This document shows positions 1 to 64,000 of a DNA stretch of 64,000 bases, piece by piece. Every line of letters starts with the position of its first letter. Position 1 is the first letter of the stretch. The notes beneath the pieces were generated by a model. The model was not told where the DNA came from. It did no database searches and saw only the letters and a program-made list of their open reading frames with translations. The stretch is taken from contig NZ_VOSS01000014.1 in assembly GCF_007997035.1 (NCBI RefSeq), positions 62,001-126,000 on the forward strand, given 5' to 3'. Position numbers and translations under genes: made by a program. This DNA is from Ralstonia sp. TCR112. GTDB lineage: Bacteria > Pseudomonadota > Gammaproteobacteria > Burkholderiales > Burkholderiaceae.

Positions 1-33
1 CGGAATTCTGACCTTGATCCTACCGAACTGCGT

Positions 34-76
34 CTGTACAGTACCTGTACACTTTGTCGTGGCGCTTTCTGTACAG
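34..76 (+). promoter_or_regulatory. Three CTGTACA boxes, candidate MocR operator
   Basis: The octamers CTGTACAG (34-41), CTGTACAC (45-52) and CTGTACAG (69-76) lie within 75 bp upstream of the MocR-type start codon. The first two are 11 bp apart (about one helical turn) and the third is 24 bp further on. MocR regulators commonly bind repeated short sites in their own or a divergent promoter, so autoregulation is inferred. The regulated partner may lie to the left of the window. Confidence 0.5.
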
Positions 77-104
77 TTTTCTGCCCGCTTGAAGCCTACC
101 CGTC

Positions 105-1580
105 ATGAATTCCACCTCCCCCATCATCAGCCTGGACGCCCGCCGCGCGGCCGCCCGCCCGGCGGCGGAGCAGTTGCCTGACCCCATTCCGTCGGCGCAG
201 ATGACGCTGGTGGATCAGCTCACCGAATGGGCGCGCATGCGCATCGACGAGCGCGTGTTTCGTGCCGGCATGCGCATGCCGTCGATCCGGCAGCTGGCGC
301 AGGAAAAGAGCATTTCGCGCTTCACCGTGGTGGAGGCGTACGAGCGGCTGGTGGCGCAGGGGTATCTGGAGTCGCGCCGCGGTTCGGGCTTCTACGTGAA
401 GGAGCGTCAAGCGCTGCTGCCCGAGGAGCCGGTCGCGCCGCCGCCGACTGCTGCACGCAAGATCGACGTGACGTGGCTGCTGCGGAACATGTTCCATTCT
501 GCGGAGCCACGCAAGGCGCCGGGTGTGGGCTTCTTGCCCAACGGGTGGCTGGACGGCGAGCTGATCGCCAACGCGATGCGCTCGCTGGGGCGGCTGAACG
601 GCAACCAATTTCTGTCGCTGGGCACGCCGCAGGGCTTCTTGCCGCTGCGCCAGCAACTGCAAACACGGCTGGCCGAGCTGGAAATCGGCGCGCGACCCGA
701 ACAGATCGTGGTGACCTCCGGGATCACCGCTTCACTGGACCTGATTGCGCGTCAGTATGTGCAGCCGGGCGACACGGTGCTCGTGGGCGATCCGGCGTGG
801 TTTCTGATGTTCGGCCGCTTTGCCGCGCAGGGTGCGCAGGTGATCGGCGTGCCCTATACCACCGAGGGGCCGGACTTGGTCGCGCTGGAAGGGTTGGTAC
901 AGGCGCGTCGCCCCAAGCTGCTGGTCATCAATTCAATCCTGCACAACCCGACCGGCACGTCGCTCTCGGCTGCCAAGGCATTCCAGCTGTTGCGGTTGGC
1001 TGAGCAGTACGGTTTTCTGATCGTTGAAGACGACATTTACGGCGATCTTGCACCGCCCGGTTATCCGGCGACACGCCTTGCAAGCCTGGATCAGTTGCGC
1101 CGGGTGATTTACCTGAACAGCTTTTCCAAAACGCTGGCGGTGAATTTGCGCGTGGGTTTCATTGCCTGCCATCCGGAACTGGCCAAGAACCTGACCGATG
1201 CCAAGCTGCTGACAGGGTTTGCTACGCCCGAGATCAACGAACGCGTGCTCTACAAGATCCTCACCGAAGGCCAATATCGCAAGCACGTTGAGCGCGTGCG
1301 CGGCCGCCTGGACCGTGCGCGCGATGCCGTTCAGCGCAACCTGGAGCGCATGGGCCTGAAGCTGTTTGCGCAGCAAGGCGCGGGCATGTTCCTTTGGGCC
1401 GATACCGGCCAGGACACCAACGCCATCGCCCGCGCCGGGCACGAGCAGGGCTATGTGTTTGCGCCGGGGAGCCTGTTCTCGCCGTCCCAGATGCCATCGA
1501 CGTGGATGCGCTTCAACATCGCGACCAGCGCGGATCCGGACATGCTGCGGTTCCTGGCGGAGCAGCTCGAAAAGGCCTGA
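105..1580 (+). CDS. MocR/PdxR-type GntR regulator with aminotransferase domain
   Basis: A 491-residue PLP-dependent transcription factor. Residues about 30-105 form a GntR winged helix-turn-helix (MRMPSIRQLAQEKSISRFTV, ending RGSGFYV). Residues about 140-490 are a fold-type I aminotransferase domain with HNPTGT, EDDIYGD and the SFSK motif whose Lys342 should bind PLP. Family members use PLP or an amino-acid adduct as effector and generally do not act as aminotransferases. The start at 105 directly follows a promoter with three CTGTACA boxes. No target gene lies downstream, where the next genes are on the opposite strand, so the regulon cannot be named. GabR, PdxR and TauR-like functions are all possible. 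Confidence 0.85.
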   Translation: MNSTSPIISLDARRAAARPAAEQLPDPIPSAQMTLVDQLTEWARMRIDERVFRAGMRMPSIRQLAQEKSISRFTVVEAYERLVAQGYLESRRGSGFYVKERQALLPEEPVAPPPTAARKIDVTWLLRNMFHSAEPRKAPGVGFLPNGWLDGELIANAMRSLGRLNGNQFLSLGTPQGFLPLRQQLQTRLAELEIGARPEQIVVTSGITASLDLIARQYVQPGDTVLVGDPAWFLMFGRFAAQGAQVIGVPYTTEGPDLVALEGLVQARRPKLLVINSILHNPTGTSLSAAKAFQLLRLAEQYGFLIVEDDIYGDLAPPGYPATRLASLDQLRRVIYLNSFSKTLAVNLRVGFIACHPELAKNLTDAKLLTGFATPEINERVLYKILTEGQYRKHVERVRGRLDRARDAVQRNLERMGLKLFAQQGAGMFLWADTGQDTNAIARAGHEQGYVFAPGSLFSPSQMPSTWMRFNIATSADPDMLRFLAEQLEKA

Positions 1581-1586
1581 AGTGGT

Positions 1587-1859
1587 TTATGTACGTGGTC
1601 GCTTCATCCAACTCCAAGCATGAAATGCCAGGGACGTGGCAGAGCAGACGAGGAAAAAGGAAACCAGCCAACCAAAGAAAAGACTAGCTTCAGCGATGTC
1701 TTCTGGAGTCTGGGCGCCGGAAACCGTCACTATCCATCGGCCCACAGACTCGGGTAGAGGAGGGAAGTTGTCTGGGTGGTAATACCACGTATAGCCGAGC
1801 ATCAAAGAGGTGCCGATGAGCCAAACGGCTAGCAGAGATCTCGTGATGTACCGTTTCAT
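1587..1859 (-). CDS. Small two-helix membrane protein, candidate immunity partner of the DUF2778 protein
   Basis: A 90-residue protein with a positively charged N-terminus (MKRYITRS), a membrane helix at about 8-24, a roughly 35-residue loop, a second helix at about 58-80 and a basic tail (WMKRPRT). The topology predicts both ends in the cytoplasm and the loop in the periplasm. Its ATG overlaps the stop of the upstream DUF2778 gene (ATGA), so the two are translationally coupled. Known Tlde1 toxins act in the periplasm and are neutralised by a small envelope-anchored protein encoded next to them. This gene is in the right place and topology for that role, but I recognise no family. The immunity function is inferred from context only. 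Confidence 0.6.
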   Translation of the reverse strand: MKRYITRSLLAVWLIGTSLMLGYTWYYHPDNFPPLPESVGRWIVTVSGAQTPEDIAEASLFFGWLVSFFLVCSATSLAFHAWSWMKRPRT

Positions 1860-2323
1860 TTGACAAGAACCTTGCCATAAGTCTGCAGGGTTTGCCCATC
1901 TGCGGCGCGTACAGCCAGGGTGGCGCTGCTCTTGAGCATGGCCCGTACACGAGCGAAATTGTGAGGCGCGGCAATGGTAATGCAGCCTTGGCTGATTCCA
2001 GCACCGGTTTTGGGGTGCAGGCGGAAATTGCCACGCAGTACCTGGTCGCAATATGTCTGGTCGTCGATTTGACCGTCGATGGCATACAGCGCGAACCAGT
2101 CGGCGTGACCTCGGACTTGGTCCCATAGCCAGCCGAGCCGCCCTCCGGATTGGCGGTCAATGATGTAATACGAACCCGTAGGGATCGGGCCTAGATTTGC
2201 GAGACACATCGACGCGCGTTTGTTGATATAGGCGCCGTAGCCCGAGAATGCCGGAAAAGCGGCAGTGCCGATCTTGAATGCGCTCATCGGTTGGTCATTC
2301 AGTTCAAAGCAGCAATCGAACAT
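1856..2323 (-). CDS. Tlde1-like DUF2778 L,D-transpeptidase-fold protein, putative T6SS effector
   Basis: A 155-residue protein. The ATG at 2321-2323 is chosen because it follows a strong AGGAGA ribosome-binding site; the frame stays open upstream to 2500 but without family similarity. Visible DUF2778 features are the N-terminal FSGYG, then GPIPTGSYYIIDRQSGG, and a catalytic block with His103 and Cys114 in the HP-x5-GxSxGCI arrangement of L,D-transpeptidases. In Salmonella, Tlde1 is a type VI effector that cuts tetrapeptide stems and exchanges D-amino acids in peptidoglycan. There is no Sec signal, which fits T6SS delivery. No vgrG, hcp or paar gene is nearby, so it would be an orphan effector. 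A housekeeping cell-wall enzyme is less likely without a signal peptide. Confidence 0.75.
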   Translation of the reverse strand: MFDCCFELNDQPMSAFKIGTAAFPAFSGYGAYINKRASMCLANLGPIPTGSYYIIDRQSGGRLGWLWDQVRGHADWFALYAIDGQIDDQTYCDQVLRGNFRLHPKTGAGISQGCITIAAPHNFARVRAMLKSSATLAVRAADGQTLQTYGKVLVK

Positions 2324-2416
2324 GAAACTCTCCTGCGGATGGAAAGCGTCGATTCCAGCAATGCTCTGGCATACCGCACAATCAGCCAATTCTGGCTTTT
2401 TTGCCCTTACGCGGGG

Positions 2417-2444
2417 CTTGAAAACCCGCTCTCCCGCCCTATCT
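2417..2444 (+). promoter_or_regulatory. Sigma-32-like heat-shock promoter of htpG
   Basis: CTTGAAA (2417-2423) and CCCTATCT (2437-2444) are separated by 13 bp, close to the RpoH consensus CTTGAA-N13-17-CCCAT-T. The site lies about 70 bp upstream of htpG, a classical heat-shock gene. A promoter for the divergent DUF2778 gene must also lie in this 190-bp gap, but I could not pick it out. Confidence 0.6.
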
Positions 2445-2514
2445 AGCCTCACAAATTCATGCGGGCGCACGCGCAAGGTGTAGCCCGCTTCTCTTTCCAC
2501 TTTCCAGACTTTTT

Positions 2515-4446
2515 ATGCACACCATGAGCGCACCGCACGAGAAGATGGCTTTCCAGGCAGAAGTGAAGCAGCTTCTGCATCTGATGATCCACTCGCTGTA
2601 CAGCAACAAGGAAATCTTCCTGCGGGAGCTGGTTTCCAATGCGTCGGATGCGGTGGACAAGCTGCGCTTCGAGGGCATCGCCAATCCGTCGCTGCTGGAA
2701 GGCGGCGGCGAGCTTGGCATCCGCATCGGCTTTGATGCTGCCGCGCGCACCATCACCATTGCCGACAACGGCATCGGCATGAGCCGCGACGAGGCGATCC
2801 GCAACCTCGGCACCATCGCCCGGTCGGGCACGCGCGAGTTCTTCAGCCAACTGTCGGGTGACCAGCAGAAGGACGCCGCCCTCATCGGGCAGTTTGGCGT
2901 CGGCTTCTACTCGGCGTTCATCGTGGCCGATCGCGTGACGGTGGAATCGCGCCGTGCCGGCGTGGCCGCCGAGGAAGGCGTGCGCTGGGAAAGCACCGGC
3001 GACGGCGAATTCACCGTCGACACGATCGAACGCGCCGAGCGCGGCACCACCATCACGCTGCACCTGCGCGAGGGCGAGGACGATTTCCTCTCCACCTGGC
3101 GGATCAAGTCAGTGGTGCAGAAGTATTCGGACCACATCTCCCTGCCGATCCAGATGCGCAAGGAAGCGTGGGACGAAGAGAAGAAAGCGATGGTCGCCCA
3201 GGACGAGTGGGAAACCATCAACCAGGGCAGCGCGCTGTGGGCACGCCCGCGCACTGATGTGACCGACGATCAGTACATCGCGTTCTACCAGCACATCGCG
3301 CACGAAAACGGCAAGCCGCTCGCCTGGACGCACAACCGCGTGGAAGGCCGCAGCGAATACACGCAGCTGCTGTACATCCCGACCAATGCTCCGTTCGACC
3401 TGTGGGACCGCGAGCGCCGCAGCGGCCTGAAGCTGTACGTCAAGCGTGTCTTCATCATGGACGACGCCGAGCAACTGCTGCCGGGCTACCTGCGCTTCGT
3501 GAAGGGCGTGATCGATTCGGCCGACCTGCCGCTGAACGTGTCGCGCGAAATCCTGCAGGAAAGCCGCGACGTGAAGGCCATCCGCGAGGGCTCGACCAAG
3601 CGCGTGCTGGGCATGCTGGAATCGATGGTGGAGTCGGATGACGCCGCCGAGAAGGAAAAGTACGCCACGTTCTGGCAGAACTTTGGCCAGGTGCTCAAGG
3701 AAGGCATCGGCGAAGACCACGCCAACAAGGACCGCATTGCGAAGCTGCTGCGCTTCGCTTCCACGCACAACGAAGACAGTGCCCAGACCGTCTCGCTGGC
3801 GGATTACATCGGCCGCATGAAGGAAGGCCAGGACAAGATCTACTACGTGACCGCCGAAAACTGGACGGCCGCCAAGTCGAGCCCGCATCTGGAAATCTTC
3901 CGCAAGAAGGGCGTCGAAGTCCTGCTGCTGACCGACCGCGTGGACGAGTGGATGCTCTCGTTCCTGCACGACTTCGAAGAGAAGGAACTGGTGTCGGTGG
4001 CGCGTGGCGATCTCGACCTGGGTGCCTTGGAAGACGAAGCCGAGAAGGCCGAGCACGCCAAGGTGGAAGGCGAGTTCAAGCCGCTGGTCGAGCGCGCCAA
4101 GGCTGTGCTGGGCGAGAAGGCCAAGGACGTGCGGATCACGCATCGCCTGACCGATTCGCCGTCGTGCCTGGTGGCCGATGAAGGCGACATCAGCGGCACG
4201 CTGGCCCGTCTGCTGAAGCAGGCCGGCCAACAGGCTCCTGACGGCAAGCCGGTGCTGGAGCTGAACCCGACGCATCCGCTCGTGCGCAAGCTCGCGCTGC
4301 TGGAAACCGTGACCGGCAACGAAGCCGACCGCGCCGCGTTCGAGGATCGCATTCACGTGCTGTTCGATCAGGCACTGCTGGCTGAAGGCGGCGCTCTGAC
4401 CGACCCTGCGGCTTACGTCCAACGCGTGAACCGCCTGCTGGCCTGA
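2515..4446 (+). CDS. htpG: Molecular chaperone HtpG (Hsp90)
   Basis: A cytosolic ATP-dependent Hsp90 chaperone of 643 residues, the usual length. The N-terminal GHKL ATPase shows [14 protein letters not shown], the Mg/ATP site DNGIGM and the lid segment GQFGVGFYS. Middle and C-terminal dimerisation domains follow, with the typical DLPLNVSRE and TDSPSC stretches. Two starts are possible, ATG at 2515 or ATG at 2524 (MSAPHEK); the second aligns better with family N-termini. A sigma-32-like promoter lies about 70 bp upstream. The downstream glycosylase gene follows after 8 bp and may be co-transcribed. Confidence 0.97.
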
Positions 4447-4454
4447 CGACGAGC

Positions 4455-4952
4455 GTGGCGCTCAAGCGATGCTTCCCCCCTGTGGTCGACGCGCGCACGC
4501 GCGTGCTGATCCTGGGCAGCCTGCCTGGCGAGGCATCGCTTGCGCAATCGCAGTACTACGCCTACAAGCACAACCAGTTCTGGCGCCTCGCCGGCGAGGT
4601 GATCGGCGAGGACTTGCCAGGCATGGAATACGCCGCGCGCTTGCAGGCGCTGCTGGCACATCGCATCGGCTTGTGGGATGTGGTGGCCGAAGCCAAGCGC
4701 GAGGGCAGTCTCGACAGCAAGATCCGGGACCATGCCGGTAATGACCTTGCCGGCTTGATTGCCTCACTGCCGGAACTGGCAGTCATCGCCTTCAACGGCG
4801 GTACCGCTGCGCGCATCGGCATGAAGGCGCTGGGCGAGGTCGGCGACCGTCACACCATTCTCAAGCTCCCTTCCAGCAGTCCGGCCTATGCAGCCGTGCC
4901 GTATGCCCAGAAGTTGGCGGCGTGGCAGGCGCTGCGTGAATGGCTGTCGTAG
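4455..4952 (+). CDS. DNA-deoxyinosine (hypoxanthine) glycosylase, UDG superfamily family 6
   Basis: A 165-residue base-excision enzyme that removes hypoxanthine from deaminated adenine sites. The signature block LGSLPGEASLAQSQYYAYKH followed by NQFW, the later FNGGTAA and the C-terminal LPSSSPA match the hypoxanthine-DNA glycosylase family related to mug/TDG, which differs from Ung. The start is GTG at 4455, eight bases after the htpG stop. Its ribosome-binding site is weak, so translational coupling to htpG is plausible. It is convergent with the PilJ-type gene, with only 7 bp between stops and no obvious terminator. Confidence 0.85.
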   Translation: MALKRCFPPVVDARTRVLILGSLPGEASLAQSQYYAYKHNQFWRLAGEVIGEDLPGMEYAARLQALLAHRIGLWDVVAEAKREGSLDSKIRDHAGNDLAGLIASLPELAVIAFNGGTAARIGMKALGEVGDRHTILKLPSSSPAYAAVPYAQKLAAWQALREWLS

Positions 4953-4959
4953 CGTCCTG

Positions 4960-5754
4960 CTACCGGCCGAGCCCCTCGTACAGGCCCGTCACGTCATCCA
5001 TGACCTGAAGGATGCGCTCGCTGGTTGTGGCAACGTTGCGCAACTGCTCGGCGCGCGTTCCTTCCGTTTGCTTGAGGGCTTCTGCAAAAAACAGCCATTG
5101 CGTGTTGGCCAATTGCAGCTCACTGCTGATCGCCCCGGAGTTCTGCGGCGCAGACGTGAGAAATGCCTGGGCAGCGGCAAATTCCTTCATGGCTGAGTCC
5201 AGATCCTGCGTCATCTGCGCGGACGTAATGTCCCACGCGCGGAACATGCTCAGCTTGGCGATGCGCTGCGACAGCATCCGCTGGCGGCCGGCCACGTTGA
5301 TCAGCTTGCCCGTCGCCGTGCCCGAGTATTTCTCCAGCAGTACCGTGCCCTGTTGTGCGAATTTCAGCACGTCTTCACTGGCCTGAGCGATCTTCCTCGC
5401 GTTGTCGATGTTCGGTTCACCGCCCGTGAGCAATCGCCTGTAAACGATCCACATCTGCTCAAGCTTGGCGTAGGTGTCCTTGATCTCTGGTGTGGGCGCG
5501 AACGCCTTCAACTCCGTGAGTTGTTGATCGAATAGCGCGACGGACTGTTCGAGAATCCTCTTCGATCGCTCGACCTCGACGCCCAGCCCGATCTGGCAAT
5601 ACGCCTTGGCCATGCGTTGCGACAGCATGCGTTGGCGGCCCGCCTTGTTGATGGCCGAGTTGATCGTCAGCGGTTGCGCGCAGGCGCTTCCAATCAGCCC
5701 CGACAGCAGGGCGGTGCAGAGCAGCAAGCGGATGAATTGCAGGTAAGGTTTCAA
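4960..5754 (-). CDS. Secreted double PilJ-type sensor-domain protein (nitrate-sensor-like)
   Basis: A 264-residue protein read from a TTG start at 5754 behind a GGAG ribosome-binding site; no in-frame ATG precedes the conserved region. It begins with a signal peptide (IRLLLCTALLSGLIGSACAQ), so it is periplasmic. The mature protein has the PilJ N-terminal helical-bundle signature twice: INKAGRQRMLSQRMAK (just after cleavage) and INVAGRQRMLSQRIAK (about 60% along). This arginine-rich helix resembles the P-box of NarX and the nitrate-binding PilJ domain of the Pseudomonas chemoreceptor McpN. There is no transmembrane anchor or signalling domain after the bundle. It lies 25 bp downstream of the cytosolic PilJ-domain gene and probably shares its ANTAR-type leader. 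Ligand and partner are inferred. Confidence 0.75.
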   Translation of the reverse strand: MKPYLQFIRLLLCTALLSGLIGSACAQPLTINSAINKAGRQRMLSQRMAKAYCQIGLGVEVERSKRILEQSVALFDQQLTELKAFAPTPEIKDTYAKLEQMWIVYRRLLTGGEPNIDNARKIAQASEDVLKFAQQGTVLLEKYSGTATGKLINVAGRQRMLSQRIAKLSMFRAWDITSAQMTQDLDSAMKEFAAAQAFLTSAPQNSGAISSELQLANTQWLFFAEALKQTEGTRAEQLRNVATTSERILQVMDDVTGLYEGLGR

Positions 5755-5779
5755 GTAGCGCTCCGTCTCAATCTCATGC

Positions 5780-6508
5780 TCAGCGCAGCGAAATGTGCCC
5801 GAAGGTTGGCGATACGGGCGTCGATGGCCGGCGCGTGCCCGCACCGGACTGCGCGTCGTTCGTGCCGACGACGTTGCGGATCAACTGGTCCATCTCCTGG
5901 ATGATGTCTGCCAGCACCGTGGTGATGACTGAAAACTCGCGCCCATATGGCCCCGCCCGCGCTGCCGAGACGCGCGCGTTCATGGCGACGATGTTGGCCT
6001 GCATCGAGATGCGTCCAAGGTGCGCGGCGATGTCTGCCTGGCGCTTGCGCTGTGCGACCTCGCACACGTGCATCTCGTCTTGATAGGCCTGCGTGATCGT
6101 CTGCAGCAGCTCCAGCATGGGCGTGGCCTGCGCCACGAGCGCATCCAGCGACGGGTTGCGTTGCGTCGTGCCGGACGACAGCGTCTCGATGGCGCTCTTG
6201 GCCAGCACGATGAACTCGCGCACACGCGCATCGCCGCGCAATTTGCCGGAGTACACCTGACGCAATGCTTCGGAGAATGCGCCGGGCAGCCGCGCATTGC
6301 CCTCGACAAGATCGGTGTGTGCCGCTGCGAATGTCGCCAGGCATGACTTCGCGATGTCGAGCGCCGTGGTGTGGCCCTGCGCGGCCAGCACCATGTGCAA
6401 CACGATCCGCTGCGACAGCATGCGCTGGCGCCCGGAAAGATTGATCAGCTCGCCAATGGTCTCGACGGTTACGTCGGCCGTGGAACCCCGGGTGGTGGAA
6501 GCGTTCAT
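5780..6508 (-). CDS. Cytosolic PilJ-domain protein with shortened MCP-like hairpin
   Basis: A 242-residue protein with no signal peptide or membrane helix. Its N-terminus (about 15-45) carries ELINLSGRQRMLSQRI, the PilJ/type IV pili chemotaxis transducer ligand-domain signature. Its C-terminal third (about 165-215) reads like the tip of a methyl-accepting chemotaxis hairpin, with QANIVAMNARVSAARAGPYG followed by REFSVITTVLADI matching the usual NLLALNAAIEAARAGE-GRGF core, but far too short for a full receptor. The ATG at 6508 has an AAGG ribosome-binding site. The 5' leader holds an intrinsic terminator and an ANTAR-like dual hexaloop RNA. Established: PilJ domains can bind nitrate (McpN). 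Inferred: a soluble nitrate sensor linked to nitrate assimilation. An alternative is a cytosolic chemotaxis accessory. Confidence 0.75.
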   Translation of the reverse strand: MNASTTRGSTADVTVETIGELINLSGRQRMLSQRIVLHMVLAAQGHTTALDIAKSCLATFAAAHTDLVEGNARLPGAFSEALRQVYSGKLRGDARVREFIVLAKSAIETLSSGTTQRNPSLDALVAQATPMLELLQTITQAYQDEMHVCEVAQRKRQADIAAHLGRISMQANIVAMNARVSAARAGPYGREFSVITTVLADIIQEMDQLIRNVVGTNDAQSGAGTRRPSTPVSPTFGHISLR

Positions 6509-6556
6509 GTCATGCCTTGCTGATGGTGTTGACGCTGACGCAGTCGCGCTGGCCAG

Positions 6557-6626
6557 AAAAAAAGCGCTCCGAAGCGAGATGGCGACGCACCGGTTGCCCG
6601 GGTCGTGCCATGTCGCCTCGGAGCGC
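6557..6626 (-). terminator. Intrinsic terminator in the 5' leader of the PilJ-domain gene (attenuator)
   Basis: On the minus strand, a 20-bp near-perfect stem has arms at 6607-6626 and 6564-6583, with one C:C mismatch and one G:U pair. It is followed by seven U (6557-6563). It sits about 50 nt before the start at 6508, and no minus-strand gene lies upstream that it could end. It therefore looks like a regulated leader terminator. Its 5' arm is shared with the second ANTAR-type hairpin (6617-6638). Confidence 0.8.
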
Positions 6627-6701
6627 CGTTGCCCCGAACGCTCCGCTGCGGAGCGTGTCATTGCGATGTGCCAAGGTGGATCAAGGCCGCCGTTGGCCTT
6701 G
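6617..6701 (-). promoter_or_regulatory. Candidate ANTAR antitermination RNA element (dual hexaloop hairpins)
   Basis: Minus-strand hairpin P1 (6682-6701) has stem CAAGGCC/GGCCTTG and hexaloop AACGGC. Hairpin P2 (6617-6638) has stem TTCGGGGC/GCTCCGAG (two G:U pairs) and the same hexaloop AACGGC. Known ANTAR targets have two such hairpins, each with A at loop position 1 and G at position 4, and P2 competes with a terminator; both rules are met. The linker (about 43 nt) is longer than usual and itself folds into a small hairpin (6638-6656). The binding ANTAR protein is not in the window. Confidence 0.65.
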
Positions 6702-6779
6702 TCCTTGCCCATGCAATAGCCATGCCACGGGAGAGATATCGACGTGCCCGTTGATCTGCACGCCGTAAAGGGTTCAGCC

Positions 6780-6797
6780 GCACTAATCTCGTGCCAA
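6780..6797 (-). promoter_or_regulatory. Possible sigma-54-like promoter upstream of the ANTAR leader
   Basis: The minus strand reads TTGGCACGAGATTAGTGC. The -24 half TGGCACG is perfect, but the -12 element is GT in place of the invariant GC at the correct 10-bp spacing. It would start the transcript about 65 nt before hairpin P1. The -12 mismatch makes this uncertain. Confidence 0.3.
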
Positions 6798-6943
6798 ATG
6801 CCTCATGACGAGGCGTGCGCGTGCGCCATGCACCGGCCAGATCGCTGGCCTACACTGTGCCCTGCGCGACAAAGCGCGGCGCCGGCAGACCGGACAGATG
6901 ATCGCCGGCGGCCACAACGATGGATACCAAGGACATCATTTCC

Positions 6944-7453
6944 ATGACGACACCTTCGATGTACGAGTTTCTGGTCCCGACCGTGAACCGCATGCTGGGC
7001 AACCTCTCGGCGCTGCTCGACAAGGCGGCCGCCCACGCAGAAGCGAAGAAATTCGACCCGGCTAACTTGATGACGGCGCGTCTGGCGCCGGACATGCATC
7101 CGTTCACGCGGCAGGTGCAGATTGCCTGTGACCAGGCCAAGGGCGGCGCGGCGCGTCTATCGGGCAACGAGGTACCGTCGTACCCGGATGTGGAGACGAC
7201 CATTCCGGAGCTGAAGGCGCGCATCGCCAAGACGCTCGAATTCGTCAACAGCATCGACGCTGCGGCATTTGCCGGCAGCGAAGATCGCCAGATCACCCTC
7301 AAGAGCCCGACGCGAGAGCTGCAGTTCACGGGCATCGATTACCTGCGCGGTTTTGTGCTGCCGAACCTGTATTTCCATGTCACCACGGCCTACGCGCTGC
7401 TGCGCCATAACGGCGTGGAAATCGGCAAGATGGATTTCCTCGGGCGCCCCTGA
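6944..7453 (+). CDS. DUF1993 family protein
   Basis: A 169-residue soluble protein from the ATG at 6944 (MTTPSMYEFLVPTVNRML), preceded by AAGGA. An in-frame ATG at 6920 would add eight residues. The N-terminal MYEFLVPTVNRMLGNLSALLDKA and the later PSYPDVETTIPELKARI, then YFHVTTAYALLRHNGVEIGK, are typical of DUF1993, a DinB/YfiT-like helical-bundle family with no established function. The C-terminal motif HVTTAYALLRHNG is the most conserved part. It is divergent from the PilJ-domain leader and followed by a separate TPR gene about 185 bp later. No operon partner is apparent. Confidence 0.85.
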   Translation: MTTPSMYEFLVPTVNRMLGNLSALLDKAAAHAEAKKFDPANLMTARLAPDMHPFTRQVQIACDQAKGGAARLSGNEVPSYPDVETTIPELKARIAKTLEFVNSIDAAAFAGSEDRQITLKSPTRELQFTGIDYLRGFVLPNLYFHVTTAYALLRHNGVEIGKMDFLGRP

Positions 7454-7638
7454 GAGCCGCCTGGCCGCAGAGGCAACGCCGATCGCCTGATGAGGGCGCC
7501 GGCGTTTATGGGTGGATCGGTCGTCCCCGGGGCGGGCAAACGTTATGGGCGCATCCGCCCTTGTCGCGGCGCATCTGTCACAATCGCGCCCGTGGCCGAC
7601 GCGGGGGGCGTCGGTGCATTTCACTATCGGGCCTTCAC

Positions 7639-8397
7639 ATGCCGTTTCTCGGAATCGGGTTTCACGTCATCGTCGCGCTGTTCTTTGCGGTGCACGTCGT
7701 ACGCAACAACCAGAACATGTACTGGTTGTTCATCCTCTTTGCGTTTCCGTTGCTGGGCAGCGTGGTGTATTTCTTCGCGATCTATCTGCCGGAGATGCGC
7801 CACTCGCGCGGCGCCCGTGTCGCCAGTCGCGCCGTCACGCAGCTGATCGACCCGAACCGCGCCGTACGCGAAGCGCGCAACGATTTCGATCGCGCGCCGA
7901 CCGTGCAGCATCGTCTGCGCCTGGGCGAAGCACTGCTGGAAGCCGGTGATGCAAAGGAAGCTCGCCAGCACTTCGAGCAGGCGGCCACGGGCCCGTTTGC
8001 CGGTGACCCGGCCGTGCTGCTGGGCTTGGCCCGCGCGCAGTTCGCCACGGGCGATGCGGCACTCGCCAAGGGCACGCTCGACACACTGTTCGAAGCGCAT
8101 CGCGTGACGCGCCAGCAGCCCGAGCCGACATTGCTTTACGCACGGGCATTGGCTGCGACGAACGCGCCGAATACGCGTGCGGCGTTCGAGCAGGCCCTGA
8201 CCTGCGCGAACGATGCCGCAGCCCGTTGCCTCTTCGGCGAATGGCTGCTCGCCCAGAACAACGATGCCGACAAGCAGCTCGCGCAGGCCCTGTTTGAAGA
8301 AATCCTGCGCGACGCCAAGCACTGGACGCGCTATGCCAAAGACCACAATCGCGAGTGGCTGCAGCGCGCGGCTGCCGCTCAGTCTTCTTCCCGTTGA
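7639..8397 (+). CDS. Inner-membrane-anchored TPR-repeat protein
   Basis: A 252-residue protein from the ATG at 7639. Two hydrophobic helices lie at about 3-20 and 27-48 (MYWLFILFAFPLLGSVVYFF), resembling the N-terminal anchor of phospholipase D-like membrane proteins. A cytoplasmic part with tetratricopeptide-like helical repeats follows (about 75-240: LRLGEALLEAGDAKEARQHF, AQFATGDAALAKGTLDTLF). No enzyme motif is visible, so a scaffold or assembly role is the safest statement. The next gene, a spermidine-synthase-like methyltransferase, starts 8 bp after its stop and is likely co-transcribed. Confidence 0.75.
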   Translation: MPFLGIGFHVIVALFFAVHVVRNNQNMYWLFILFAFPLLGSVVYFFAIYLPEMRHSRGARVASRAVTQLIDPNRAVREARNDFDRAPTVQHRLRLGEALLEAGDAKEARQHFEQAATGPFAGDPAVLLGLARAQFATGDAALAKGTLDTLFEAHRVTRQQPEPTLLYARALAATNAPNTRAAFEQALTCANDAAARCLFGEWLLAQNNDADKQLAQALFEEILRDAKHWTRYAKDHNREWLQRAAAAQSSSR

Positions 8398-8405
8398 TCC
8401 GCTTT

Positions 8406-9284
8406 ATGACGCTGTTGAAACGTAAATCCATCGAGGCCGTCGCCTCGCGACGACCTGCCCGCGCCAAGCGCGAAGACCGCCAGAGCCACGATGACGAACC
8501 GAAGCGCATGGCCCCGCGCTTCGCGCCCGTCACGTTTTCTGAACTGGCCGGCGTGCGCTACCTGCACTTCGGTACCGAATGGGTGCAGGGCGCCATGCGC
8601 CTGTCCAAGCCCGACGCCATCGAACTGGAATACGCGCAGCAGATGATGGCGTGGCTGCTGTTTCTCGATCCGGCCGCGCGAGGCGCGGACTTCCACATCG
8701 TGCAGCTCGGTCTCGGCGCGGCCGCGCTGACCAAGTTCTGCCATCGTCAACTCGCGCCCGCGAAGGTGACCGCAGTGGAGTTGAATCCGTCGGTAATCGT
8801 CGCAGCGCGCAGCATGTTCGGCCTGCCGTTTGACGACGCGCGGTTGAGCGTGCTCGAACAGGACGCCTACGACTGGGTGATGGACGCCAGCCACCACGGC
8901 ACCGTCGATGCACTGCAGATCGACCTGTACGACGCCACCGCGCGCGGCCCCGTGCTCGATACGCCGGCGTTCTACAAGGCTTGCCGCCAGGTGCTGCGCG
9001 CGCCGGGTGTGATGACGATCAACCTGTTTGGCGACCACACCAGCTTCCCGCGCAACATCGAACGCATCTGCGACGCGTTCGACAATCGCGTGCTGGTCTT
9101 CCCTGAAGTGCACGACGGCAATGTGATCGCGCTTGCCTTCAATGGCCCGCCGCTGCAGGTGAGTTGGGAAGATGTGCAGGCGCGCGCCGCCGCGCTGCAG
9201 GCCTCGCTCAAGCTGCCGACCAAAGGCTGGGCCGACGGTTTGCGCAGTGCCAATGCCGGCCAGGAAGACGCGCTGTCCATCTGA
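8406..9284 (+). CDS. Spermidine-synthase-like methyltransferase-fold protein
   Basis: A 292-residue Rossmann-fold protein of the spermine/spermidine synthase superfamily. The ATG at 8406 is chosen; a basic linker (about 1-40) precedes the fold. The nucleotide/SAM loop is VQLGLGAAALTKF, the acidic residue after strand 2 is in VTAVELNP, and QIDLYDA is the post-III motif. True polyamine synthases have a paired Asp gate and YHE substrate motifs that I do not see clearly here, so the substrate is unknown. It probably forms a unit with the TPR membrane protein 8 bp upstream. A bidirectional terminator follows. Confidence 0.75.
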   Translation: MTLLKRKSIEAVASRRPARAKREDRQSHDDEPKRMAPRFAPVTFSELAGVRYLHFGTEWVQGAMRLSKPDAIELEYAQQMMAWLLFLDPAARGADFHIVQLGLGAAALTKFCHRQLAPAKVTAVELNPSVIVAARSMFGLPFDDARLSVLEQDAYDWVMDASHHGTVDALQIDLYDATARGPVLDTPAFYKACRQVLRAPGVMTINLFGDHTSFPRNIERICDAFDNRVLVFPEVHDGNVIALAFNGPPLQVSWEDVQARAAALQASLKLPTKGWADGLRSANAGQEDALSI

Positions 9285-9304
9285 TCGTTCATGCCGTCAA
9301 TGCA

Positions 9305-9334
9305 AAACGCCCCGACTTTCGGGGCGTTTGCTTT
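9305..9334 (+). terminator. Bidirectional intrinsic terminator
   Basis: Stem AAACGCCCCGA / TCGGGGCGTTT with a CTT loop and flanking A and T runs lies between the convergent methyltransferase-like and NTF2-like genes. Confidence 0.85.
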
Positions 9335-9347
9335 TGTGCGGGGGCGC

Positions 9348-9746
9348 TCAGGCGGCGTCGCCCATGCCGGGCATCTGGTCGATGAAGCCGGTCACTGTCT
9401 GCATGCGCTCGCCTTCGATGCGTACGAAATCGGTGCCCTTGACCAGCGCCTGCCCCTCGGGGCCGAGCGTCCAGCGGAAGCGGATCGTGTCCTGCACGAC
9501 ATCCGCGCCGCCGTCGCGCGCAAAGCGGAAGCCAGGGAACTTGGCCTGCACGCCGGCAATGAGCGCGTCGATGCCGTCATGGCCGGCGCCCTGCATCAGC
9601 GGGTCGACATACGTGGCGCTTTCAGTCCAAGTTTGCGCGACGAGGGCGCGGCGTTGCGCGGCGTCCGTCGCGTTCCACGCGGCAATGTAACGGTCGACGA
9701 GCGTATCGGCGAGCGTGTCGTTGGCGGCGAGTTGGGTGGCTGTCAT
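9348..9746 (-). CDS. NTF2/SnoaL-like family protein
   Basis: A 132-residue protein of the SnoaL-like nuclear transport factor 2 fold. The N-terminal helix and strand read LVDRYIAAWNATDAAQRRAL, followed by TWTESATYVDPLMQGAGHDG and a C-terminal strand ending in FVRIEGERMQTVTGF. These conical alpha+beta barrels are used as isomerases, polyketide cyclases or plain binding domains, so a reaction cannot be assigned. The start at 9746 has a GGAGAAA ribosome-binding site. It lies about 150 bp downstream of the VWA gene in the same direction, with nothing notable in the gap. Confidence 0.85.
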   Translation of the reverse strand: MTATQLAANDTLADTLVDRYIAAWNATDAAQRRALVAQTWTESATYVDPLMQGAGHDGIDALIAGVQAKFPGFRFARDGGADVVQDTIRFRWTLGPEGQALVKGTDFVRIEGERMQTVTGFIDQMPGMGDAA

Positions 9747-9896
9747 GGCGTTTCTCCGTTCGAAGTGGGAAGCTTGCCCAGCGCGGTGATGGATCGATTG
9801 CGCTGGATGGCTTCATCTTCGGCACCAGCGTGGATGGTGTCGATTACGCGTCAGGTAATCGCCGTGTCCACGCCTGGAGAAACGCCGGGAGGCGCG

Positions 9897-11072
9897 TTAC
9901 TTCGACAACAACCGCATCGCCGATTCCAACCCCGCAATCGTCACCGGATACATCCGCGTCTTCACGATCTGATTGATGACCGAGATGGACTGGCGGTATT
10001 CCCACAGGCCTTCCGGCTCGGGGTTGAGCCAGACAAATTTCGGGAACTGTTCGATCAACCGCTTGAGCCACGTGGCGCCGGCTTCGGCGTTGTTGTATTC
10101 CACCGAGCCCCCCGCCTGCAGGATCTCGTACGGGCTCATGGTCGCGTCACCCACGAAGATCAGCTTGTAGTCGGGCGGGTATTTGCGGATGACATCCCAG
10201 GTAGAGAAGCGTTCTGCGTGGCGGCGCCGGTTGTTCTTCCACAGCCATTCGTAGACGCAGTTGTGGAAGTAGTAATACTCGAGGTGCTTGAACTCGGTCT
10301 TGGCGGCGGAGAAAAGTTCTTCCACGCGTTTGATGTGGTCGTCCATCGAGCCGCCCACATCCATCAGCATCAACACCTTGACGTTGTTGTGCCGCTCGGG
10401 GCGCATCTTGATGTCGAGCATGCCGGCGTTGGCGGCGGTGGAGTGGATGGTGTCGTCGAGGTCCAGCTCGATGTCGGCACCATCACGCGCGAATTTGCGC
10501 AGGCGGCGCAGCGCCACCTTGATGTTGCGCGTGCCCAGTTCGACGGTGTCGTCGTAGTCCTTGTACGCGCGTGCTTCCCACACCTTGACTGCCGTGCGGT
10601 TGCCCTTCGATGGCCCGCCGATGCGGATGCCTTCCGGGTTGTAGCCGCCGTGCCCGAACGGCGACGTGCCGCCGGTGCCGATCCACTTGTTGCCGCCTTC
10701 GTGACGCTCGTGCTGCTCATTCAGCAGTTCTTTCAGCCGCTCCATCAGCTTGTCGAGACCGCCCATGGCCTCGATCTTGGCCTTCTCCTCGGGAGACAGT
10801 TCGCGCTCCAGCTTCTTGGTGAGCCAATCCAGCGGAATGTCTGCGCGCCAATCGACCGCGCCTTCCACGCCCTTGAAGTAGGCGCCGAACGCCTGGTCAA
10901 ACTTGTCGAAGTGCTTTTCGTCCTTCACCAGCGTCATGCGCGCGAGGAAGTAGAACTCGTCGAGCGACGGCGCGATGACCTGCTGCTTGAGCCCTTCGAG
11001 CAGCGTCAGGTATTCCTTGACCGAGACCGGCAGCTTGGCGTGCCGCAGCGTGAAGAAGAAATCGATGAGCAT
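9897..11072 (-). CDS. VWA-domain protein, CoxE-like partner of MoxR ATPase
   Basis: A 391-residue cytosolic protein. The N-terminal half is helical, starting MLIDFFFTLRHAKLPVSVKE as in the VWA_CoxE family. The C-terminal half is a von Willebrand A domain with a MIDAS-like site LMLMDVGGSMDDHI; the first Ser of the usual DxSxS is Gly, a common variant in this family. The later LIFVGDATMSP supplies another metal-site segment. MoxR/VWA pairs act as chaperone systems that insert metals or remodel enzyme complexes. The MoxR gene lies two genes upstream in the same operon, with a GNAT acetyltransferase between. The client is unknown; no cox gene is nearby. Confidence 0.88.
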   Translation of the reverse strand: MLIDFFFTLRHAKLPVSVKEYLTLLEGLKQQVIAPSLDEFYFLARMTLVKDEKHFDKFDQAFGAYFKGVEGAVDWRADIPLDWLTKKLERELSPEEKAKIEAMGGLDKLMERLKELLNEQHERHEGGNKWIGTGGTSPFGHGGYNPEGIRIGGPSKGNRTAVKVWEARAYKDYDDTVELGTRNIKVALRRLRKFARDGADIELDLDDTIHSTAANAGMLDIKMRPERHNNVKVLMLMDVGGSMDDHIKRVEELFSAAKTEFKHLEYYYFHNCVYEWLWKNNRRRHAERFSTWDVIRKYPPDYKLIFVGDATMSPYEILQAGGSVEYNNAEAGATWLKRLIEQFPKFVWLNPEPEGLWEYRQSISVINQIVKTRMYPVTIAGLESAMRLLSK

Positions 11073-11088
11073 GGTGGTCCTCCGGCGC

Positions 11089-11697
11089 TCAGGCGCGCGG
11101 TTGCTCGAGCTTGTATTGCAGATGGCGTTTCACGGTCAGCCATTCCGATTCAATGATCGAAAACACGACCGTGTCGCGGAAGCTGCCATCCGGCATGCGT
11201 TGGTGGTTGCGCAGCACGCCGTCCTGCTTGGCGCCGAGCCTGGCGATGGCGGCTCGGCTCTGGTGATTCATCCAGTGCGTGCGGAATTCCACGGCAATGC
11301 AGCGCAGGGTTTCGAACGCATGCGTGAGCAGCAGCAACTTGCATTCCGTGTTGACGGCCGTGCGCTGTACCGATTTGGCGTACCACGTGTGGCCGATTTC
11401 GAGCCGGCGGTTGGCTTCGTCGACGTTGAAGAGGCGCGTGGCTCCGACCACTTTGCCGGGCCGTCCATCACGCATCTCTCGCACGACGAACGGCATCGCG
11501 CCGAGCCGTTCGCGCATGTCCAGCGCAATGGCCAGCCACTCGCCGGTCTTGTCGGGCGACGGGACGGACGTGTACCAAAGCTTCCACAGCTCGCCATCAG
11601 CGGCCGCGGCGCGCACTTCGTCCTCGTGCTCCGGGCCGAGCGGCTCCAGCCAGGCGTGCTGGCCGGACAGCGTGACGGGCTCGATCAGGCGCGGCAT
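11089..11697 (-). CDS. GNAT N-acetyltransferase, RimJ/RimL type
   Basis: A 202-residue acetyl-CoA-dependent acetyltransferase. Residues about 5-160 match the RimJ/RimL-like GNAT pattern: the N-terminal WLEPLGPEHEDEVRAA, a central strand pair around VVGATRLFNVDEANRRLEIG, then HTWYAKSVQRTAVNTECKLL (acetyl-CoA-binding loop region) and FRTHWMNHQSRAAIARLGAK with the R-AIARLG C-terminal signature. The acceptor, protein N-terminus or small molecule, is not evident. It sits between moxR (12 bp upstream) and the VWA gene (16 bp downstream), so it is almost certainly co-transcribed with them. Confidence 0.85.
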   Translation of the reverse strand: MPRLIEPVTLSGQHAWLEPLGPEHEDEVRAAAADGELWKLWYTSVPSPDKTGEWLAIALDMRERLGAMPFVVREMRDGRPGKVVGATRLFNVDEANRRLEIGHTWYAKSVQRTAVNTECKLLLLTHAFETLRCIAVEFRTHWMNHQSRAAIARLGAKQDGVLRNHQRMPDGSFRDTVVFSIIESEWLTVKRHLQYKLEQPRA

Positions 11698-11709
11698 GGT
11701 GGGGCACGC

Positions 11710-12591
11710 TCAGCGATTGGCGCGGTTCATGAACACCAGGCGCTCGAACAGGTGCACGTCCTGTTCGTTCTTGAGCAGCGCCCCGTGCAGCGGCGGAATC
11801 GCGGCGTTCTTGTCCTGGCTGCGCAGCGATTCCGGTGGAATGTCTTCGGCCAGCAGCAGCTTGAGCCAGTCGATCAGCTCGGACGTCGACGGCTTCTTCT
11901 TCAGCCCCGGCAGGTTGCGCATCTCGTAGAACGCATCCAGCGCAGCCTTGACCAGCGCCGGCTTGATACCCGGGTAGTGCACATCGACGATCGCCTGCAT
12001 CGTCTCCGCATCGGGGAACTTGATGTAGTGGAAGAAGCAGCGGCGCAGGAACGCGTCGGGCAATTCCTTCTCGTTGTTCGACGTGATGATCACCAGCGGA
12101 CGATGCTTCGCGCGGATGGTTTCGCGCGTTTCGTACACGTAGAACTCCATGCGATCCAGCTCGCGCAGCAGATCGTTCGGGAACTCGATGTCGGCCTTGT
12201 CGATTTCGTCGATCAGCAGCACGACAGGTTCATCCGCCTCAAAGGCCTGCCACAGCACGCCCTTGACGATGTAATTGCGAATGTCGTGCACCTTGTCATC
12301 GCCGAGCTGCGAGTCGCGCAGGCGCGAGACGGCGTCGTATTCGTACAGGCCCTGCTGGGCCTTGGTGGTCGACTTCACGTGCCACTGCAGCAGCGGCATG
12401 CCCAGCGCGGCGGCCACTTCCTCGGCCAGCATGGTCTTGCCCGTGCCCGGCTCGCCCTTGATGAGCAGCGGGCGCTGCAGCGTCATCGACGCATTGACGG
12501 CGAGCTTCAGGTCATCGGTGGCGACGTACTGGTCGGAGCCCTCGAAGCGGGTGCGCTGGTCGGATGGGGCAGGCGAGGTGGTGGTGTTCAT
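11710..12591 (-). CDS. MoxR-family AAA+ ATPase
   Basis: A 293-residue AAA+ ATPase. Walker A is GEPGTGKTML (around residue 46), Walker B is VVLLIDEIDKAD, sensor 1 is in VIITSNNEKELPDAFLRRC with its arginine finger region, and a lid domain follows. MoxR proteins work with VWA-domain adaptors in maturation of metalloenzymes or membrane complexes. The predicted VWA partner is encoded two genes downstream on the same strand. The gene is the first of the minus-strand unit moxR-GNAT-VWA and is divergent from a cytochrome c gene across a 310-bp gap. Confidence 0.9.
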   Translation of the reverse strand: MNTTTSPAPSDQRTRFEGSDQYVATDDLKLAVNASMTLQRPLLIKGEPGTGKTMLAEEVAAALGMPLLQWHVKSTTKAQQGLYEYDAVSRLRDSQLGDDKVHDIRNYIVKGVLWQAFEADEPVVLLIDEIDKADIEFPNDLLRELDRMEFYVYETRETIRAKHRPLVIITSNNEKELPDAFLRRCFFHYIKFPDAETMQAIVDVHYPGIKPALVKAALDAFYEMRNLPGLKKKPSTSELIDWLKLLLAEDIPPESLRSQDKNAAIPPLHGALLKNEQDVHLFERLVFMNRANR

Positions 12592-12901
12592 CGTGCAAGC
12601 CTACTGAGCGGTAAAAGATTTGGAAACGGCCAGTATAAGAGCATTTGGGTGTTTGACGCCGGGTGTCAGCGGGGCGGGCCGGGAGGGCGCGCGCGTGCCA
12701 TTCATCGCTGTCAAGTCACGGGAGCCCTAACTGGACTGGAAAAAAAGCGGTGCGGTACAATGCGCCGGTTTGACGCACCTCAAATGACCGTCTTCTGGCT
12801 TGTTGCCAACGGCGGGTGAATGCGCCCAGCGAGACAGCCGGCTGAGACGAGCCAAGCCGGCAGGGCGAGCAGGATTCTGAAACTCCACGCTTAAGAACGA
12901 G
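12592..12901. other. Intergenic region between moxR and cytochrome c genes
   Basis: This 310-bp gap holds promoters for both divergent units. A possible plus-strand -10 box TACAAT lies at 12756-12761 with a weak -35-like TGGACT at 12732-12737, giving a leader of about 135 nt before the cytochrome gene. I see no coding frame with family similarity and no strong hairpin. Confidence 0.4.
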
Positions 12902-13267
12902 ATGAAAAAGATCCTCACCATGGTGGCCGCACTGGGCACTTTAGGCGCACTGGCCGCAGCCAACAGCGCCGCCGCTGCCGACGTTCAGGGCAACGCTGCC
13001 GCCGCCGAAAACAAGGTCGCCATGTGCATCGGCTGCCATGCCATCCCTGACTACAAGACGTCGTTCCCCGAGGTGTATCGCGTGCCCTATCTGGGCGGCC
13101 AGAACGCCAAGTACATCGAAAGCGCGCTGCATGCGTACCAGAAGGGTGACCGCAAGCACCCGACGATGCGCGCCATCGCCGGGTCGCTGACCGACCAGGA
13201 CATCGCCAACCTGGCCGCCTATTACGCGGCGCAGACGCCTGCCACCCAAAACAATCCCCAGAAGTGA
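12902..13267 (+). CDS. Periplasmic cytochrome c, class I
   Basis: A 121-residue monoheme cytochrome c. The signal peptide (MKKILTMVAALGTLGALAAA, cleaved near ANSAAAAD) directs Sec export. The heme is bound at CIGCH about 20 residues into the mature chain, and the distal Met is probably in HPTMRAIAGSLTDQDIANLA. It resembles one half of a cytochrome c4 (LGGQNAKYIESALHAYQKGD). A second c-type cytochrome starts 11 bp downstream, so the two single-heme proteins may together replace a diheme c4 as electron donors to a terminal oxidase. That role is inferred. Confidence 0.9.
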   Translation: MKKILTMVAALGTLGALAAANSAAAADVQGNAAAAENKVAMCIGCHAIPDYKTSFPEVYRVPYLGGQNAKYIESALHAYQKGDRKHPTMRAIAGSLTDQDIANLAAYYAAQTPATQNNPQK

Positions 13268-13278
13268 CGAGGAAGAAT

Positions 13279-13677
13279 ATGAAGAAGATCTCGCTCGCAA
13301 TCTCGTTCAATCTGGGCGCGCTGATGCTGGCAGCAGCCGTGCCGGCACAAGCTGCCGATATTGAAAAGGGCAAGCAGCTGGTGGAGAAGGGCGCGTGCGC
13401 GGCCTGCCACGGTGCTGGCCTGAATGCCCCGATCTCGCCGGACTATCCGAAGCTCGCCGGCCAGCACGGCGACTACATCTATCACGCGCTGCTGGCCTAT
13501 CAGACCAGCAACAACCCGCTGGTGGGCCGCAGCAACGCCATCATGGCGGGCCAGGTCAACAGCAACCCTGCCACGATCGGTGCCGACGGCAAGCCGCGTC
13601 CGTTCACGCAGGCTGAGCTGAAGGACATTGCCGCGTACATCGAATCACTGCCGGGCTCCCTGGTGCTCAAGAAGTAA
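13279..13677 (+). CDS. Periplasmic cytochrome c, class I (second of pair)
   Basis: A 132-residue monoheme cytochrome c. The ATG at 13279 is chosen because it follows GAGGAAG and starts a clear signal peptide (MKKISLAISFNLGALMLAAA, cleaved after PAQAA). The heme site is CAACH. The C-terminal segment FTQAELKDIAAYIESLPG is the usual last helix, and Met in SNAIMAGQV is a candidate axial ligand. The gene starts 11 bp after the first cytochrome gene and the pair ends at a strong terminator, so it is a two-gene operon. Confidence 0.9.
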   Translation: MKKISLAISFNLGALMLAAAVPAQAADIEKGKQLVEKGACAACHGAGLNAPISPDYPKLAGQHGDYIYHALLAYQTSNNPLVGRSNAIMAGQVNSNPATIGADGKPRPFTQAELKDIAAYIESLPGSLVLKK

Positions 13678-13696
13678 TGCGGCGTCGCCGGTAAAT

Positions 13697-13726
13697 AAAA
13701 AACCGCTCTTCGGAGCGGTTTTTTGT
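13697..13726 (+). terminator. Bidirectional intrinsic terminator
   Basis: Stem AACCGCTC / GAGCGGTT with a TTCG tetraloop, flanked by A6 and T6 runs, lies between the convergent cytochrome c and DUF1841 genes. Confidence 0.9.
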
Positions 13727-13745
13727 TGGCGTCAGAGCGTCAGAT

Positions 13746-14180
13746 TCAACGGGCCGTGGCGCGCTTGCGCACGCATTCGATGTAGGCGTCGCCGTCGGGC
13801 GGCAGGCCGGTGCGTTGCGCCGTCCACAGCATCTGGCCCAGGCATTCCATCACCTGATGCTGGGCTTCATGCGGGGAGTCGAGCCGCTGCGCCAGCGCCT
13901 CATAAGCGGCGCGAATGCCGCGCGGTTGATCCACCGACACCTGCTCGCTGATCGACAGATGCATCGACAGGTGAAGAAACGGGTTGCTCTGGCCGCTTTC
14001 CGGCGTGTAGTCGCGGGCGAGCGCTTCTTCGCCGGCTTCCAGGGTGTCGTGGTATTCGGGATGCTGCAGCATCCAGTCGAGCGCCATGGCTTCGAGCGGC
14101 GTGAGGATTTCTGCTTGGCGGTGCTTGCGCCACGCGCCGCAGAAGAATTGACGGACTTCGTCGCGGGAGGGATTGAACAT
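13746..14180 (-). CDS. DUF1841 family protein
   Basis: A 144-residue cytosolic protein of the beta/gamma-proteobacterial DUF1841 family, recognised from MFNPSRDEVRQFFCGAWRKH, the PLEAMALDWMLQHPEYH segment and HLSMHLSISEQVSVDQPRGI. The family has no established function. Conserved His residues in the HLSMHLSI stretch could bind metal, but this is speculation. The start at 14180 faces the divergent EamA exporter across 115 bp, and the gene ends at a shared terminator with the cytochrome operon. Confidence 0.88.
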   Translation of the reverse strand: MFNPSRDEVRQFFCGAWRKHRQAEILTPLEAMALDWMLQHPEYHDTLEAGEEALARDYTPESGQSNPFLHLSMHLSISEQVSVDQPRGIRAAYEALAQRLDSPHEAQHQVMECLGQMLWTAQRTGLPPDGDAYIECVRKRATAR

Positions 14181-14295
14181 GATCCCGGCATTGTACCGGC
14201 GCGTCTGGATGCCTGCCGGGCAGCTTCACGAGACGGCAACGCTACAATGGCGCCCGCTCCCGCAGAGGTCGATTCCAACAAAAACGCCGCCCCTC

Positions 14296-15231
14296 ATGAG
14301 ACAAGCCGCCGATTCCCCCCTCGCAGCACGCGCCGCCGACAAGCTCCTCGGCGTGCTGCTGATCGCCGTGTCCGCCGCATCCTTCGGCGCGATGGCCATC
14401 TTCACGCATTACGCCTATGCGAGTGGCGCCAACGTGGTCGGTCTGCTGATCGTGCGCTTTGTGATCGCAGCCGCGGCGCTGATGGTCGTGATGCGTGTCC
14501 GCCGCATCGGCATACCGCCGTGGTCGCGCGTGGCGGGGCTGGCGGCAATGGGCGGCATCGGTTACGCAGGGCAGTCGTTCGCGTTTTTTACGGCGTTGAA
14601 CTACGCGCCGGCCAGCCTGGTCGCGTTGCTGCTGTATCTGTATCCGATGTTCGTGACGGTGCTGGCGGCGATTTTCCTGCGCGAGCGGCTGACCACCACG
14701 GCGATCATCGCGCTGGTGCTGTGCTCGGTCGGGGCGGGGCTGACGGTGGGCGGTGCGGGCCTGTCGGGCGGCAGCCTCCTCGGCATCGGGCTGGGTGTGG
14801 CCTCGGCGGTCATTTACTCGATCTACATCACGGTCGGTGCACGGGTCACGCGCGGGCTCGATCCACTGGCGTGTACGACCGTCATCTGTACCGCGGCGGC
14901 TGTCGTGTATACGGGGATGGCGTTGCTCGGCGCGCCCGCACATCTGCCCGGCACGTTCAGCGGCTGGGCCGCGGCGCTGGCCATTGCAGGCTTGTCGACG
15001 GTGGTGGCCATCCTGACGTTCTTCGCCGGCTTGCAGAAGTTGGGGGCCGCGCAGGCGTCGATGCTGTCGACGCTGGAGCCGGTGGTGACCGTGCTGCTCG
15101 CGGCATTGCTGCTCGGCGAGTCGATCACGCCCATGCAGATGACGGGCGGCGCATTGATTCTGGCGGGCGTGCTGTGGCTCACACGTGCAGATGCGAAACC
15201 CGCTGGGCACGGTGCAGACGACATGGCCTGA
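14296..15231 (+). CDS. DMT-family (EamA) membrane transporter
   Basis: A 311-residue inner-membrane protein with about ten hydrophobic helices arranged as two EamA repeats of five. The first runs from LLIAVSAASFGAMAIFTHYA and the second from the segment around LGIGLGVASAVIYSIYITVG. Each repeat ends in the typical pattern near LLLYLYPMFVTVLAAIFL and STLEPVVTVLLAALLLGE. Members export amino acids or other metabolites by drug/metabolite antiport; the substrate cannot be read from sequence. The ATG at 14296 is chosen over longer in-frame starts because it begins the conserved hydrophilic leader. Confidence 0.87.
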   Translation: MRQAADSPLAARAADKLLGVLLIAVSAASFGAMAIFTHYAYASGANVVGLLIVRFVIAAAALMVVMRVRRIGIPPWSRVAGLAAMGGIGYAGQSFAFFTALNYAPASLVALLLYLYPMFVTVLAAIFLRERLTTTAIIALVLCSVGAGLTVGGAGLSGGSLLGIGLGVASAVIYSIYITVGARVTRGLDPLACTTVICTAAAVVYTGMALLGAPAHLPGTFSGWAAALAIAGLSTVVAILTFFAGLQKLGAAQASMLSTLEPVVTVLLAALLLGESITPMQMTGGALILAGVLWLTRADAKPAGHGADDMA

Positions 15232-15257
15232 AGCCGAATCCACAGTCCAACCAACAA

Positions 15258-15290
15258 AAGACCGCCCAGCGTGAACTGGGCGTTTTGCTT
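15258..15290 (+). terminator. Intrinsic terminator between exporter and S10 peptidase genes
   Basis: Stem CGCCCAG (15263-15269) / CTGGGCG (15276-15282) is followed by TTTTGCTTT, with AAAAG on the other side. It probably serves both convergent genes. Confidence 0.75.
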
Positions 15291-15304
15291 TCTGCCAGAG
15301 CCGA

Positions 15305-17110
15305 TTACTTCTTCTGCCCGCTCGGCAGGCGTTGCAGGCTCTGCACCCGCATCAGGGCCGGACGATCGGCCATCACGCCGTCGTAGAACGAAGCCAGGTC
15401 ACCCTTGAGCGCGGTGCGCGACGCATCGTTCAGATAGATCATGTGGCCCGACGGGTAATTCTTGATCGTCAGGTTCTTCGCCTTCAGCGTCGGGTCGAGC
15501 GGCATTTGCGCCAGCGTCAACTCGGTCTGGTGGAACGGCGTGACGGCGTCGAAATAGCCGCTGGCCTGCAGCACCTTCAGGTCGGGGTTCAGGCTCATCG
15601 TCGAGGCGAGATCGCCGGCGGTGTACAGCGTGTTGCCGCCGCCCTTGTTGGCGCCCGTCGGGTCGATGTGGCTGAAGTCCCAGTTGTTGAACACGGCGTC
15701 GTTCAGGTCCACGAACGACGAGGTCGACGTGTACTTGAGCTGGGTGTTTAGGTAGCTGTTCCACAACACCGTGTACGCGCCGCCGATGTTCGAGATCGAC
15801 GGATCGTTGCTGCCCGAGTTCGGCAGGATGAACGGCGCGATGCCCTGGCCCGTGTAGTTAGCGCGGCCGTCATACTGGCCGATCTGGATGCCCGGGTTGA
15901 GCGTCAGGAAGAACGTGTACGGCGGGTTGTTGTTCTGCGACGGCACGTTGCCCAGCGCCGCCGGATTGCCGAATGTCTGGATCAGCGAGACCGGATCGGT
16001 GCCGATGTACGAACCCATCGTCTGCGCCGTCGACAGGTTCAGGTTCAGGCGCACGTTCACGAAGCCGCCGTCTGCGGCGCTCGGAGCCTGCGCCAGCGGT
16101 GCGAGCGTGTTGTCGGCGTAGTTGCGTGCCAGGGCCATGTAGCTGTCGAGGTCGGTCGGTGCCGGGTTGAGCGTCGTCTTCTTCCAGTAGAAGGCATCTG
16201 CGGCCAGCGTCGGGAAGGTGCCGACGGCCGAGAGCGCATTCGCGTAGTCGAGGATCGACGATTGCAGCGTGATCCCGTTCAGCTCGATGCCATCCTCATG
16301 CAGCACCCACGACAGCACCGCACTGCGCGCCGTGCCATACGACTCGCCGTACAGGAACTTGGGCGAATTCCAGCGCGAGTTCTTCGTCAGGTAACGCTGG
16401 ATGAAGCGGTCGATGGAGCGCGCGTCCTGGTCTGTGCCCCAGAAGTCTTTGTTCTTGGCCGGTGCGATGGCGGCCGAATAACCGGTGCCCACGGGGTTGA
16501 TGAACACGAGATCGGAGCGGTCGAGCAGGCTGTCCGGGTTGTCGGGCAGTTTGTACGGCGCCGGCGGCGTGAAGTTCGGGAACGACGACTGCAGCCGCTT
16601 CGGCCCGAACGAGCCCAGCAGCAGGAACACCGACGACGAGCCCGGGCCGCCGTTATAGAAGAACGTCACCGGACGCGGCTTTGCGGGATCGGGATTGTCC
16701 TGCGTGTACGCCACGTAGAACATCGTCGCGTTCGATTGCGACGTGACCGGGTCGATCGTCGTCAGGTGGCCGGCGGTGGCGGTGTAGGCGATGCTCTTGC
16801 CGCCGATCGTCACGGTGTGGTGCGTGATGGCCGCGCTTTCGCCCGGATCGGCAGCAAGCGCGTCGTTGGGCCCGGTGCCGTAGACGTTCGGGTCGACGTA
16901 AGGCTGGTCGGGCGGCACGGCGGCCGTCACCGGTTGCGTGGTTGCGTTGCCGGCGTTGGTGGCTACGCCGCTGGGGTTGGCCGCGGCGGATGAATCGCCA
17001 CCGCCGCAACCTGCCAGCAGCACCGCGGATAGCGCTGCGGCCGCAAACGATACACCGAGGGTCCGGGACAATCCTGCAAAATCACTGGTCGATAACCTGG
17101 ATTTTTTCAT
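15305..17110 (-). CDS. S10 serine carboxypeptidase-like lipoprotein
   Basis: A 601-residue envelope protein. The ATG at 17110 is chosen; it follows AAAAGG and gives a standard lipoprotein signal with lipobox LLAGC (Cys35), followed by a Gly/Ser/Ala linker. An upstream in-frame start (17146/17149) lies in a palindrome and has no ribosome-binding site. The alpha/beta-hydrolase domain shows the S10 hallmarks FYNGGPGSSS (oxyanion region, about 151-160) and GESYGT with nucleophile Ser257; the C-terminal SGHMIYLND supplies the catalytic His. S10 enzymes release C-terminal residues from peptides, so peptide scavenging in the periplasm is likely. It is unusual mainly in being a lipoprotein. Confidence 0.85.
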   Translation of the reverse strand: MKKSRLSTSDFAGLSRTLGVSFAAAALSAVLLAGCGGGDSSAAANPSGVATNAGNATTQPVTAAVPPDQPYVDPNVYGTGPNDALAADPGESAAITHHTVTIGGKSIAYTATAGHLTTIDPVTSQSNATMFYVAYTQDNPDPAKPRPVTFFYNGGPGSSSVFLLLGSFGPKRLQSSFPNFTPPAPYKLPDNPDSLLDRSDLVFINPVGTGYSAAIAPAKNKDFWGTDQDARSIDRFIQRYLTKNSRWNSPKFLYGESYGTARSAVLSWVLHEDGIELNGITLQSSILDYANALSAVGTFPTLAADAFYWKKTTLNPAPTDLDSYMALARNYADNTLAPLAQAPSAADGGFVNVRLNLNLSTAQTMGSYIGTDPVSLIQTFGNPAALGNVPSQNNNPPYTFFLTLNPGIQIGQYDGRANYTGQGIAPFILPNSGSNDPSISNIGGAYTVLWNSYLNTQLKYTSTSSFVDLNDAVFNNWDFSHIDPTGANKGGGNTLYTAGDLASTMSLNPDLKVLQASGYFDAVTPFHQTELTLAQMPLDPTLKAKNLTIKNYPSGHMIYLNDASRTALKGDLASFYDGVMADRPALMRVQSLQRLPSGQKK

Positions 17111-17146
17111 GGCGATAATGGCCTTTTTCAGGGTGACGAACGCCAT

Positions 17147-17171
17147 CACTTAAAACGTGTGGTTTTAAGTG
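17147..17171. repeat. Perfect 10-bp inverted repeat upstream of the S10 lipoprotein gene
   Basis: CACTTAAAAC (17147-17156) and GTTTTAAGTG (17162-17171) flank a 5-bp spacer, 37 bp before the chosen start codon of the S10 gene. The AT-rich palindrome without a T tail is more like an operator or mRNA leader hairpin than a terminator. The binding factor is unknown. Confidence 0.6.
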
Positions 17172-17716
17172 GGCTCCATATTCGATTTGCGTTTTGTAAT
17201 TTCTCTGCGACGCGAAACGAATATTCTGATTTCCCGCCTTGCCTGCGGAAATGAATGCAATCGGTTTTTGTTTGGTAAAAGAAGCCCCTGAAATCCGATC
17301 GGATTTCAAAAACGGAACGGCTCTGGAGTCAAGCCCGCAGCGCGTTTGCGCAAAGTCTGCAACGGTCCGTGCAAAAGCGTTGGGATGAATGCGGCTACGC
17401 GCCTGATTTAACTCAGGCGCGAATCCGATACGTCCAGCTCTGCGGGTAATGCAATGACGAACGAAAAAGTAGTTCGTAAGGAAACCGTTGTAAAGGGCTC
17501 TTTTTCATTGCGTGCGATGCGCTGTAAAAATGACCATGCCAATACGATGGCGCGTCGCAATAGGTGCGATTAAATACAAACGAGGCATGCCGTTTTTTCT
17601 AAAGTCGGTGCGCCCCTCACGTGTGCCGGATGCCCATCCCGTGTGTGCAGGTGTCCCGCGCGCGCGGATACGGCGCATTACAATGCGCTCCTCAACTTTT
17701 TCCGGAGCACCCCGCA
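17172..17716. other. Long intergenic region with several palindromes
   Basis: About 545 bp without a convincing gene and visibly richer in A+T than its surroundings. It contains a perfect 20-bp palindrome at 17289-17308 (TGAAATCCGA and its complement), a perfect 8-bp stem at 17399-17420 (GCGCCTGA / TCAGGCGC, loop TTTAAC), and a -10-like TACAAT at 17679-17684 that suits the nitroreductase gene. A small RNA or an unrecognised regulatory region is possible. Confidence 0.4.
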
Positions 17717-18304
17717 ATGCCGATGCTTGAACCGTCCGCGCTGGACCAACTGTTCCGCGCAGCCCGTACGCACAACGTGTGGCTGGACAAGCCGGTCGAT
17801 GACGAACTGCTGCACACGTTGTACGACACCGTGAAGTACGGCCCGACCGCCGCCAACAGCACGCCGGCCCGCTTCGTGTTCGTCAAGAGCGCTGCCGCCA
17901 AGGAACGCCTGATTCCGTGCATGTCGGCCGGCAATCAGGAAAAAACCCGCCAGGCGCCCGTGGCCGTGATCGTCGCTTATGACACGCAGTTCCATGAGCA
18001 ACTGCCCAAGCTGTTCCCGCACACCGATGCGCGTTCCTGGTACGCCGGTGACCAGGCCAAGATCAACGCGGCTGCGCTGATGAACGGCTCGCTGCAGGGC
18101 GGCTATCTGGTGCTCGCCGCGCGTGCGCTGGGCCTGGACTGCGGCCCGATGGCCGGCTTCGATGCCGACAAGGTCAACGAGACGTTTTTCCCCGATGGCC
18201 AGTGGAAGGTCAACTTCATCATGAACATCGGCTACGGCGACGCGGAAAAGCTGCACCCGCGCAACCCGCGTCTGTCGTTCGAAGAGGCGTGCAAGATCAT
18301 TTAA
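17717..18304 (+). CDS. Nitroreductase-family protein, malonic semialdehyde reductase (RutE) type
   Basis: A 195-residue FMN-dependent reductase of the nitroreductase fold. The N-terminal [20 protein letters not shown] and [20 protein letters not shown], followed by [20 protein letters not shown] and [20 protein letters not shown], are characteristic of the RutE/HadB group that reduces malonic semialdehyde to 3-hydroxypropionate in pyrimidine breakdown. No other rut gene is present, so a general quinone or nitro reductase role is equally possible. The start at 17717 matches the family N-terminus. A possible -10 TACAAT lies about 33 bp upstream and a terminator follows the gene. Confidence 0.87.
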
Positions 18305-18325
18305 GCCACGGTCGGTCACGCAAGG

Positions 18326-18366
18326 AAAACGGGGACGCGCATCGGAAGGTGCGGTCCCCGTTTTTC
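18326..18366 (+). terminator. Bidirectional intrinsic terminator
   Basis: Stem AAAACGGGGAC (18326-18336) / GTCCCCGTTTT (18354-18364), with a T run continuing to 18365, lies between the convergent nitroreductase and nth genes and touches the nth stop codon. Confidence 0.8.
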
Positions 18367-19009
18367 ATTCCTTCGGCGCCGGTGTCTTCGGCCTGAATTC
18401 GCATAGCGGCTCGATGGCGCAATGCCAGCACTCGGGCTTGCGGGCCTTGCACACGTAGCGCCCGTGCAGGATCAGCCAGTGGTGGGCGTCTTGCCGAAAC
18501 TCTTCCGGCACCACCTTCAGCAGCTTCAATTCGACTTCCAGCACGTTCTTGCCCGGTGCCAGCCCCGTGCGATTGGCCACGCGAAAAATGTGCGTGTCGA
18601 CCGCGATTGTCGGCTCTCCAAAGGCCGTGTTCATCACCACGTTGGCTGTCTTGCGGCCCACACCCGGCAGCTCTTCGAGCGCGGCGCGGTCGCGCGGCAC
18701 TTCACCGCCGTATCGGTCGAGCAGGATGCGGCACGTCTGGAGGATGTGCTTGCACTTCGTCCGATACAACCCGATGGTCTTGATGTACTCGGTGATGCCT
18801 TCCTCGCCCAGCGCCAGCAGCTTGGCGGGCGTATTGGCCACCGGAAACAGCTTGCGCGTCGCCTTGTTCACACCCACGTCGGTCGCCTGTGCGGACAGCA
18901 GCACCGCAATCAGCAGCTCGAACGGCGTGGTGTATTCCAGCTCGGTGGTCGGCGTCGGGTTGTTCTCGCGCAGGGTCTCGAAGATGGCGTGGCGCTTGGC
19001 GGGATTCAT
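18365..19009 (-). CDS. nth: Endonuclease III
   Basis: A 214-residue DNA glycosylase/AP lyase that removes oxidised pyrimidines in base-excision repair. It has the helix-hairpin-helix LPGVGRKTANVV with the catalytic Lys, the catalytic Asp in TIAVDTHIFRVANR, and the C-terminal iron-sulfur loop with cysteines spaced C-x6-C-x2-C-x5-C (CKARKPECWHCAIEPLC). Length and start (MNPAKRHAIFETLRENNP) match the E. coli enzyme. It lies 13 bp downstream of rsxB on the same strand, echoing the rsx-nth gene order of gamma-proteobacteria. Confidence 0.97.
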   Translation of the reverse strand: MNPAKRHAIFETLRENNPTPTTELEYTTPFELLIAVLLSAQATDVGVNKATRKLFPVANTPAKLLALGEEGITEYIKTIGLYRTKCKHILQTCRILLDRYGGEVPRDRAALEELPGVGRKTANVVMNTAFGEPTIAVDTHIFRVANRTGLAPGKNVLEVELKLLKVVPEEFRQDAHHWLILHGRYVCKARKPECWHCAIEPLCEFRPKTPAPKE

Positions 19010-19022
19010 CGTCGGGCAGGTT

Positions 19023-19853
19023 TCAGGGTGTGTCTGCGTCGGGCTTGGTGCCGTGTTCGATCTGGCTGGCGATGCGCTTGCGGCGGGCTTCAGCTTCGTC
19101 AATCTGGGCTTGCACGTCCGCCGACACGTTGGTCACGTTGCGTGGACCTTGCCCGCGCGCGGCCATCTCGGCCTGCTTCTGGCGTGCCCGTTCAATCGCG
19201 GCCTGGATGATCGCTTTCTTGCGCGCCTGCGCGGCGAGTTCAGCGTCATCGGCCGGTTGCTCGGCGCTCACCGCTGCGAGTTTGGCCGCGGCCTTGGCGG
19301 CGAGGCGCGCTTCGTTCTCGGCTTGTTCGCGCTTCAGGCGCGCGTTGCGGAAGACGTAGCGGTCCCGTGCGACATCGGCCTGTTCCTGGCTCCAGGCATC
19401 CCAGCCTGTGCGCTCGCCGGTGACTGGGCGCATGTCGATGCAATCGACGGGGCAGGGCGGCACGCAGAGGTCGCAGCCGGTGCACCAGTCTTCGAGCACG
19501 GTATGCATCGCCTTGGGCGCACCGACGATGGCATCGACGGGGCACGCCTGAATGCACAGCGTGCAACCGATGCAGCGCTCCGGGTCGATGACGGCGATGG
19601 CGCGAGGCTGTTCGATGCCGTTGGACGGGTCCAGCGGCAGCAGGTCGCCCGTGCGGCCAAGTGCGTCTGACAGCCGGCGAATACCTTCCGCGCCGCCGGG
19701 TGGGCAACGGTTGGGGAGCGCCTCGCCGCTGGCCATGGCTTCCGCGTAGGGGCGGCAGCCGCTGTAGCCGCACTTGGTGCATTGCGTTTGCGGCAGGAGG
19801 TTTTCGAGCCGGTCGGCCAAGGATGCGGCGGTTGTGGAGACCAAGGAAACCAC
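19023..19853 (-). CDS. rsxB: RsxB/RnfB-like polyferredoxin with extended C-terminus
   Basis: A 276-residue iron-sulfur protein. Residues about 22-50 hold the RnfB 4Fe-4S domain ([16 protein letters not shown], then CPPGG). Residues about 88-140 hold two ferredoxin clusters ([24 protein letters not shown]). Classical RsxB starts with a membrane helix; here it is replaced by a short soluble leader. About 110 extra charged, Ala-rich, coiled-coil-like residues follow the ferredoxin domains. No rsxA, C, D, G or E gene is in the window, so it cannot form a standard Rnf complex locally. It is transcribed with nth and may supply electrons in the cytosol, perhaps to an Fe-S protein or SoxR. That is inference. 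Confidence 0.88.
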
Positions 19854-19993
19854 GATGGGACTTGTCGTTTGAATAGCCTGCCATTATCGCCGATTTGGCT
19901 GCGGCGCAAGGCGTGCATGCCCTGAGATCGCACACGGCGGGCATGTCTTGACCCTATGACATAATTCCTGCGTTCTAAACGGACCGAGGTGCC

Positions 19994-20689
19994 ATGCCGT
20001 CTCACCCAGCCGCGCCGCTCGCCGACATCGAAGCGGATGCTCATGGCGAATCCGCCGCACCCCGCACGCGTCGCGACCCCGCCGGCACGCGTCGGCGCAT
20101 CCTTGCTGCGGCCACTGAAGAATTTTCACGCGGCGGCTTTGCCGGTGCCCGCGTCGATGCCATCGCCCGCCGCGCCGAAACCAACGAGCGCATGCTGTAT
20201 TACTACTACGGCAGCAAGGAAAAGCTCTTCCTGACGGTGCTCGAGAACATGTATTTCCGCTTCAAGGAGGCGGAAGAACAGGTGCAGATCGAGTCGTCGG
20301 ATCCGCGTGAGGCGGTCATCCAGCTTGCGCGTTTCGTCTGGGATTTCTATTACGAGAATCCCGAATTCATCCGCCTGCTCAACAGCGAAAACCTGCACGA
20401 GGCGCGGCATCTGAAGACGTCGCCGCACTTGGTGGAGCTGGTCAACCCGGTCATCGACGTGCTGCGCGGCGTGGTGGAGCGCGGCCAGCGCAGCGGCATC
20501 TTCCGTGACGATGTCGATGTGTCGCGCCTGTATCTGACGATCTCGGCGCTGGGCTATTACGTGCTGTCCAACCGTTACACGATCAGCGCTGTGGTCGGCC
20601 GCGACATCGCCTCGGCCGATGAGCACGAAGCCTTCGCGCAACTGCATATCAAGATGCTGCTGGCGTATCTGGACCGGCCCAAGAACTGA
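19994..20689 (+). CDS. TetR/AcrR-family transcriptional regulator
   Basis: A 231-residue dimeric repressor. A disordered N-terminal arm (about 1-32) leads into a TetR helix-turn-helix: TRRRILAAATEEFSRGGFAG, then ARVDAIARRAETNERMLYYY and YGSKEKLFLTVLENMYFRF. The C-terminal ligand domain (RFVWDFYYENPEFIRLLNSE, NPVIDVLRGVVERGQRSGIF) resembles NicS/RutR-like members with a TetR_C domain. The inducer and target are unknown. The gene is divergent from nth-rsxB, which makes rsxB or the gene itself possible targets, and it is followed by a strong terminator. Confidence 0.87.
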   Translation: MPSHPAAPLADIEADAHGESAAPRTRRDPAGTRRRILAAATEEFSRGGFAGARVDAIARRAETNERMLYYYYGSKEKLFLTVLENMYFRFKEAEEQVQIESSDPREAVIQLARFVWDFYYENPEFIRLLNSENLHEARHLKTSPHLVELVNPVIDVLRGVVERGQRSGIFRDDVDVSRLYLTISALGYYVLSNRYTISAVVGRDIASADEHEAFAQLHIKMLLAYLDRPKN

Positions 20690-20714
20690 TCGGCGAACGG
20701 ATCGTCGCCACAAC

Positions 20715-20743
20715 AAAAAAGCCTCGCGGTTGCGAGGCTTTTT
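20715..20743 (+). terminator. Bidirectional intrinsic terminator
   Basis: Stem GCCTCGC / GCGAGGC around 20721-20738, with A6 before and T5 after, lies between the convergent TetR and PHB depolymerase genes. Confidence 0.9.
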
Positions 20744-20759
20744 CTTGAGTGCTTCAGGC

Positions 20760-22031
20760 TCAGGCCACAGCCTTGATGCGTGGAGCATTCTCTTCGTAGC
20801 GGCGGATGAAGTCCCGCAACTGCGGATACACCTGCTCGCGCCAGCGGCGACCCGAAAAGATGCCGTAGTGGCCACACTTGGGCGCCGTCAGGTGCTGCTT
20901 GCGCGCATTCGGGATGCCGGTGCACAGACCATGCGCCGCTTCGGTCTGACCGCTGCCGGAGATGTCGTCCAGCTCGCCTTCAATGGTGAAGAGCGCGGTG
21001 CTCTTGATGTCCTGCGGGCGCACCGGCTTGCCTTCCACCACCCACGTGCCGTTGGCCAAGTGAAATTCCTGGAACACGTCGCGGATGGTCTCGAGGTAGT
21101 ACTCGGCCGCCATGTCCAGCACGGCGTTGTACTCGTCGTAGAAGCGCACGTGGGCTTCAGCGTCTTCCGTGTCGCCCTCGATCAGGTTGAGGTAGTAGTC
21201 GTAGTGCGACGACAGGTGGCGGTCCGGATTCATCGCCACGAAGCCGGCGTGCTGCAGGAAGCCCGGGTACACCTTGCGGCCGTGGCCCGGATAGTTCGCC
21301 GGTACCGTGTAGATCACGTTGTTCTCGAACCAGCTGTGCGACTTGTTGGTCGCCAGCGAATTGACGGCGGTCGGGCTCTTACGGGCGTCGATCGGGCCGC
21401 CCATCATGGTCATGGTGCGCGGCGTCTTCTCGCCGTCCGAGGCCATCAAGGAGATGGCGGCCAGCACGGGCACGGTCGGCTGGCACACCGAGATCACGTG
21501 CAGCTTGTCGGCGCCAATGTGATTGATGAACTCGCGGATGTAGTTGATGTAGTCCGACAGGTGGAAGGCGCCTTGCTCGGTCGGCACCATGCGAGCGTCG
21601 ATCCAGTCGGTCACGTAGACCTTGTGATCCTGCAGCAGCGTGCGCACGGTGTCGCGCAGCAGCGTCGAGTGGTGGCCCGACAACGGGGCGCACACCAGGA
21701 CGATCGGCTCGTCCTTGAGCAGCTTGATGGTCTCGGCGTCGTCGGCGTAGCGCTTGAAGCGGATCAGGCGGCAGAACGGCTTCTCGATGATGGTCTGCTC
21801 GACGATCGGAATGTCGCGGCCGTTGGACTTGACGGAGCGGATGCCGAATTCCGGCTTCTCGTACTCCTTGCCCAGGCGATACAGCAGCTCGTAGCCCGCG
21901 GCGTAGCGTTGCGCGCCGGGCATCAGGGACAGCGGGCTCAGGGGGTTTGTGAAGGTCTTGGCGGTCGCCTGGGCCCAAGCCGTCATGGGGCTGAGCAGGG
22001 CGCGCTGGAATTCGTGAAGCTGGTAAAGCAT
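20760..22031 (-). CDS. phaZ: Intracellular poly(3-hydroxybutyrate) depolymerase PhaZ
   Basis: A 423-residue enzyme that mobilises intracellular PHB granules. It starts MLYQLHEFQRALLSPMTAWA as in the short-chain intracellular depolymerases. The nucleophile is a cysteine instead of serine: HVISVCQPTVPVL places it at Cys183. Asp355 (EGELDDISG) and His388 (PKCGHYG) complete the triad, at the positions known for the Ralstonia eutropha PhaZ1. There is no signal peptide, as expected for a granule enzyme. It is transcribed alone, ending at a shared terminator with the TetR gene. Carbon-storage metabolism is thus expected in this organism. Confidence 0.95.
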   Translation of the reverse strand: MLYQLHEFQRALLSPMTAWAQATAKTFTNPLSPLSLMPGAQRYAAGYELLYRLGKEYEKPEFGIRSVKSNGRDIPIVEQTIIEKPFCRLIRFKRYADDAETIKLLKDEPIVLVCAPLSGHHSTLLRDTVRTLLQDHKVYVTDWIDARMVPTEQGAFHLSDYINYIREFINHIGADKLHVISVCQPTVPVLAAISLMASDGEKTPRTMTMMGGPIDARKSPTAVNSLATNKSHSWFENNVIYTVPANYPGHGRKVYPGFLQHAGFVAMNPDRHLSSHYDYYLNLIEGDTEDAEAHVRFYDEYNAVLDMAAEYYLETIRDVFQEFHLANGTWVVEGKPVRPQDIKSTALFTIEGELDDISGSGQTEAAHGLCTGIPNARKQHLTAPKCGHYGIFSGRRWREQVYPQLRDFIRRYEENAPRIKAVA

Positions 22032-22172
22032 GGCTGGACCGGTCTCTGGTGGCGAAGGCGACGCGAATGATTATGCACCTGGGTGCACGTTACTGCGATG
22101 CAGCATAAACCCTGATAACAGAATGTGGCATCGCTTGTATGATGCGCCCGTGTCAGTCTAGTCCGATGCAGC

Positions 22173-22205
22173 AAAAAAGCGGCCGAAGCCGCTTTTCTTT
22201 TTGCA
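22173..22205 (-). terminator. Intrinsic terminator downstream of the aminotransferase gene
   Basis: Stem AAAAGCGGC / GCCGCTTTT with a CGAA loop and a T6 tail on the minus strand lies 35-60 bp after the aminotransferase stop codon. Confidence 0.8.
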
Positions 22206-22236
22206 ATTGCACCTGAGGCGTGACGCCTACAGCACC

Positions 22237-23432
22237 TTACAGAACATCAGCGATGGCGTTCACCACAGCGTCGATGTTGTGCGTATTCAGCGCGGCCACG
22301 CAGATGCGGCCCGTCGACACGGCGTAGATGCCGTGCTCGGTACGCAGGCGATCCACTTGCGCGGAGGTCAGGCCCGAGTACGAGAACATGCCGCGTTGCG
22401 CCTTCACGAACGAGAAATCGGTCTTCACGCCCTTGGCGGCCAGCTTGTCGACCAGCGCGTTGCGCATCGACTTGATGCGGTCGCGCATTTCGCCCAGTTC
22501 CTGTTCCCACATCGCGCGCAGCTCGGGGCTCGTCAGCACGCTGGCGACGATCGTGCGCCGTGGGTCGGCGGGTTCGAGTAGTTCGTGCGGATCACGCGCT
22601 TGACTTGCGACAGCACGCGGGTGGCTTCGTCCTTGCTGGTCGTCACGATCGACAGCGCGCCGACGCGCTCGCCGTACAGCGAGAACGACTTCGAGAACGA
22701 GCTGGAGACGAAGAACGGCAGGCCGGATTCGGCAAACAGACGCACCGCCAGGCCGTCTTGCTGGATGCCGTCGGCAAAGCCTTGGTAGGCCATGTCGAGG
22801 AACGGGATCAGGTTCTTGGCCTTGATGACTTCCACGACCTGCTTCCACTGCTCGGTGGTCATGTCCACGCCGGTCGGGTTGTGGCAGCAGGCGTGCAGCA
22901 CGACGATCGTGTTCGGCGCGTAGCTGTTCAGCGAATCCATCATGCCGGCGAAGTTCAGGCCGTGCGACGGGGCATCGTAGTACGCATAGTTGACGACTTC
23001 GAAGCCGGCCGACTCGAACAGCGCGCGGTGGTTTTCCCAGCTCGGGTCGGAAATCGCGACCTTGGCGTTCGGGTACAGACGCTTGAGGAAGTCGGCGCCG
23101 ATCTTCAGTGCGCCGGTGCCGCCCAGGGCTTGCGCGGTGACCACACGGCCTTCGGTGATGAGCGGCGACTCAGCGCCGAACAGCAGTTTCTGCACGGCCT
23201 GGTCGTAGGCGGCAATGCCTTCGATCGGCAGGTAGCCGCGCGGGGCAGCGGCAGCCAGGCGGGCCTTTTCGGCTTCCTGTACGGCGCGCAGCACCGGAAT
23301 TTTCCCTTCGTCGGTGAAGTACACGCCCACGCCCAGATTCACTTTGGTGCTGCGGGTATCGGCGTTGAAAGCTTCATTCAGGCCCAGGATGGGGTCGCGC
23401 GGGGCCAGTTCGACGGCAGAGAAAAGCGACAT
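22237..23432 (-). pseudogene. Aromatic/aspartate aminotransferase, single-base frameshift (probably a sequence error)
   Basis: The product would be a 398-residue fold-type I aminotransferase (TyrB/AspC group) that transfers amino groups between aspartate or aromatic amino acids and 2-oxoglutarate. The N-terminal frame (22533-23432) runs from MSLFSAVELAPRDPILGLNE through CCHNPTGVD and the PLP-binding SSFSKSFSLYGERVG (Lys248) to residue 292. There it ends in an unrelated tail after SNPPTHG. The expected continuation GTIVASVLTSPELRAMWEQE is read in the next frame to the stop at 22237. One G is missing from GGCGGC at about 22555-22558. All catalytic residues are otherwise intact, so a consensus error is more likely than decay. 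Confidence 0.9.
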
Positions 23433-23768
23433 GAGATGTCTCGATCGGTTGGTTCGGAATTCGGTGGGATCTTGCAGGCGGTGCGGCGCGGACTCCGGGG
23501 CGGCTCGCCCGGCGCCAGATGTACAACGAGGCGCGCACGAAGACGGATTGTACCGAATACACGCTCTAATCGCCCGAAAAATCCTTGCAGAACAGGCGCC
23601 TAAAGCGTTTCAACGGCCGGTACAGATCTGCGGGCCCGGTCGTCCAAACGATTGCCCGGGCCGCACGCTACACTAGACGATTGGTTGCAATTGCCGCTGC
23701 CGTCCTCATTTGCTAAGGGCGTGCGAGTCACTTTGTCGACTTTCTGCGCTGCCATCCTGCCCCCCGCC
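23433..23768. other. Divergent intergenic region between aminotransferase and uvrB
   Basis: This 336-bp gap must hold both promoters. The frame in front of uvrB stays open back to 23652 but shows no family similarity and has no better ribosome-binding site. I looked for a LexA-type CTG-N10-CAG box for uvrB and saw none that is convincing. Nothing else stands out. Confidence 0.4.
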
Positions 23769-25859
<2,091 letters not shown>

Positions 25860-25878
25860 ATCGCGCGGCCTCCGCTTG

Positions 25879-25912
25879 AAACCCCGCCACCTCGTTGCAG
25901 GTGGCAGGGGTT
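25879..25912 (+). terminator. G+C-rich hairpin after uvrB, weak terminator candidate
   Basis: Arms AACCCCGCCACCT and AGGTGGCAGGGGTT pair with one bulge around a short loop 20 bp after the uvrB stop. No T tract follows, so termination would need Rho or be inefficient. Confidence 0.4.
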
Positions 25913-26019
25913 GCTGTTGACATCATTTCAGATCAAATTCGGGCCGTGCGCGTCGCCTGACCGGGGAGCCGGCACCTGCTGCAGCGCTTGCTGCACGCGT
26001 CTGCCATCAAGGGAGTTCG

Positions 26020-28104
26020 ATGTTCGATTTTTTGCTTAACCCGTGGCGCAAGTGGCGCGCGTCCCGGCACGCCAGCCATCAACTCGATGCCATCCTGGCG
26101 CAGTTCGAGCCCACGCGCAGTCTGGCCGAACGCAATGAATGGCTGATCGAGCTGGGCTACTGGCTGCGCCGCGCGGACAGGCCTGCGGGCGCGGCCTCAG
26201 AGTCGTGGCGTTATGCCCGCCTGCGTTATCTGCTGCAAGTGCTGGAGAACAATCCGGCCTTGGCAGAGCGCGTCGGGCAGACATTGCGCAGCATCGTGCA
26301 GGACAACGATCCGGTGTCGCTGTTATGCGATACGGGGTTGTCGTCACGCTCGGGTTTCTGGAGCGAATTGATCGACCGCTGGCAGGCGCGCTGGCTGCCG
26401 CCCGCCCCGAATCAGGCGCAACTGGCGACATTGTTTGCACTGCTGTTTGTGGGGCCGACCGATGCGCAGTGGGTCGACGGTCTGGACGACGAACTGGTCA
26501 CGCGCCTTTACGGGCTGTTCCGCGCCGGGATGAGCGATGACGAGCACGCTGTAGGCCAGACACGACTGGAGCGCAGCCTCGGTATCAGCATCCAGATCCT
26601 CATCAGCCAGGTGCGCGCGGCCGGGTTGTCGCGCGGCATCCGCAGCCGCATGGACCATGCGGAACTCACCGATTCTCCGTTTTACTTGCTCGCCGATGCG
26701 GCCAACGCGATCTTCCTGGAGCGGCCCAACACGGCGCTGGCAAGCCCCGAGCGGTTCCTGCAGGAACTCAACTATTTCCGCGCCGTGCTGGACCGCTGCG
26801 GAACGGCGACGGCCAGCGTGTATCAGCATCTGGACGAGAACGGCGTCTCGGTGGAAGTCGTCTTCCAGGTTGAGCGCATGAAGGCGTGGCTGGGCCGTAT
26901 CGATTTGCTGCTGACGGCATGGGCGGACACGCAGGGCTCGCGTCGCTTCGTGCATATGACGGCCGAGCTGGTGTCGGCCAGCCAGCATCGCCGCAGCGTG
27001 GGGTATCTGATCCGCTCCACGTTCGCTGATCTGGCGCGCAAGGTGGTCGAGCGGTCTGCCGAGAGCGGCGAGCACTACATCACCCGCGACGGCAAGGAAT
27101 ACGGGGCGATGGTGAAGGCCGCAGCGGGCGGTGGCGTCATCACGGCGGCCACGGTGTACATCAAGTTCTTCATCACCGGAGCGCATCTGTCGCGCTTTAC
27201 CGAAGGGCTGTTCGCGTCGATCAACTATGCGCTCAGCTTTCTCGGCATCCATTTCGCGCATTTCACGCTGGCCACCAAGCAACCCGCCATGACGGCGCCC
27301 GCGTTGGCGCATCGGCTGGACCAGGTGGGGCGCCAGGAAGGGCTGGACCGTTTTGTCGACGATACCGTCGCCATGATCCGCTCCAACGCGGCAGCGATCG
27401 CCGGCAACCTGGTGGCCGTGGCGCCGGTGGCTTTCCTGGTGCAGTGGCTGGCCGGGCGGTTGTTCCATGCGGACCTGATTTCGGCCGCGAAGGCGATGGC
27501 GACCATCGAGTCGTTTTCGATTCTCGGGCCGACACCGCTGTACGCCATCTTCACGGGTGTGCTGCTGTGGGCCTCAAGCCTGGCGGCGGGTTGGGCCGAC
27601 AACTGGTTTGCGCTGCATCGTGTGCACGATGTGATTGCCTATCACCGGCGCCTGCGCTTCATGGTCGGCACCCAGGGCGCACAGCGCATTGCCAGCTTCT
27701 GGAAGCGCAATCTGTCGGGCATTGTCGCCAACGTCTCGCTGGGATTCATGCTCGGGCTGGGGCCGGAGATCCTGTCCTTTTTCGGCCCGCATATGGAGGT
27801 GCGACATGTCACGCTGTCGACGGGTGCGGTGGCGACGGCCGTGGGCGTGCTTGGCCCCAGCGTCATGCACACCGGGCCGTTCTGGCTTGCCGTGGCCGGC
27901 ATTGCGCTGATGGGCGTGCTGAACGTTCTGGTGTCGTTTGCGTTGGCCTTCAACATGGCGATGCGCTCGCGCAACCTTCGCGGCGTCGATCGCAAGCGCG
28001 TGACGGGCGCCGTGTGGCGGCGCATCTTGCGGGATCCGCTGTGCCTGTTGGTCCCACGTGCCCCGACTGCGAGCACGCCGCCCAGCACCAGCACGCCGGT
28101 CTAG
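26020..28104 (+). CDS. Gcr-type 'site-specific recombinase' membrane protein (COG4389)
   Basis: A 694-residue protein matching the family annotated as site-specific recombinase (Neisseria Gcr). The first about 370 residues are soluble and helical (LDAILAQFEPTRSLAERNEW, VLENNPALAERVGQTLRSIV). The second half has several membrane helices (KAAAGGGVITAATVYIKFFI, GNLVAVAPVAFLVQWLAGRL, and later hydrophobic blocks to about residue 660). No tyrosine- or serine-recombinase catalytic motif is visible, and a membrane recombinase would be unusual, so the name should be treated with caution. It is convergent with rbsK; the two stops overlap by 4 bp. Confidence 0.8.
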   Translation: MFDFLLNPWRKWRASRHASHQLDAILAQFEPTRSLAERNEWLIELGYWLRRADRPAGAASESWRYARLRYLLQVLENNPALAERVGQTLRSIVQDNDPVSLLCDTGLSSRSGFWSELIDRWQARWLPPAPNQAQLATLFALLFVGPTDAQWVDGLDDELVTRLYGLFRAGMSDDEHAVGQTRLERSLGISIQILISQVRAAGLSRGIRSRMDHAELTDSPFYLLADAANAIFLERPNTALASPERFLQELNYFRAVLDRCGTATASVYQHLDENGVSVEVVFQVERMKAWLGRIDLLLTAWADTQGSRRFVHMTAELVSASQHRRSVGYLIRSTFADLARKVVERSAESGEHYITRDGKEYGAMVKAAAGGGVITAATVYIKFFITGAHLSRFTEGLFASINYALSFLGIHFAHFTLATKQPAMTAPALAHRLDQVGRQEGLDRFVDDTVAMIRSNAAAIAGNLVAVAPVAFLVQWLAGRLFHADLISAAKAMATIESFSILGPTPLYAIFTGVLLWASSLAAGWADNWFALHRVHDVIAYHRRLRFMVGTQGAQRIASFWKRNLSGIVANVSLGFMLGLGPEILSFFGPHMEVRHVTLSTGAVATAVGVLGPSVMHTGPFWLAVAGIALMGVLNVLVSFALAFNMAMRSRNLRGVDRKRVTGAVWRRILRDPLCLLVPRAPTASTPPSTSTPV

Positions 28105-29066
28105 TGCGGTGCGGGCGCGACAGGTGCGCCCAACTCGCTGCGGAACGGAATGGACGGCTGCGCGCCAAGCCGCGTGACCGACACGGCCGCCGCGGCCTGC
28201 CCAAACTCGATGGCCGCAGCGGGGGCCGCATCTTCCGCGAGCGCCGCAGCCAGTGCGCCAACGAACGTATCGCCGGCCGCTGTGGTATCGATGGCGTGCG
28301 CTGTGGGGGCCGGCATCAGCACGCGCGAGTGGGCATCCACATAGGCAACGCCGCGCGCGCCCAGCGTGACAATCACGTGCCGCGCACCTTGCGCGTGGAG
28401 ATCAGCAGCCGCATCCAGCGCAGCTTCGGGCGAATCGACGGGCCGGGCCGTCAGCAGCGCGGCCTCTGTTTCGTTCGGGATCAGGTAATCGCAGGCGGCC
28501 AGCCACGGGGTAGGCAGTGGGCCGATTGCAGGCGCCGGGTTCAGGATGACCGTCTTGCCAAGCCGCTGGCCCAGCTTCAGCGCGCATTCCACCGCATCCG
28601 GCGGCGATTCCAACTGACAAACGATCACGCGCGCGCGCTCGAATGCGGCACGCTGCGCTTCGATCATGGTGGGCGTCAGCAATTCGTTGGCGCCGGCCAC
28701 GATGACGATGGTGTTTTGGCCGCTGTTGGCCACGGTCACGCATGCGATGCCGGTGGCCGCTCCGGCGTGCACCGAGACCATCGATGTGTCCACGCCTTCG
28801 CGGCGCAGGCCGTCGCGTAACGCAGTGCCGTATGCGTCATCACCGACGCAGCCGAGCATGGCGACGCGGGCCCCCAGGCGGGCCGCTGCCACGGCCTGGT
28901 TGGCACCCTTGCCGCCGGGAATGGTTTCCAGCGCAGGCGCTGCAACCGTTTGCCCGGGCCGCGGCAAGCGGGGCGTGCGGATCACCAGATCCATGTTCAG
29001 GCTGCCGACGATCAGCACGTCGGCAGCGGGGTGCGCGGAAGAGGCGGAAGGGCGCTTGGCCACCAT
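28101..29066 (-). CDS. rbsK: Ribokinase
   Basis: A 321-residue PfkB-family kinase that phosphorylates ribose to ribose 5-phosphate after uptake. The ATG at 29066 is chosen. The first PfkB signature is ETIPGGKGANQAVAAARLGA with NMDLVIRTPRLPRPGQTV before it, and the second is IDTTAAGDTFVGALA containing the catalytic Asp. It is the last gene of rbsB-A-C-R-K, 37 bp after rbsR, and completes the catabolic function of the operon. Its stop overlaps that of the convergent recombinase-like gene. Confidence 0.95.
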   Translation of the reverse strand: MVAKRPSASSAHPAADVLIVGSLNMDLVIRTPRLPRPGQTVAAPALETIPGGKGANQAVAAARLGARVAMLGCVGDDAYGTALRDGLRREGVDTSMVSVHAGAATGIACVTVANSGQNTIVIVAGANELLTPTMIEAQRAAFERARVIVCQLESPPDAVECALKLGQRLGKTVILNPAPAIGPLPTPWLAACDYLIPNETEAALLTARPVDSPEAALDAAADLHAQGARHVIVTLGARGVAYVDAHSRVLMPAPTAHAIDTTAAGDTFVGALAAALAEDAAPAAAIEFGQAAAAVSVTRLGAQPSIPFRSELGAPVAPAPH

Positions 29067-29103
29067 GGCGGGACTACGTTGAAAGCGTGAAAGGAATGCG
29101 GAA

Positions 29104-30144
29104 TCAGGCGGCGCGGGCCGGGCGCTCGGGTTCGGCGGTCGACTCCCGCAGAGACAGGCGCGGCGGCAGCACGATGCGGCGCGCACGCGGCTCTTCCACG
29201 GGATGGCGCAGGGCGTTGTCGCCGAGGTGCTCGAGCAGCGTCTGCGCGGTGGTCTCGCCCAGCTGGCGGATCGACTGGCCGACGGTGGACAGCGCCGGAT
29301 AGACGTAGCGGCTGAGCTCGATATCGTCAAAGCCCATCACGGAAAGCGCCTTCGGCACGGGAATGCCCAGCTCGGCCGCAGCTCGCAGCGCGCCGATGCC
29401 CATCAGGTCATTGCCGGCAAAGATGGCGGTAGGCATCTCGCCTTCGGTCAGCAGCTGGCGCGCGGCGCGGTAGCCGCCGGGGCTCGTGAAATCGCCTTCG
29501 GCAATGCGGGCAGAGGCTTCCGGTACGCCGGCTTCGCGCAGCGCGCGGTGGAAACCGGCCAGGCGCTCTGCCGTCACGCTCAGCGCCGACGGCCCACTGA
29601 TGCAGGCGATGCGGCGGTGGCCGAGTTCCAGCAGATGCTTGGTCGCCATGTACGCGCCTTCTTCGTGATCCACCTGCACCTGATCGGCCTGGATGCCTTC
29701 GGTCGGGCGGTCGACCATCACGATGGGCAGGGCGGATTCACCAAGCGCTTCCACCAATGCCGTATCCGGCCCGGCGCTGCTCACGATGATGCCGTCGACG
29801 CGTTTTTCCATCAGCACGCGCAGGTAGTCGCGCTGCTTGCGCGGGTCGTCGTCGGAGTTGCAGAGGATGACGCTGTAGCCGGCGGCAGCGCACACATCTT
29901 CAATGCCCCGCGCCAGCTCCGCAAAGTACGGGTTGGTGGCGGTGGGCACGAGCACGCCGATGGTGCGCGTGGTGCGATGTTTGAGCGAGCGCGCCACGGC
30001 ACTGGGCACATAGCGCGTGGCCCGGATGGCTTCTTCCACGCGCTTGCGGGTCTCGGCGTTGACCGGCCTTGTGTTGTTGATGACGTGCGAGACGGTGGTG
30101 AACGAAACTCCGGCCAATGCGGCCACGTCCTTGATGGTTGCCAT
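29104..30144 (-). CDS. rbsR: Ribose operon repressor, LacI family
   Basis: A 346-residue LacI/GalR repressor. The N-terminal helix-turn-helix is IKDVAALAGVSFTTVSHVIN with the hinge RYVPSAVARSLKHR. A periplasmic-binding-protein-like sensor domain follows (IGVLVPTATNPYFAELARGI, LSVMGFDDIELSRYVYPALS). It lies 18 bp downstream of rbsC. A perfect LacI-type palindrome upstream of rbsB (33832-33845) is its probable operator, with ribose or ribose 5-phosphate as inducer. The position within the operon supports the RbsR assignment over other LacI members. Confidence 0.92.
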   Translation of the reverse strand: MATIKDVAALAGVSFTTVSHVINNTRPVNAETRKRVEEAIRATRYVPSAVARSLKHRTTRTIGVLVPTATNPYFAELARGIEDVCAAAGYSVILCNSDDDPRKQRDYLRVLMEKRVDGIIVSSAGPDTALVEALGESALPIVMVDRPTEGIQADQVQVDHEEGAYMATKHLLELGHRRIACISGPSALSVTAERLAGFHRALREAGVPEASARIAEGDFTSPGGYRAARQLLTEGEMPTAIFAGNDLMGIGALRAAAELGIPVPKALSVMGFDDIELSRYVYPALSTVGQSIRQLGETTAQTLLEHLGDNALRHPVEEPRARRIVLPPRLSLRESTAEPERPARAA

Positions 30145-30162
30145 GTCGATCTCCTCTGTCTC

Positions 30163-31169
30163 TTAATGGTGCTTGCTGCGGTTGCGCTTGCTGCGGTAGG
30201 TATCCATGACCACGGCGGCGACGATGACCGCGCCCGTGATGATGCGTTTGGTGGGCTCGGAGGCGCCGATCTGCGCAAGGCCCGATTCGAGCACGAGATG
30301 ATCAGCACGCCGAACAGCGTGCGCACGACCGAGCCGCGCCCGCCCATCAGGCTCGTGCCGCCGATCACCACGGCCGCGATCACCTGCAGCTCCATGCCCA
30401 CGCCGGCATTCGGGTCGGCGGCTTCCAGGCGCGACACCTGGAACAGCGCAGCCAGGCCCGAGAGCAGCCCCATCAGCGCGAACACCGCAATCTTGTAGGG
30501 GCGGGGGTTCACTCCCGCCAGCCGCACGGCTTCTTCATTGGTGCCGATGGCCACGAGGTAGCGGCCGAACACCGTGCGCACCAGCACGATCTGGCCAACC
30601 ACCGTGATGGCAATCGCAATCAGGAACGACGGCGCAATGCCCAGCGCGATGGGGTTGGCCAGCCAGTCGACCGCGCTGCCGATGTACACGGTGCGCGAAT
30701 CGGTGAGGCTGTAGGCGAGGCCGCGCGCCATTTCCAGCACACCCAGCGACACGATGAACGACGGAATGCCCCAGTGCACCGTGACCGCGCCGGTCAGCAT
30801 GCCGGCCGCCGTGGCCAGCGCCACGCCCGCCAGCGCCGCGGGCAACAGGCCCCAGCCCAACTTGGTCATGGCGACGGACAGCACCGACGCCGACAGCGCC
30901 AGCACCGAGCCGACCGACAAATCAATGCCGCCGATCATCAGGATGAACGTCATGCCCACCGCCATCACCAGCAAGTCGGGTATCTCGTTGGCGATGGTTG
31001 TGAACGTGGGCAGCGAGAAGAACGTGGGGGACAGCGTGCCGAACAGCGCCAGCATGGCGATCAGCGCAGCGAGCAACCCGCCGATCGTGCCAAGCGACAT
31101 GCCCAGCGCCGCGCGCGTGCCGGTGCTCGCTGCGGGCGTCGTCGGGGGCAGGGTGGAATCAGAGCGCAT
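30163..31169 (-). pseudogene. rbsC: Ribose ABC transporter permease RbsC, frameshifted near the 3' end (probably a sequence error)
   Basis: The gene encodes a 335-residue membrane permease of the ribose importer. The frame from MRSDSTLPPT runs through the helices ALIAMLALFGTLSPTFFSLP, DLLVMAVGMTFILMIGGIDL and SVGSVLALSASVLSVAM and the conserved VIGGTSLMGGRGSVVRTLFG. It leaves frame just after LFGVLIIS. The expected GLAQIGASEPTKRIITGAVI and end SKRNRSKHH are in the adjacent frame, stopping at 30163. One G is missing from TCGGTG around 30294. Its start overlaps the end of rbsA by 11 bp. All neighbouring rbs genes are intact, which argues for a consensus error. Confidence 0.9.
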
Positions 31170-32739
31170 CTGCGGTCTCCGAGGGCGATTGAGGTGCAGG
31201 TGAATCGGATTCGCCCGATTCACCAAAGGCGGCGGCGAGCAGGGCGTCCTGGCTCCAGCCACCGCGTTGGAAGATGTGCGTGAGCCGCCCGGCGCGCATG
31301 ACGCCGATGCGGTCACACAACTGCATGAGTTCGCGCAGATCGCTCGACACCACGACCAGCGCCTTGCCTCGCGCCGCCAGCGCCTCGAGCAGCGTGTAGA
31401 TGTCGAATTTGGCGCCGACATCGACGCCTCGCGTGGGCTCATCGAACAGCAGCACGGGCGTGTCGCGCTCCAGCCAGCGGGCAATGGCCACCTTCTGCTG
31501 ATTGCCGCCGGACAGTTCACCCACCGGCTGCTCCGGACCCGCGCACCGGACCCGCAGGGCGCCGATGTGCCGCTGCGCCAGCGCACGCTCTTGCGCGGGT
31601 TGCAGCCAGCCGCGCTTCGTGACGCCCGGCATGTTGCCCAGCGCGATGTTTGTGGCGATGGGCAGGCTCAGCATCAGGCCTTCGTCCTTGCGGTCTTCGG
31701 TGAGCAGGCTGATGCCGTGGCGTACTGCATCGCCGGGCGAGCGGATGCGCGCAGGCGCCAGGGGCGAGCCGACCTCGACGGTGCCCGCATCCGCGCGGTC
31801 TGCACCGAAGATCAGCCGCAGCAATTCCGTGCGCCCCGCGCCGACCAGCCCCGCGATGCCGAAGATCTCTCCGGGCGCCACGTCGAAGCTCACGTCGAGC
31901 ACGGCCGGAGCACGCGTGAGGCCGGTCACCCGCAGCGCAGGTGAGGTGTCGCCGAGCCATGGTTCGCGCGCAGCCCGCTGCGTTTCGGACGAGGCGGCCA
32001 CGTCGCGGCCGACCATCGCCTGGATCAGCGCATCCTGCGAGACCGTCGCAGCCGGCGCATCGGTCACGAGCTTGCCGTCACGCAGCACGACGATGCGATC
32101 GGCAATGCGCGCGAGTTCGTCCAGGCGGTGAGAGATGTAGATAATGGCCACGCCTTCGCGGCGCAGCGCGTCGATGCGCTCGAACAGCGTGGCGCTCTCG
32201 TGCGCGCTCAGCATTGCCGTCGGCTCGTCGAGGATCAGCACACGGCATGCGCTGGCCAGCGCGCGGGCGATCTCGATCATCTGCCGGTGGCCGATGCCGA
32301 GCGCCTGGACGGGCGTCCACGGGTCAAGGTCCAGGCCGACGCGCGCGAGCGCCTGTTCGGCCCGCTGGCGCAACGCAGAGCGATCCACAAAACCGAGCCG
32401 CTGGGGCAGGTTGCCCAGGAACAGGTTCTCGGCCACCGTGAGCGTCGGCACCATGCTCAGCTCCTGCAGCACCATGCGCACGCCCAGCGCTTCGGCGGCG
32501 CTGCGCGAATCGGGCGCGTACAGCGCGCCGGCCAGTGTCATCGACCCAGAGGTCGCAGTCTCGAGCCCGCAGAGGATCTTGGAAAGCGTGCTCTTGCCGG
32601 CACCGTTCTCTCCCGTGAGCGCAAGCACCTCGCCCGCATGCACGTCGAGATCGATCTCTCGCAGCACGGGGGCGGCGTAGTGCTTGCTGACGGCCGAAAC
32701 ACGCAGCAGCGGTGGGCGCGGTTCGTAAGCGGCAGACAT
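31159..32739 (-). CDS. rbsA: Ribose ABC transporter ATP-binding protein
   Basis: A 526-residue protein with two fused ABC domains, as in RbsA/MglA/XylG. Domain 1 has Walker A GENGAGKSTLSK, a degenerate signature (GHRQMIEIARAL) and Walker B VLILDEPTAML. Domain 2 has a degenerate P-loop GLVGAGRTELLR, the signature LSGGNQQKVAIARWL and LLFDEPTRGVDVG. Such asymmetry is normal for sugar importers. It couples ATP hydrolysis to ribose uptake through RbsC with ligand delivered by RbsB. It lies 29 bp after rbsB and overlaps rbsC. Confidence 0.95.
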   Translation of the reverse strand: MSAAYEPRPPLLRVSAVSKHYAAPVLREIDLDVHAGEVLALTGENGAGKSTLSKILCGLETATSGSMTLAGALYAPDSRSAAEALGVRMVLQELSMVPTLTVAENLFLGNLPQRLGFVDRSALRQRAEQALARVGLDLDPWTPVQALGIGHRQMIEIARALASACRVLILDEPTAMLSAHESATLFERIDALRREGVAIIYISHRLDELARIADRIVVLRDGKLVTDAPAATVSQDALIQAMVGRDVAASSETQRAAREPWLGDTSPALRVTGLTRAPAVLDVSFDVAPGEIFGIAGLVGAGRTELLRLIFGADRADAGTVEVGSPLAPARIRSPGDAVRHGISLLTEDRKDEGLMLSLPIATNIALGNMPGVTKRGWLQPAQERALAQRHIGALRVRCAGPEQPVGELSGGNQQKVAIARWLERDTPVLLFDEPTRGVDVGAKFDIYTLLEALAARGKALVVVSSDLRELMQLCDRIGVMRAGRLTHIFQRGGWSQDALLAAAFGESGESDSPAPQSPSETADAL

Positions 32740-32768
32740 GGCTGGCGGCGGCTGGCCGGTCTGTAAGG

Positions 32769-33728
32769 TCAGGAACGCGTGACGAGGTTGACCGGCGTCT
32801 CGACGACACCCGACAGCTTCGCCTGCGGCGTCTTGGAGGCCAGCGCCTTCAGTGCGGTCTCGATGCCGTAGACGGCTTGCTGATCGGCGTGCTGATCAGC
32901 CGTTGCAACGACACGGCCATCTGCCAGCATGGCCTTGATGGCTTCGATGTTGTCATAGCCGCCAATCAACACCTTGCCCAGCTTGCCTGCGGCGCGCACT
33001 GCCGATACGGCGCCGATCGCCATGTTGTCGTTGCCGCACAGCAGAGCCTTCAAGTCGGGCTCGGAGCGCAGCATGGCAGCCGCCACCTTGTTGCCCTTGT
33101 CGATTTCCCATTCGCCCGATTGCACGCCGACGATCTTCAGCTTGGCGGCTTCGGCCGCGTCCTTGAAGCCAGCGGTGCGCTGCTGGGCGTTCGTGGTGGT
33201 CGGAATGCCTTCGATGATGCCCACGGCGTCGCCCGGCTTGAGCGACTTGGCAACGAAGTCGCCCACCAATCGCGCGCCCTTGCGGTTGTCCGGCCCCACG
33301 AAAGGCACATTAAGGCCCTTTTCCTTGAGCGCCGCCGGGTCCAGCCGGTTATCGATGTTGATGACGAGAATGCCCGCGTCCACGGCCTTCTTGACGACCG
33401 GCACCAACGCCTTCGAGTCGGCCGGCGCCAGCACCAGCGCGTCAACACGCGCGACGAGCATCTGCTCGACCAGGCGGATCTGCCCGGCGGTGTCGGTTTC
33501 GTCGCGAATGCCGTTGGTCAGCAGCGTGTACTCAGACGCATGATCCTTCTGATGCTTGCGCGCGCCGTTCTCCATGGTCAGGAAGAACTCGTTGGCGAGC
33601 GATTTCATGACCAGCGCCACCTTGGGCGGCTGATTGGCGGCGTACGCGAGCGAAAAGGGGAACGGCAGGGCAGCAGCTACGGCAGAGCCCGCGCCAAGTT
33701 GCAGGGCGCGGCGACGGCGGATATCCAT
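32769..33728 (-). CDS. rbsB: Ribose ABC transporter substrate-binding protein
   Basis: A 319-residue periplasmic sugar-binding protein. The signal peptide begins MDIRRRRALQLGAGSAVAAA and cleaves after SLAYA; the arginine cluster followed by LQLG leaves a Tat route possible. The mature protein is a type I periplasmic-binding fold with KVALVMKSLANEFFLTMENG, then LVLAPADSKALVPVVKKAVD and NIDNRLD, and the hinge region LKALLCGNDNMAIGAVSAV. It is the first gene of the operon, preceded by a palindromic operator about 105 bp upstream. Its specificity for ribose is inferred from the rbsR and rbsK neighbours. Confidence 0.93.
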   Translation of the reverse strand: MDIRRRRALQLGAGSAVAAALPFPFSLAYAANQPPKVALVMKSLANEFFLTMENGARKHQKDHASEYTLLTNGIRDETDTAGQIRLVEQMLVARVDALVLAPADSKALVPVVKKAVDAGILVINIDNRLDPAALKEKGLNVPFVGPDNRKGARLVGDFVAKSLKPGDAVGIIEGIPTTTNAQQRTAGFKDAAEAAKLKIVGVQSGEWEIDKGNKVAAAMLRSEPDLKALLCGNDNMAIGAVSAVRAAGKLGKVLIGGYDNIEAIKAMLADGRVVATADQHADQQAVYGIETALKALASKTPQAKLSGVVETPVNLVTRS

Positions 33729-33831
33729 GGTGTCTCCTCCAGGAAGAGTCCTATCTGGGGCGGGTGAGTGCGGGGCGTCGCTGCCGTGTGACGCCGTAAG
33801 GCATTCCTAAGGGCAATCGCGCCTCGCTCTT

Positions 33832-33845
33832 CGCAAACGTTTGCG
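33832..33845. promoter_or_regulatory. Perfect LacI-family operator, probable RbsR site
   Basis: CGCAAACGTTTGCG is a perfect 14-bp palindrome with the central CG of LacI-family operators (RbsR/PurR type GCAAACGTTTGC). It lies 104 bp upstream of rbsB and within the 424-bp divergent region shared with iscR. It is closer to rbsB than to the iscR promoter, which begins 240 bp away. Confidence 0.85.
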
Positions 33846-34086
33846 TATCTGACAGTCTCGGCTACCGCGTAACAGAAGTCAATGAAATTGCGCTTTTCAC
33901 CGCATAAGGAAAAACCCGCAGTGACGGCGCGTTCTGACGGGGCGCGCAAGTGGCGCTGCGCAAGTGGCGTGATAGCCCTATCGAACGTGGTTGATTGTTT
34001 TGGTCCACAATACGGCCTGCCGCGTGGCCATCCCGTTTTTCGGGCTTTGCAAATCCCCTTGCTGCGACGCGGAATCCCCCGACGCC

Positions 34087-34111
34087 TTAGTTGACCGATT
34101 TTGTCGGGTTC
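34087..34111. promoter_or_regulatory. IscR type 1-like site A (overlaps the -35 of iscR)
   Basis: This 25-bp segment starts TTAGTTGACC and ends TTGTCGGGTTC. It agrees with the E. coli IscR type 1 consensus at about 20 of 25 positions, including the GAC and GTC half-sites. It covers the -35 TTGACC (34091-34096), so holo-IscR binding would block RNA polymerase. Confidence 0.6.
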
Positions 34112-34120
34112 CTTTATACT
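34091..34120 (+). promoter_or_regulatory. Sigma-70 promoter of the isc operon
   Basis: TTGACC (34091-34096) and TATACT (34115-34120) are separated by 18 bp, starting transcription about 25 bp before the iscR ATG at 34153. It is embedded between two IscR type 1-like sites, as expected for feedback control by IscR. Confidence 0.75.
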
Positions 34121-34140
34121 TGAGCAAAACGATCAGGTAT
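34116..34140. promoter_or_regulatory. IscR type 1-like site B (overlaps the -10 of iscR)
   Basis: This 25-bp segment starts ATACTTGAG and ends GATCAGGTAT, an imperfect palindrome with both ATA and TAT ends. It fits the IscR type 1 consensus at about 21 of 25 positions. It starts inside the -10 box, 29 bp after the start of site A. Confidence 0.65.
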
Positions 34141-34152
34141 TTCCCCGACGCC

Positions 34153-34746
34153 ATGAGATTGACCACCAAAGGCCGCTTCGCGGTCACCGCCATGATTGAC
34201 TTGGCGCTACGCCAAGAGCAGGGCCCGGTCACGCTGGCTGGCATCAGCCAGCGTCAGAAAATTTCGCTGTCGTATCTGGAGCAGCTGTTCGGCAAACTGC
34301 GCCGCCACGAAATCGTGGAAAGTGTGCGCGGTCCGGGCGGCGGCTACAGCCTCGCCCGCCGTGCCGACGACGTTACCGTTGCCGACATCATCATTGCCGT
34401 GGACGAGCCGCTTGACGCCACCCAATGCGGCGGCAAGGGCAACTGCGGCGGGGAAGAGCATGTCGGCGGTCACACGGGGCGCTGCATGACGCACGATCTG
34501 TGGGCCACGCTCAATCAGAAGATGGTCGAGTATCTCGATTCGGTGTCGCTGCAGAACCTGGTCGATCAGCAACGCGAGCGTCAGCCCGAAGTGATTCAGG
34601 ACATGCGTGAAGCGCGTCCGGCGCGCCGCGAACGTGCCCCGGCACGCGCGCGCACCGTCGATGCCCCGCCGGCCACGTCGGTTGCCGCCGAGCCGGTCAA
34701 GCGCGCCCCGCTGGTCAACTCCGTTTTCAGTCTGGCGCAGTCGTAA
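34153..34746 (+). CDS. iscR: Iron-sulfur cluster regulator IscR (Rrf2 family)
   Basis: A 197-residue Rrf2 winged-helix regulator. The N-terminus MRLTTKGRFAVTAMIDLALR and GPGGGYSLAR mark the DNA-binding domain. Three cysteines in the stretch from TQCGGKGNCGG to HTGRCMTHDLW (about 94-115), with a nearby His, bind the [2Fe-2S] cluster. The C-terminal roughly 45 residues are a low-complexity Arg/Ala/Pro tail longer than in E. coli. It heads the isc operon, and two type 1-like sites over its promoter indicate autorepression when clusters are plentiful. The ATG at 34153 matches the family start. Confidence 0.97.
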   Translation: MRLTTKGRFAVTAMIDLALRQEQGPVTLAGISQRQKISLSYLEQLFGKLRRHEIVESVRGPGGGYSLARRADDVTVADIIIAVDEPLDATQCGGKGNCGGEEHVGGHTGRCMTHDLWATLNQKMVEYLDSVSLQNLVDQQRERQPEVIQDMREARPARRERAPARARTVDAPPATSVAAEPVKRAPLVNSVFSLAQS

Positions 34747-34820
34747 TTGCGCCAGCGTGAGGCCGGCCACGACGTCGGCGTCAGACAAGAACATCGCCCC
34801 CCACACAAGGCAGACAAGAT

Positions 34821-36038
34821 ATGAGCACCCTGCAGCTTCCCATCTACATGGACTATTCCGCGACGACGCCGGTGGATCCGCGCGTGGTCGACAAGATGAT
34901 TCCGTACCTGCGCGAGAGTTTCGGCAATCCGGCTTCGCGTAGCCACCCGTTTGGGTGGGAAGCCGAGAAGGCCGTCGAGACCGCGCGCGAGCAGGTTGCC
35001 GCGCTGGTGAATGCCGACCCGCGCGAAATCGTCTGGACGTCCGGCGCCACCGAGTCCGACAACCTTGCCATCAAGGGCGCCGCCAACTTCTACAGCAGCA
35101 AGGGCAAGCACATCATCACCGTCAAGACGGAGCACAAGGCTGTGCTGGACACGACGCGTGAGCTGGAGCGCCAGGGCTTCGAAGTGACGTACCTGGACGT
35201 GAAGGACAACGGCCTGATCGACATCGAAGTCTTCAAGCAAGCGATCCGCCCCGACACCATCCTCGCCTCGGTGATGATGGTGAACAACGAGATCGGCGTC
35301 ATTCAAGACATCGAAACGCTGGGCGAAATCTGCCGCGAGAAGGGCGTGATCTTCCACGTCGACGCCGCGCAGGCGACGGGCAAGGTGGAAATCGACTTGC
35401 AGAAGTTGAAGGTTGACCTGATGTCGTTCTCGGCGCACAAGACGTATGGCCCGAAGGGTATCGGCGCGCTGTACGTGCGACGCAAGCCGCGTATCCGCAT
35501 CGAAGCGCAGATGCACGGCGGCGGCCACGAGCGCGGCATGCGTTCGGGCACGCTGGCCACGCATCAGATCGTCGGCATGGGTGAGGCTTTCCGCATCGCC
35601 AAGGAAGAAATGGCGACCGAAAACGAGCGCATCCGCATGCTGCGCGATCGCCTGTACCGCGGCCTGAACACGATGGAAGAGGTCTACGTGAACGGCGACA
35701 TGGAAGCCCGTGTGCCGCACAACCTCAACATCAGCTTCAACTTTGTGGAAGGCGAGTCGCTGATCATGGCGATCAAGGACGTCGCCGTGTCGTCGGGCTC
35801 GGCTTGCACGTCGGCCTCGCTGGAGCCGTCGTACGTGCTGCGCGCCCTGGGCCGCAACGACGAACTGGCACACAGCTCGATCCGCTTCACGGTGGGCCGC
35901 TTCACGACCGAAGAAGAAGTCGATTACGTGGTTGAGCTACTCAAGAGCAAGATCGGCAAGCTGCGCGACCTGTCTCCCCTGTGGGAGATGTACAAGGACG
36001 GCGTGGATCTGAACAGCATTCAATGGGCGGCGCACTGA
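34821..36038 (+). CDS. iscS: Cysteine desulfurase IscS
   Basis: A 405-residue PLP enzyme that takes sulfur from cysteine for Fe-S clusters, tRNA thiolation and other uses. The N-terminus is [20 protein letters not shown], the PLP lysine is in [18 protein letters not shown], and the mobile active-site loop is [17 protein letters not shown] with the persulfide Cys. The group I desulfurase C-terminal region [20 protein letters not shown] is intact. It follows iscR by 74 bp and precedes iscU. Its sulfur goes to the IscU scaffold encoded next. Confidence 0.98.
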
Positions 36039-36099
36039 GCGCGGCGTTTGACGGATAACAGGCGCCCCCGCGCCAGCCAACGATTGAAAGAGGTGTGAA

Positions 36100-36501
36100 A
36101 TGTCTTACAGCAACCAGGTTCTGGACCATTACGAAAACCCGCGCAACGTCGGTTCGTTCGAGAAGGGCGACGATACGGTCGGTACCGGCATGGTCGGCGC
36201 GCCGGCTTGCGGCGACGTGATGAAGCTGCAGATCAAGGTCAACGAGCAAGGCGTGATCGAAGACGCAAAGTTCAAGACCTACGGCTGCGGTTCGGCCATC
36301 GCTTCGTCGTCGCTGGTAACCGAATGGGTGAAGGGCAAGACGCTGGACCAGGCGCTGGAAATCCGCAACACCGCCATCGCTGAAGAGCTGGCCCTGCCGC
36401 CGGTGAAGATCCACTGCTCGATCCTGGCTGAAGACGCCATCAAGGCGGCCGTGGCCGACTACAAGGAAAAGCACGGTTCGGCCGAGCAGAAGGCTGCCTG
36501 A
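36100..36501 (+). CDS. iscU: Fe-S cluster scaffold IscU
   Basis: A 133-residue scaffold on which the [2Fe-2S] cluster is built. The three conserved cysteines are in GAPACGDVMKLQI, KTYGCGSAIASSS and KIHCSILAED. The Asp next to the first Cys is present, and LPPVK (just before IHCS) is the recognition motif for the HscA chaperone encoded further down the operon. The start MSYSNQVLDHYENPRNVGSF is the family start, with an AAAGAGG ribosome-binding site. Confidence 0.98.
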   Translation: MSYSNQVLDHYENPRNVGSFEKGDDTVGTGMVGAPACGDVMKLQIKVNEQGVIEDAKFKTYGCGSAIASSSLVTEWVKGKTLDQALEIRNTAIAEELALPPVKIHCSILAEDAIKAAVADYKEKHGSAEQKAA

Positions 36502-36527
36502 GCCCGTTTGGATAGAAAGGACGCAGC

Positions 36528-36848
36528 ATGATCACCCTGACCGACAAGGCCGCGCAGCACGTTTCCCGCTACCTGACCCGCCGTGGCAAAGGCGTGGGCC
36601 TGCGCGTGGGCGTGAAGACCACGGGCTGTTCGGGCCTCGCCTACAAGCTCGAATACGCAGATGAGATTGCCGCCGAAGACCAGGTCTTCGAATCCAACGG
36701 CGTCAAGGTGATCGTCGATCCGAAGAGCCTGCCGTACATCGACGGCACCGAGCTGGACTACGCACGTGAAGGGCTGAACGAAGGTTTCCGCTTCAACAAC
36801 CCGAACGTTAAGGACGAATGCGGTTGCGGCGAGTCGTTCCGCGTGTGA
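36528..36848 (+). CDS. iscA: A-type Fe-S carrier IscA
   Basis: A 106-residue A-type carrier that passes clusters to [4Fe-4S] apoproteins. The three conserved cysteines are in [16 protein letters not shown] and the C-terminal ECGCGESF. The length and start ([16 protein letters not shown]) are standard, and AGAAAGGA lies before the ATG. It sits between iscU (26 bp upstream) and the DUF3565 gene (10 bp downstream) in the same operon. Confidence 0.97.
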
Positions 36849-36858
36849 GCGGGGCACA

Positions 36859-37059
36859 TTGAAGCAAGCGATTGTCGGTTTCGAGCGGGACGAGGAGGGC
36901 CACTGGGTCGCCCGTCTCGCGTGTGGGCACGGGCAGCACATGCGCCACGATCCGCCTTGGCAGCTGCGGCCCTGGACAGAAACCGAAGCCGGGCGCGCCA
37001 GCAAGATCGGCGTGGTTGTGGAATGCCTGAAGTGCGATCGGGGTGAACCGGTCGAATGA
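36859..37059 (+). CDS. DUF3565 small protein in the isc operon
   Basis: A 66-residue protein starting at TTG 36859, ten bases after iscA. It has the DUF3565 pattern [35 protein letters not shown] and [12 protein letters not shown]. The conserved Cys-Gly-His, a His-rich centre and the C-terminal CLKC suggest metal binding, zinc or iron. No function is established for the family. Its position between iscA and hscB, where enteric operons have nothing, hints at a role in cluster assembly or metal supply; this is inference. A short terminator-like hairpin follows it. Confidence 0.8.
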
Positions 37060-37069
37060 GGAACACGAG

Positions 37070-37089
37070 GCGGCGCGGCCGCTTTTTTT
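37070..37089 (+). terminator. Weak intra-operon terminator-like hairpin
   Basis: A 5-bp stem GCGGC/GCCGC with a 3-nt loop is followed directly by T7 (37083-37089), just before the hscB ATG at 37094. It could attenuate transcription of the chaperone half of the isc operon relative to iscRSUA. The stem is short, so the effect may be small. Confidence 0.4.
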
Positions 37090-37093
37090 ATTC

Positions 37094-37633
37094 ATGAATT
37101 CCGGCTTGTCAGCGAACACGACGCATTTTTCCCTCTTCGGACTGCCTGAAGACTTTGAGGTTGACGACGACGCGCTGAACGCTGCCTACCGCACCGTGCA
37201 GTCGCAGGCGCATCCCGATCGTTACGCCCATGCAGGTGACGCCGAACGCCGCGTTGCCATGCAATGGGCCACGCGCGCCAACGAGGCCTATCAGACGTTG
37301 CGTGATCCGCTCAAACGGGCGACGTATCTGCTGCACCTGCGCGGTATCGACGTGCAGGCCGAGAACAACACGGCCATGCCGCCCGCGTTTCTGATGCAGC
37401 AAATGGAATGGCGCGAAACGCTCGGCGACGCCAAGGCCGAGCACAACGTGGATGCGCTGGACGATTTGCTGGCCATGCTGCGCAAGGAAAAACGTACGCG
37501 TTATCAGGCGCTGTCCGGCCTGCTCAATGGCGATGGCAACACCGCAGCGGCAGCGGATGCCGTGCGCCAATTGATGTTCATCGAAAAGATCGAACGCGAC
37601 ACCGCCGAGGCCATCGACCGGCTGGACGACTAG
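37094..37633 (+). CDS. hscB: Co-chaperone HscB
   Basis: A 179-residue J-domain co-chaperone for HscA. The N-terminal J domain ([20 protein letters not shown]) contains the HPD motif in [13 protein letters not shown]. The C-terminal three-helix domain that binds IscU includes [15 protein letters not shown]. The ATG at 37094 is chosen because it begins the conserved region; the frame extends slightly upstream through the hairpin. It delivers IscU with its cluster to HscA, whose gene follows 69 bp later. Confidence 0.95.
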
Positions 37634-37702
37634 AACCCAGAATTTGCGACAATGCTGGGTTTGCCCCGGCAGGCAGCCCACCCGCGCAATCGAGACATCC
37701 CC

Positions 37703-39568
37703 ATGGCTTTACTGCAGATTTCCGAACCCGGCGAATCGCCCGCACCGCACCAGCGTCGTCTGGCGGTCGGTATCGATCTGGGCACGACTAACTCGCTGGT
37801 GGCCTCCGTGCGCAGCAGCGTGCCGGAAGTGTTGCCCGACGATCAGGGGCGCCCGCTGTTGCCTTCCGTGGTGCGCTATCTGCCCTCGGGCGGCGCCCAC
37901 ATCGGCTACAAGGCCCAGGCCGAAGCCGTGCGCGACCCGAAAAACACCATCATCTCGGTCAAGCGTTTCATGGGGCGCGGCCTGAAGGATGTTGCCCACA
38001 TCGAGAACACGCCGTACGACTTCGTCGATGCGCCCGGCATGGTGCAGTTGAAGACCGTGGCCGGCGTGAAAAGCCCGGTGGAAGTGTCGGCGGAGATTCT
38101 GGCCACGCTGCGGCAGCGCGCGGAAGATACGCTCGGCGATGAGCTTGTCGGCGCCGTCATCACCGTGCCGGCGTACTTTGACGATGCGCAGCGCCAAGCC
38201 ACCAAGGACGCCGCCAAGCTGGCCGGCCTGAACGTGCTGCGTCTGCTGAACGAGCCGACCGCAGCCGCCATCGCCTATGGCCTGGACAACGCCGCCGAGG
38301 GCATTTACGCCGTCTATGACCTGGGCGGCGGTACGTTCGACATCTCGGTGCTCAAACTCACGAAGGGCGTGTTCGAGGTGATGTCGACGGGTGGCGACTC
38401 CGCGCTCGGCGGTGACGATTTCGACCAGCGCATCGTCTGCTGGATCGTCGAGCAAGCCGGCCTGCAACCGCTTTCTGCCGAAGACACGCGCCTGCTGTTG
38501 AACAAGGCCCGCGCCGCCAAGGAATGGCTTTCGACCGCCGACAGCACCGAGATTGACGCGATGCTCTCCACCGGCGAGACCGTGCATCTCGTGCTGACCG
38601 CCGAGACCTTTGCCGAACTGACCGCCAATCTCGTGCAGAAGACGCTGTCGCCTGTGCGCCGCGCCCTGCGCGATGCGGGTGTGACGGTCGAAGACGTGAA
38701 GGGCGTGGTGCTGGTCGGTGGCGCCACGCGTATGCCGATCATCCGCCGTGCCGTGGGGCAGCTGTTTGGCCGCACGCCGCTCACGAACCTCGATCCGGAC
38801 CAGGTGGTCGCCATTGGTGCTGCCATGCAGGCCAACCTGCTGGCCGGCAACCGTGCGCCCGGTGAAGACTGGCTGTTGCTCGACGTGATCCCGCTGTCGC
38901 TGGGCGTCGAGACGATGGGTGGCCTGGTTGAAAAGATCATCCCGCGCAACAGCACGATTCCCGTCGCGCGCGCGCAGGAATTCACCACGTTCAAGGACGG
39001 CCAGACGGCGATGGCGATCCACGTGCTGCAAGGCGAGCGCGAACTCGCGAGCGATTGCCGTTCGCTGGCGCGTTTCGAGTTGCGTGGGATCCCGCCGATG
39101 GTGGCCGGTGCCGCGCGCATCCGCGTGACGTATCAGGTGGATGCCGATGGCCTGCTCTCGGTGTCCGCACGCGAAACGGTGTCGGGCGTGGAAGCGTCGA
39201 TCGCTGTGAAGCCGTCGTACGGTCTGGCCGATGACGATGTCGCGCGCATGCTGCAGGAAGGTTTCCAGTCCGCCGAAGACGACATGCGGCGTCGTGCGCT
39301 GGCAGAAGAGCGCGTTGAAGGCGAGCGCCTGCTGGAGGCGCTGTCGCAGGCGCTGGCCGCCGACGGCGATCTGCTGTCGCCCGAAGAGCGTGCCGCCATC
39401 GACGCCGAAATCGCCGCGCTGCGCACCACCATGCAGGGCGAAGACCACCGCGCCATCAAGGACGCCGTGGATGCCCTGTCGCATGGCACCGACGAATTCG
39501 CTGCGCGCCGCATGGACCGCGGCATTCGCAAGGCGCTCGCCGGCAAACGCATCGAGGAGCTCGGCTGA
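37703..39568 (+). CDS. hscA: Hsp70-family chaperone HscA
   Basis: A 621-residue specialised Hsp70 that helps release the cluster from IscU. The ATPase domain starts [17 protein letters not shown], with phosphate loops [14 protein letters not shown] and [11 protein letters not shown]. The substrate-binding domain shows [20 protein letters not shown] and [12 protein letters not shown], as in HscA rather than DnaK. The ATG at 37703 gives the usual length. It is preceded by hscB and followed by fdx, the normal order. Confidence 0.97.
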
Positions 39569-39614
39569 TCGCCGATCGCATCTCCCAAAACACACTTATC
39601 GAACGAGTTTCTTC

Positions 39615-39953
39615 ATGCCACAAATCGTCGTCCTTCCTCACGTCGAATACTGCCCGGAAGGGGCCGTGATCGAAGCCAAGCCCGGCACGACCATCTGCGA
39701 TGCGCTGCTGGGCGCTGACATCGAGATCGAGCATGCATGCGAGAAGTCGTGCGCCTGCACGACCTGCCACGTGATCGTGCGCGAGGGCTTCAATTCCCTG
39801 GATGAGGCGACCGAGAAGGAAGAGGATCTGCTCGACAAGGCCTGGGGCCTGGAGCCGAACTCGCGCCTGTCCTGCCAGGCCAAGGTGGCGGAGACGGACC
39901 TGACCGTCGAGATTCCGAAGTACACGATCAACCACGCCAAGGAAAACCACTGA
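39615..39953 (+). CDS. fdx: ISC-system [2Fe-2S] ferredoxin
   Basis: A 112-residue adrenodoxin-type ferredoxin that supplies electrons for cluster assembly. Cluster ligands are the cysteines in HACEKSCACTTCHV and, near the C-terminus, SRLSCQAKV, in the C-x5-C-x2-C-x~36-C pattern. The N-terminal MPQIVVLPHVEYCPEGAVIE is typical of Isc ferredoxins. It lies 46 bp after hscA and 31 bp before iscX. Confidence 0.97.
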   Translation: MPQIVVLPHVEYCPEGAVIEAKPGTTICDALLGADIEIEHACEKSCACTTCHVIVREGFNSLDEATEKEEDLLDKAWGLEPNSRLSCQAKVAETDLTVEIPKYTINHAKENH

Positions 39954-39984
39954 GCCGACCGGCCAGCGGTGGAGGGAGCCCATC

Positions 39985-40179
39985 ATGAAATGGAACGATA
40001 TCCAGCAGATCGCGGAAGCGCTGTACGACAAATACCCTGACGTCGATCCGACGCGCCTGAACTTTGTCGACCTGCACAACAAGGTCGTCACGCTGGAAGG
40101 CTTTGATGATGACCACAAGCGTGGCGGCGAGAAGTTCCTCGAAGCCATCCAGCAAGCCTGGATCGACGAAGCGGAATAA
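39985..40179 (+). CDS. iscX: IscX (YfhJ) Fe-S assembly protein
   Basis: A 64-residue acidic protein that binds IscS and iron and tunes cluster assembly. The family pattern MKWNDIQQIAEALYDKYPDV, then DPTRLNFVDLHNKVVTLEGF and the C-terminal LEAIQQAWIDEAE are clear. It is the last gene of the isc operon and is followed by a strong terminator. Confidence 0.96.
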   Translation: MKWNDIQQIAEALYDKYPDVDPTRLNFVDLHNKVVTLEGFDDDHKRGGEKFLEAIQQAWIDEAE

Positions 40180-40210
40180 GCGCGTAGCCTCAATCAAACG
40201 CATGCGCATG

Positions 40211-40240
40211 AAAAAACCGGCCCGAAGGCCGGTTTTTCTT
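40211..40240 (+). terminator. Terminator of the isc operon
   Basis: Stem AACCGGCC / GGCCGGTT with a CGAA loop, A run before and TTTTTCTTTT after. It also suits the convergent glycine-zipper gene on the other strand. Confidence 0.9.
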
Positions 40241-40261
40241 TTGGGCGAAGGCGACGCCGAA

Positions 40262-41005
40262 TTAACCGGCCACCAGCGTCCCGTTCTCGACATGGACACG
40301 TTCGCCTGCCTGGAAGCCCGGGGCAGCCTTGTACATGAAGCTGCGCGTCGTGCCGTTATCCATGCGGACGTTCACGCGGTATTGGGTATCGCGGCTGTAG
40401 TAGTTTTCGGCCACATGGCCGCCGTAGCCGCCTGCCACTGCGCCGCCGACCGTCGCCAGCGTACGGCCATTGCCGCGGCCGATCTGGTTACCCAGCAGCC
40501 CGCCCACCACCGCGCCCCCGATCATGCCGAGGCCCGTTTCCTTGCCTTGCGTGGTGATCGGCGTGACCGATGTCACACGGCCGGCATACGGGCTGGCCGA
40601 CTGGCGCGGTTGCGTTTGCGCATAGCTCGGATTGTTCGACGGAGCGCGTTCAGCGTACGACGGCTCACGGGCGCGCGCCGGAGCGGGTGCCACGTTCTGT
40701 GCCGGATACGGAGCGGCCTGATTCGGTTGCGTGGTCTGGCCCGGCGCCGCCAGCGCCATCGGGGCCGATGCGCCCGGCATGGCCGCTGCAGATTGCGCAG
40801 CGACGTTCGGGTCCGTGCTGCCCTGCGTAGCCTTCGAGGTGGGCAGCACGCCGGTAATGGCGGCCACCGCCGTCAGGCTGGCGATGATCACGGCCACGGC
40901 AGCCGTCGTCATCAGCGGATGCATGCGACGCGACGACGACGGGACTTGGCCCGGCGAGGTGCCACCGTATTGCTGACCTTGGTTCGGTTGGATGTTGTTG
41001 TTCAT
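40262..41005 (-). CDS. Glycine-zipper 2TM-domain membrane protein
   Basis: A 247-residue envelope protein from the ATG at 41005 (AGGAGA ribosome-binding site). A cytoplasmic Gln/Asn/Ser-rich leader (1-30) is followed by one membrane helix (MTTAAVAVIIASLTAVAAIT), a roughly 95-residue Ala/Pro-rich linker, and a glycine-zipper hairpin (GMIGGAVVGGLLGNQIGRGN, then TVGGAVAGGYGGHVAEN) of the type found in SlyB/Pcp and YMGG proteins. The C-terminal YRVNVRMDNGTTRSFMYK and GERVHVENGTLV make a small beta domain. Function is unknown; an envelope-stability role is typical of relatives. Confidence 0.8.
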   Translation of the reverse strand: MNNNIQPNQGQQYGGTSPGQVPSSSRRMHPLMTTAAVAVIIASLTAVAAITGVLPTSKATQGSTDPNVAAQSAAAMPGASAPMALAAPGQTTQPNQAAPYPAQNVAPAPARAREPSYAERAPSNNPSYAQTQPRQSASPYAGRVTSVTPITTQGKETGLGMIGGAVVGGLLGNQIGRGNGRTLATVGGAVAGGYGGHVAENYYSRDTQYRVNVRMDNGTTRSFMYKAAPGFQAGERVHVENGTLVAG

Positions 41006-41224
41006 CTTCGTTCTCCTGCGGCCCGTGATTGGTTCGTGGTTCGGCCTTTCGATGATCACAGTGTGGTTCATCGCCCAAACGGATGCCGTTTTAATTTGTA
41101 AGCATCTGTACCGAGGTTTTTCCTCTAAAAATCAAGTATTTGGCGCGGTTTGATACATATTGTGGAAACGGCGCGATGTTACAAATAGCGGGGTGGGCGC
41201 GGGTTTTGCGCCTGCGCAGGCAAC

Positions 41225-41248
41225 AAAAAACGCCCCCGAAGGGGCGTC
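41225..41248 (-). terminator. Terminator of lysS
   Basis: On the minus strand, stem ACGCCCC / GGGGCGT with a four-base loop is followed by T6. It lies 25 bp after the lysS stop codon. Confidence 0.85.
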
Positions 41249-41273
41249 TTTCGAAGGCGATCGACCGAACCGA

Positions 41274-42818
<1,545 letters not shown>

Positions 42819-42842
42819 GATGGTGATGAGAGGAATGTCGGT

Positions 42843-43583
42843 TCAGGCGATGTTGCGCAGGTCGTCCAGCTCGGTCGCGCCAAAGTCGGGGCGCGCGAGA
42901 TAGGCGGCGATGCGCGTGGCGGCGTCTTGCGGCGAGACCAGCTCGCCATGCGCATGCAGATCGCGGAAGCGCTGCACGCCGGCAAAGTCGGTGCCACGGA
43001 TGGTGCGTTGCATGTCGGTGTCGATCACGCCAGGGGCCAGCGCCACGGCGCGCACGCTGGCGTCGCCATCCGCGTTGATGGCACGCACGAACATGTCCAG
43101 CCCCGCCTTGCCTGTGCAATAGGCGGCCCAACCGGCGATCGGCCGGCGCGCTGCGCCCGACGAGATCGCCAGCACACGGCGCTGCGCGCCCCAGCCAGCG
43201 GTGCCGCGCAGCAGGGCAGCGGTCAGCGCCATCGGGCCGGCCAGGTTCAGCTGCAGGTGCGGCAACAGCGTATCGGCGCGCAGCGTATCGATGGTGCCGA
43301 TCGGCTCGACCGCGCCGGCGTTGAGCACCAGCGTTACGTTGGCAAAAGCGGGCAGGGCGGCAAGCGTCTTGGTCATCCAGGCCTCGGCGGCATGCGCGTC
43401 GGACAGGTCGACCTGGTGCCAGTCGAGCGTCACGCCGGCGGCTGCCGCTTGCGCGCGCAATTCGGCGTTATCGCCGCGTGCCACGCAGATGAGGCGGTGA
43501 CCGGGCTGCATGAGCGCCTGGGCCAGCGCGGCGCCCAGGCCGCGCGAGGCGCCGGTCAATATGAACAGGGACGTGTCAGACAT
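42843..43583 (-). CDS. SDR-family oxidoreductase
   Basis: A 246-residue classical short-chain dehydrogenase/reductase. The cofactor loop is FILTGASRGLGAALAQAL, the structural motif is LVLNAGAVEP, and the catalytic Ser and YxxxK are in LAISSGAARRPIAGWAAYCT and the following GK. The binding-site shape (ARGDN after strand 2) suggests NADP(H). It resembles sepiapterin reductase-like SDRs (the yueD group) more than fatty-acid reductases, but the substrate is not known. It lies 24 bp upstream of lysS and 25 bp downstream of prfB. Confidence 0.87.
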   Translation of the reverse strand: MSDTSLFILTGASRGLGAALAQALMQPGHRLICVARGDNAELRAQAAAAGVTLDWHQVDLSDAHAAEAWMTKTLAALPAFANVTLVLNAGAVEPIGTIDTLRADTLLPHLQLNLAGPMALTAALLRGTAGWGAQRRVLAISSGAARRPIAGWAAYCTGKAGLDMFVRAINADGDASVRAVALAPGVIDTDMQRTIRGTDFAGVQRFRDLHAHGELVSPQDAATRIAAYLARPDFGATELDDLRNIA

Positions 43584-43608
43584 GGCAGTCGCTTTGGTTC
43601 GGCTTGGG

Positions 43609-44713
43609 TCAGACGCCCTGTTTCAGGCTCGCCTGAATAAACGGGTCGAGGTCGCCGTCCAGCACCTTCTGCGTGTTGGAGATTTCCACGTTGGTGCGCA
43701 AATCCTTGATGCGGCTCTGGTCGAGCACATACGAGCGGATCTGATGGCCCCAGCCCACGTCGGTCTTGGCGGCTTCCTGCGCGTCGGCAGCAGCCTGGCG
43801 CTTGCGCAGTTCGTGCTCATACAGACGCGACTTCAGCATGGTCATCGCTTCGGCGCGGTTGCGGTGCTGCGAGCGGTCGTTCTGGCATTGCACGACGATG
43901 CCGGTCGGGATGTGCGTAATCCGCACGGCCGAATCGGTCTTGTTGATGTGCTGACCGCCCGCGCCGGAAGCGCGATAGGTGTCGACGCGCAGATCGGCCG
44001 GGTTGACCTCGATCTCGATCGAATCATCGACTTCCGGATACACGAAGATCGACGAGAACGACGTGTGACGCCCGCCCGCCGAGTCGAATGGCGACTTACG
44101 CACCAGACGGTGCACGCCGGTCTCGGTGCGCAGGAAGCCAAACGCGTACTCGCCTTCGACCTTGATCGACGCGCTCTTGATGCCGGCCACGTCGCCTTCG
44201 GACTCTTCCAGCACTTCGGTCTTGAAGCCCTTGCGCTCGCAGTACTTCAGGTATTGGCGCAGCAGCATCGACGCCCAGTCGCACGCTTCGGTGCCGCCGG
44301 CGCCGGCCTGGATGTCGATGAAGCAGTTGGCAGCGTCCATCGGGCCGGAGAACATGCGGCGGAATTCCATGTCTTCGACAATGGCGCGCATGCCTGCGGT
44401 GTCGGCCTCGATGGCTTCGATGGTGTCGTCGTCGCCTTCTTCGCGGGCGAGCTCGAACAGCTCGGCGCCGCCGCTGAGGTCTTCGTCAAGCTTGGTCAGT
44501 GCCAGCACGACGGTTTCAAGCGACTTCTTCTCGCGGCCCAGTTCCTGGGCGCGTTTGGGATCGTTCCAGACCTCGGGGTTTTCGAGTTCTTTATCGACTT
44601 CAACTAGACGTTCAGATTTGACGTCGTAGTCAAAGATACCTCCGAAGGTCGTCGGCGCGCGACTTCAGGTCGGCCAACGTGTTCTGGATGGCATTGAGGC
44701 GTTCTGCTTCCAT
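43609..44713 (-). CDS. prfB: Peptide chain release factor 2, with programmed +1 frameshift
   Basis: RF2 reads UGA and UAA stops. Translation starts at 44713 ([20 protein letters not shown]) and reaches an in-frame TGA at 44630-44632 after DDLRRYL. The slippery CTT-TGA-C with a GGAGG Shine-Dalgarno-like sequence just upstream shifts the ribosome +1 into the long frame ([20 protein letters not shown]). The rest shows SPF (RKSPFDSAG), the anticodon-like tripeptide of RF2, and the peptidyl-transferase GGQ in [19 protein letters not shown]. Low RF2 raises slipping and so restores RF2 levels. The product is about 367 residues. Confidence 0.97.
44630..44645 (-). promoter_or_regulatory. prfB programmed frameshift site
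   Basis: The minus strand reads GGAGG, TAT, CTT, TGA, C. The internal Shine-Dalgarno lies immediately upstream of the CUU slip codon and the UGA is followed by C, the poor termination context typical of RF2 autoregulation. Confidence 0.95.
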
Positions 44714-44894
44714 GGTGCAAAAATCAGGTCGGAAACCGGAAATTATAGCGGAATCAAGGGGTTTCCCGCCTGCGTAGAGCGTCAAAACCGCCATTTTCCG
44801 GACCGGCGCGCCGCGATTTATGTGCCGGCCACGGGCGTCCCGCCTCGCTTCGGTTAGCATGACGACCAGTCCACATGGCTTTTGGCGCTGCCCG

Positions 44895-46064
44895 ATGATC
44901 ATCCGCTCGCTGCTCGACACCGATCTGTACAAATTCACCATGATGCAGGTGGTGCTGCATCACTTTCCCGGTGCGCACGTTGAATACCGCTTCAAGTGCC
45001 GCAACGCGGGCGTCGATCTGGTGCCGTTCATCGAAGAGATCCGCGCCGAGATCCGCCACCTTTGCACCCTGCGCTTTACCGATCCGGAGCTGGATTACCT
45101 GCGCGGCATGCGCTTCATCAAGAGCGATTTCGTCGATTTTCTCGGCCTGTTCCATCTCAACGAGAAGTACATCGACGTGCGCCCCGCGCCGAGCAATGAC
45201 GGGCAGATAGAAGTTGTCATCGCTGGGCCGTGGCTGCATACGATCATGTTCGAGGTGCCAGTTCTGGCCATCGTCAACGAGGTGTTCTTCAGCCGCACGC
45301 AGACGCATCCGCAGTGGGAAGAGGGCAAGCGCCGCCTGACCGACAAACTGGCGTCACTCAAGCGCCCCGGCCTGGAAGACTGCCGCATTGCCGACTACGG
45401 CACGCGCCGCCGCTTTTCACACACCTGGCACGAGCATGTGCTGCTGGAGACGCGTGCGCAGCTGGGCGCCCAGTACGCGGGCACCAGCAATGTCTACTTC
45501 GCCATGAAGCACAGCATGACGCCGCTTGGCACGATGGCACATGAATACCTGCAGGCCTGCCAGGCGCTGGGCCCGCGCCTGCGAGATTCCCAGACCTTTG
45601 CGCTGGAAACCTGGGCCAAGGAATATCGCGGCGACCTTGGTATCGCGCTATCGGATACCTACGGCTTCGACGCCTTCCTGCGCGATTTCGACATGTTCTT
45701 CTGCAAGCTGTTCGACGGCGTTCGCCATGATTCCGGCGACCCGTTCGAGTGGGGCGAGCGCATGCTCAAGCATTACGACGACATGCGCGCCGAGCCGAAA
45801 TCCAAGGCGCTGATCTTCTCCGACAGCCTCGACATGCCCAAGGTCATCGGCCTGTATGAGCGTTTCCACGGCCGCTGCAAGCTGGCGTTCGGCGTGGGGA
45901 CCAATCTGACCAACGACCTGGGCTACACGCCGCTGCAGATCGTCATCAAGATGGTCCGCTGCAACGGCCAACCGGTCGCCAAACTGTCGGACGCGCCCGA
46001 GAAGACCATGTGCGACGATCCGGCCTACCTGACGTATCTGAAACAAGTTTTTGGCGTGCAATAA
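44895..46064 (+). CDS. pncB: Nicotinate phosphoribosyltransferase
   Basis: A 389-residue enzyme that makes nicotinate mononucleotide from nicotinate and PRPP in NAD salvage. The N-terminus [20 protein letters not shown] carries the DTDLYKxTM signature. The active-site region [19 protein letters not shown] contains the His that is phosphorylated to drive the reaction, and [13 protein letters not shown] lies in the PRPP-binding part. The ATG at 44895 gives the usual length; a start at 44859 would add 12 residues. It is divergent from prfB. Confidence 0.95.
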
Positions 46065-46153
46065 GGCTCACGCCAGCGCCGAATAAGTTTCAACGGCGTT
46101 GGCGGATCGTGCTCTAAGCGGCTCGTATAATCGATCGATCTTTCGGAGCCGCC

Positions 46154-46873
46154 ATGGAATCACAACCGGACACCCCCGTCGACCCGCTCGACACCAGCCG
46201 CGCACGCGACGCCATCTTTGCGCGCATCCGCAACGCGCAGCATCGTCCCGCGAAACCGACGCAGGGTGAGCGCGACGCCGTGGCGGATTACCTCGCCCGC
46301 CACCCTGCCGGCCCGCGCCCGCCGGTGCCCGAAAACCTCGCCGCGCATTTTGCCGAGCAGGCGCTGAAGATGGCCTCCACGTTGGATACCGTGGAGGTGC
46401 TAGCCGACGTGCCGAGCGCGGTGGCCCGTTACTTGTCTGGGCTGAACCTTCGGTCGCAAGCCGTGGCCTGGACGACATTGCAATCGCTGGACTGGGCAAC
46501 TGCCGGTATCGGCATCGAATTCCGCCCGCCTGTGCGCGGGGCGCAAGCCGATCAGGAACACGGCGATCTCGTCGGCATTACGGGTTGCTTCTGCGCAATT
46601 GCCGAGACGGGCTCGCTGATGCTGCTGTCGGGGCCGGAGAATGTCGCCTCCACGGCGCTGCTGCCCGAGACGCATATCGCCGTGGTTCCGCAGTCGCGCA
46701 TCGTCGCCACGCTGGAAGACGCCTATGCGCTGATGCGCGCAGAGCGGGGCGAGCTGCCGCGCGCCACCAACGTCATCAGCGGGCCGTCGCGCACGGGCGA
46801 TATCGAGCAGACCATCGTGCTCGGTGCACATGGCCCGTATCGCGTGCACGTGATTGTTGTGACGGCCGCCTGA
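46154..46873 (+). CDS. lutC: LUD-domain protein, LutC/YkgG type
   Basis: A 239-residue LUD-domain protein of the LutC (YkgG) family, which with LutA and LutB oxidises L-lactate. The N-terminal ARDAIFARIRNAQHRPAKPT and the core VGITGCFCAIAETGSLMLLS, then TALLPETHIAVVPQSRIVAT and ISGPSRTGDIEQTIVLGAHG are clear. No lutA or lutB lies next to it here, so it is either an orphan or works with distant partners. A -10-like TATAAT lies at 46126-46131, just upstream. Confidence 0.88.
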   Translation: MESQPDTPVDPLDTSRARDAIFARIRNAQHRPAKPTQGERDAVADYLARHPAGPRPPVPENLAAHFAEQALKMASTLDTVEVLADVPSAVARYLSGLNLRSQAVAWTTLQSLDWATAGIGIEFRPPVRGAQADQEHGDLVGITGCFCAIAETGSLMLLSGPENVASTALLPETHIAVVPQSRIVATLEDAYALMRAERGELPRATNVISGPSRTGDIEQTIVLGAHGPYRVHVIVVTAA

Positions 46874-47012
46874 GGCGGCGTCCGGGGCTCATTGCCCCAT
46901 CAAATATCTGTGGACGTTCAGGAGGCGACAGACCTCGGGCGTTTACACTGGCGTCTTTGTTTGGGTGGCGCGGCGGCGTTTGCCGTGCGCCCACGCTTAG
47001 GAGAACGCCGAC

Positions 47013-48422
47013 GTGAAACGCCTCTGGCCCCTTGTCTTCCTGTTTGTCTGTGGCCTGGCGCGCGCCGCCGATGTGAACGGCGCGGAATTGCATCTGTTGT
47101 GGGGTGTGCCCTTTGCGGGCATCCTGCTTTCGATTGCCATTGCCCCGCTCATGGTGCCCAAGCTGTGGCACGACCATTACGGCAAGATCGCCGCGGCCTG
47201 GGCGCTGGCGCTTCTGGTGCCGTTCGGGATCGCGTTTGGCACGGAGGCGGCCATCGCTTCCGTCAATCACGCGGCCCTTGCTGAATACATTCCCTTCATC
47301 GCGCTGATCGCCGCTCTGTACGTTGTCGCGGGCGGTATCTGCATTCGCGGCAATTTGCATGGCACGCCAAAGCTCAATACGGGCTTGATCGCGCTTGGCA
47401 CGGCGCTGGCCAGCATCATGGGGACGACCGGCGCCGCGATGCTGCTGATCCGGCCTTTGCTTCGCGCCAATGAGGCACGCCGGCATCGGGCGCACGTCGT
47501 CGTGTTCTTCATCTTCCTGGTGGCCAATGCCGGTGGGGCGCTCACGCCGCTGGGCGATCCGCCGCTGTTCCTCGGTTTTTTGCAAGGTGTCGATTTCTTC
47601 TGGACCACGCAGCACCTGTGGCGCCAGACGCTGACCATGTGGGTGCTGCTGCTGGCGATCTTCTTCCTGATCGACAGCTACCTCTATCACACGGGCAAGG
47701 AAGAGCTGCCCAACATCACCGACGCCACGCCGGACGATGCAGGCCCGCTGCGCTTCGAGGGTAACGTCAACTTCGTGCTGCTGGCAGGCATTCTCGGCCT
47801 CGTCCTGATGAGCGGGCTGTGGAAGCCCGGCATCGTCTTCTACGTCATGGGCACCGAAGTGATGCTGCAGAACGTTGTGCGCGACATCGGGCTCGTCGCC
47901 ATCGCGCTGCTGTCGTTGTGGCTCACCCCGGCGAGCGCGCGCGCCGGCAACGAGTTCAACTGGGAGCCCATCCTGGAAGTCGCCAAGCTGTTTGCCGGCA
48001 TCTTCATCACGATCGGCCCGGTAATTGCCATGCTCAAGGCCGGCGTGGATGGCCCGTTCGCGGGCATCGTCCATCTCGTCAACGACAGCGCGGGCCAGCC
48101 GAACAACGCGATGTACTTCTGGGCGACGGGGTTCTTGTCGTCGTTCCTCGACAATGCGCCGACGTATCTGGTGTTCTTCAACACTGCTGGCGGCGACGCG
48201 CGCATGCTGATGAGCGAGGGCGCCTCCACGCTGGCCGCCATTTCCGCCGCGGCCGTGTTCATGGGGGCCAACACCTACATCGGCAACGCCCCGAACCTGA
48301 TGGTCAAGGCCATTGCCGAAAGCCGCGGTCTGCAGATGCCGAGCTTCTTTGGCTACATGCTGTGGTCTGTGTGCATTCTCGTGCCGATTTTCGTTCTGAT
48401 GACCTTCGTCTTCTTCCGCTAA
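47013..48422 (+). CDS. NhaD-type sodium:proton antiporter
   Basis: A 469-residue polytopic inner-membrane protein of the ion transporter superfamily, with 11-13 hydrophobic helices and an N-terminal signal-like segment (LWPLVFLFVCGLARAA). NhaD-like traits are LLWGVPFAGILLSIAIAPLM at the start, FLVANAGGALTPLGDPPLFL in the middle, the SSFLDNAPTYLVFFN re-entrant loop and GANTYIGNAPNLMVKAIAES near the end. The start is GTG 47013 behind TAGGAGA. The role is likely Na+/H+ exchange and pH or salt homeostasis; citrate or arsenite transport is less likely. Confidence 0.87.
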   Translation: MKRLWPLVFLFVCGLARAADVNGAELHLLWGVPFAGILLSIAIAPLMVPKLWHDHYGKIAAAWALALLVPFGIAFGTEAAIASVNHAALAEYIPFIALIAALYVVAGGICIRGNLHGTPKLNTGLIALGTALASIMGTTGAAMLLIRPLLRANEARRHRAHVVVFFIFLVANAGGALTPLGDPPLFLGFLQGVDFFWTTQHLWRQTLTMWVLLLAIFFLIDSYLYHTGKEELPNITDATPDDAGPLRFEGNVNFVLLAGILGLVLMSGLWKPGIVFYVMGTEVMLQNVVRDIGLVAIALLSLWLTPASARAGNEFNWEPILEVAKLFAGIFITIGPVIAMLKAGVDGPFAGIVHLVNDSAGQPNNAMYFWATGFLSSFLDNAPTYLVFFNTAGGDARMLMSEGASTLAAISAAAVFMGANTYIGNAPNLMVKAIAESRGLQMPSFFGYMLWSVCILVPIFVLMTFVFFR

Positions 48423-48441
48423 CCGAACGTGTGCTGAACGT

Positions 48442-49442
48442 ATGAAACCCGGAATCCTTGTCACCCGCGCGATGTTTCCCGAAGTGCTCGAGCGCTTGCG
48501 TGAGACCTTCGACGTGATCGACAACCAGGCGGACATCGAGTATCCGCCCGAAGCGCTGGCCGAGCGGCTGCAAGGCCGCGTGGGCCTGCTGTCCAACGCT
48601 GCCGACACGATCAACGCCGAGCTGATCAGCCGCGTGCCGACGCTGCGCGCGGTGTGCAACATGGCGGTCGGCTACAACAACTTCGATCTCGCCGCGATGA
48701 CGCGTGCTGGCATCCTGGCCACAAACACGCCGGACATCCTGACCGAGACCACCGCTGATTTCGGCTGGGCTCTCCTGATGGCCGCCGCACGCCGCGTCTC
48801 CGAGTCGGAGCGCTGGCTGCGTTCGGGACAATGGAAGCGCTGGACTTACGACATGTTCCTCGGCGTCGAGGTGTATGGCAGCACGCTGGGCATTCTCGGC
48901 ATGGGCCGCATCGGCCAGGCGCTGGCGCGGCGCGCGAGCGGCTTTTCGATGCGCGTGATCTATCACAACCGCAGCCGGCTTTCGCCCGAAGTCGAGCAGG
49001 ACACGCGCGCCACGTATGTCAGCAAGGAGGATCTGCTGAAGGAGGCGGATCACCTCGTGCTGGTATTGCCGTATTCCGAGGAAAGTCATCACGCCATCGG
49101 TGCGGCCGAATTGGCACAGATGAAGCCGACCGCCACGCTGGTCAACCTCGCGCGCGCGGCATCGTGGATGACGCCGCATTGGCGCAGGCGCTGGCGGACA
49201 AGCGCATCTTTGCGGCCGGCCTGGATGTGTACGAGGGCGAGCCTAAGGTGCATCCGGCGTTGCTGGACGCCGAGCACGTCGCGCTCACGCCGCACATTGC
49301 CAGTGCCACCTTGGGCACGCGCCTCGGCATGGCCAACCTGGCGGCCGACAACCTCATCGCTGCGCTCGGCTTCGGCCCGCGCGCGGGGCGGCCGCCCAAC
49401 TTGTTGAACCCGGATGCGCTGGCGCAGCGCGCCTCCTCCTGA
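48442..49442 (+). pseudogene. 2-hydroxyacid dehydrogenase (glyoxylate/2-ketogluconate reductase type), single-base frameshift (probably a sequence error)
   Basis: The product would be a 333-residue NAD(P)H-dependent D-2-hydroxyacid dehydrogenase reducing glyoxylate, hydroxypyruvate or 2-ketogluconate. The first frame carries LRAVCNMAVGYNNFDLAAM, the dinucleotide loop LGILGMGRIGQALARRA and LVLVLPYSEESHHAIGAAEL, up to LVNLARA at about residue 236. The expected GIVDDAALAQALADKRIFAA (after ARGG), GLDVYEGEPKVHP with the catalytic Glu and LTPHIASATLGTR with the catalytic His continue in the neighbouring frame to 49442. One G is missing near 49151. Everything else is conserved, so a consensus error is likely. 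Confidence 0.9.
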
Positions 49443-49454
49443 CCGAACGCTGAT

Positions 49455-50939
49455 ATGGACTGGTTGGCTTTACTGACGTTGCTGGGCGTGGCCGTGGTGG
49501 CCGCGCTGTGCGTGCTGATCTGGCGCGGCGTGTCTCGCCCGGCGCAGAGCGATGTATCGCCGATGCTCGCGGCGCTGCAAGATGGGCTCATGCGTGAACT
49601 CACGCGCGGCAACGAACGCATCGAACGCGAACTGCGCGGCGAAATCGCCGAGACGGCCCGCATCGGCCGCAGCGACGTCACGCAACAACTGGGGCAGTTT
49701 CAGCAGGTGCTGGCCACGCAGCTCACCAGCGTCGCCACGCTGCAGAACAACCAGATCGACACGTTCGCGCAGCAGCTCACCAAGCTGACCGAGACGAACA
49801 CGCAGCAGCTCGAGGCCGTGCGTCAGAACCTGCAGCAGCAAGCCCAGCAGGCACGCGAAGAGCAGGGCAACGCGCTGCGTCGATTTGGCGAGACGATGCA
49901 GCAGCAGCTCGCCCAACTGGGCGAGGGCAACGAGCGCCGTCTGGCCGAGGTACGCGCCACGCTGGAGCAGAAGCTCAAGGACATCGAGGCGAACAACGCG
50001 ACCAAACTCGACGAGATGCGCCGCACCGTCGACGAAAAGCTGCACGCCACGCTGGAGCAGCGCCTGGGCGAATCGTTCAAGCTGGTGTCGGATCGGCTTG
50101 AGCAGGTGCATCGCGGCCTGGGCGAAATGCAGGCGCTGGCCCAAGGCGTGGGCGACCTGAAGAAGGTGCTGACCAACGTGAAGACGCGCGGCACCTGGGG
50201 CGAGGTCCAGCTTGAGATGCTGCTGGAGCAGATGCTCACGCCCGAGCAGTACGACAAGAACGTCGAGACCGTGCACGGTACGGGTGCGCGCGTGGAGTTT
50301 GCCATCCGCCTGCCCGGCAAGACCGATGCCGATCACGATGCCACCGTCTGGCTGCCGATCGATGCCAAGTTCCCGAAAGAGCAGTACGAACGCCTGCTCG
50401 ACGCACAGGAACGTGCCGATGCCGAAGCCGCTGCCGGCGCGAGCCGCGAGCTGGAAGTCGCGGTGCGCAAGGAGGCGCAGACCATCCACGAGAAGTACAT
50501 CGCGCCGCCGGCCACGACCGACTTCGCCATCCTGTTTCTGCCGACGGAAGGTCTTTACGCTGAAGTGCTGCGCCGCCCCGGCCTGACGGATGAGCTGCAG
50601 CGCAAGTTCCGCGTGACGGTGGCGGGGCCGACCACGCTCACCGCGATCCTCAACAGTCTGCAGATGGGCTTCCGAACGCTGGCGCTGGAAAAGCGCTCCA
50701 GCGAAGTCTGGCAGGTGCTCGGCGCCGTAAAGAGCGAGTTCGGAAAGTTTGGCGACGTGCTGGCCGCGACGAAGAAAACGCTGGAGCGCGCCGTCAGCAA
50801 CATCGAGCAGGCCGAGGTGCGTACGCGGCAGATGAATCGCAAGCTCAAGGCCGTGGAGGCATTGCCGAGTGATTCCGCGCAGAGCGTGCTGGGGCTGGAA
50901 ACCGCCGTGCCGCCGGATGAGGAAATCGAGGCCGATTAA
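49455..50939 (+). CDS. rmuC: DNA recombination protein RmuC
   Basis: A 494-residue protein with an N-terminal membrane helix (LALLTLLGVAVVAALCVLIW), a long coiled coil (about 60-210, rich in Gln, Glu, Arg), and a C-terminal RmuC domain (GTWGEVQLEMLLEQMLTPEQ, LPIDAKFPKEQYERLLDAQE, LFLPTEGLYAEVLRRPGL). RmuC limits inversion at short inverted repeats in E. coli, and the domain is related to PD-(D/E)xK nucleases. It is 12 bp downstream of the dehydrogenase gene and ends at a terminator. Confidence 0.95.
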   Translation: MDWLALLTLLGVAVVAALCVLIWRGVSRPAQSDVSPMLAALQDGLMRELTRGNERIERELRGEIAETARIGRSDVTQQLGQFQQVLATQLTSVATLQNNQIDTFAQQLTKLTETNTQQLEAVRQNLQQQAQQAREEQGNALRRFGETMQQQLAQLGEGNERRLAEVRATLEQKLKDIEANNATKLDEMRRTVDEKLHATLEQRLGESFKLVSDRLEQVHRGLGEMQALAQGVGDLKKVLTNVKTRGTWGEVQLEMLLEQMLTPEQYDKNVETVHGTGARVEFAIRLPGKTDADHDATVWLPIDAKFPKEQYERLLDAQERADAEAAAGASRELEVAVRKEAQTIHEKYIAPPATTDFAILFLPTEGLYAEVLRRPGLTDELQRKFRVTVAGPTTLTAILNSLQMGFRTLALEKRSSEVWQVLGAVKSEFGKFGDVLAATKKTLERAVSNIEQAEVRTRQMNRKLKAVEALPSDSAQSVLGLETAVPPDEEIEAD

Positions 50940-50967
50940 GACCGGTCTGACCGGGCCATCAGCAAAA

Positions 50968-51001
50968 GAAAAGGGGCGGATATTCCGCCCCTTCTTCTTG
51001 C
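50968..51001 (+). terminator. Bidirectional terminator after rmuC
   Basis: Stem AAGGGGCGGA / TCCGCCCCTT (50971-50993) with a TAT loop, followed by CTTCTTG, lies between convergent rmuC and the small membrane protein gene. Confidence 0.75.
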
Positions 51002-51014
51002 ACCGAGGAAGCGA

Positions 51015-51293
51015 TCAGGCTTCTTCCGGCACGTCGCGCAGCAGGATCTCGATGCCGCCAAAGCGCTCGGCGACCCAGTTGTAGGCATGGCAGGCGAGCC
51101 ACAGCGCGCCAAAACCCACCAGGGCATTGAGAATCAGGCCGCTGAGCACGACGATCGTCGGCAGTTCACCGTAGCGGACAAAGCCGACGAAGAAGAACAG
51201 CCCCACGACCGGCAGCGAGAAACAGAGATACACCAGTACCAGCGCGCGGGCGGTATGGGCCGGGTGAAGATACGCAATCTCCTTGGTCATCAT
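51015..51293 (-). CDS. Small inner-membrane protein of unknown function
   Basis: A 92-residue protein from the ATG at 51293 (alternative ATG at 51290). Two hydrophobic helices, ARALVLVYLCFSLPVVGLFF (about 15-38) and LSGLILNALVGFGALWLACH (about 47-70), are followed by a short soluble tail AERFGGIEILLRDVPEEA. I do not recognise a family. It lies between convergent rmuC and the minus-strand moeA gene, 150 bp downstream of moeA, and may be transcribed separately. Confidence 0.6.
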   Translation of the reverse strand: MMTKEIAYLHPAHTARALVLVYLCFSLPVVGLFFFVGFVRYGELPTIVVLSGLILNALVGFGALWLACHAYNWVAERFGGIEILLRDVPEEA

Positions 51294-51444
51294 GGCAGTG
51301 CTCAGGCTCAAATCCGAAACAATCAAACTGGCGCAGAGTGTAGCGAATCGACCGGTGCACCGATACCCGCAGCCCGGAGGTGACGCAAAAAACCGACAGC
51401 CTGCGGTGTTGCTGGCGGCGCAAGAGCCGCCGTCGCCACGCCGC

Positions 51445-52725
51445 TTAGACGAGACCGTCGAACAGCAGGACCTGCACGGCGTCGCCAGCGTTGACCTGGC
51501 CCTGTTCGTGGGCTAGCACAACGAAGCAATTGGCTTCACTCATGGAGCGCAGCACGCCGGAACCCTGCTGGCCGGTCAGGCGGACTTCGAGCTGGCCGCG
51601 ATCGTTCAGGGCGGCGATTGCGCGCTGATATTCCGTGCGCCCGGGCCGCTTGCGGATCGGGGCGGCGCTCACGGCCGGCACCAGCGGTGCGCCGGCGTCG
51701 GCGGCGCCCATCATGCGCAGCAGCGCGCCGCGCACGAAGTGATAGAACGTCACCATCACCGCCACCGGGTTGCCGGGCAAGCCAAAGAGGAATGCGCTGT
51801 GGCCATTTGACGCGATGCGTCCGAACGCCATCGGGCGGCCCGGGCGCATGGCGATCTTCCAGAACGTCACGTCGCCCAGCTTGGCCATCATCTGTTTGGT
51901 GAAGTCCGCTTCGCCGACGGAGACCCCGCCCGAAGTGATGATCGCATCGGCGTTTTCGGCGGCGGTGCGGAAGGCGGTTTCAAGCGCCTCCGGGTCGTCG
52001 CGCACGACGCCCATGTCGAGCAATTCCACACCCAGGCGCGAAAGCATGCCGTGCAGCGTGTAGCGGTTGGAGTCATACACACAGCCGGCGTCGAGCGGTT
52101 CACCAATGGAGCGCAACTCGTCGCCGGTGGAGAAGAACGCCACGCGCAGCTTGCGGCGCACCGACACTTCGGCGATGCCGAGCGAGGCCAGCAGACCGAT
52201 ATCGGCCGGGCGCAGCGTACGGCCGGCGGACAGCGCGGCGCTGCCACGCGCGAGATCTTCGCCACGCAGACGACGGTTGTCGCCGGCACGCACGGCATCG
52301 CGGGCAAAGCGGACGGTGTTGGCATCGCCTTGCGTGAATTCCTGCGGGATGACCGTATCGCAGCCCGCCGGCATGACGGCGCCGGTCATGACGCGCACGG
52401 CTTCGCCCGCGCTGGGCGCGCCGTCAAAGGCGACACCCGCATACGCCGTGCCGATCACGCGCAATGAGACTTCTCCTGCGCCGCCGCCCAGTTCCGCGCT
52501 GGCAAAGGCAAAGCCGTCCATTGCCGAGTTGTCGTGCGAAGGCACGTCGATGGACGACAGCACGTCTTCGGCGAGCACGCGGTCCAGCGCGCTGCGAATG
52601 GGCACGCGGGCGACGCCCGTCACGGGCTGCACGAAGTCGCGCATGATGGCTTGCGCCTGCGCGACGGGCAGGGCGTTCGGATCGTAATCGGACAGACACG
52701 AAACGACGGAGGCGAGGGTGGTCAT
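51445..52725 (-). CDS. moeA: Molybdopterin molybdotransferase
   Basis: A 426-residue enzyme that inserts molybdate into adenylated molybdopterin. The N-terminal AIMRDFVQPVTGVARVPIRS, the conserved SSIDVPSHDNSAMDGFAFAS, the central FFSTGDELRSIGEPLDAGCV and YDSNRY, then TSGGVSVGEADFTKQMM and FGLPGNPVAVMVTF are all typical. It is the last gene of moaA-mobA-moeA, 32 bp after mobA. Together they take GTP to the mononuclear Mo cofactor needed by nitrate reductase and other enzymes. Confidence 0.96.
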   Translation of the reverse strand: MTTLASVVSCLSDYDPNALPVAQAQAIMRDFVQPVTGVARVPIRSALDRVLAEDVLSSIDVPSHDNSAMDGFAFASAELGGGAGEVSLRVIGTAYAGVAFDGAPSAGEAVRVMTGAVMPAGCDTVIPQEFTQGDANTVRFARDAVRAGDNRRLRGEDLARGSAALSAGRTLRPADIGLLASLGIAEVSVRRKLRVAFFSTGDELRSIGEPLDAGCVYDSNRYTLHGMLSRLGVELLDMGVVRDDPEALETAFRTAAENADAIITSGGVSVGEADFTKQMMAKLGDVTFWKIAMRPGRPMAFGRIASNGHSAFLFGLPGNPVAVMVTFYHFVRGALLRMMGAADAGAPLVPAVSAAPIRKRPGRTEYQRAIAALNDRGQLEVRLTGQQGSGVLRSMSEANCFVVLAHEQGQVNAGDAVQVLLFDGLV

Positions 52726-52757
52726 GACGTCGATGAGGAATCGGTGGCGTTGGCGCT

Positions 52758-53372
52758 CTAGCGGCGCTCGGCCAGCTGGTGCAGTTCTTCCAGCGTGTTG
52801 ATGTTGGCGAAGGCGGCGCTGTCGTCGAACACGACGTCGACCGTCGGATGACGTGCCGTCCAGGTTTCGATCTTGCGGCCCCCGCCTTGCAGATAGACGA
52901 TCAGGTCGTCAGCCAGCAGCGCATCGATCAGACAGAAGACCGGCTGCACCTGCCGGCGCGGTACCCCTTGCGCATCCGGCTCCATCGTCACCGGCATGGC
53001 GATGCGCGCATTGGCTTCTTCCATTGCGTGCGAGAGCTTGGCGGCCAGGTCGGTCGGCACGAAAGGCGAATCGCACGGCGCGGTCAGCAGGTAACGCGTC
53101 TGGCATTGCTCCAGCCCGGCCAGGATGCCCGCCAAGGGGCCGGCAAAGTCCGGCACCGGATCCGCCACCACCGGCACGCCAAACGATTCGTACGCAGCGA
53201 GGTTGCGATTGGCGTTGATCAGCATGTGGCCTACCTGCGGCGACAGGCGCATCAGCGTGTGCATCGCCATCGGCGCGCCGCGAAATGTCTGCAGGCCCTT
53301 GTCAACGCCGCCCATGCGGCTGCCCCGGCCGCCGGCCAGGATCAGGCCGGTGATGTCGGATGTCGGAATCAT
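52758..53372 (-). CDS. mobA: Molybdenum cofactor guanylyltransferase
   Basis: A 204-residue nucleotidyltransferase that attaches GMP to Mo-molybdopterin, making the bis-MGD cofactor used by DMSO-reductase-family enzymes such as nitrate reductase. The N-terminal loop ITGLILAGGRGSRMGGVDKG is the GTP-binding signature; LLTAPCDSPFVPTDLAAKL contains the metal-binding Asp. The ATG at 53372 is chosen because it begins this domain. It lies 20 bp downstream of moaA. Confidence 0.95.
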   Translation of the reverse strand: MIPTSDITGLILAGGRGSRMGGVDKGLQTFRGAPMAMHTLMRLSPQVGHMLINANRNLAAYESFGVPVVADPVPDFAGPLAGILAGLEQCQTRYLLTAPCDSPFVPTDLAAKLSHAMEEANARIAMPVTMEPDAQGVPRRQVQPVFCLIDALLADDLIVYLQGGGRKIETWTARHPTVDVVFDDSAAFANINTLEELHQLAERR

Positions 53373-53392
53373 GTCGTTGAACGCTGGCGGAT

Positions 53393-54514
53393 TCACCCGC
53401 CGATGTAGGACATTTCGATGCGCCGGCCGGCCGGCTGGGCCTTGCCGCTCGCACGCAATTCGGAATAGCGGTCGGCGCGGCCCTGCCAGACAGAGCGGAT
53501 CGCGTTGGAGATTTCGAGGTCGGTTGCGCCGCCGCGCAATAGCGCGCGCAGGTCGAAACCTTCGGTGGCGAACAGGCAGAGATACAGCTTGCCTTCGGTC
53601 GACAACCGGGCACGCGTGCACGCGTGGCAGAACGCTTGCGTCACGCTGGAGATCACGCCGATTTCGCCCGCACCATCGGTGTAGCGCCAACGCTCGGCGG
53701 TTTCGCCGCTGTAGTTGGCCGATACGGGCTCGATCGCAAATTCTGCAGACAAACGCTCGACGACCTGCGACGAGGGCACGACAGAGCGCATTTCCCAGTG
53801 GTTGGTCGTGCCGACGTCCATGTATTCGATAAAGCGCACGATGATGCCGCTGCCCCGGAAGTGGCGCGCCATCGGCACGATCTGATCGTCGTTGTCGCCT
53901 TTCTTGACGACCATGTTGACCTTCAGCGGCGCCAGGCCCACGTTCTGCGCGACTTCGATACCGTGCAGCACCTCGCTCACAGCGAAGTCGACATCGTTCA
54001 TACGGCGGAAAGTGACATCGTCGATGCCGTCCAGGCTGACGGTCACGCGGCTCAGGCCCGCGTCCTTGAGCGATTGCGCCTTGCGGGCGAGCAGGGCGCC
54101 GTTGGTCGTGAGCGTGAGGTCCAGCGGCTTGCCTTCGGCGGTGGTGAGGCGCGCGAGCATTTCGACCAATCGTTCGATGTTCTTGCGCAGCAACGGCTCG
54201 CCACCCGTCAGGCGGATCTTTTCGACACCATGCTCGATAAACAGCCGCGCCATGCGCTCGATCTCTTCGAACGACAGCAGCTCGGAATGCCGCAGAAAGC
54301 GGTAATCCTTGTCGAAGACGTCCTTCGGCATGCAGTACACGCAGCGGAAATTGCAGCGGTCCGTCACCGAGATGCGCAGATCGTGCAGCCTGCGGCCGCG
54401 CGTGTCTGTCAGCGTGCCCTCTGCGGGGACGAGCACGTTCGGCACGCTGGGTACCGTGGCGCGATGGTGCTGACCATCGCGCAAATCGTAGAGGGGGATG
54501 ACGGTTTCGGTCAT
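53393..54514 (-). CDS. moaA: GTP 3',8-cyclase
   Basis: A 373-residue radical SAM enzyme that starts molybdopterin synthesis from GTP. The N-terminal cluster is [25 protein letters not shown] is the SAM motif, and the C-terminal cluster cysteines are in [16 protein letters not shown] and LCLF. The conserved C-terminal GG is present (SYIGG). It has a longer than usual N-terminal leader (about 35 residues). It is the first gene of the moaA-mobA-moeA unit and has a small hairpin in its upstream region (54555-54575). Confidence 0.96.
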
Positions 54515-54554
54515 GGTGTGGTGCGGTGCGTCAATCCACGAAGCGGGAGTGTTG

Positions 54555-54575
54555 CACTCGATACAACTTCGAGTG
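54555..54575. repeat. Short inverted repeat upstream of moaA
   Basis: CACTCGA (54555-54561) and TCGAGTG (54569-54575) form a perfect 7-bp stem 40 bp upstream of the moaA start. It could be an operator or a leader hairpin. A related CTCGATAT sequence follows at about 54616. No known Moco riboswitch features were seen. Confidence 0.45.
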
Positions 54576-54634
54576 TAGCGCAGCCCCTGTCCCGCGCGAG
54601 CGGTGGGGTTTCATACTCGATATATCGCGCACAG

Positions 54635-54659
54635 AAAAAAGGGCGGCCGAAGCCGCCCT
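54635..54659 (-). terminator. Terminator of rne
   Basis: On the minus strand, stem GGGCGGC / GCCGCCC with a TTCG loop is followed by T6, about 40 bp after the rne stop. Confidence 0.9.
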
Positions 54660-54698
54660 CACGCATTCGCCCCCGGCGGTCGCCCGCCGGTGTGTTGC

Positions 54699-57600
54699 TT
54701 ATTGCTGGTCTGCGCCACCCGCCGGGCGGTTGGTTTCAACCAGGATCATCGGGCCGTGCTGGATCGGCGGCAGCGGTTTGCGCTCGCGGGGCACACGCGG
54801 GGCTGCGACAGTGCGCGCAGCTTCTTCCTGCGATGCACGCAGCTTCTGGCTGTCGGTATGGACCCACGTCATGCCGGCGTTGTCGAGCACGCTCTGCAGC
54901 GTCTCGATCGGCAGCGGCGAAGCCTTCGCAATCGTGCTGACCGGAGCCGGCACTTCTGCAAAGGCCGTCACGATGGTTTCTTGAGGCGCTGCCACTGCCG
55001 CTTCCGGCGCGGGCGCTGCGGTAGCCGTTGCCATTGCGGGCTCCGTCGGCTGCACTTGCGGCAGGGCCGACACAGGCGCCACGGCTTCCGCCCCATGCAC
55101 CGGCTCTTGCACCACCGGAGCCGGATTCTCGACCGGGGCAAACGACGTCGTCTGCACAGGTTCCGTCACGGTTGCCGGCAGCACCGGCTCGGCATGCATT
55201 TCGGCGACGGCTTCGTCGGCGGTTTCGGCGTTTTCGTTCTCGCCTTCACCTTCGGCGCGGACGCCTTCCGCGCCCTCGCGGTCACGGCGATAACGGTTAC
55301 GGCCACGACGACCACGGCGACGGCGCTCTTCACCTTCACCGTTGCCTTCCGCGCCCGGCGTCACGCCTTCGCCGGCGATGCTTTCTGCCGGAGCAGCGGT
55401 GTCGAGCAGCGGTTGCGGCACTTGCGACGCAGCGGTCTGATCGATCAGGGCTTCGGCGGCCACGGCTGCGGCTTCCTTGGCCTGTTGATCGCGTTCGCCA
55501 CGGTTTTCGCGTGGTTCGCGGTTTTCACGTGGCTCACGCGGCTCGCGACCCTCGCGGGCTTCACGGCCCTCACGCGGTTGGCGCTCGCGACGTTCCTGAT
55601 TGCGCTCGCGGCGGCCTTGGCCTTGATTCTGGCCCTCGGCGCGAACCTCTTGACCTTGTTGCGGCTGACGAGCTTCAGCCGTCTCGCGAACAGCGCCCTC
55701 GACCTGGGCCGGCTGGCGGTTGCGATCACGGTTGCCGCGCTGGCCGTCACGTTGACCTTCGCGCTGGCCCTGTTGCTGACCTTCGCGCTGGCCCTGTTGC
55801 TGACCTTCGCGAGCTTCGTTGCGCTCACGGCCCTGGCGGTTGCCGTCACGGCCGTTCTGGCCCTGACCTTGGCGCTCGCCACGTTCGCCGCGCTGGCCAC
55901 GGCCACCACGGTCCTGGCGATTGCCACGGCCTTGGCGGTTGCCTTCTTCAGCACGTTGCTTCGGCGTTTCGACGGGCGCGGCCACCACCGGCTCGGCCGG
56001 CTTTGCGCCAAACAGCGATTTCAGCCACGAAACGAAACCACCCTGGGCAGGCACCGGAGCCGGCGCCTGCGGTGCGGGAGCGGCTTCCGTACGAGCCGGA
56101 CGCTCGGCGCGCGGCACCGACACGGGCGCCGGTTGGTCCGGCGTGATGCCCTTGACGGCGGCTTCCTGGCGCGGCTTGGCGGCTTCCTTGCGGGTGCTGT
56201 ACGCGGTGTCGGCTTCCAGTTCCTTGGCGGCCTCTTCGGCCATCTTGTAGCTGGCCTTGTCGTCGTCCAGACGCGGATCGTCGTGGCGCAGGCGCTCGAG
56301 CTTGTAGTGCGGCGTCTCCAGATGCTTGTTCGGGATCAGGAGCACGTTGACCTTGAAGCGCGTCTCGATCAGGTTGATGTCCGGGCGCTTCTCGTTGAGC
56401 AGGAACGCGGCCACTTCCACCGGCACCTGGCAGTGGATCGCGGCGGTGTTTTCCTTCATCGCCTCTTCCTGGATGATGCGCAGCACCTGCAGGGCGGACG
56501 ATTCGGTATCGCGGATGTGACCCGTGCCGTTACAGCGCGGGCAAGTGACGTGCGAGCCTTCCGACAGCGACGGACGCAGGCGTTGGCGCGACAGTTCCAT
56601 CAGGCCGAAACGGCTGATCTTGCCCATCTGAACGCGGGCGCGGTCGTGGCGCAGTGCGTCTTTGAGGCGGGTTTCGACGTCTTTCTGCGCCTTGCTCGAC
56701 TCCATGTCGATGAAGTCGATCACGATCAGGCCGCCCAAGTCGCGCAGGCGCAGCTGGCGGGCGATTTCGTCGGCGGCTTCGAGGTTCGTGCGCGCAGCGG
56801 TTTCCTCGATATCTGCGCCCTTGGTGGCGCGCGCCGAGTTCACGTCAATGGCGACGAGTGCCTCGGTGTGGTCGATCACGATGGCGCCACCCGACGGCAG
56901 CATGACCATACGCGAATACGCCGATTCGATCTGGTGTTCGATCTGGAAGCGCGAGAACAGGGGAACGTCGTCGCGGTACTTCTTCACCCGATTCATGTTG
57001 TCGGGCATCACCACGCTCATGAAAGCGCGGGCCTGATCGTAGATATCGTCCGTATCGATCAGGATTTCACCGATATCCGGCTGGAAGTAATCGCGAATCG
57101 CCCGGATCACCAGGCTGGATTCGAGATAGATCAGCAGCGGGGCCTTGTTGTCGACGGCAGCGCCGTCAACGGCCTTCCACAACTGCATCAGGTAGTTCAA
57201 GTCCCACTGCAGCTCTTCAGCGGAACGGCCGATGCCGGCGGTGCGGGCGATGATGCTCATGCCGTCCGGCACTTGCAGTTGCGCCATCGTCTCGCGCAGT
57301 TCCTGTCGGTCTTCGCCCTCGATGCGGCGCGACACACCGCCGCCACGCGGGTTGTTGGGCATCAGCACCAAGTAGCGGCCGGCCAGCGAGATGAACGTGG
57401 TCAGGGCTGCGCCCTTGTTGCCGCGTTCTTCCTTTTCAACCTGGACGATCAGTTCCTGGCCCTCAGACAGGGCGTCCTGGATGCGTGCGCCGCGCACGTC
57501 CACCCCGTCCTTGAAATAGGCGCGGGCGACTTCCTTGAAGGGCAGGAAACCGTGCCGCTCTTCGCCGTAATTGACGAAGCACGCTTCCAGCGACGGTTCG

Positions 57601-57746
57601 ATGCGGGTGATGACACCCTTGTAGATATTGCCTTTGCGCTGTTCGCGCCCGGCAGTTTCGATGTCGATGTCGATCAGTTTCTGACCATCGACGATGGCGA
57701 CGCGCAATTCCTCTTGCTGCGTCGCATTGAACAACATGCGTTTCAT
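54699..57746 (-). CDS. rne: Ribonuclease E
   Basis: A 1015-residue endoribonuclease that starts mRNA decay and processes rRNA and tRNA. The ATG at 57746 ([20 protein letters not shown]) follows a GAGG site. Residues about 35-120 are the S1 domain, the DNase I-like catalytic part includes [12 protein letters not shown] with the Mg-binding Asp, and [12 protein letters not shown] is the zinc link that holds the tetramer. From about residue 500 the protein is disordered and very rich in Arg, Glu, Gln and Gly with short imperfect repeats ([16 protein letters not shown]), then Ala/Pro/Glu. This tail should bind RNA and assemble the degradosome. In relatives rne autoregulates through its 5' leader. 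Confidence 0.96.
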
Positions 57747-58481
57747 TGCAACCTCACTCCAATGCCGTGCGAGCACGGCGCTTCATGGAGCACGCAAAGG
57801 CGGAGCGGGTGGTCAACGAATTGCCGGTGTGTCGGCCAGCAAAAAAGGCGCGACGGGGCACGGGCGAAAGAAATGAGGGCATTCCACGCGTCATCATGGA
57901 TGGCAGGGCGGAGTCTGCGGACGCCGTTGGCGTCAGTTGCGCGTCCTGTCACTCGTGCCACGGACCCGATCCATTTGCAGGCGGGCCGGCGGCGGCGAGT
58001 CGCGTGAAGCGACCACAAAGAGCGAATTGACGGACGGCCTGTCCGGACGAAACCCGCGGCGGGGCAAATCGGGCGGCGTGCTGCTTTTTGGAGTTTTGCC
58101 GCCGGACCGCCATGGCAACGCGGTAACCGGATGTTCAGCCGGCCGGCACCAGTCTGGTGCGGCAAGGGCTTCTTTCACCAAGCGGGCGCCGTATGGATGA
58201 CCATGTGGCGCCCGCCTTTGAATTCTGTTCTACCAGCTGCTCGTTCTACGCTGGCCGACGTTGCCGACGTGATCTTTGGTTCACGTCCTGCGCGATGGGA
58301 CAGCGGTGCGTGCTGCTTTCGTGCCGATTAGTCGGCCACGTGATTAGCTTTGTAACACAAGTGGGCGAGAGATCGGCACGTTCCGGACCGAAACGGTGGC
58401 TGTGTACAATACCTGTTGTTTCGTTCCGACCGGCTGTTGCTGGCACCTAAACGACTGTCCAGCGGGAAAATTATATTGAAA
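57747..58481. other. Long divergent region between rne and rluC
   Basis: About 735 bp without a supported gene. On the minus side it should hold the rne promoter and a long untranslated leader, as in other bacteria where RNase E senses its own leader. On the plus side a -10-like TACAAT (58405-58410) lies about 75 bp before rluC, with a poor -35. Open frames here lack family similarity. Confidence 0.5.
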
Positions 58482-59516
58482 ATGAATGAGTTACGCCATC
58501 CATTTGATGGCCGCATTCAACAGGCCGGACGTGGCACCCTGGGCGATGCCCTCGACGGCAAGTCAGTCGCCTATGTTGAAATCGGTGAAGACGCCGAAGG
58601 GCAACGCATCGACAATTTCCTGATGCGCGTGGCCAAGGGCGTGCCCAAAAGTCATATCTATCGCATCCTGCGTTCGGGCGAAGTGCGGGTCAACAAGGGC
58701 CGCATCGACGCGGAATATCGCCTGAAACTGGGCGATCTGGTCCGTATCCCGCCGCTTCGGATCGCGCAGCAGGCTGAAGCTGCGCGCGTGGTTCCGGCGG
58801 CGGAATTCACGATCCTTCACGAAGATACACATCTGTTGGTGATCGATAAGCCCGCCGGGGTCGCCGTGCACGGCGGCTCGGGGGTGGCGTTTGGGGTGAT
58901 TGAGCAATTGCGCCAGTCGCGTCCGGAGGCCAAGTTCCTGGAGCTGGTGCATCGCCTCGACCGCGAAACGTCGGGCGTGCTGCTGCTTGCCAAAAAGCGC
59001 TCTGCGCTGGTAGCGCTGCATGAACAGATCCGCGAAGGCCAGTTGGACAAGCGGTATTTTGCGGCTGTGAAGGGCGTCTGGCCGCACAAGCGACAACACA
59101 TCAAGTCGCCGCTACACAAATACACCACGCCGGAAGGTGAGCGTCGCGTGCGCGTGCAGGCCGACGGACAGGCGTCGCACACGATCTTCAACAAGGTCGG
59201 CGTGTTTGGCCCATACACATTGCTGGAGGCCGAACTGAAAACGGGGCGCACGCACCAGATTCGGGTGCACTTGGCGCACGCCGGCTTTCCGATTCTGGGC
59301 GACGACAAGTACGGCGATTTCGCCCTGAACAAGGCGCTGTCCCGCGCGAATGCTTCGCCCCGACTGGCGCGGATGTTCCTGCACGCCCATCGTCTGCAGC
59401 TGACGCACCCGCAAAGCGGTGAAACGGTCACGTTTAACGCCCCGTTGTCTGCTGAGTGTGCCGATTTCCTCAACGCTTTCCAGAGCCCCGATTCCGATGC
59501 CGCAGCAACGCTTTGA
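58482..59516 (+). CDS. rluC: 23S rRNA pseudouridine synthase RluC-type
   Basis: A 344-residue RluA-family enzyme that makes pseudouridines 955, 2504 and 2580 in 23S rRNA. The S4 RNA-binding domain (about 36-95, GQRIDNFLMRVAKGVPKSHI) precedes the catalytic domain with HRLDRETSGVLLLAKK, which contains the catalytic Asp, and GRTHQIRVHLAHAGFPILGD. The ATG at 58482 is chosen as it begins the conserved region. It is divergent from rne, the same neighbour as in many proteobacteria, and overlaps the next gene by 20 bp. Confidence 0.94.
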   Translation: MNELRHPFDGRIQQAGRGTLGDALDGKSVAYVEIGEDAEGQRIDNFLMRVAKGVPKSHIYRILRSGEVRVNKGRIDAEYRLKLGDLVRIPPLRIAQQAEAARVVPAAEFTILHEDTHLLVIDKPAGVAVHGGSGVAFGVIEQLRQSRPEAKFLELVHRLDRETSGVLLLAKKRSALVALHEQIREGQLDKRYFAAVKGVWPHKRQHIKSPLHKYTTPEGERRVRVQADGQASHTIFNKVGVFGPYTLLEAELKTGRTHQIRVHLAHAGFPILGDDKYGDFALNKALSRANASPRLARMFLHAHRLQLTHPQSGETVTFNAPLSAECADFLNAFQSPDSDAAATL

Positions 59517-60156
59517 TCTGATCGTCTTCGATTGGGATGGCACGTTGATGGATTCGACGTCGGCCATCACCCGATCAATCCAGCTTGCCTGCCGGGATCT
59601 TGACCTGCCGGTGCCCGACGATGCGCGGGCCAGCCATGTGATCGGCCTGGGACTGAGGGATGCCCTCGAATATGCCGTTCCGACGCTCGATCCGGCCGAT
59701 TACGGCAAGCTGGCTGACCGGTATCGCTTCCATTACCTGAGCCGCGACGCGCACCTCGTCCTGTTTCCGGGTGTGCGCGAAATGCTGGAAGCACTGCGCC
59801 GCCAGAACTATCTGCTGGCTGTGGCGACGGGCAAGTCCCGCGTCGGCCTGCAACGTGCGATGGAGGCGACCAATCTGACGGGAGTGTTCGATAACACCCG
59901 CTGCGCCGATGAGACGTTCTCCAAGCCGCACCCCGCGATGCTGCTCGAACTGACGCGCGATCTCGGCATGGAAGTCGAGCGCACGCTGATGATCGGCGAC
60001 ACGACGCACGATCTGCAGATGGCCGCCAATGCGGGTGCCGCTGGTGTGGCTGTTACGTACGGTGCGCATCCGGCCGATGTGCTGGACTCGCTGGCGCCGC
60101 TGTATTCCGCGAAGTCCGTTCCTGATTTGCACAATTGGCTGACGCAGCATGCCTGA
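59497..60156 (+). CDS. HAD-superfamily phosphatase (Gph-like)
   Basis: A 219-residue HAD subfamily IA hydrolase. Motif I is LIVFDWDGTLMDS with the nucleophilic Asp, motif II is LAVATGKSR, the Lys of motif III is in FSKPHPAML, and motif IV is MIGDTTHDLQMAANAG. The cap domain is alpha-helical as in phosphoglycolate phosphatase, but the substrate is uncertain. The start at 59497 overlaps rluC by 20 bp, and its stop overlaps the Rieske gene by 8 bp, so the three are translationally coupled. Confidence 0.9.
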   Translation: MPQQRFDLIVFDWDGTLMDSTSAITRSIQLACRDLDLPVPDDARASHVIGLGLRDALEYAVPTLDPADYGKLADRYRFHYLSRDAHLVLFPGVREMLEALRRQNYLLAVATGKSRVGLQRAMEATNLTGVFDNTRCADETFSKPHPAMLLELTRDLGMEVERTLMIGDTTHDLQMAANAGAAGVAVTYGAHPADVLDSLAPLYSAKSVPDLHNWLTQHA

Positions 60157-60550
60157 CATGCCTGAACAGATTCGTGTGTGCGAGAGTGCTGCGCTGGAAG
60201 ATGGCGGCTTGGGTGTCCGGTTTCAGGTGGAGGTGCGCGGACGTCTCGTCAGCGCGTTTGTTGTCCGTTACGAGGGCGGCGTCCACGGTTATCTGAACCA
60301 GTGCGCGCATGTGCCGATGGAAATGGACTGGCAAGAAGGCCAGTTTTTTGAAAGCTCGGGTCTGTATTTGATGTGCGCTACGCATGGCGCCATTTACGAG
60401 CCGGATACTGGCCGGTGCGTCGGCGGGCCGTGCCGAGGTTCGCATTTATCCAAGCTGGAGATTGCCGAGCGAGACGGGGCAGTCTGGTGGCAACCGGATG
60501 CGTTATTCCGGGCGCCGGCTCCCGCGCCAGCGCCAACGCCGTCTGCCTAG
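60149..60550 (+). CDS. Rieske [2Fe-2S] domain protein
   Basis: A 133-residue protein consisting of a Rieske domain. The cluster ligands are the C-x-H pair in NQCAHVPMEM and the C-x2-H pair in YLMCATHGAIYEP, with 37 residues or so between Cys positions of the usual order. A Pro/Ala-rich tail follows. There is no signal peptide or membrane anchor, so it is cytosolic, like ferredoxin components of dioxygenases or NirD-like proteins. Partner unknown. It overlaps the HAD gene; an alternative ATG lies at 60158. Confidence 0.88.
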   Translation: MPDMPEQIRVCESAALEDGGLGVRFQVEVRGRLVSAFVVRYEGGVHGYLNQCAHVPMEMDWQEGQFFESSGLYLMCATHGAIYEPDTGRCVGGPCRGSHLSKLEIAERDGAVWWQPDALFRAPAPAPAPTPSA

Positions 60551-60586
60551 TCGCGCAGTTCTTCATCTCGATCGTTTTTCTTGTCT

Positions 60587-61699
60587 ATGACCGACTCGAT
60601 TCCGCCGAAAGGCCCCGAAGACGCGCCCAACGAGGGTGCAGGCAAACCAGAGGCGCTGGAGGTCACCCAGCACGCGGATCATCCGCTCGAAGCCGAATTG
60701 CGCAACCCGGCAGCAGGCAAACCCACGTCGGGATCTGCGCCAACAGCGTCCGCGCAAGCCAGCGGCTGGGAGCGTGAGGTACTCGAAAAAGTACTGTTGG
60801 CGACCGTCCGTGAGCAGCGCGCCGCGCGCCGCTGGCGCATCTTTTTCCGCTTCGTGACGCTGGGCCTGATCGGGGTGCTTATCTACGCATTCGCCAGTCT
60901 GGAAGGCGAAACCGTCAGCACGGGCCGTCATACGGCCGTTGTCACGCTTGACGGCGAAATTGCGGCCAACACGAATGCCAGCGCTGAAAACATCAATGCG
61001 TCGTTGCAAGCCGCGTTTGCAGACGACAACACGGTCGGCGTGATCCTGAAGATCAATTCGCCGGGCGGCTCGCCGGTGCAGGCCGGCATGATCAATGATG
61101 AAATCCGCCGTCTGCGCGCCAAGTACAAAAAGATTCCGTTGTACGTGGTGGTGGAGGAGATGTGCGCGTCAGGCGGTTACTACGTGGCCGCCGCTGCAGA
61201 CAAGATTTACGTCGACAAAGCCAGCATCGTCGGCTCCATCGGTGTGCTAATGGACGGTTTCGGCTTTACTGGCCTGATGGATAAGGTGGGTGTCGAGCGC
61301 CGCTTGCTCACCGCCGGCTCTAACAAGGGGATGCTTGATCCGTTCTCGCCCGTGTCACCGCAGCAGAAACAATATGCCCAAGAGATGCTGGACCAGGTGC
61401 ATCAGCAGTTCATCGATGTGGTCAAGCAGGGGCGTGGCAACCGACTGAAGGACGATCCGACGCTGTTCACCGGGCTGTTCTGGACGGGTGCCAAGGCGGT
61501 GGATCTTGGCTTGGCCGACGCGATCGGCAGCTCGGACTTTGTCGCGCGCAGTGTCATCAAGGCGCCGGACGTGGTCGACTACACGGTCAAGGAAAACTTC
61601 GCTTCGCGCGTGGCACGCAAGCTCGGCACGGCGATGGGCGCGGGCGCCGTGAAGGCGCTGGCCGCGACGGGCCAGCTCAAGCTCTTGATGAAGGAATAA
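60587..61699 (+). CDS. S49-family signal peptide peptidase (SppA-like)
   Basis: A 370-residue inner-membrane protease. A cytoplasmic, disordered leader (1-75) is followed by one membrane helix (FFRFVTLGLIGVLIYAFASL), then the periplasmic peptidase domain with GVILKINSPGGSPVQAGMI and the catalytic Ser in VVEEMCASGGYYVAAAADKI. The general base Lys should lie in the following ADKIYVDKASIVGSIGV region. SppA-type enzymes clear cleaved signal peptides. The ATG at 60587 is chosen. It lies 36 bp after the Rieske gene in what looks like the rluC-HAD-Rieske-sppA operon. Confidence 0.92.
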   Translation: MTDSIPPKGPEDAPNEGAGKPEALEVTQHADHPLEAELRNPAAGKPTSGSAPTASAQASGWEREVLEKVLLATVREQRAARRWRIFFRFVTLGLIGVLIYAFASLEGETVSTGRHTAVVTLDGEIAANTNASAENINASLQAAFADDNTVGVILKINSPGGSPVQAGMINDEIRRLRAKYKKIPLYVVVEEMCASGGYYVAAAADKIYVDKASIVGSIGVLMDGFGFTGLMDKVGVERRLLTAGSNKGMLDPFSPVSPQQKQYAQEMLDQVHQQFIDVVKQGRGNRLKDDPTLFTGLFWTGAKAVDLGLADAIGSSDFVARSVIKAPDVVDYTVKENFASRVARKLGTAMGAGAVKALAATGQLKLLMKE

Positions 61700-61704
61700 G
61701 CGCG

Positions 61705-62436
61705 CTATCGCGCCAGCAGCGAGAAGATCGCCGGCCGCTTGTGCAAGTTCATGCGGTCGGCCCGCCAGTCGCTCACCGGAAGCGTGACGACCTGCTCGCT
61801 CGGCAGCGTCAGGTCCACTGCGATCGACAGCAGCGTACTCGGCGCGCAGCCAGCCTGGATGGCCTCGAGCAACGCGCCATTGCGGTAGGGCGTTTCGATG
61901 AAGACCTGTGTTTGGGCGGCGGAGCGTGAAAGCTGTTCCAATGCGCGCAGCTTCGTCTTGCGCTCAGTCGCGTCGACCGGCAGATAGCCGTTGAACGCAA
62001 AGCTCTGGCCGTTCAGACCGGACGCCATCACCGCCAGCAGAATCGAACTCGGTCCCACCAGCGGTTTTACGCGCACGCCACGTCGGTGCGCGAGACGGAC
62101 GAGATTCGCGCCCGGATCGGCCACCGCCGGCACGCCGGCTTCCGACATCAGCCCCGCGTCTTGCCCGGCAACCACGGGCGCCAGCAGCGCTTCCAGTTCC
62201 GATTCCGGCGTTTTGACGTTCAGTTCGCGAATGGTGATTTCCTGCAGCGGACGTGCCAGCGGTGTCGTCTCGGCCAGCTTTTTGAGCAGCGCACGCGCCG
62301 TCTTGGCGTGTTCGGCGACGAAATAGTCGAGTTGTGCGGTGATCTGCTGCACGCCCGCCGGAATCACATCGGGCAGCGGGTCGGCCGCATCGCGCGACCC
62401 CAGCGTATTTGGAATGAGGTAAAGCGTACCGGCCAT
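61705..62436 (-). CDS. SAM-dependent methyltransferase, RsmI/tetrapyrrole-methylase fold
   Basis: A 243-residue protein of the tetrapyrrole methylase fold close to RsmI (the 16S rRNA 2'-O-C1402 methyltransferase). AGTLYLIPNTLGSRDAADPL at the start, then AGLMSEAGVPAVADPGANLV and KPLVGPSSILLAVMASGLNG form the SAM pocket. True RsmI starts with a GTLYLVATPIGN motif and is usually about 280 residues; this is the shorter paralogous group seen beside maf in Burkholderiaceae, so its RNA target is unproven. It lies 3 bp after maf in the same direction. Confidence 0.88.
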   Translation of the reverse strand: MAGTLYLIPNTLGSRDAADPLPDVIPAGVQQITAQLDYFVAEHAKTARALLKKLAETTPLARPLQEITIRELNVKTPESELEALLAPVVAGQDAGLMSEAGVPAVADPGANLVRLAHRRGVRVKPLVGPSSILLAVMASGLNGQSFAFNGYLPVDATERKTKLRALEQLSRSAAQTQVFIETPYRNGALLEAIQAGCAPSTLLSIAVDLTLPSEQVVTLPVSDWRADRMNLHKRPAIFSLLAR

Positions 62437-62439
62437 GGT

Positions 62440-63036
62440 TCAGGCGAAGAGCGGGTAGTGAACGTTGCGCAGCATGCTGGTCAATGCGATCAGCGGCAGA
62501 CCCACCAGCGCGGTCGGATCCGACGATTCCACTCGCTCAAGCAGGGCGATGCCCAGCCCCTCCGATTTGGCGCTCCCCGCAACGTCGTACGGATGTTCCA
62601 GGTGCAAGTAGGCGTCCAATTCCTCATCGGAAAGATTGCGGAACGTCGCCAGGGTGCGAATATCCTGGCTCTGGTGTTGCCCTGTCCGGCCGTCGTACAG
62701 GCACAACGCCGAATGAAATGTGACGGTGCGTCCACGCATCCAGTGCAGTTGCGCCAGGGCGCGGGCGTGGTCGCCGGGCTTGCCGACCTGCTTGCCGTCG
62801 AGTGTGGCGACCTGATCGGAGCCGATGACGAGCGCGCCGGGATAGTCTGCTGCAACCTTCTCCGCCTTCTGCCGAGCCAAGCGCAGAGCGGTCTGGTCGG
62901 GCGACTCATACGGGGCGGGGGTCTCGTCGATGTTCGGTACCACGATCTCAAACGGCAGGCGCAAGCGTTCGAGCAATTCCCGCCGATATGGCGAGCTGGA
63001 GGCGAGAATTAGCGGCGGACGCGATGCAGAAGTCAT
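62440..63036 (-). CDS. Maf-family nucleotide pyrophosphatase
   Basis: A 198-residue Maf/YceF-type house-cleaning nucleotide pyrophosphatase. The family motif LILASSSPYRRELLERLRLP is at the N-terminus, with ESPDQTALRLARQKAEKVAA, then ALVIGSDQVATLDGKQVGKP and GSAKSEGLGIALLERVESSD. The YceF subgroup acts on modified 7-methyl-GTP, which suits its position opposite yceD-rpmF as in E. coli. It is transcribed away from yceD and with the RsmI-like gene after it. Confidence 0.92.
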   Translation of the reverse strand: MTSASRPPLILASSSPYRRELLERLRLPFEIVVPNIDETPAPYESPDQTALRLARQKAEKVAADYPGALVIGSDQVATLDGKQVGKPGDHARALAQLHWMRGRTVTFHSALCLYDGRTGQHQSQDIRTLATFRNLSDEELDAYLHLEHPYDVAGSAKSEGLGIALLERVESSDPTALVGLPLIALTSMLRNVHYPLFA

Positions 63037-63074
63037 AAGTGCTTGAAGATGCAGTGGATTTTGAGCAAAACCTT

Positions 63075-63104
63075 TTGACTTCAGAGGTTTCTGCCCGCTA
63101 TAAT
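63075..63104 (+). promoter_or_regulatory. Sigma-70 promoter of yceD-rpmF
   Basis: TTGACT (63075-63080) and a perfect TATAAT (63099-63104) are 18 bp apart, about 127 bp upstream of the yceD start. This is the best housekeeping promoter in the window, fitting ribosomal-protein expression. Confidence 0.85.
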
Positions 63105-63230
63105 CCCGCGTTTCGCGGTTTGGCCGCGCAGTGTCGCAAACCGGGCGCCCAGGCGCAAGGTGTCAGGCGTTGCAGGGCGGTCGATCCGGTTCGCGCACCA
63201 ACACAGCAACGCGTTCAGCAGGTTCGATTC

Positions 63231-63767
63231 GTGGATTTTCGTGCATTCGATCTTTTCGCGTTCATTCGCGCGGGCGAGCCGGCAAGCGGCACGGTCCAGC
63301 TGACCGATATGCCGCGCCTGCTGGCCGAGCAGGCCGCCGATGCACCAGCTGACGCCAACCCGGAGTTCCGTTGGCAACTGCAGGGTCTGGTGCGTGAAGA
63401 GGCCACCGCCGGTCAGTTGCCGCGTCAGCGTCTCTTCATCGATCTGGAAGTGGACGGTGCGGTCTGGCTGCAATGCCAGCGATGCCTCAAGGCGTATGAG
63501 CAACCGCTGCCGGTGCGCACGCGCCTGGAAGTCATGCGCTCGGAAGCCGAGGCCGACGCTGCGCCGCTGGACGACGATGAAGCCGATGTCATCGTTGGCT
63601 CGCGCAGCTTCGATCTGATCACGCAGATCGAAGATGAGCTGTTGCTGGCGTTGCCGGTGTCGCCGCGTCATGCAGTCTGCCCGGATGAGGTGTTGCCGGA
63701 AGAGGCTGAAGCTGAAAAGAAGCCGTCGCCGTTCGCGGTGCTGGCTAACCTGAAGACCAAACATTAG
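63231..63767 (+). CDS. yceD: YceD/DUF177 family protein
   Basis: A 178-residue protein encoded just before ribosomal protein L32. The start is read as GTG 63231 (DFRAFDLFAFIRAGEPASGT), the only in-frame start near the conserved N-terminus, with AGCAGG in front. It has the DUF177 cysteines in LQCQRCLKAYEQPL and the later HAVCPDEVL, and the acidic centre DEADVIVGSRSFDL. The family is linked to 23S rRNA and 50S maturation (plant DCL-like homologues). It is transcribed with rpmF from a strong upstream promoter. Confidence 0.88.
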   Translation: MDFRAFDLFAFIRAGEPASGTVQLTDMPRLLAEQAADAPADANPEFRWQLQGLVREEATAGQLPRQRLFIDLEVDGAVWLQCQRCLKAYEQPLPVRTRLEVMRSEAEADAAPLDDDEADVIVGSRSFDLITQIEDELLLALPVSPRHAVCPDEVLPEEAEAEKKPSPFAVLANLKTKH

Positions 63768-63882
63768 GCGTGCGCGAGTATTGCGCGCGCTGATGGCAGT
63801 ACGTTTCACACGCCTACCGGAATGGCTACGCTCCGGCTCCGTGTGATGTGATAAAATCGATCAAATTGCTTAGGAGTCAGTC

Positions 63883-64000
63883 ATGGCTGTTCAACAAAAC
63901 AAGAAGTCGCCGTCCAAGCGCGGCATGCATCGTTCGCACGATTTCCTGACGACGGCCCCGATCGCTGTCGAGCCGACCACCGGCGAAGTGCACCTGCGTC
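63883..64000 (+). CDS. rpmF: 50S ribosomal protein L32 (partial, runs off the window)
   Basis: The first 39 codons of bacterial L32 start at ATG 63883 behind [27 protein letters not shown], then [19 protein letters not shown]. Full-length L32 is about 59 residues. In many proteobacteria rpmF is followed by plsX and fab genes, which would be expected just outside the window. Confidence 0.97.

What the first reader, a model, noticed from the sequence alone, without database searches (positions are those of the whole stretch)
6557..6701. ANTAR-type antitermination leader in front of a nitrate-sensor-like gene pair
The minus-strand leader of the PilJ-domain gene has two hairpins with the same hexaloop, AACGGC (A at 1, G at 4, as required for ANTAR binding). 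The second shares its 3' arm with a 20-bp terminator stem and T7 tract, so the two folds exclude each other. No gene lies upstream that would need this terminator. This points to antitermination by a trans-acting ANTAR protein, known mainly from nitrate and ethanolamine control. I am not aware of it being described for orphan PilJ-domain genes. The 43-nt linker with its own hairpin is an unusual variation.
Basis: partly seen in the sequence, partly recalled or inferred. Interest (0 to 1): 0.78.

Follow-up and report, generated by a model that had tools for sequence, protein, structure and literature searches.

The report
Nitrate-controlled RNA switch before PilJ genes
Ahead of two nitrate-sensor-like genes in a Ralstonia bacterium lies an RNA switch that should stop transcription unless a nitrate-responsive protein grabs two small RNA loops; similar switches, some with an unusual extra hairpin between the loops, stand before nitrate-use genes in its relatives.

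Summary
On the minus strand, two AACGGC hexaloop hairpins (6701-6682, 6638-6617) precede a terminator (6626-6564, T7 at 6563-6557) that shares an arm with the second. A scan finds one such module in the 64 kb and none in 40 random sequences. Loop A1/G4 holds for hairpin 1 in 28 of 28 leaders and hairpin 2 in 26 of 28 by script. Hairpin 1 and the terminator show compensatory changes. The genome has one ANTAR protein, NasT-like.

I infer a two-key switch: nitrogen limitation starts transcription, nitrate through NasT lets it pass.

The same genome has two more such leaders, before an nrtA-like gene and before narK-nirB. In a Paraburkholderia-type genome the PilJ gene precedes narK, nirB, nirD and a nitrate-reductase-like gene.

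Most unusual is the linker: 5 nt in the nrtA leader, 39-46 nt with a hairpin close to hairpin 2 in the narK and PilJ leaders, outside published ranges. Rfam's narK RNA (RF03032) looks like the same element. New variant of a known kind; nothing was tested at the bench.

The parts
6780..6794 (-). NtrC-like palindrome GCAC-N7-GTGC, about 80-95 bp upstream of the inferred transcript start
   Evidence: Position. The pattern lies 67-78 bp upstream of the sigma-54 box in 11 of the 12 Ralstonia/Cupriavidus-type loci (L010-L017, L031-L034; missing in L034; L031 repeats L015); not found near the promoter by this pattern at the other 20 ortholog loci. That NtrC binds it is inferred; the consensus is recalled.
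6713..6727 (-). sigma-54 promoter box TGGCATGGCTATTGC (-24/-12)
   Evidence: TGGC-N7-TTGC at 32 of 32 gene-1 ortholog loci, two of them exact repeats; its TGGC and ATTGC columns are invariant in 26 aligned leaders.
6682..6701 (-). P1 hexaloop hairpin, loop AACGGC; starts at about +1 of the inferred transcript
   Evidence: A1/G4 in 28 of 28 leaders; 6 of 7 pairs with double changes.
6638..6656 (-). linker hairpin between P1 and P2
   Evidence: A hairpin is predicted in the linker of 26 of 26 leaders, ending 0-4 nt before P2; fold.
6617..6638 (-). P2 hexaloop hairpin (antiterminator), loop AACGGC
6564..6626 (-). intrinsic terminator stem-loop, mutually exclusive with P2
   Evidence: -49 kcal/mol; 18 of 26 pairs with double changes, 0 of 500 shuffles as high.
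6557..6563 (-). T7 tract of the terminator
5783..6508 (-). gene 1: PilJ-domain protein with an MCP-tip-like C-terminal hairpin, 242 aa (stop 5780-5782); no signal peptide noticed by eye
   Evidence: Pfam PilJ E 6e-10, MCPsignal E 3e-8 (34.0 bits, just below cut-off 34.6); AlphaFold model mean pLDDT 82; profile matches chemoreceptor signalling domains (2e-13) and McpN 6gcv (9e-5) in the PDB.
4963..5754 (-). gene 2: protein with two PilJ domains behind a signal-peptide-like start (by eye), TTG start after GGAG (stop 4960-4962)
   Evidence: Pfam PilJ E 1.6e-23, two stretches; two exact N-box matches; start seen; matches McpN 6gcv (3e-4).
6920..7453 (+). divergent DUF1993 gene; not a user of the terminator

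Best explanation
A two-key, nitrogen-controlled leader. Key 1 (inferred from the conserved -24/-12 box and the NtrC-like site): under nitrogen limitation NtrC activates sigma-54 RNA polymerase, which starts at about 6701, so the transcript begins with hairpin P1. Key 2 (structure shown, binding inferred): without nitrate the transcript ends at the terminator at 6626-6557. With nitrate, the single ANTAR protein of the genome (NasT type) binds the A1/G4 loops of P1 and then P2 and holds P2, whose 3' arm the terminator needs, so polymerase reads through into the PilJ gene pair. The pair (by sequence one cytosolic, one exported PilJ protein with nitrate N-boxes) probably senses nitrate for the same assimilation regulon, which in this genome also has NasT-type leaders before an nrtA-like gene and narK-nirB. 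The linker hairpin probably stacks against P2 and stands in for the short linker of classical targets.
For: Dual hexaloops with A1/G4 in 28 of 28 (P1) and 26 of 28 by script (P2) leaders. Covariation in P1 and terminator; the scores for P1+linker+P2 and for the terminator exceed 500 shuffles. Sigma-54 box at 32 of 32 loci. One ANTAR gene, with a receiver-like domain below cut-off; in related Ralstonia it stands next to the nrtA-like gene. Two sibling leaders in the same genome: L002 before the nrtA-like gene and L006 before a NarK-family gene (TIGR00886, 297 bits, cut-off 312) with nirB next. In Paraburkholderia-type genomes the leader precedes gene 1 and narK (L028, L035, L180), and in L180 also nirB, nirD and a nitrate-reductase-like gene on the same strand. 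N-boxes in gene 2 twice, in gene 1 with one change, against the pattern read in PMC6381276.
Against: No expression or binding data. P2 pairs show no double changes (2 of 6 never vary), as its sequence is tied to the terminator. In minimum-energy folds of the stretch from P1 to just past P2, both hairpins form in 20 of 26 leaders; P1 is missing in L012, L030, L033 and P2 in L026, L028, L037. ANTAR genes are as present in 11 of 11 genomes lacking gene 1. The 40-47-nt linker lies outside lengths that work for EutV (passages of PMC3369931 and PMC8934654) and outside the 2-25 nt used by PMC8164766. Three of the 32 ortholog loci (L024, L027, L040) keep both hexaloops but have no T-tract, and L022 has the promoter but no hexaloops.
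Confidence: 0.85

Rival explanations
1. The leader is mainly a decoy: a short terminated RNA with two hexaloops that soaks up NasT, with the PilJ genes served by leaky read-through.
For: A strong terminator. A hexaloop RNA that sequesters EutV (EutX / rli55) is named in a passage of PMC8934654.
Against: P2 is built into the terminator in the 26 aligned leaders, which a pure decoy would not need. Similar leaders stand before narK, nrtA-like and nirB genes.
Confidence: 0.06
2. A plain attenuator or insulating terminator without an ANTAR partner; the hexaloops are inert.
For: The terminator is stable on its own (-49 kcal/mol). Four of 32 relatives lack one or other element.
Against: A1/G4 is kept while the other loop positions vary among 8 P1 loop sequences. 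No upstream gene needs insulation.
Confidence: 0.05
3. The leader is coding: gene 1 starts at ATG 6712 and the hairpins are incidental.
For: The frame is open from 6712 (310-aa ORF).
Against: Distances from the promoter box to the gene start vary by numbers not divisible by 3 among close Ralstonia (222, 219, 218, 221). Pairs co-vary. Protein conservation of the upstream frame was not tested separately.
Confidence: 0.02

Closest known systems
NasR/NasT-type ANTAR antitermination leaders of nitrate genes (Klebsiella nasF, Paracoccus nasA, Bradyrhizobium nosR; passages read)
   Same: An ANTAR protein acting on leader hairpins and a terminator before nitrate genes; hexaloop with A1/G4 in nasF.
   Different: Controls a PilJ sensor pair; a 40-47-nt linker with its own hairpin; 5' end set by a sigma-54 box right at P1.
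Enterococcus faecalis EutV / eut leaders
   Same: Two hairpins with hexaloops, A1/G4, mutually exclusive terminator.
   Different: Linker 5-12 nt there; changing it to 3 or 14 nt strongly lowers induction, and adding 20 nt abolishes antitermination (passages of PMC3369931, PMC8934654).
Rfam RF03032 'narK RNA'
   Same: Its consensus reads as a sigma-54 -24/-12 box plus a CAACGGCG hexaloop hairpin. The 3 hits above its threshold found here carry the box, two A1/G4 hexaloops and a T-tract.
   Different: The window leader scores 23 bits, below the gathering score of 43.2. The model marks one hairpin only.
McpN nitrate chemoreceptor (PilJ domain, PDB 6gcv)
   Same: PilJ domain with an N-box in gene 2 and a near-match in gene 1.
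   Different: Gene 1 has only a short MCP-like tip and no membrane segment that I noticed (no predictor was run); gene 2 has two PilJ domains and no signalling domain in Pfam.

Membership tests
ANTAR target RNA (dual hexaloop) | two hairpins, 6-nt loops, at least 3 bp stems | tested here: met
   both stems present in 28 leaders. As the minimum-energy fold of the isolated stretch, both form in 20 of 26.
ANTAR target RNA (dual hexaloop) | A at loop position 1 and G at position 4 in both loops | tested here: met
   P1 28 of 28; P2 26 of 28 by script, the two others seen.
ANTAR target RNA (dual hexaloop) | P2 overlaps an intrinsic terminator | tested here: met
   T-tract at 28 of 32 ortholog loci (L031 and L038 repeat L015 and L028), absent in L022, L024, L027, L040.
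ANTAR target RNA (dual hexaloop) | ANTAR protein encoded in the genome | tested here: met
   One in G000; at least one in 30 of 30 related genomes.
ANTAR target RNA (dual hexaloop) | linker of 2-25 nt (curation rule in PMC8164766; 'variable' in PMC3369931) | tested here: not met
   40-47 nt between 6-bp stems in 25 of 26 leaders, 25 nt in L015. Met by the nrtA-like leader of the same genome, 5 nt.
ANTAR target RNA (dual hexaloop) | binding by the ANTAR protein and antitermination | not testable with these tools
   Needs protein-RNA or reporter assays.
Rfam RF03032 narK RNA | score at or above the gathering threshold of 43.2 bits | tested here: not met
   23.0 bits, E 0.23.
sigma-54 promoter | TGGC(A)-N7-TTGC at -24/-12 | tested here: met
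   6727-6713; 32 of 32 loci, invariant TGGC and ATTGC columns.
sigma-54 promoter | transcript start 12 nt downstream, activator-dependent | not testable with these tools
   Needs 5'-end mapping.
nitrate-binding PilJ domain (N-box of PMC6381276) | [IVL][ND]xAGxQRML[ST]Q | tested here: inconclusive
   Gene 2: two exact matches; gene 1: one match with A replaced by S. Binding untested.

The most novel reading that the evidence does not exclude
Burkholderiaceae use a separate class of ANTAR target in which the P1 and P2 loops are about 40-60 nt apart and bridged by a linker hairpin close to P2, sometimes closed further into a three-way junction. One and the same NasT then reads both this and the classical few-nucleotide geometry in one cell. 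That would mean the spacing rule derived from EutV is about three-dimensional distance, not nucleotide count, and that searches limited to short linkers miss such targets.
Probability: 0.45. Interest if true: 0.6.

Novelty: new variant of a known kind. Interest (0 to 1): 0.5.

Why it matters
It links an ANTAR switch to PilJ-domain nitrate-sensor-like genes. No title or abstract start in the listings (30 papers, 20 shown; 29, 20 shown; 7) reports that pairing; their bodies were not read for it. It shows two target geometries in one genome with one ANTAR protein, which makes the question of how ANTAR dimers span two hairpins testable. It also suggests a function for an Rfam motif (narK RNA): a sigma-54 promoter joined to a NasT target. 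In the Ralstonia genomes searched no separate NasS-like protein passed the threshold used, so what tells NasT about nitrate there is open.

Tried and rejected
Coding leader (ORF from 6712): rejected because the distance to the gene start is not kept modulo 3 among relatives. Terminator of an upstream gene: rejected, the neighbour is divergent. Gene 1 as the partner of NasT in place of NasS in Ralstonia: attractive because each of 7 Ralstonia genomes has only one NMT1_2 protein at E 1e-50 or better, 457-937 bp from the ANTAR match, while in 7 other genomes it lies 48-85 bp from it (in the window's genome the next NMT1_2 hit after the nrtA-like one has 101 bits). But 4 of 9 other Ralstonia genomes lack gene 1 and 3 of those 4 keep the nrtA-type leader at E 0.01, so it is not generally needed; kept only as an idea. 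A three-way junction closed by the linker: at least 3 closing pairs in 12 of 26 leaders, so not general. RF03032 weak hits in the window's genome: 15 at E up to 10 (at that limit 13 of 14 control genomes ring too), 8 had loci. Three are modules (L002, the window's own = L003, L006), 5 are not (L004, L005, L007, L008, L009), 7 were not inspected. Of the 80 loci, L052-L110 (partial PilJ matches) were not examined for leaders. Paper searches for the narK RNA gave nothing; the paper that I recall as describing it is not held.

Full report
What is there. Reading the minus strand, an NtrC-like palindrome (6794-6780) is followed by a sigma-54 box TGGCATGGCTATTGC (6727-6713), hairpin P1 with loop AACGGC (6701-6682), a linker with its own hairpin (6656-6638), hairpin P2 with loop AACGGC (6638-6617), a terminator (6626-6564) and T7 (6563-6557), then AAGG and the ATG of gene 1 at 6508. 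Gene 1 (5783-6508) is a PilJ-domain protein with an MCP-like C-terminal stretch. Gene 2 (4963-5754, TTG start behind GGAG) has two PilJ stretches behind what looks like a signal peptide (by eye). The DUF1993 gene upstream is divergent.

Is it more than chance? The leader folds 6.2 standard deviations below shuffles. A module scan finds one hit in the 64 kb window on both strands and none in 40 Markov sequences. Folding the growing transcript, P2 is present until about 6574 and then displaced; forcing P2 in the full leader costs about 14 kcal/mol, so a bound protein would be needed to keep it.

Relatives. Gene 1 was found in 20 of 120 genomes of the family (own included; within the genus 6 of 10) and in named genomes of Ralstonia, Cupriavidus, Paraburkholderia, Burkholderia, Trinickia and Caballeronia (L031-L041). 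Of 32 ortholog loci, all 32 have the sigma-54 box. 28 have the complete module (26 after removing two exact repeats), 3 have both hexaloops but no T-tract (L024, and L027 and L040 with the same letters), and one has no hexaloop (L022). The more distant homologues L042-L051 (30-43% identity) show no such module in the 480 nt scanned. L031 (Ralstonia sp. A12) has the same leader letters and contig position as L015 of a same-genus genome, so the window's genome is a Ralstonia; the species was not determined.

Conservation of the signal. Searching for any 6-nt loop, P1 is A1/G4 in 28 of 28 leaders although eight P1 loop sequences occur (AACGGC, AATGAA, AACGGA, ATTGGC, AACGCA, AATGAC, AATGGC, AACGGG). 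P2 is AACGGC or AATGGC in 26 of 28 by script, the other two being script misses. On the 26-leader alignment, P1 has double changes in 6 of 7 pairs and the terminator in 18 of 26. The covariation scores of P1+linker+P2 together and of the terminator exceed all 500 shuffles. P2 has no double change, and the count of pairs with double changes for P1+linker+P2 is reached by 13 of 500 shuffles. Shuffles ignore relatedness, so these are not probabilities, but sliding the partners by 1-3 columns drops paired cells from 83-85% to 34-51%. In minimum-energy folds from P1 to just past P2, both hairpins form in 20 of 26 leaders; P1 fails in 3 and P2 in 3 others.

The linker. Between 6-bp stems it is 40-47 nt in 25 of 26 leaders (25 nt in L015) and in 26 of 26 contains a predicted hairpin ending 0-4 nt before P2. 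On the plain alignment this helix pairs in only 64% of cells, as its letters and length vary; energy z-scores are modest (mean -1.6, 19 of 26 below -1). Published limits: 5-12 nt in eut leaders with loss of induction at 3 or 14 nt (passages of PMC3369931), loss on adding 20 nt (passages of PMC8934654), 2-25 nt as a curation rule (passage of PMC8164766).

The regulon. The window's genome has one ANTAR protein, with a receiver-like domain below cut-off. In related Ralstonia genomes it stands upstream of a strong NMT1_2 protein gene on the same strand, which I call nrtA-like from recall; in the window's genome the two lie on separate contigs. The nrtA-like gene has its own leader: sigma-54 box, P1 AACGTG, 5-nt linker, P2 AACGGC, terminator. 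A third leader (L006) has a box TGGCATACCTGTTGC, P1 AAAGGC, a 39-nt linker with hairpin, P2 AACGGC and a T-run, before a NarK-family gene (TIGR00886, 297 bits against a cut-off of 312) with nirB next. So both linker geometries occur in a genome where one ANTAR protein was found. In Paraburkholderia-type genomes gene 1 is followed by a NarK-family gene (TIGR00886, below its cut-off) and, in L180, by nirB, nirD and a molybdopterin oxidoreductase with a flavodoxin/FAD part (nitrate-reductase-like) on the same strand. L044 has such a reductase, narK and a gene 1 homologue in a row.

Rfam narK RNA. The Rfam model hit here is RF03032 (23 bits, below threshold). Its consensus contains the sigma-54 box and a hexaloop hairpin. 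In 200 family genomes 35 had hits at E 0.01 or better, none above threshold; in 250 genomes of the order 6 at 1e-5 or better, 3 above threshold; controls 0 of 14 in both. Of 37 loci inspected (30 of the 37 places, the 6, and L006), 33 have the box and two A1/G4 hexaloops by a script that asked for A1/G4 (in L152 it took an inner hexaloop for P2), 3 (L127, L149, L160) by eye with a mismatched stem, and one (L145) has no box and looks like a chance hit. A T-run after P2 was seen in 22 of the 30 loci and in 6 of 6. I conclude that narK RNA is probably a sigma-54 promoter plus ANTAR target; searches found no paper saying so, but the source paper is not held.

What the genes do. Gene 2 carries two exact N-boxes and gene 1 one with A to S (pattern from passages of PMC6381276, where an arginine at the binding site contacts nitrate). 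The gene 1 model is a helical bundle with a C-terminal helical hairpin (mean pLDDT 82); its profile matches chemoreceptor signalling domains and weakly McpN. Gene 2 is next to gene 1 in Ralstonia (5 of 6 distinct loci; only a remnant in L011) and in two of three named Cupriavidus loci; it was not found beside gene 1 at the other ortholog loci searched (the short loci hold only about 1.5 kb downstream). A nitrate-sensing role is inferred.

Papers. PMC3369931: outline, passages and all of section 10. PMC7496416, PMC6759348, PMC12316311, PMC6381276, PMC8934654, PMC8164766, PMC5424462: passages. NasS-NasT release on nitrate: abstract start of PMC3795266 in the listing and a passage of PMC6759348.

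Verdict. Observation confirmed; interpretation supported and extended. Kind of system known; the long hairpin-bearing linker, the PilJ cargo and the sigma-54 coupling make it a new variant.

Noticed in passing
Rfam RF03032 hits, e.g. L156-L161, L002, L006: The Rfam narK RNA reads as a sigma-54 promoter plus a dual A1/G4 ANTAR hexaloop target; the model marks only one hairpin.
   Followed up: partly
L024, L027, L040 (upstream of gene 1): Both hexaloops and the promoter are kept but no T-tract follows, so control may act differently there or be decaying; L022 has lost the hexaloops and keeps the promoter.
   Followed up: no
L152 leader: A hairpin between P1 and the terminator-side P2 is itself an A1/G4 hexaloop (CAGCC[AACGCA]GGCTG), a possible triple-hexaloop target.
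   Followed up: no
G000 contigs C102 and C92; relatives L111, L113, L115: Ralstonia has nasT next to an nrtA-like gene and one strong NMT1_2 protein per genome (7 of 7 searched), so no separate NasS was seen; how NasT senses nitrate there is open.
   Followed up: partly
L001 downstream of nasT; between nasT and nrtA-like gene in L113, L115: An array of short GC-rich repeats lies between nasT and the nrtA-type leader, possibly the reason for the contig break in the window's genome.
   Followed up: no
L011 (G058): Gene 2 is missing except for about 18 of its last codons directly behind gene 1.
   Followed up: no
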